Below, piece after piece: positions 1-64,000 of a DNA stretch of 64,000 nucleotides; positions within the stretch are counted from its first letter, which is position 1, and each line of letters starts with the position of its first letter. The translations under genes were made by a program, and so were the position numbers. The stretch lies in contig NC_090981.1 in the NCBI RefSeq assembly GCF_040807025.1, positions 40,713,817-40,777,816 of the forward strand, given 5' to 3'. This DNA comes from Struthio camelus. Taxonomy: Eukaryota; Chordata; Aves; Struthioniformes; Struthionidae. The notes under the pieces were generated by a model, which saw nothing but the letters and a program-made list of their open reading frames with translations, made no database searches and was not told the origin of the DNA.

Positions 1-184
1 TGAAGAGAGCAATTTCCAGTCTGAAAGACAAAATTGTTATGACTCGCTTAACAATTATCCTTTAATAGCAATAACTGTCGTCGTTATGGAGACTTGGCGG
101 GGTTTTTTTCCCCTGTGATTGCCTGCTTATTAAAAACTTTTGCCTACCTCTAGGCAAGTTTGGGGGGGGGGGGAGGAGGGCAAA
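1..184. other. Intergenic sequence upstream of MCCC2
   Basis: AT-rich non-coding sequence before the MCCC2 CpG island, ending in a run of 12 G (162-173). I see no coding exon or RNA gene here. In other amniotes the gene upstream of MCCC2 is BDP1, but no part of it is recognisable in this short stretch. Confidence 0.5.
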
Positions 185-350
185 AAAGCGGCTTGGTCCC
201 GGAGGGCCGCGGTGCAGGGTGCGGGCAGCAGGAGCAGGGGCTGGCCGGGGCCCCGGCCGCGGCCGCGTCCTCCGCCCGCGCGGCTCCCCCCGCCCGCTCC
301 CAGCGGCCGGTTTGCGCAGGCCCCCCGGCCTTGGCGTACCTCTCACCAGA

Positions 351-387
351 TTATATGTATAAATAACATATGTTCCTTCCTTTTCAG
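351..387 (+). promoter_or_regulatory. AT-rich island with TATA-like box and splice-acceptor-like site in the MCCC2 promoter
   Basis: A 20-bp AT-rich patch inside the CpG island contains TATAAATA at 358-365. It is followed by a pyrimidine tract ending in CAG (374-387), which looks like a 3' splice site. It could be a TATA box for a start near 390, or the acceptor of an alternative exon joined to an upstream non-coding exon. Neither use is proven. Confidence 0.35.
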
Positions 388-521
388 GGGCTGCTCCTGC
401 CCCGCGGCGGCGCCCGCCCGCGCTGTGCCCATTGGCTGCGGCGCGGGGAGTGGCGGCGGCGGCGGCGCTGCGGGCCGGGCCGGGCCGAGCCGGGGCGGCC
501 GCCGCCTCTCCGCTGGCCGCC

Positions 522-39337
<38,816 letters not shown>

Positions 39338-39470
39338 TATAAACGTGTACTACATGTCAGAATTACTTGTGTATATTTTTAGTTGGGGCTAGAGCGCAAA
39401 CTAACAACAATGTTGAGATGTTTTACACTGATTAAAAAATAAAGATTTATACAATACTATTTCGGAGGGA
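39338..39470 (+). terminator. MCCC2: MCCC2 3' UTR with poly(A) signal
   Basis: AATAAA at 39438-39443, about 100 bp after the stop, is the likely main cleavage signal. Two more AATAAA hexamers (39654-39659 and 39669-39674) could serve a longer transcript. Confidence 0.75.
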
Positions 39471-42400
39471 AGTGTCCTAATTATGTATTTTCACTGAATA
39501 ATCCTCACGCTGTTTTTTAGTGCTTTAACACTGATTTCAGGTCAGTCACTGGTAGTGCTTGTGTGACACCAACAGTGTCGTCCATTTGGTGAATAACTTG
39601 TAACTTCTGACATTGAATTTAATGTTTGACAAGAAACATTCATACTATCTCAAAATAAAATTGTGCAAAATAAAATCTGCAAAATAGGCTGCATATTTAC
39701 TGCTTATCAGCTCTATTATTTCTTTTAATTCTATTTTGTATGTCTGCCGTAGATGCAATCCAACAAAAAAATCCACATTCACTAGTAAATAATTTTTGCG
39801 AAACCTAAGTGCAGTAAGGGCAGCCAGCGAGTTCAACACAGCATGAAATTATAGATTTCATGCAGTTGTTAGCATTTTGGCCTTTCTCTGGCTTTCATCC
39901 AAAAAGCATCGCTCTTCTGTGCGATTCCCTGAAGTCAAAACAACAGAGTCTGATGGATGGCTGGCTCTTTCTGGAAGAGCTGGAGATGGCATCCTAACAT
40001 CTGTGGAAGCTGCAGGTTGCTGAGCACTTTTGAAGGTTGGGCTTGGCTGCTGACATGTTTTAGCACCTTGCTTAGTGGTGTGATCCCTCTGGCAATTTTA
40101 GTTACACAGCAGTCTCCCCACATAGATCAGTGCTTGACTTAGAGCACATGCCTGAATGCCACTTTTGGGTTGTTAAAGGGAGTGCTGGAGTGTTCTGTTT
40201 AATCTTATTTATTTAGTGTAATTTTGTTGCCGTGTAACGTTTTTACAGAATTCAATGTGTGTAATTTAATTTGTTCTTTTCAGATACATTGTACCTTGTA
40301 GAAACTAAATGCCTGGTGCGTACTTTGCCTCTAGGCAAAGGAGGTAAATAAGGAGGTAAATGCTGTGCTAGCTGGGACTAGGAAGGGAATTTTACCTACA
40401 TCAGGCCTATTGGTGCTCAAATACCAAAGAGATGATGGCTAAATGGCAGGAATATTTTTGACTGAAAACCAAATTCTAGCGCAGTTACCATACTTGGGCA
40501 GTGATCCTATCCTGTACTGGCCTATGAGGAGAGGAAAGATTGCTCATAGGAATAATCTTACTAGATAACTTGTCAGTGGTAGTTTTCCCAGACTTGAGGG
40601 ACAGAGAAGCTCCCCCTTGGTCCCAGGAGGGAGAAGCAAGGTCATATAGCTACCTCTCAGCTGTGTTTCAGGCAGTATGCAAAAGTGAAAATGGAAGAAG
40701 TAAATGCTTTAAAATGGAGGGTTTCAACATAGAATAAACAGTGTCCAACGTGTGATGAGCTGTTGGGTCTTTGGTGTAGCCCTATGTTGCCCTAAATGAT
40801 CAGTTTTCTGTCTCTGACCTTAGAAGAAATCTATCCAAAACACGGTGTGTTCTGCACCATGAGAAAGATCACTTTTGAAAGTCTATGCTTATGTTACTCT
40901 GTCATGCTGACATGCATGTTCTTAGTATATTAAATACTTATTCAACAGAGATTAATAATTTAAAATTCTGTAGTAAAATGGCAGTACGGCATAGAGCTGT
41001 GTTTTCATGTCACTGCTTCTTGTTCTTATCTCACCACAGGGATTTGTAAAGGTGTTGGTCATGGCCCAGGGAATTCTTCTGAAAATATGATGACGTTCTC
41101 TATGATTGCTGGACATTTGAGATGCCTTTGAAAATAGCATATTTTCAAATATGTGCATAAAAAGGCCAATGAGAATAAATAAATCAGCCCCCACCTCCAT
41201 GATTGCTATTAATGGCTTCCAAAAGAAACACTTTGTATTTCTGTACTTCCTACTGTCAAGTAGCTAGTTCAGTCATCCATAGCCTTCCTGCCCTTAACTC
41301 TTTGGGTCATCTTCCTGAGTCCCCAAAGCCATAGGGCCCCCTCTGACTAGTAAGTGATCACTCTTTTGGTGAGACTAGTAATTAAATCATTCCAAGTTGG
41401 AGACACTAACTGATAATCCTGACATGCAGACAATGAAAACAGATCTGTTTGTGAGGACTTAAGCCTCTGCGAATGCTAACTCCTTATTGTTTGTTACATC
41501 TGAAAGGACAGTTACTTACATTTATCAAAATTTCTTCCTCTAAATATGTGTACAACTCAAGTCAAAACATGTCTCTGAATAAATCAGGCAGTTCTGCCTT
41601 AGTAATACCTATCTTTGGAAACATGTTAAACAAATGGCATTCATCAGCACGAGCTCGTTAGCGTGCTATCAGGATGTTCCGGTGAGGGGGAGATACAGAA
41701 CGAGACCTACATTCAACACAAATGATTCAAAGAATCACTAGTGATTATCACTTCCCCCTTGCCTATGAAAAAGTCTTGGAAAAGCTTTTCACATTAATGT
41801 GCTGTGCCTCATACGTGAACGCTTACTATACGTAATGCACACTGGTTATACTGACACTCTGGTGGAAGAAACAGCCCCTTGCACGCTGTCAGTCAGAGAT
41901 TTGCTGAAAAATCTTGTCTTCTGTGGACGTGCTAGGAGTGAAGTGTAGGACAGCATGTCCGTACCATATTGGATGATGTTGATAGGTGTATTTACACTGA
42001 GGCATTATTCCACTTTGTAGGTATTCTCACTTGTGTTTTCATTGCTTACCTGTAGGATCTCTTCCAGATGTTTAATGAATATGAGCAGTACATAAACTAC
42101 TGCTTTTGAAGAAGGCAGGTATTGCCTGTCTCACAGCCATCCTTTTGAGAATACTGCTGACAAATGGTAGCTTTTGAGTGCCAGTGTAGGGACGTGAGCC
42201 GTGACAGCAGAGGCAACTTGAGAGCTATGGGTGACTTTCCAGACTTATTCTACCCATCTCAGGTGTGTATGGTCCCTTCACTGTAGTATCTGAACAGCTC
42301 ACAACTGTTAATCTATTTACTTATTGGAAAAGATAATACTTAGGATGATACTTTTTTCAGGGCAGAAGTTGAGGAATAAATGAAATGGCTCCCCTTATCA

Positions 42401-44036
42401 AGCATACCAGCTGTGGAGAACACACGCATAAAGTTCAAGGACCTTGAACGTGGTACTCCAGGCTTCCAGGTGACCTTTCCACTCTCATTTGGCTCATTTG
42501 GGGACCACTTTTCTGCACTGTGTGTCTTCCTCCCTCCTGTGAATAGCATCTCTCTTCACCATGGCAAGACCAAGCGTAACCTAGTTCTAGCTTTCTCCAT
42601 AACTCTAAGGGACATAGTCTATTTAAGAGAGGTCAACATTTGAGTTCATAGAGTTTAAGGGGATTGATATTGTGAGCCTGACAGTGCTTTCAAATGCCCC
42701 AGTGGTGGAAGGATGCGGAAAGCTGTGAATGTGGTGGGCTAAGATGCTTGTCTTGTCCCTAGATACTGTTGCAAGTAACTGATAGTGTTTCTTAAATTGC
42801 TTGGGCTGAGATGGTGAATTAAGGATGAATTGATCATAGAAACCTGGGGTTAGTTTAACGTGAGGTAGGTAGTCTCAAAGATAGTGTTGGCATTTGTATA
42901 TCTGCTGTTCTTGTGAGAACCCACCCCTTACTTAAATAGTACTTTTCCAATCTCTTACTCATAGAGATGAATTGGTATCTGCCTCTGAAACAGATATTAT
43001 CTTTCAAGTATGCCTCTGGACTCTATTGTTACTTCAAATGTGGCAGAACCCTAATTTATCTTAGATTTTCCTTGCTGTTCCAGATTTCAGGCAAAGACAT
43101 TTCTTGATTCAGAAAACCAGCAATAGTATATTTATTAACTTTTTTTTCCCCCTTAAAGTGAGGTTTATAAATTAAGGCAATTCAGCAAAGCACTTCCAAA
43201 AGCTCACTGCTTTTCAGCAAAGCCTTACAGGATCCACTTAAAGCCAGATGTCCACTTTCATGGCTCTGATTCAGTAGAGCACTTGAATAAATGCTTCACA
43301 CTAATCTCTACAGTCTAGTAGTCATAAAATCTGCCCAACTGTGTGTCTACGTCAAGCCCAAAACTGGAATACATAAATGCATCAAAACTGATGAATGAAC
43401 CCTATACTGACCCCAATGTTAACAGAAACCTCCGCTGTTTTTCTGCTTTTAGAAGTATGTTCAATCAATCAGTCGTAACAGAGGGGTGTGATTGTGGAAA
43501 GCATACATAGTGCAGAACTTTAAAAACGATCCATTTGACATAGAGATGTTGACACTCTGTTTCCTGTTTGTGTCTCATCTGCAATAGCTTTAGTATGTAA
43601 GAAGTAAGTTAACTTTGAGAAGCTTGAATTAATAGAGTAACAACCAAGCTTCTCCTATCTGCGCTCTTACTGAATTTTGCCTGGAGTATCTGAGTTGAGT
43701 TCTGTGGTGCAGCAGACTCCCTTAATTTGGCATCCAGTTAGTCTTAAAACTGGCTACTGATGCTGTTTTCAAAAAGTGCCTCTGTGTTTTTTCATACTTT
43801 TATAAAGTGATTTAGCTTTTTTTCCTTTTTCTTTTTGTTTTACCATGACCCTGCTCTGCTCCTCGATACAATAGTTTCTGACTCTCTTATTTAACATTCA
43901 GAAATCCTGCATCCTAAAACATTTTTTCCCCGCAGTGATTGAGACAAAGTCTATAAGAACGACTGAATACGGAGCTGGGTATAATGATATTTGTAGAAAC
44001 AATGGGAAACAGATATCAGTAGGTAGATACGGAAAT

Positions 44037-44060
44037 GTATAGTTATATATGTAACTATAC
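44037..44060. repeat. Perfect 9-bp inverted repeat
   Basis: GTATAGTTA (44037-44045) and TAACTATAC (44052-44060) are separated by six bases. AT-rich hairpin; function unknown. Confidence 0.85.
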
Positions 44061-44889
44061 TTAGATAGAGGCAACGATTTTTGGAGACAGACATTTGTAA
44101 TTGCCTCCTCAGTAGATAATAATTTTAATGTGGGAACTAAGAACCCAGAGTTTAACTTTTTACTTGGAAGTGCAAATTGGAAAGAAAACAGTGATGTTTT
44201 CTAAGCGTCTCTGTGATGTTTTCAACACTGCATGAGTAACCCTCACACTACAGAATATGGCTTGCATTTCAGTCTGGGTTTCACTGAGTCTGCCTTAAAG
44301 GCTGAATAGACTATATCTGCCTCTCCATATAAACTATTGTGTTTTTCTTAGTCTATGTTATTTCTTTGCTCTGATATACTTTAGCAGCCCCATCATTTCC
44401 AGTACTTCACATGGCTGTGTCTTTGCTCCAGCCCGGGATGTGAGATTTGCCACCAGTGGTTTGACGGCAGACGTTAGCCTTGCCTGAGCAGAACAAGGCT
44501 GGGGGATTTATGCAAACACACAGAGGATCTCTATGCCGAAGAGCAATTACAAACAAGACCTTTGCTGAATGTGATGATCAATAGGGAAGTGTGGGAGGAA
44601 GTAACAGCAAGAAGTGAACATGCAGCTCTGGAGGCAAGCAACACGATAGCGGGAGAGATCTGAGGCTTTTTATTGCCTCAAACAAAATGACGCTGTTAAA
44701 AATTCCTTGTTAAGCCACAGCTCCCTATGGTTCCTTTAAACATTTGCCTTCCCATTTGGAGAATATATCTCTGGGTCTGATTTTTTAAAATACATGTGTA
44801 TTTTGCCCATGTTGTTTTGCCTTTTCAGGCTCTTCCTGACTACCTTATTAAAATCAGCTATGAGAGTTTTGTTAATGAGGCTTTTCACA

Positions 44890-45110
44890 TTCCTCCTCCT
44901 CCTCCCGGGGAGCCCAAGACCAGCTGCTGCTGGCCGGGGGGTGAGGACGGCTGCGTGCCCCTCCAAAGGCTGAGTGCCAGCAGCCACCAGCGCCGGTCCG
45001 AGGCGGCGGAGGCAGAGCAGGGGCCTCCGCCAGGGCGAGCGCTGCTCCCTGCTCTGCATCCCCGCGGTAATGCAGGAGTCACACAGCAACACAACATGAC
45101 TCACGGAAGC
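44890..45110. promoter_or_regulatory. CpG-rich patch upstream of CARTPT
   Basis: GC- and CpG-rich sequence about 2 kb before CARTPT, followed by TGACTCA (45095-45101), a consensus AP-1 site. It may be a distal regulatory element; no exon is evident. Confidence 0.35.
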
Positions 45111-45819
45111 TGAACTTCTGCCTCGCCACCCGGCTCTCCCCTGCTTTGGTCTGCCGGTCTTTGTTTTAGCCTCCCAAAGCATCTTGGGGTTTGTGGAGGC
45201 AGAGCCTGTGGGACTAAGCTGCGAGGAGGGCATTTGTCACCTTTCTGAGTCTACTTGGCACCCCGACCCCAGCCCCGTACTGTGGCCTCTCTTTGGGTCC
45301 TGTGCCAGACAGGCGTGAGGGTGGCCTTGCTGCGGGGAGTGGGTGGGGAGCTGCTGTGGCCTGGACACCTGAACCTCCAAAGGGCCGGCTGCTTCTGGGT
45401 CCCCTCCCAGGGGGATTGTGTCCCCTTCCCCTGCCCTGGCTCTGCTGCCGCTAGCCACGGTCCTGCTCTGCAACCTGTTGCTGCTTTTCTTAGTGTTAAG
45501 CATTTACAGCCGCTCTCCTGTCTGCCTCCTGCCCTTACAGTGACTGACTGTGGCCTGGGCTGGATATGGGCCTGCTCTTCCACCTTCGCGTTATTTAATG
45601 CAAGGGGACGCTTAAGTAGGAAGGCCTGAGCTGAGACTAACACAGCTCTCGTGCGTGTGTGCTGTCCATAGTTTCCCCTTTTGTGATCGTGTTTTTTTCT
45701 CCTCTCCAGGACCTGGCCATATATCAGGCACAGGATGGATGGTGCTCACTGAGCAACGGGTCTGTAGTCCAGTGTTTGGCCTCAAGCCCCTTTCTTACAG
45801 CTCTGCTGTAAATCCTGAT

Positions 45820-46260
45820 GATTACTTTTATCTTGAGCCTTTTGATGCCACTTTTGATCCTGGTCCTCTGTAATCCTGACCCTTTCTACCCAGGTGCCAG
45901 TCCTACCTGTCACCTTCACAGCCTCTTTGTTCAAGCTTCCCACCCCTGCCTGCTGCTTGCTCACTGTCTCCATCTTCCCTCCTTCTCCTTCAGGTTAAGT
46001 CTTCCATCCTGCCCCCCTCCCTCATGGCAGTCTGCTTCATCTTAGCCCACAGGCTACTAATTCTCCCTTGTTGCGGACTGCTCCATCAGTTTCCAAGCCT
46101 GCTCTCTTTGATGAGCCAAGTTCTTCGGTTTCCTTCTCTGTGTGTCTGCCTGGCTGTGTCTTGCTGCTCCCCGTTCCTGTTCTGCCCGTGTGCCCAAGGG
46201 CTGTGTCTCCTGCTCTTCCTGCACAGTGATGGGAGGCACGGGTCTTCTTGACAGCCCTTG
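45820..46260. repeat. Pyrimidine-rich low-complexity stretch
   Basis: About 440 bp of C/T-biased plus-strand sequence with many CCT, CTTCC and CTGCC words. No unit repeats exactly. It is capable of H-DNA in places, and the open frames in it are composition artefacts. Confidence 0.6.
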
Positions 46261-46598
46261 TTCCTCAGGAGACCTCCGTGAGGGGAAAGATACAAGAACT
46301 TGCGTGCCGGCAGCCCACTTTCTCCTTGCTCTTGTTCTTGAAAATGGCTACTTCTTGGTAAATCAGCCCAAAACTGGCTTGCGCTGAATCTCATTTAAGA
46401 AAGTTTAAGCAGGGCAGCTGGTTCTCAGGGACCCTTTCAGCTGGGACAGCTTACCTTTGGCAAAACTGAAGTAGCAGCAGAAAGGGAGTCATTGCCGTCA
46501 GAGGTGAGTCGGGCCTCCCTCCCGGCCTTAGAGGCCTCACCATGCTGGACATGGTGGTGGGGGGGGGGAATAGGAGGGGTCGAAGGGGTCGGACCAGG

Positions 46599-46910
46599 CA
46601 ATGCCGAGCTGAGCCGAGTCAAGCTGAGCCGAGCTGGGCCAGGCAATGCCAAGCCGAGCTGAGTCGAGCCAAGCCGGGCCGGGCCGGGCAATGCTGAGCT
46701 GTGCCGAGCTGAGCTGAGCCGAGCCGAGCTGGGCCCAGCAATGCTGAGCTGAGCTGAGCCGGGCCGGGCACTGCCGAGCCGGGCCGAGCTAAGCCAAGCT
46801 GGGGAATGCCGAGTCGAGCCGTGCTGAGCCGGGCCGGGCACTGCCGAGCCGGGCCGAGCTAAGCCAAGCCGGGCACTGCCGATCCGAGCCGGGCCGGGCG
46901 CTGCCGCGGC
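46599..46910. repeat. Degenerate GAGCY/GGGCY pentamer array upstream of CARTPT
   Basis: About 310 bp built almost entirely from pentamers of the type GAGCC, GAGCT, GGGCC, AAGCC, interrupted by CAATG and CACTG words. A higher-order repeat is visible: the 47-bp stretch from 46753 recurs from 46823, a 70-bp period. The composition resembles immunoglobulin switch-region pentamers. It ends about 90 bp before the CARTPT TATA box. The minus-strand frame rich in SARLGSARPGS is a repeat artefact. Confidence 0.9.
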
Positions 46911-46953
46911 GGGGGGCGGCGGGCGCGGGGGTCGGCCCCGCGGCGGGGGGCGC

Positions 46954-46960
46954 TGACGCA
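46954..46960 (+). promoter_or_regulatory. CARTPT: CRE-like half-site in CARTPT promoter
   Basis: TGACGCA lies 41 bp before the TATA box. Mammalian CART promoters carry a proximal cAMP-response element bound by CREB; this site sits in a comparable place but is not a full palindrome. Confidence 0.45.
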
Positions 46961-47000
46961 GGCGGCGCGGGCGCGGCGCCAGGCGGTGGCCGCGGCGCGC

Positions 47001-47007
47001 TATAAAG
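47001..47007 (+). promoter_or_regulatory. CARTPT: TATA box of CARTPT
   Basis: TATAAAG in an otherwise GC-only context, 37 bp before the start codon. A normal TATA-to-start distance puts transcription initiation near 47026-47033, leaving a 5' UTR of only about 5-12 nt. Confidence 0.8.
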
Positions 47008-47037
47008 CGGCGGCGGCGGCGGCGGCGCTCCAGCACC

Positions 47038-47181
47038 ATGGAGAGCTGCCGGCCGCTGGCGCTGTGCGCCCTGGCCGCCGCCCTGCTGCTGGGCGCCCGC
47101 GGGCAGGGGCCGCCCGAGCCGCCGCGCCGCGCCCGCGACCTGAGCCCGGCCGGCGGCGGCGCCTCCCACGAGAAGGAGCTG
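47038..47181 (+). CDS. CARTPT: CARTPT exon 1 (residues 1-48)
   Basis: Encodes the signal peptide and N-terminal pro-region ending ASHEKEL. Donor CTG|GTGGGG. An RRAR motif at residues 30-33 is a possible extra convertase site. Confidence 0.93.
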
Positions 47182-47618
47182 GTGGGGCCGGGGGGGGCCG
47201 GGGGGAGGCGGCGGCGGGGCGGGAGCCCCCTGCGCGGGGAGCGCGCCCTGACGGGGTCTCGGGGTCTCTCGGCAGATCGAGGCGCTGCAGGAGGTGCTGG
47301 AGAAGCTGAAGAGCAAGCGGATCCCGCACTACGAGAAGAAGTTCGGGCAGGTCCCCATGGTGAGTGCCCGCCCCGGCCCCGGCCCCGGCCCCGGCCCCGG
47401 CCCCGGCCCCGGCCCCGGCCCCGGCCCCGGTCCCCGTCCGGCCCCCGGCCCCGTGCCCGGGCTGCGGCCGGGCCGGGGCGCCGCGCTCAGGGCCGTGTTG
47501 CTCCCGACAGTGCGACGCCGGGGAGCAGTGCGCCGTGAGGAAGGGGGCCCGCATCGGGAAGCTCTGCGACTGCCCCCGCGCCACTTCTTGCAACTCTTTC
47601 CTCCTCAAGTGCCTGTAG
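47038..47618 (+). CDS. CARTPT: Cocaine- and amphetamine-regulated transcript prepropeptide (three exons)
   Basis: Precursor of the secreted neuropeptide CART, which suppresses feeding and acts in reward and stress circuits. Exons 47038-47181, 47276-47359 and 47511-47618 join in phase to 111 residues plus TAG (human 116 as remembered). Residues 1-22 form a signal peptide with core [15 protein letters not shown] coiled acidic/basic pro-segment ([20 protein letters not shown]) leads to the dibasic site K62-R63, which releases the 48-residue CART peptide from Ile64. A second site, K69-K70, gives the shorter form. Six cysteines (77, 83, 95, 97, 103, 110) match the CART knot, and the sequence from GQVPM to the C-terminus is almost identical to mammals (Ala100 replaces Gly). 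The region between the signal peptide and SHEKEL is diverged and lacks the mammalian DIYSAVDD. Birds also have a second CART gene; the position after MCCC2 identifies this copy as the mammalian orthologue. Confidence 0.96.
47276..47359 (+). CDS. CARTPT: CARTPT exon 2 (residues 49-76)
   Basis: Encodes [20 protein letters not shown], then KKFGQVPM. Contains both dibasic cleavage sites. It starts after CTCTCGGCAG, and the donor is ATG|GTGAGT. Confidence 0.96.
47371..47430. repeat. (CCCCGG)10 hexanucleotide repeat in CARTPT intron 2
   Basis: Ten exact CCCCGG units (60 bp) fill much of the 151-bp intron 2 (47360-47510), with degenerate copies following. The minus strand is GGGGCC, the repeat unit expanded in human C9orf72. 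Open frames through it give runs of GP, PA and PR dipeptides, which are artefacts here unless translated without AUG. Confidence 0.95.
47511..47618 (+). CDS. CARTPT: CARTPT exon 3 (residues 77-111 and stop)
   Basis: Encodes [20 protein letters not shown], then [15 protein letters not shown] and TAG: all six cysteines of the mature peptide. Acceptor GCTCCCGACAG. Confidence 0.97.
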
Positions 47619-47986
47619 GGGACGCGCCCCGCGACAAACCGGCGGGCGCACAGGGACCGAAATGTTGTTCCTTGCTTCGAAGCGCTGGCCTCGGGGCGGT
47701 GGCGGCAACTTCCTGCGGCTTGTTATTCCGAGAAAAGCAGTTAGAAGTCCTCGTGTTGCCAGTGTAACGCCATGTGTGACATCCGACATCCAGGGAGCTG
47801 TTGTCCTTCTTCCCCGTCTCCCCCCCACCCCGGCCCCGTTTGATTTTGTCCGTCCCAAGCCCCAGCCTGCACATTGCTATGTAAAGGTGCCGGTAGCGGG
47901 AGTTGTGCCGGGGACGTCCGGGAGAAGACCCCCATCCGACTGAGAAGATCCCACCTGGCTAGGTCGGGGCCAAGCTGTGCCGTGCC

Positions 47987-48001
47987 GGGGGGGGGGGGGG
48001 G
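47987..48001. repeat. G15 homopolymer
   Basis: Fifteen uninterrupted G, set between GTGCC and AAGCC pentamers resembling those upstream of the gene. It is a likely G-quadruplex former and a likely sequencing-error spot. Confidence 0.9.
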
Positions 48002-48572
48002 CCAAGCCGTGCCGGGCCATGCCGGGAGCGGGGCGTTTCCCGGGCTCCTGCGTGCTCCAGCTGGGCTGGCTCCTTCCTGAGGTGGGGAACATCCCTCTGG
48101 TGCCTGCCGGAGGGCCTGGGGCAAGGCTGGATTCGGCCCTCAGAGGTAGGTGTGAGGAAGAGAAGCAGAGGAATGCATGAAAAGCACCCTGATCCCCCCT
48201 TTTCCCCCTTGCAGCTGGTAACACCCCAGCACACCGTGGGGGACCAGCCATCCTGCAGGCTTCAGGCCGAGAGTCTGACCATGCTCACTGTGCGCTGGAG
48301 AAAGTCCGGCATGAAGTACTGGTAGCTTTCAGGGACCTGGTGATAGCCTGGGTGGGGTGGGTGTTGTGGGGATCAGGTGCTTTACCAGAGCCACCGTGGA
48401 GAAAACTTAGTCTGGATTCATTGCAAGCTAACGAAGGATGTTCCAGTTGCCTGAAGTAAATTGCTCCCATTTCTACAATGAACTGATGTACATAAATACT
48501 TATGTTCTCCACAGGTACACCATGTGTTTCAAAGAAGTCATAACATGTTTTAATCCTTTGTTTGCCACTGTT

Positions 48573-48578
48573 AATAAA
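48573..48578 (+). terminator. CARTPT: CARTPT poly(A) signal
   Basis: AATAAA followed by a GT-rich downstream stretch (TTGTTCTGATGACAGTGCTC), the expected cleavage arrangement. Confidence 0.7.
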
Positions 48579-48599
48579 ATCATTGTTCTGATGACAGTG

Positions 48600-51500
48600 C
48601 TCTGAAAGAAGTTTTAATTTTGTGCATAGGTATCTCAAGGTACTACTTCAAGGAAAAGCAGAGACTGCTTGCTGGGCTGCTGGGGATGCGCATGCTGTGG
48701 GCACCTTGTAGGGAGTGTCCTGGCTCCTTTCCCTGGAAGCATTTGTTGGGTCCTGAGCGGGGCCCAAAGCACAGACTAGAGGGCAGCTCTGCACATACCT
48801 GACTAGCAGAGCCAGAGGGAGAGGCTTAGAGTTATTCCTAAATCAGTGCAAGTCCACTGTGCGCTTTAGCCAGGCTGCCACCTCGGTCAGGACAGGGCTG
48901 GTGATGGGACACACAGCACCTGGCTCAGCTCCACGAGCTGCCACGCTGCCCCAGGTTGGCTGACCGCGGCCTCCTGCCCCTGCACAGGCCCTGAGGGGCA
49001 GCAACACGCAGGGCTGCCTCAGCCCCTGTGTGTCCCGGGGTGGGGGACAGGGTTGGTCCTGGCTGCAGGGCTCAGGCCAGGGGGCCAGCTCCCTGCAAAC
49101 CATCCCCTGGTGGAGCTGCTTTGCTTTTTATTCCTGGAGAAGAAGGACCACTGAAGTACTTTCTTGGCTTTTCCTGGTGTCGTCTGGTCCCTGGAGGTCT
49201 ATGCCAGAATCAGCTCCTATTTCTGCCAGCAGGGAGATAAGGGACTGCAAGAGCCACAGTGAGTACTCACTGCCAGACCAAGGGAGATCTGGGCGACAGC
49301 ATGCCTCCAAGTAGGCTTGATGTCTGGTGCCCAAGAGAGGACAAGTTTGGGTGAGAAACCCAAAAACTTTTGAGAAAAAAAGACTCCTGCAAGGCAGCTT
49401 TGCTCCTGAATTGTGAGACCACAAAAAAGAGTCTGCACAAAACAGGCAGAGGAGAAATGACTGCAAAAAAGAGACGTGCCACTGAGGGAGATTTGGGGCC
49501 TGGGAAGAGCTCCTCAGGGGTGGGCAGGGGATGGCTTGGTGTGACTCAGGCAGGTCACGGATGTCGAGGTCTGGTGTGAAGCAGCTAAGGCATACCGTGA
49601 GTCAGGAGGGTGACAGGAGCCGGGCTGCAAATGCAGGGACCTGAGTTTAGGGAGGAATTAATGGAAAAGGAAGGGCTAGGATGTGGCAGACAGGGACGGA
49701 GCTGCAGGATTTTCCAGGTGGAGGTGGCAGCTGGCTGCAGGCTGGGATTTGCCTCCTTGCGGGTGGTGCTGGCCCATGTTACTATGCACATGCAGGGCCA
49801 AAGGCATGTTTCAGCTTTTGTAAAATGGTAACAGTACTTCTGGATGGCTTTTTGGTATTGCCCGGAGACACCGTGGAAGCATTTGCTCTTGATTTCTTGT
49901 GGAATACTGAAATAATTTTTGTAGCATCATTTTTTTTTTCCTATTGTGGACTGCACGTACATTTGGGTGCTGGCTGCTTTCAGGCATGGAGATGTCGGCT
50001 GGCTCCTCCGAGGCCTCTCCGGTACGAAGCCGCTGTGCCTGTGGCTCTGGGGCACTCCGCTTGTTGACTGAGGTCCAGCCCCAGGTACCTCGTCCACCTC
50101 AAAGAGCTGAGCGCACTGTAAACCTTCTCAATGTGTAACATTTTAATGAAGTCGTATTTACAAAAAATTGGGCTGAAATGTGCGTTGGCAAGATACGCTC
50201 AGCTTGTGCGTTATTCTTTTTGTTCTTATTTTGCCTAATCAAGTGCTCAAAGTTATAAATGTAGTTTAAATAAAGATCAGCTGTATATATCCAAAGCCCA
50301 ACTTAAAGAAACTGGGACTTCTAAATTGTCTCATTCACTTGCATGATGTTTTCATTATGACAGTCAGTACTGACTGCCCTAACCTGGGAGCTCTCTTACC
50401 CCTTAGGTTAAATTTATACCATTTACATCACATTGCAGTGGCAAACGTTTCTATTGCACGAAGAAAGCATGTCAGCAAAGAAACCTGTGTTCTAACAGTC
50501 TGGATGCTCCTGCCCCTGCCCGGCCACACGCGCTCTTGGCCCTGGCCCCGGTGCTGGTATGAAAAATTTTGGGGTTTGAGAGCTGGGTGGCAATAAGAAG
50601 CTTTTCCCTTCTCCTTTTGCCTGAGGAAAGGATCAGGCAAGCTGTATTTGAATTCTGATCGCTCTTAAAACGATCGAGTTTTCTACAGCAGAAAGCCAAT
50701 GTTTCCTTCCCTATCGGTTACCATCTACCTCAGTTAAGCAACCTCATGTTTCCCAAACATGGGCAAAGAATTTCTTTTTTCCTGATTTACCAAAAGGTGT
50801 GCACTGACCGCCAGTGTCCTCAGAGCTCTTCTCTGTTTTTGAAATAGAGTAGCAGAGGTAATACATTGTGTGACACATTGCCACGCAAAATAGCAGTGCT
50901 TTTGTCGTTTACTCTCGTCTTATCTTCGCTTTCATGGTTCTTACAATATTTTGGTCTCACAAACATTTTATCCATCTGACAATTCATTGGGAAAATCAAA
51001 GGCACAGCGGTCAGACGAAAACAAATCCAGTCTGGAGAATATGACACACAGAAGGAAGACTTAGAATTCATCAGCAATACATCCCATAGGGACACCTGCA
51101 TGCGAAGCCAAAAATAATGGAAGGAAGCTGCTTGCACGGGTCACGGTAGGTGATGGTCCAGGTATCTAGTTTACACAGCTATGAATCCAGTGATATCATT
51201 TTGAGTAAGAAGGGCCTGCTGTTACTAACACAGATTGTAGTGTCGGATTGCCAGATGATTTAAACCATTAATAATTTAATCTGACATGAGCAGCTCCTTT
51301 GTGTCGATAATCAATGTGATAACAGCGTCCCATCCAGCAGCCAAGTGGATAGTAACATCCTTCAGAAGAAAACAAATTAGAGAAATTGTTTGGAAGGTTT
51401 GATATCATGGTAGGCAGTATCATGCATGTACCTACCTCCTTTCCACAAGTAATCCAGTAAATCTCAACTTCTAGATAGCTCAGTTTCATGCATGCAGCCT

Positions 51501-54500
51501 ATCAAGGTCTAACTATATAGAGCAACTATGGCCAGGAAAATGGAGGAACGGGGCATTTCATTTGAGCATCAGATTAAAAGTAGATAGACTTCTGACCCCT
51601 GGATTTTAAGAATGCTCCCAAACATTGGCCGTTTTGTTTTATGTATCCATCTTCTTACAACGGCAGTGCCAGAGGACAACGCAGGCTTGAAAAGGGTTAA
51701 CTCACATTTCCCCTAGCTAGAAGAAAGAGGTGGTTGAACTAGCTAGCTGGAGGACGACAGCAGGGGCTTCTCCTATTTGTGAATTCATAGACTTCATTTC
51801 ACATGTTTGAATATCTAAAGGAACATTCATTTGCTTGTGTTTCACATTAATTTGTGGCTTTGCTGCTGAAATTGCTAAGAAGAAAACAGGCATACATAAC
51901 AGCTGCTTGAATCATCTAAATGGCATATTGCTTGGATTACTTTCTGTGGTACCAGCTGGGCACGGCATTAGATCGCTGAGAAGTTAAAATAACAGGCAGC
52001 GTTTCAGCCCCTGCAATTGCCCTTTGGCTCTCGTACCTGAACTGCCCGATTACAGGTCTGCAACTGCGTCTGTACCTAGGGCTGCTTGATGCCGCCTGAC
52101 TCACCGTGCGGCGCCCCGCCGGGCTCAGGGTTGCTCAGTGCAGAGACGCTGCTCAACAGCTTCGTCTCGCTCACCTCCCCGGGCAACGCTTCCCGGTCAC
52201 ATCCGATGCCGCGCTGGCCGGGAGCTCGGCGAGCCTGCTCCTCCTCAATATTTACCAGCTCTCCGACTTTAAAATGTGCTGCGGAAAAAAGTTATGTGCC
52301 TCAGTAATGCACGTTTTCTCTGTAACTCCCTGGTGCATTTTTTTTTTTTACTTATTGCTGCTTCTTCTCCTTCATGTCTTTTTGATCATGTCAGTGATGT
52401 TTCTTTCCTTTCCTGTGTCCCGCTTGGTGGGCGCTGAGGCTGCCTTTCCGTCGTAGGGTGCACTGCAGGTGAGTGTGGCCAAACCCTTACAAATAAATTA
52501 CCCTGTTTTCAGTTTCTGTGTGCTTTCCTGTGGGTTTTTTTTCCCCAAGTACACATCTTTGCAGTCAACAATTTAAACATGAGCAGGAGAGATGTCTTGA
52601 TCCTGTGCAATGTTCCTAATCTGCTCCTTCCTTCACACAGAAGTAATTTCTACTGAAAGGAAAGACAAGCATTTAAACAGACTGTTTAGTCAGCTGGAAA
52701 TGGAAGATTTCTCATTACAGTGGTGGGACCATGAGTGCATGAATCACAGAGTGACCTCATTCAGCAAAACTAAAGAAAGTAATACATACTTAGCTGCCCT
52801 ACTCTTTCAGAGTCATGGACCGACGGAGTTTTAAGAAAATGATAACTGCTACCATCCGAACGGCTGCGCTCCCCATTCGTCTTGGCTGGGAGGAAGGGAC
52901 ACGAACTCTCGCTCTCAAGCAGAATTCAGAAGGGTTTTGCACGTGCAGGTTTGTTATTACCTTATGAGAAAAGAAGTTGCACAAGAAGTGGCAATCTTGT
53001 ATCATCAGCTCGAAGGAAGAATAAGCAGCTATATAAGATAGAATGGCAGGTCCCAGTGAGATTTGTGGAAAAATTCCCAGTGCGTTGAACAGTGCTAGTA
53101 TTTTATACGTGGTGTGTGTACAGCTTGTCCGTGAGCAAAGAACCAGGTGAACTTTTTGACAGGTTTTATTTCCAGTTTCTTTCCTATGCTCCATTTTTTC
53201 TATTGTTTCGACAAGTCCTGAGATGGCTATGATGTCATGCTTGTTGCAGAAATTTGTCTTTAAACTAGTGTGACTCATCTGGAGAGGAAATTCAGATTGG
53301 CTTGACATGAAATACAGAAAGTAACTCCCCTTTGAATTTTGCTCACTGGCAGGGAATGAAAGTCTTATTGGTAAAGACTGTTTTCAGGCAGGTTGTATAT
53401 CACGTCCCATAAAATGATCCGCTCCTGGCTATAAATAACTGTGTTCAGACACTTAGATACTGCAGTAACGAGGCTACACCATCACTTACACTGAACGCAG
53501 AATACATCTATTTCTGCTCCAAAATGTGTCTTGTCAGCTACTAGAAAAAAATCAACTCCTCTCATTAATACTATTAAAACAGAAAGTGTAGGCATAAATT
53601 GGAGGACTGGATTTTTGTTTTTGTTATGACATTTTAATAACTGGCTAGATTGAAGCCATCGGTTAATGTCCTTAATTAATAAGAACGCCTTAGTCAAATT
53701 AATTAGCCTGGAGGGTGGATTTGGGTTGCCCCTCCTCCAGGCTGCCCAGGGCCCCGGCATCACCCTGGGCTGCCACAGGCCCCTTCTTTAGCTCCTGCCC
53801 TTCAGTTTTTAGGGCTGCCTCCGTTGGCGGGTCCATCTCAGGGCGCTGATCCCTGATGCTGCGGCTCCTCTTAGGCGCCCTTTGCTGGGGGCAAGCCAGC
53901 TTCCCTGCTTGGCGCCGTAGCAATTTTATATTTACACCCTGTGTGCACACCCCGGTATGGCATCAGGGAGGTTTTGTCGGTGAAAAATGATTTAATTTCA
54001 TCAAGTATTTGTCAGGTTAGCTGCAGGATAATGGCTGCCTTGCTTATACACAAAATCTCTATCCAGATTAGGTATGTTTATTATAGTAATCAGTGCCTGC
54101 CAGTTATTTATAGTATCTCATCAGAGATTAGGGAGAACATGAAATCCTACTTTTACTGGTATCAGCAGCAACTTTTGGCTGATGCTGGTGGGTCTGGATT
54201 TCATTAAGAGCATTTTGTGAGGATGAGTAAGGATCTGTACCCTCCTCGGAGAGGAGGGAAAGCCGAGGCACGCATGGATTATATGTGTTTTGCTCAGAAA
54301 GAAATAGAGGTCTCCAGGCTGTGAGCCCCATGTTGGGACCATTAGATATATTGCCTCATCGGTTAAAAAAGACGACTCATTATTTTCTGCTTGTGTAGCA
54401 GCTACGGAAAGAACATCGTAACATTTTTACATGCTGGTTATTTAGACAGAGTTCTCAGGTCTGTCCCCACCAGCTCGCGGCGCCTGCACTGCGCCACCGC

Positions 54501-54590
54501 GGACACGTGTCTCTCATTTTCGGATCCGTCCTTTCCAGTGCCGCCACCACGAAGAAAGCTGTAAGCTTTCTTTAAAGTGCTCTGGAGGAC
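48600..54590. other. Gene-free flank downstream of CARTPT, first part
   Basis: About 6 kb without a supported exon. GC-balanced to 50 kb and then AT-richer, with stretches that look like conserved non-coding sequence (51170-51480 and 53930-54220). No repeat family was recognised. Confidence 0.6.
53930..54220. promoter_or_regulatory. Candidate conserved non-coding element
   Basis: Complex, non-repetitive AT-rich sequence with GATTTAATTTCATC, GGATAATGG, TAATCAGTG and CCATTAGA-like homeodomain or bicoid-type cores. It is open in several frames but without a coding signature. Candidate enhancer by texture only. Confidence 0.25.
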
Positions 54591-54596
54591 TGCTAG

Positions 54597-54815
54597 TGGG
54601 TGACAGCAGCCGCCCCGGGCCCCCCACGGGCGGGAAGCCAAGGCCCCCGCCTCCCGCCCCGGGACGGCGGCTCCCCGGTGCCCCGGCCCGCGGGGGCGGC
54701 TGGCGGTGCAGGCACGGCTCCCGTCCCCGTCCCGCGGCCCCGCGGGCGCCTGGCAAGCCGGGGGCCGGGCAGCCCTGCCGGGGCGCGATCTGCGCCCGCG
54801 CCGCTGCCTGCAGAC
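54597..54815. promoter_or_regulatory. CpG island without an assigned gene
   Basis: About 220 bp of very CpG-rich DNA (CGCCCCGGG, GCGGCCCCGCGGG), followed directly by complex AT-rich sequence with TAATTAATATG. This is the arrangement of a developmental enhancer or a non-coding RNA promoter. No start codon with a supported exon is visible. Confidence 0.4.
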
Positions 54816-57800
54816 AAGGGGAAGAACACGCTGACTTTTCTCCGCCTTTTCATCTCATTTGATTTGTTGGCGCCCGAGACCCCCGCTGTAATTAATATGT
54901 CAAGCAAAGCTGGGTTATCTGAAACAATGTCTTGGAAACTGAGGGAAAAAAAAGGTCAAGATTAAGGGATTTATAGTGCAATTTTTGCTATGCGCTGTAC
55001 AGTTTGAATCTCTTAGGAGCGGCTGGCTGCAGCTCGTGACACGCTGCGCTTTCCCGCAAACACCTCACCTTGCTTCTCGCCCTAAACTAGACAGGGCTGA
55101 GGCTGACGGGGCCATCTCGTGCTGCTCTTTGCTTACAGAAATATGCCATGGAGGGACAATACCTTCGGCCCATGAAGAAAAGCTGAATGTAGGAGCAATT
55201 TTGCAGAGTCCTTGTGGTTTTGGGGGTGTTGTGAGACTGGGTTTGGGGAAAGGTGAGTGCTCCTGGCGTGTCCAGAGGCTCCTCGGGTGATAAATAATTG
55301 TGCTCATCTCTTTTAAGACGGCTGCGTTTTGTGAGGAAGGAAATTATTTTCCTGTGGATGTGCAAGGTTAGGAAATCACGTTCTTTGAGTCTACGTGGAG
55401 GAAAAGCAAGCGTATAAAATGCTGAATGCCGCACCCTACTGTTTCCAGTAGTACTTCACTCGTCAGCTGCTTGCTTTAGCAGGTGACCTCCTCCTTCACA
55501 CCCGTAAGAGTGCCCGATCGCTAGGGCTCCTTCCGGCGAGTACGGCAAGGTTTCGGGGACGCCGAGGCAGGATTTGTGTGCCACGGCGGCTGCTGCCAGC
55601 TGGGTGTTGCAGCAAGCCGCCTGCGAGGGGGGCGACAGGAGGCGACCGGTGCTGATGCCGTTTCTGTCTCCTCGGCCTTTTGAATGACCGGTGAACCCAA
55701 ACCAGACCTCTGGGGTCCTCTGGGAGGAAACGCACAGCGGCGGGGAGGCGAAGGGCTGGCTATTACCAGGCGCCGCGTGCCGTCCACCCACTGCAGGACG
55801 TGGAGATGCAGTTAAAGACACCTTCTCCTTGGGGTGCCTGTCCGCGCAGCGTGGTGGCTACTTCTGGTGCGCAGTTGCAGGCGCTTGGGCAAGCCGGGGC
55901 GGATCTGCTCAGCCGCCGGGGCAGGGAACCCTGCCCAGCCGCCTTGCACGGGGCGCTCGCCCCACGGCTCGTTTGTGGTGGCAGAAACTGCCCTTCGCCC
56001 TCCTGGATTTATGCAGCGGGATGTTTTTGAGATGAGGCTTTCCAGGCGGCCCTCCCAAATTTCCATGGCTCCCCCAAACTGCCCACATCACCTGCTGTCG
56101 ACACCTTCCCACGCGTCGCCTGGTGCTTCCCCGGTGGAGCGATGCCGAAGGAGAACGTGTGCCTGAACCGAGGAGCGCCCCTCGGGGTGGGGGCAGGAAT
56201 GGCTCTTCCCCACCCCTGGGCGCAGGTGTCAGGCTGCACCAGCCCGGCCCCCGGCCCCCGGCTCCCCATGCCGGCGCCCAGCGCCAGCCGCGGCCGCAGC
56301 ACCAGGAGGCCGTGACCACCAGGCAGCTGCCGCCCAGCCGGGGGGGAGGGCGATCTAGCACCACGGGACGGTCTCGGCCAGAGCGGTCCTCCTGCGGGGA
56401 AGCGGTGATAAGCAGCGCACGCCCGTCGCCTCGGGACGGGGTGCGTGTCACAGGTGTTTTGTGCTGTTAAGCCAACTGACAAGTCAAAAGACGTTTGCCG
56501 GTGCGGCTAGGCTGACACTGAGCCGCGGTCTGCTCGGAAGATGGGTCGGTCTTTTCCTCCCTCGCAGCGAGGGCTGCGGAAACACGCAGCGTTGGCTCGC
56601 CCCCGCGCCTCTCCTTCGCCAGGTCCTGCTGCAGGAGCCCGTAGCAGGACGCGGCTGTACACACACGCGGCTGTGCACGCACACGGCTGAACACGGCCCC
56701 CTCAAAGGTAACACGTTTGTAGGGGCTCCCCCCAGCCCCACCACGGCAGGCCTGGACTTCCCAAAGGTCTCTCTCTTTTTCTCAGCTTCTCCCCGTGGCT
56801 GCTCAGCACCCTCCTCTGGAGACGCAGAGCGCGACGGGGAGCCAGGAGGCCCCGGGAGAGGACGGTGCCGGGGCAGGCAGGGCCCGACTCCCTCTCCCGC
56901 AGGTGCGGGATCCCCTTTGCTCTCCCTCGCTGGCCAGCGGCTCCCAGAGCGGCAGTCCCGGCTTGGGAAGAGAGCTGCCTTACCTGCAAGGGCTGCAGGT
57001 GGCACTGTTCATTAACCAGAAGCTTGAACCAGAACTTTTTTTATTAACTAGGAGGTCGACGGGATTGGTGTGGAAGAGCAGGTAGGTAGGAGGGAGAAGC
57101 TGCTGGTGTCGGTGGGGAAGGTCGCCCCGATGGAGGCCGGGTCCCCGCAGGGTCCAGTGGGGCGAGGGGAAAGCACACTGAGCCTTAAAGCCCTGGAGTT
57201 TGGGTTTGCTAAACTTCAGTAGCTCTGTTGAACTCTGATTTTTTTGCTCCAGGAAACCCAGAAGGTCTGGTCTTTCACCGAGGCCTGTGGATACAGGGCA
57301 GAATTGCGCACAGGCCCCTCGTACTCCAGAAGTCGGGAATTCTAGCTCCTGCGGCTCCTCGATCTGCCTGCCCTGGCCCTCAGAGACTTTGGCCTGTGGA
57401 TGACTCGGTTCTACACAGTGCTGACAACACTGCAGTGACAAAGGCAGCACGCCGCGTGTGACCCTGCAAGACCAACATTTGTCTTTCTTTCAGTCTTCCC
57501 TGAGGGGACAATTCTTTTTGCACAGTGATTTATGGCTTTTGTTTTTCCACGTACGCTCCCAGCAACGCGTTTTGCAATAGCGAAAGCAGGGCCAAGTGGC
57601 GTGCCTTGCAGTTGGAGCAGAAAGGTAGGAGGCATCTCTGCCGGTAAGGAGACTGCCTCTGGGGAACCTGCAGTTTTACCTGCTCAGGGGGACAGATGAA
57701 GGGCGATAGTGGACAGTAGTTGAGTTCCCACTCTGCATTGATACTCCAGGTATAAGAGCTGCTGAGGTAGCTGTAACAGTGCTAAAACCCTGCCCCTGGC

Positions 57801-60800
57801 CTGCTCAGCCTAACGCAGGCTTACACCTCAGCACAGGCTGAGGCACAGGCCTCATCATGTACCTGTGCGCGACATATGCTTTTAAGCTTTTGTTTGGCTG
57901 GTAGTTGCAGCTGTGGGTAGTCTCTTGCTGACATACAGGATTTCTAAGTAAGTTATTGGCTTGTTAAGATGAAGTTGGTGTTGATATGAGAACTGGTGTG
58001 GAACCAGGACAAGGCGATCTGACACTAGGCTGATTTCATTGCAAGAGGAGAAGAACCACCTGTCACGGTCCTGTCTCTCCCACCAACGAGCACGGCCCCT
58101 GGCCACGGACCCATTTCACTCAAGCGAGTGAGTGAGTCGATGCATTAATCGCCAGTGTGAGGTATCGTCACCCGCAGCTTATTGTGCTTCACTATACTTG
58201 GACATAATATACACTCATCAGCAAACATTTCTAGTTTCCTTGCCTCTATTCTCTGCAGTTGTCTTGATCCCATAAAACCACAGCGCTGGTGCAGTCACTC
58301 TTGCCCCAAGGCAAAGCTCTGCGCTGAGATTAGCCCCAGCTGAGGCTGAACCCAGCAGGGAGGGAGGAGGTAATTTGGGGAAGCAGGGTAATTGCAGGGG
58401 CACCTCTCCCTACCTCACATCACCTGGGAATGTAGGTTTTTAGTTTGCACAGTAGAGATGCGAGTGCTTGCTGAGAGCCTGATCTGTAAGCGCTTTGTTG
58501 TGAAGTGCGGTGGGTGTTTGAACAACCTGGTTATCATCCCTGCGGCATGTGGTGTGGCTCCTGCTCCCTGGCTGGACAAACTGCCTTTTCTAAACCCCTT
58601 TGGTGAGTGTGGAAGTGGCCTTTGTGCTCTTTTGGAAATAAGTAGTGCCTGATCCACAGTGTTATTGGGGATATAGGGGAAAGGAAACTACAGCCCTCTT
58701 GCCTCTGCTATGGGATTTTCCTGGGAGAGCTAGAGGTTAAGGAAGAGGTTTGTTTGGCAGTTGGCCCCTGTCACCCGGCCTGGAGCTGGGAGCGCTCGGT
58801 GGAGGGGACACCTCTTTGTGCTCGGGCTCCCCCTTGGCCTGCCGCAGCCCCTCTGGAGCAGCAGGAGTGGGCCTGGGGTGCAAGGCCCTGATCATGTGGT
58901 CCGGGGACTTTTTTATTTATTTTTGTTTAAACCTTCTTAAAGACTCTAAAATAGATATAGACCCCCCTCTTTCTCAGGAACTCCTGCTGTTCGGCAGTGC
59001 TGGCACCCTTTTCCTGCATGCCGTTCAGCCACGTCCCCTTTTCATCCACCAAGACTTCCTTTTGACAGAAACCCAGTCTTTACTCCATAACTAAATGAAT
59101 GAGCAGCCTGAAACTTGCTGTCTGCAAATGTTTGATTTCACTCAGGTTTCCTTGCCTGACCGTCAGGAGAGTGAATAGCGAGGAACCTGCTCAAACAAAG
59201 CTCTGTTTAAAGCGTGCCCATCCCCGTGCCGCTGCGGTGGCTCCCGTGGCTGTGTCCTTGAACGGCTGCAGCAGCGAGACAGGGTCCCCCGGCCTCGCTG
59301 CCCCGCGGTGGCCGTCTGGGCATGAACGTGCAGCTCGTGCTTCTGCTCGTCCCACGGGTCCTTTTGTGCTGGGGGTCCTGTGCCGGGCGGGCTGAGCCGC
59401 TTCGCGCACTGTTGCCCAACGGTGTGTGCTGCGAGGAGGTTTCCGGGTGGCCGAAGGGAGAGGAAAGGGCCCAGGCTCGCGGTGGAAAGGGGGTGCTGTG
59501 TCCCTGCCAACCCTTGTGGCCATCCAGCGGTGGCCTGCACCCCAAAAATGTCTTTTGCTTTGTAACGTTATCAAAAGATGTTGCATGGTGTAGTCTGACT
59601 TTCTAAAGCGTGTCTTTATCAGTACTACCAAAAGCATGCCCTCTATCGGCGTTTGCTCGAGAGTCAAACTTGGAAATGAAACGCAGCCTTTCAGGAGGGA
59701 AGTCGGTGGCTGCGGCCATGCGCTCTGCTCCGTCTCAAAAACGGTGACGCTCTGCGTGGGCGAACAGTTGGGGAGGAACGTTGCCAAGTTCTGCGTATCT
59801 TTGGCAGCAGATTCTTAACTACGGCTTCTGGAGGGGGATAACTTTGTTTTCTTGTAATATTCTGTTTCTTGTGATGAACAGAAATGGTTATGCTGCAGTG
59901 TTATATCAGGAACTCCCACTGAAGGGCAGCAGTGGCCTTCTCAAATAATTCTGCCATCACTAGGTGAAATAGCAGACCATAAATGAAGCGTTTAGAGTAA
60001 AGCTATTCAAATATCGTGCTACTCTTAGCCTAGTTTGGACACCTTTCCAATCACTATATAAACACATACTGTATCTACACTTTTGCATTTACAGTGAAGC
60101 AACCTATTATCATAATGACAATAATCACCCTGACTACTGAATATGTTAAAAACAAAAACATGAGGTACAGTTAGAACAAGCAGCAACACCCTTCCCCTAA
60201 AATGAGGGATCTATCCATGGTTTTACAAATCTGTGGGTGTGGAGACCAGACATTAACCCATCTTTTCCAGTACATCTGGTTTGATGTACAAAATCTGTGT
60301 GTGTGGGTTCTGTAGGCCTCATATGCTTTCTGTGAGGGCGTGGGTCTTGCCAGGCCGTTGTCTTGCAGTGACAAGAGTAACCTGTCATCAGAAGGAGAGC
60401 AAATGCTGTAGCAACACTAGCTGATTCGGGTCTCAAAAGTGTGGACTGTAGACATGTGACGGCACGGTTTGTACCTCGCGAACGGAGCGCTCCTCAGCCC
60501 TTTGCGTGACCGGCACCCTCATGGAGCTGATGAAACTGGAACTTGTTTCATGCTCTTTAGCTGTAGCTATCAAAAACTTCTGTCTTTCCAACCCTTATTT
60601 ATGGCAATTGCCCCATTGAAATCAAGGGCCAGAGATTCCTACTTCTGATTTTGCTGAAGAGTTTTTGAGCAGTACCTCCCGAGATCACTAGTGCCCTCAC
60701 ACCACATGTACTTTTTTGTTTGTCTTACGGGGTATTGTCAAGCAGGTTAGCTCTTCCCCGGGATACATCCGCTCCAGTGGCAATATTGAGATATACTCGC

Positions 60801-61850
60801 GCTCCAGCTGCGTGTCTGTTATATAATAGAGCTGCCAAGTTCAACAGTTCTGGAGCCTTATTTAGACTCTATTGATTGCAGGTTTTAAAAAAAATCCTGA
60901 ATTTTATGTCTGACAAAAATCAGCTCTGAAGTCAGACAACCAAAGAAGTCAAAGGGAGACCCCAAGTCTAGTTTATGTGGCCTCATACAGAAATAGCGGT
61001 GTGCAGCTGCTGAAGGATCCCTACAAAAGCAGCGCTGGGAGGACCACCAGTCGTTTTACAAGGAGCTGGTTTGTGTGGAGGAGGTGGTTGCTGCTGAAGC
61101 AATTGCAACAAGCAGCACAGAGGCCGATTGGGCTCTAACCCTTGGGTAACCACTTCTTAAAGCATATCTTCATAATTGGCAGCCTGTAAGCTGTTTTAAA
61201 ACTGCCTCTTTGATATTGTAGGTACGTAAATATATTTTTCTCAAATAGCAATTGCAAACTGAACAATTGCTAGAAGCATATAAAATATCGTCACCGATTC
61301 ACAGCTGATACCTGCAACTCCGTTTTGTCCTCGTGTGTGTTTCTGCTGCCCCTAACTTGAGTAACGGGTAAAGTGCCCTTCTGGCGTTCCTGAAACTCGT
61401 TTACAAGATCTCATCGTTTGGGTATCCGCTCTTTTGAGTTTTTGAATCTTGGAAGAGTAGAGGAAAGCGGTTGTAATGCTGATTGCCCATTAAGGCCTAC
61501 GCAGAAAGGGAAGGGGATATTTTAAAGCAAGCTAATTTTTCCTCTTATCCACGAGTTGACGGATGGTTAAAGAAAACTAAGCAAACATCATAATAAGCCT
61601 CAATTACTTTAATCCACAAAGTGCTGTCATAGTTAATTGCTATGCATGTCTCATGCAGCTGGAATATAATTACTGTTTTCTCACTAAAGCGTCGTTGTGG
61701 ATAACTCACTGAAACATCTGCTCTAGGCATCTGAATGGTCCAAAGAGCGCAGGAGATGGTAAGGCGGTAAGTTTGTCTGTCTGTCTGTTTTCCTTTTCCT
61801 TCCCTCTGCTCTGCAGAGATCGCTGTTGAAACGACGACGTTAGCTCAGCT
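54816..61850. other. Gene-free flank downstream of CARTPT, middle part
   Basis: About 7 kb of alternating GC-rich blocks (55.5-57.0 and 59.2-59.6 kb) and AT-rich complex sequence (59.8-61.7 kb). Long open frames fall in the GC-rich blocks on several strands at once and show no domain. A (TGTC)n run is at 61774-61788. Confidence 0.55.
61540..61730. promoter_or_regulatory. Candidate conserved non-coding element
   Basis: Dense in TAATTGC, ATGCAT, CTCAATTACTTTAATCC and ATAATTACTG words (homeodomain and POU-type cores), with no repeats. Candidate enhancer; unverified. Confidence 0.25.
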
Positions 61851-62690
61851 GCCGCGCTGACCGGCACAGCTCCATCTCGGCCGTCCTTGCGGTGGCAGCA
61901 GCTTACCGAGGGAAGGGGGCAGCGCAGATGCTGCCAGGTGGGGCTGGAAGGAGAAGCCCTCTGGGCTCGGCAGGACAGTGCGCACCAGGCCGTGGCGTTT
62001 CGGGTGGTGGGGAGCGGGGTAAGGCCGCCGTGGGGAGGGTGGAGGTGCCCGGGCTGGGCTCCGGCTGCCGTGAGGCAAGGAGCGAGCAGGGCGGCCCACC
62101 GCTGCCGTCTCGGGGCTGGGCGCTGCTGGGTGAGGAGCGACCTCCGAGGAGGTAGCAGGGCTGGGGGAGGCTGGCACGGCCCTCTCCTACGCACCTCCTC
62201 TCCCCGGGCTCCTGCCTTGCTGTCCATCCTGCCAAAACATTCGGAGAGGCCCGGGGTTGTTATAGCTAAAAGACGGTACTCTTCTTCTTCCACATCTAAC
62301 AACTGCCACATCCAGTCATCGAGACTTTTTGAGATGATTGCTAGTACTGAATTTTGCCTAACTGGTGTCCAAGACATACGTGAAGGGGTGGATCTATGTC
62401 ACGGTCATTTCCAAGGGGCGCCAGAGCTGATCATTCAGGGTGCAGGGGTGGGACCCCTCTATACGGGCGTAACGGGGAACCGGCTGTTCCTCGCTCTGTC
62501 CAGGGCGACCTGACGGGTGCTGCTCACCTTGATGGTGTGGCTCGTGGCCCCTCGCGCCCGGGCTGCCAGCGGTTGCCGTCCTGCGTCGGGCACGGCGTCG
62601 GACCCCAGCGCGCAGGAGCTTCGGCGCCGTTGTCCACAGCCCGGTTATCTTCCCTGCGAAGGCAACGCGCTCGACCGCTTGTGTGATCAG
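61850..62690. promoter_or_regulatory. CpG-rich block
   Basis: Two CpG-rich stretches (about 61850-62160 and 62500-62690) flank a less GC-rich middle. A 223-codon minus-strand frame (61706-62377) and a 208-codon plus-strand frame (61887-62513) overlap here. Neither shows a recognisable domain, and the overlap argues for base-composition artefacts. Confidence 0.35.
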
Positions 62691-63706
62691 GGAGGGACAG
62701 GGAGAAAGCAGATAGGCTCTGCACTAGATCTGCCCCAAAAGTTGCTTTTTTTAAAGTCACAGTGGCAACGCCTGAAGGCGCTGAGGGAAGCTGATCGCTG
62801 CAGCCTTCACAACCCAGGCAGCGACGCGCGCGGCTGATGCGGGAGCCTGCATCCCTTGTCCCCTCCGAGTGCAGGGCAGAGAGCAGCCGAAAGCACTAAT
62901 AGCCCAGTGTGTTGCCTCTCAAAGTGATACCTGTTCCTTTTGAAGAAGGACTGGGCCATTGATGACTCTTAGTGCAAAATAAGAGGCTTTTTTTTCCTGT
63001 GCCTGCTTGTTCCTGCATGGATTTTGTGAGAAAGGCCATCCTTTCTTCAAAGGGGTTATAAATTAAGTCCCTGGGTATTTTTTCAGTATGTTTCCCTGCT
63101 GAGGCATGCAAAGGCAGGACTGGGATCAGTACAGATGTAGAAAAAGCACAAGCTGCACTGAAAAATCCCAGCTTTTCAGGCTGCAACCACATCTCCTCGG
63201 CCTGGCAGCCTCCCGGAGCAGCCCCGTCCCCAGAGAAATGCAGTATTTCTTGGGTTTGACTGAGCTGGAAGCAGCTCAGGGCGCAGCGTTTTGTGCTCTG
63301 CTTGTTTTGACGCTTTTGGTTTAGGCCCAGGATGGGAAGCGTAGCTATAGCTGAAGCTAGCTGCCACTTAAGGTCAAGCAGTCTTGAAGTCTGCGGTAGT
63401 TGGAACTCGTGGGTGAAAATGCAGGTTTGGGAAGCTATATTTCCTCTCATCGCACTCTGTGCTTCGCCGGAGCAACCCCTGCGCAGGAGGTGGGTGCTGT
63501 GGGAGGGACAGCCGGGGGCTCAGGGCCGGGCAGCGTGGTGCTGTTTGTCTCTCCTGGGTGGTGGGGCTGAGGGGACTGAGTTCAGCTGGGAAGGAAAACA
63601 CTGCGGGGGCATCTAGCTGCTGTCCTCAGGGACCCAAGAGAGGGCCACTGAGGAGGTGGAGGCTGGCTCCTCTCCCAGGTGCAAAGCTAAAGGTTGAGAG
63701 GTGATT

Positions 63707-63955
63707 GGCACAAATTCAACAAGGGAAATTCTGATCAGATGTTTGGAGAAAGCTCGCTATGCTGACAGTCGTTGGGCTGAAACAGGCTGCCTAGGGACAT
63801 AGTGGGACTGCCATCCTTGGAGATGCACAGAATCCAACTGGACAAGGCCATGAGCAGCCTGATCTAATTTTGGAGTCAGCTCTGCTTTGAGCAGAGGTTT
63901 GGACTGGAGACCTCTAGGCTTTTCTTCCAGTCTGAATTATTCTATGGGATCTTTG
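63707..63955 (+). mobile_element. CR1 LINE 3' end
   Basis: The CR1 3' UTR landmarks appear in order: AACAGGCTGCCTAGGGACAT, ATCCTTGGAGAT, CAACTGGACAAGGCCATGAG, CTGCTTTGAGCAGAGGTTTG, GGACTGGAGACCTC and the terminal ATTCTATG. It is a typical severely 5'-truncated copy. Confidence 0.9.
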
Positions 63956-64000
63956 GACTCACGGTGATAATCTTAGTTTGCAGAGAAGAAAATAAGTCAT

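Follow-up and report, generated by a model that had tools for sequence, protein, structure and literature searches.

A (CCCCGG)10 array in the short last intron of the probable CARTPT gene of Struthio camelus is most probably an ordinary GC-rich microsatellite

Introduction

What does it mean that a bird neuropeptide gene carries, within an intron, an exact run of the hexanucleotide unit known from human C9orf72? The run studied here lies in a stretch of 64,000 nucleotides of Struthio camelus DNA on contig C40 of the assembly (hereafter the window), and on the opposite strand its unit reads GGGGCC. According to the C9orf72 literature, pathogenic alleles have 24-4000 units and the tract of the hg38 reference measures 62 bp by Table 1 coordinates (PMC8145836), while unaffected people have a mean of two units and at most 19 (PMC4668579). 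For CARTPT itself, no hexanucleotide repeat was mentioned in the titles or abstract openings of the literature matches listed. In this work, we analyzed the host gene, the array, the distribution of its unit in the genome, its length in the copies of the locus and its predicted influence on splicing.

Results

The host gene encodes a product of 111 aa in three coding exons, and the following features were located around it:

5237..39334, plus strand: MCCC2 exons, upstream of CARTPT on the same strand (probe: human MCCC2)
47001..47006, plus strand: TATAAA box upstream of the ATG (sequence match)
47038..47181, plus strand: coding part of CARTPT exon 1, ATG at 47038 (gene model; Pfam CART)
47182..47275, plus strand: CARTPT intron 1, 94 bp, 86% GC, G-rich (gene model)
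47276..47359, plus strand: CARTPT exon 2 (gene model; CART family search)
47360..47510, plus strand: CARTPT intron 2, 151 bp, GT-AG, 90% GC; on retention the exon-2 frame stays open (gene model)
47511..47618, plus strand: coding part of CARTPT exon 3 with the stop codon (gene model; match to CART structure 1hy9; family search)
48573..48578, plus strand: AATAAA, candidate polyadenylation signal (sequence match)

The product matches the Pfam CART domain with E=7.4e-39, and 39/41 residues match the CART structure 1hy9, a human chain. The MCCC2 exon at 30184-30303 has as its best PDB match 8j4z, the methylcrotonoyl-CoA carboxylase beta chain, and MCCC2 and CARTPT are neighbours in the human gene order too. 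Chicken CART1 is likewise reported to have 111 aa and to lie on chromosome Z (PMC4436185). The domain, the structure match, the length shared with chicken CART1 and the upstream MCCC2 together indicate that the window gene is most likely the CARTPT (CART1) orthologue, as had been proposed from the sequence letters. CART2 was also considered and was rejected on the match of the mature residues to 1hy9, the chicken CART2 peptide being described as only 59% identical to CART1 (PMC4436185). The gene had in addition been called neuronally expressed, which is part of the picture only, as chicken CART1 is reported to be made mainly in the anterior pituitary, with mRNA levels at least 60-fold those of the hypothalamus (PMC4436185).

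Two other repeats lie close to the gene. One is a GCCGA/GCTGA-type minisatellite of 294 bp (46603-46896, detected by TRF), directly upstream of the CARTPT promoter; the other is a (GCG)7 run at 47007-47027, between the TATA box and the ATG and perhaps in the 5' UTR. The (GCG)7 run and the sampled part of the minisatellite (46656-46896) are the same in both other copies of the gene, described below.

The repeat of intron 2 comprises an exact core and a longer imperfect array:

47371..47430, plus strand: exact tandem array (CCCCGG)10, GGGGCC on the minus strand (pattern match; chance control by resampling)
47370..47462, plus strand: the same array with an imperfect 3' extension, period 6, 15.3 copies, 87% matches (TRF)

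The core is uninterrupted, and its perfect period-6 run of 61 bp goes beyond chance: no such run exceeded 23 bp when the surrounding 1.5-kb GC-rich island was resampled 1000 times with Markov models of each order from 1 to 4. A reversed-pattern control was uninformative for this unit, because reversing CCCCGG only rotates the unit. The 500-bp flanks are of the CpG-island type (GC 0.81 and 0.67; CpG observed/expected 1.00 and 0.90). Much of the original prediction is borne out by these data, namely ten exact units, their position in a 151-bp intron 2, their identity with the C9orf72 unit and the presence of the C-rich strand in the sense pre-mRNA. The description of the intron as mostly ten exact units slightly overstates the case: the exact units cover 60 of the 151 bp (40%), and the imperfect array covers about 93. 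A G-quadruplex pattern was matched on the minus strand (47367-47433), and the C-rich CCCCGG unit is reported to form i-motifs and hairpins in vitro (PMC4668579); both are consistent with the formation of non-B DNA at the array.

We then counted the CCCCGG unit, and this unit alone, as overlapping exact placements over 1.45 Gb in 262 contigs. (CCCCGG)10 has 128 placements and (CCCCGG)4 has 1421. The placements listed for the former (100 of the 128) resolve into 20 arrays of 10-24 units, seven with exactly 10 units in the phase searched and 13 longer; the CART array on C40 must be in the remaining 28. Those listed for the latter (100, all on contig C1) correspond to 41 sites, three of them with at least 10 units. 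The longest array among those listed has 24 units and lies in CpG-rich DNA (C22:8750058-8750201). All 20 arrays, found in 19 stretches, one of which holds two, were examined, and each adjoins CpG-island-type DNA in at least one 500-bp flank (GC >0.55, CpG observed/expected >0.65). The same threshold was passed by 125/599 control positions in the same stretches, more than 2.5 kb from the arrays, by 61/580 in the window and by 37/360 in the four 10-kb stretches flanking it, although these control positions are not independent. The 20 arrays themselves amount to about 18 independent cases, since the C2 pair is adjacent and the C4 pair duplicated (C4:8.22 and 8.29 Mb; an 8.5-kb duplication, 99.6% identical, 75 kb apart, each copy with an equal (CCCCGG)10 array). 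As the unit is common beside CpG-island-like DNA, its occurrence does not set a neuropeptide gene apart, and the CART array is a member, at the shorter end, of the CpG-island microsatellite class of this genome.

The exon-wise search of the assembly recovered three gene copies of the CART family, one in the window and two on contig C41, 196 kb apart (60.04-60.11 Mb and 60.24-60.30 Mb); beyond these, the search yielded no further match at E<=0.001, an absence on which we put no weight. The first C41 copy matched the window without a difference in 10/10 pieces of 600 bp, sampled along 63.6 kb, and in a comparison of 1301 bases at the gene. In ten 600-bp pieces the second showed 17 mismatches and 2 gap letters (about 0.3% divergence where sampled), as might a second allele or a duplicate of very recent origin. 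At the gene it departs from the window in the array alone, by a single mismatch and a 12-base gap in the 1301 bases compared: where the window and the first C41 copy have 10 units, the second has 7 exact units followed by CCCCAG, and its intron 2 measures 139 bp. The guess that the array varies in length is supported by these near-identical copies of one assembly, which may be alleles, sex-chromosome copies or duplicates. The CCCCAG that ends the shorter array reflects a G-to-A change of the CpG type, by which intron 2 gains a new AG. As judged from sequence comparison, the three copies suggest sex-chromosome copies or duplicated haplotypes. C41 is probably the Z chromosome, because the C9orf72 gene of this animal lies on it (near 4.84 Mb) and CART1 is reported on the chicken Z (PMC4436185).

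The possible influence of the array on splicing was modelled with 0-40 units in a folded segment that spans exon 2, intron 2 and part of exon 3. For the 5' splice site the predicted mean unpaired fraction was 0.37-0.50 and for the 3' end it was 0.24-0.45, with small changes and no steady trend against unit number in this range; the predicted exposure of both sites peaked slightly at 9-12 units, a range that takes in the natural 10. A length-dependent hiding of the splice sites was rejected on these grounds. A special RNA fold of intron 2 was rejected as well, the intron folding no better than its shuffles (z -1.1, 26/200 at least as good). Intron 2 is the last coding intron of CARTPT, and its length of 151 bp puts exon 3 out of frame: if it were retained, the exon 2 frame would read (Pro-Gly)n, enter exon 3 in another frame and lose the cysteine-rich domain. 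The array is free of stop codons in every frame, which is trivial because it is GC-only, and its 6-bp units preserve the frame at any array length.

Discussion

Taken together, these results point towards a microsatellite of the GGGGCC/CCCCGG class that grew by slippage in a GC-rich CpG island and is nearly neutral at its present length, a reading to which we give a probability of about 85%. The array would have grown by replication slippage in a small intron of CART1 that was already 90% GC, and at this length it would have little or no effect on the gene, because neither splice site of the intron is lost and human C9orf72 tolerates unit counts of this size. This reading is favored by the 128 placements of (CCCCGG)10 and the CpG-island-type DNA next to all 20 arrays listed, and by the second C41 copy, which over about 1.3 kb differs in the array alone, being 12 bp shorter with one G-to-A change at a CpG. 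It also fits published repeat patterns: the GC-richest microsatellites of 53 birds are described as penta- and hexanucleotide repeats (PMC9951716), short tandem repeats as commonly located near CpG islands (PMC10027321), and the introns of avian GC-rich genes as filled with G-quadruplex-prone tandem repeats (PMC6792250).

The C9orf72 analogy drawn in the original prediction is weak. One reading would make the array a disease or fragile locus like C9orf72, in which a large expansion would give rise to toxic RNA and dipeptides. The shared unit, the poly-Pro-Gly that would be read in frame on intron retention and the different array lengths of the gene copies speak for it. However, ten units fall short of the pathogenic range, which starts at 24 in the cited account (PMC8145836), the lengths seen are 10 and 7+1, and the same genome holds longer tracts, reaching 24 units among the arrays listed; in addition, the gene is CARTPT and its sense strand carries CCCCGG, whereas the C9orf72 sense transcript carries the G-rich unit. 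On the features tested the CART array falls outside the expansion-disorder class, and we regard a disease locus as the least probable of all the readings. Scarcely more credible is an assembly artefact in the length or presence of the array. The region occurs three times in the assembly and the window equals the first C41 copy wherever sampled, which suggests duplicated haplotype sequence, and GC-rich repeats are reported to be hard to sequence (PMC6792250); yet the window is free of N, and the array is present in the divergent third copy too, where both its length and one of its bases differ.

A reading with somewhat more in its favor, though still unlikely, is that the array acts in cis on CART1, longer tracts slowing the splicing of intron 2 so that transcripts keeping the intron would lack the cysteine-rich domain and encode poly-Pro-Gly, with the unit number tuning CART output. 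In human C9orf72, the levels of the host intron (intron 1) are reported to rise with repeat length even in the normal range (PMC8031855), and for this reason a mild effect of the array on CARTPT intron 2 is possible. The open frame of the intron, its last place among the coding introns, the shift that its 151 bp impose on exon 3, the length difference between copies and the slight maximum of predicted splice-site exposure at 9-12 units are compatible with such a role. Against it stand the small and trendless range of that exposure, folding no better than that of shuffles, the triviality of an open frame in a GC-only array and the C-rich sense RNA, opposite to that of C9orf72. Its stronger form, a naturally polymorphic, sex-chromosome-linked splicing rheostat by which unit number would tune CART1 output in birds, is more doubtful still; if true, it would provide a natural non-human model of the action of normal-length GGGGCC/CCCCGG tracts in an appetite and pituitary hormone gene.

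Two of these observations count against the microsatellite reading that we prefer. One is that C9orf72 host-intron levels track length in the normal range (PMC8031855), by which "nearly neutral" may be too strong; the other is the slight maximum of predicted exposure around the natural ten units. The genome-wide distribution serves mostly as a warning: since so well-known a disease unit turns up repeatedly next to CpG-island-like DNA of this genome, finding it in a neuropeptide gene is little evidence by itself. Because two array lengths occur on otherwise identical flanks of about 1.3 kb in one assembly, the locus could be used, on a small scale, as a natural test of the effect, if any, of normal-length CCCCGG tracts on the splicing of a very short intron.

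Three known systems place the array. With the GGGGCC repeat of C9orf72 intron 1, as a human allele of the normal range, it has in common the hexanucleotide unit and an intronic site, and its ten units are close to the length of the hg38 tract (PMC8145836). The two differ in their strand relative to transcription, C-rich in the CARTPT sense, and in their position, a 151-bp last intron as opposed to a first intron, and the genes are unrelated. With the arrays at C22:8750058, C17:5286399 and C24:7279267 of its own genome it shares both the unit and the CpG-island-like setting, although these have 20-24 units and are longer. The tandem-repeat introns described for avian leptin, TNF-alpha, MRPL52, PCP2 and PET100 (PMC6792250) resemble it in lying in GC-rich genes and in being G-quadruplex-capable, whereas the CART array is much smaller, a perfect hexamer, and sits in a gene that is assembled. 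Among these, the GC-rich, G-quadruplex-prone tandem repeats of avian introns, as reported there, are the better family for the CART array.
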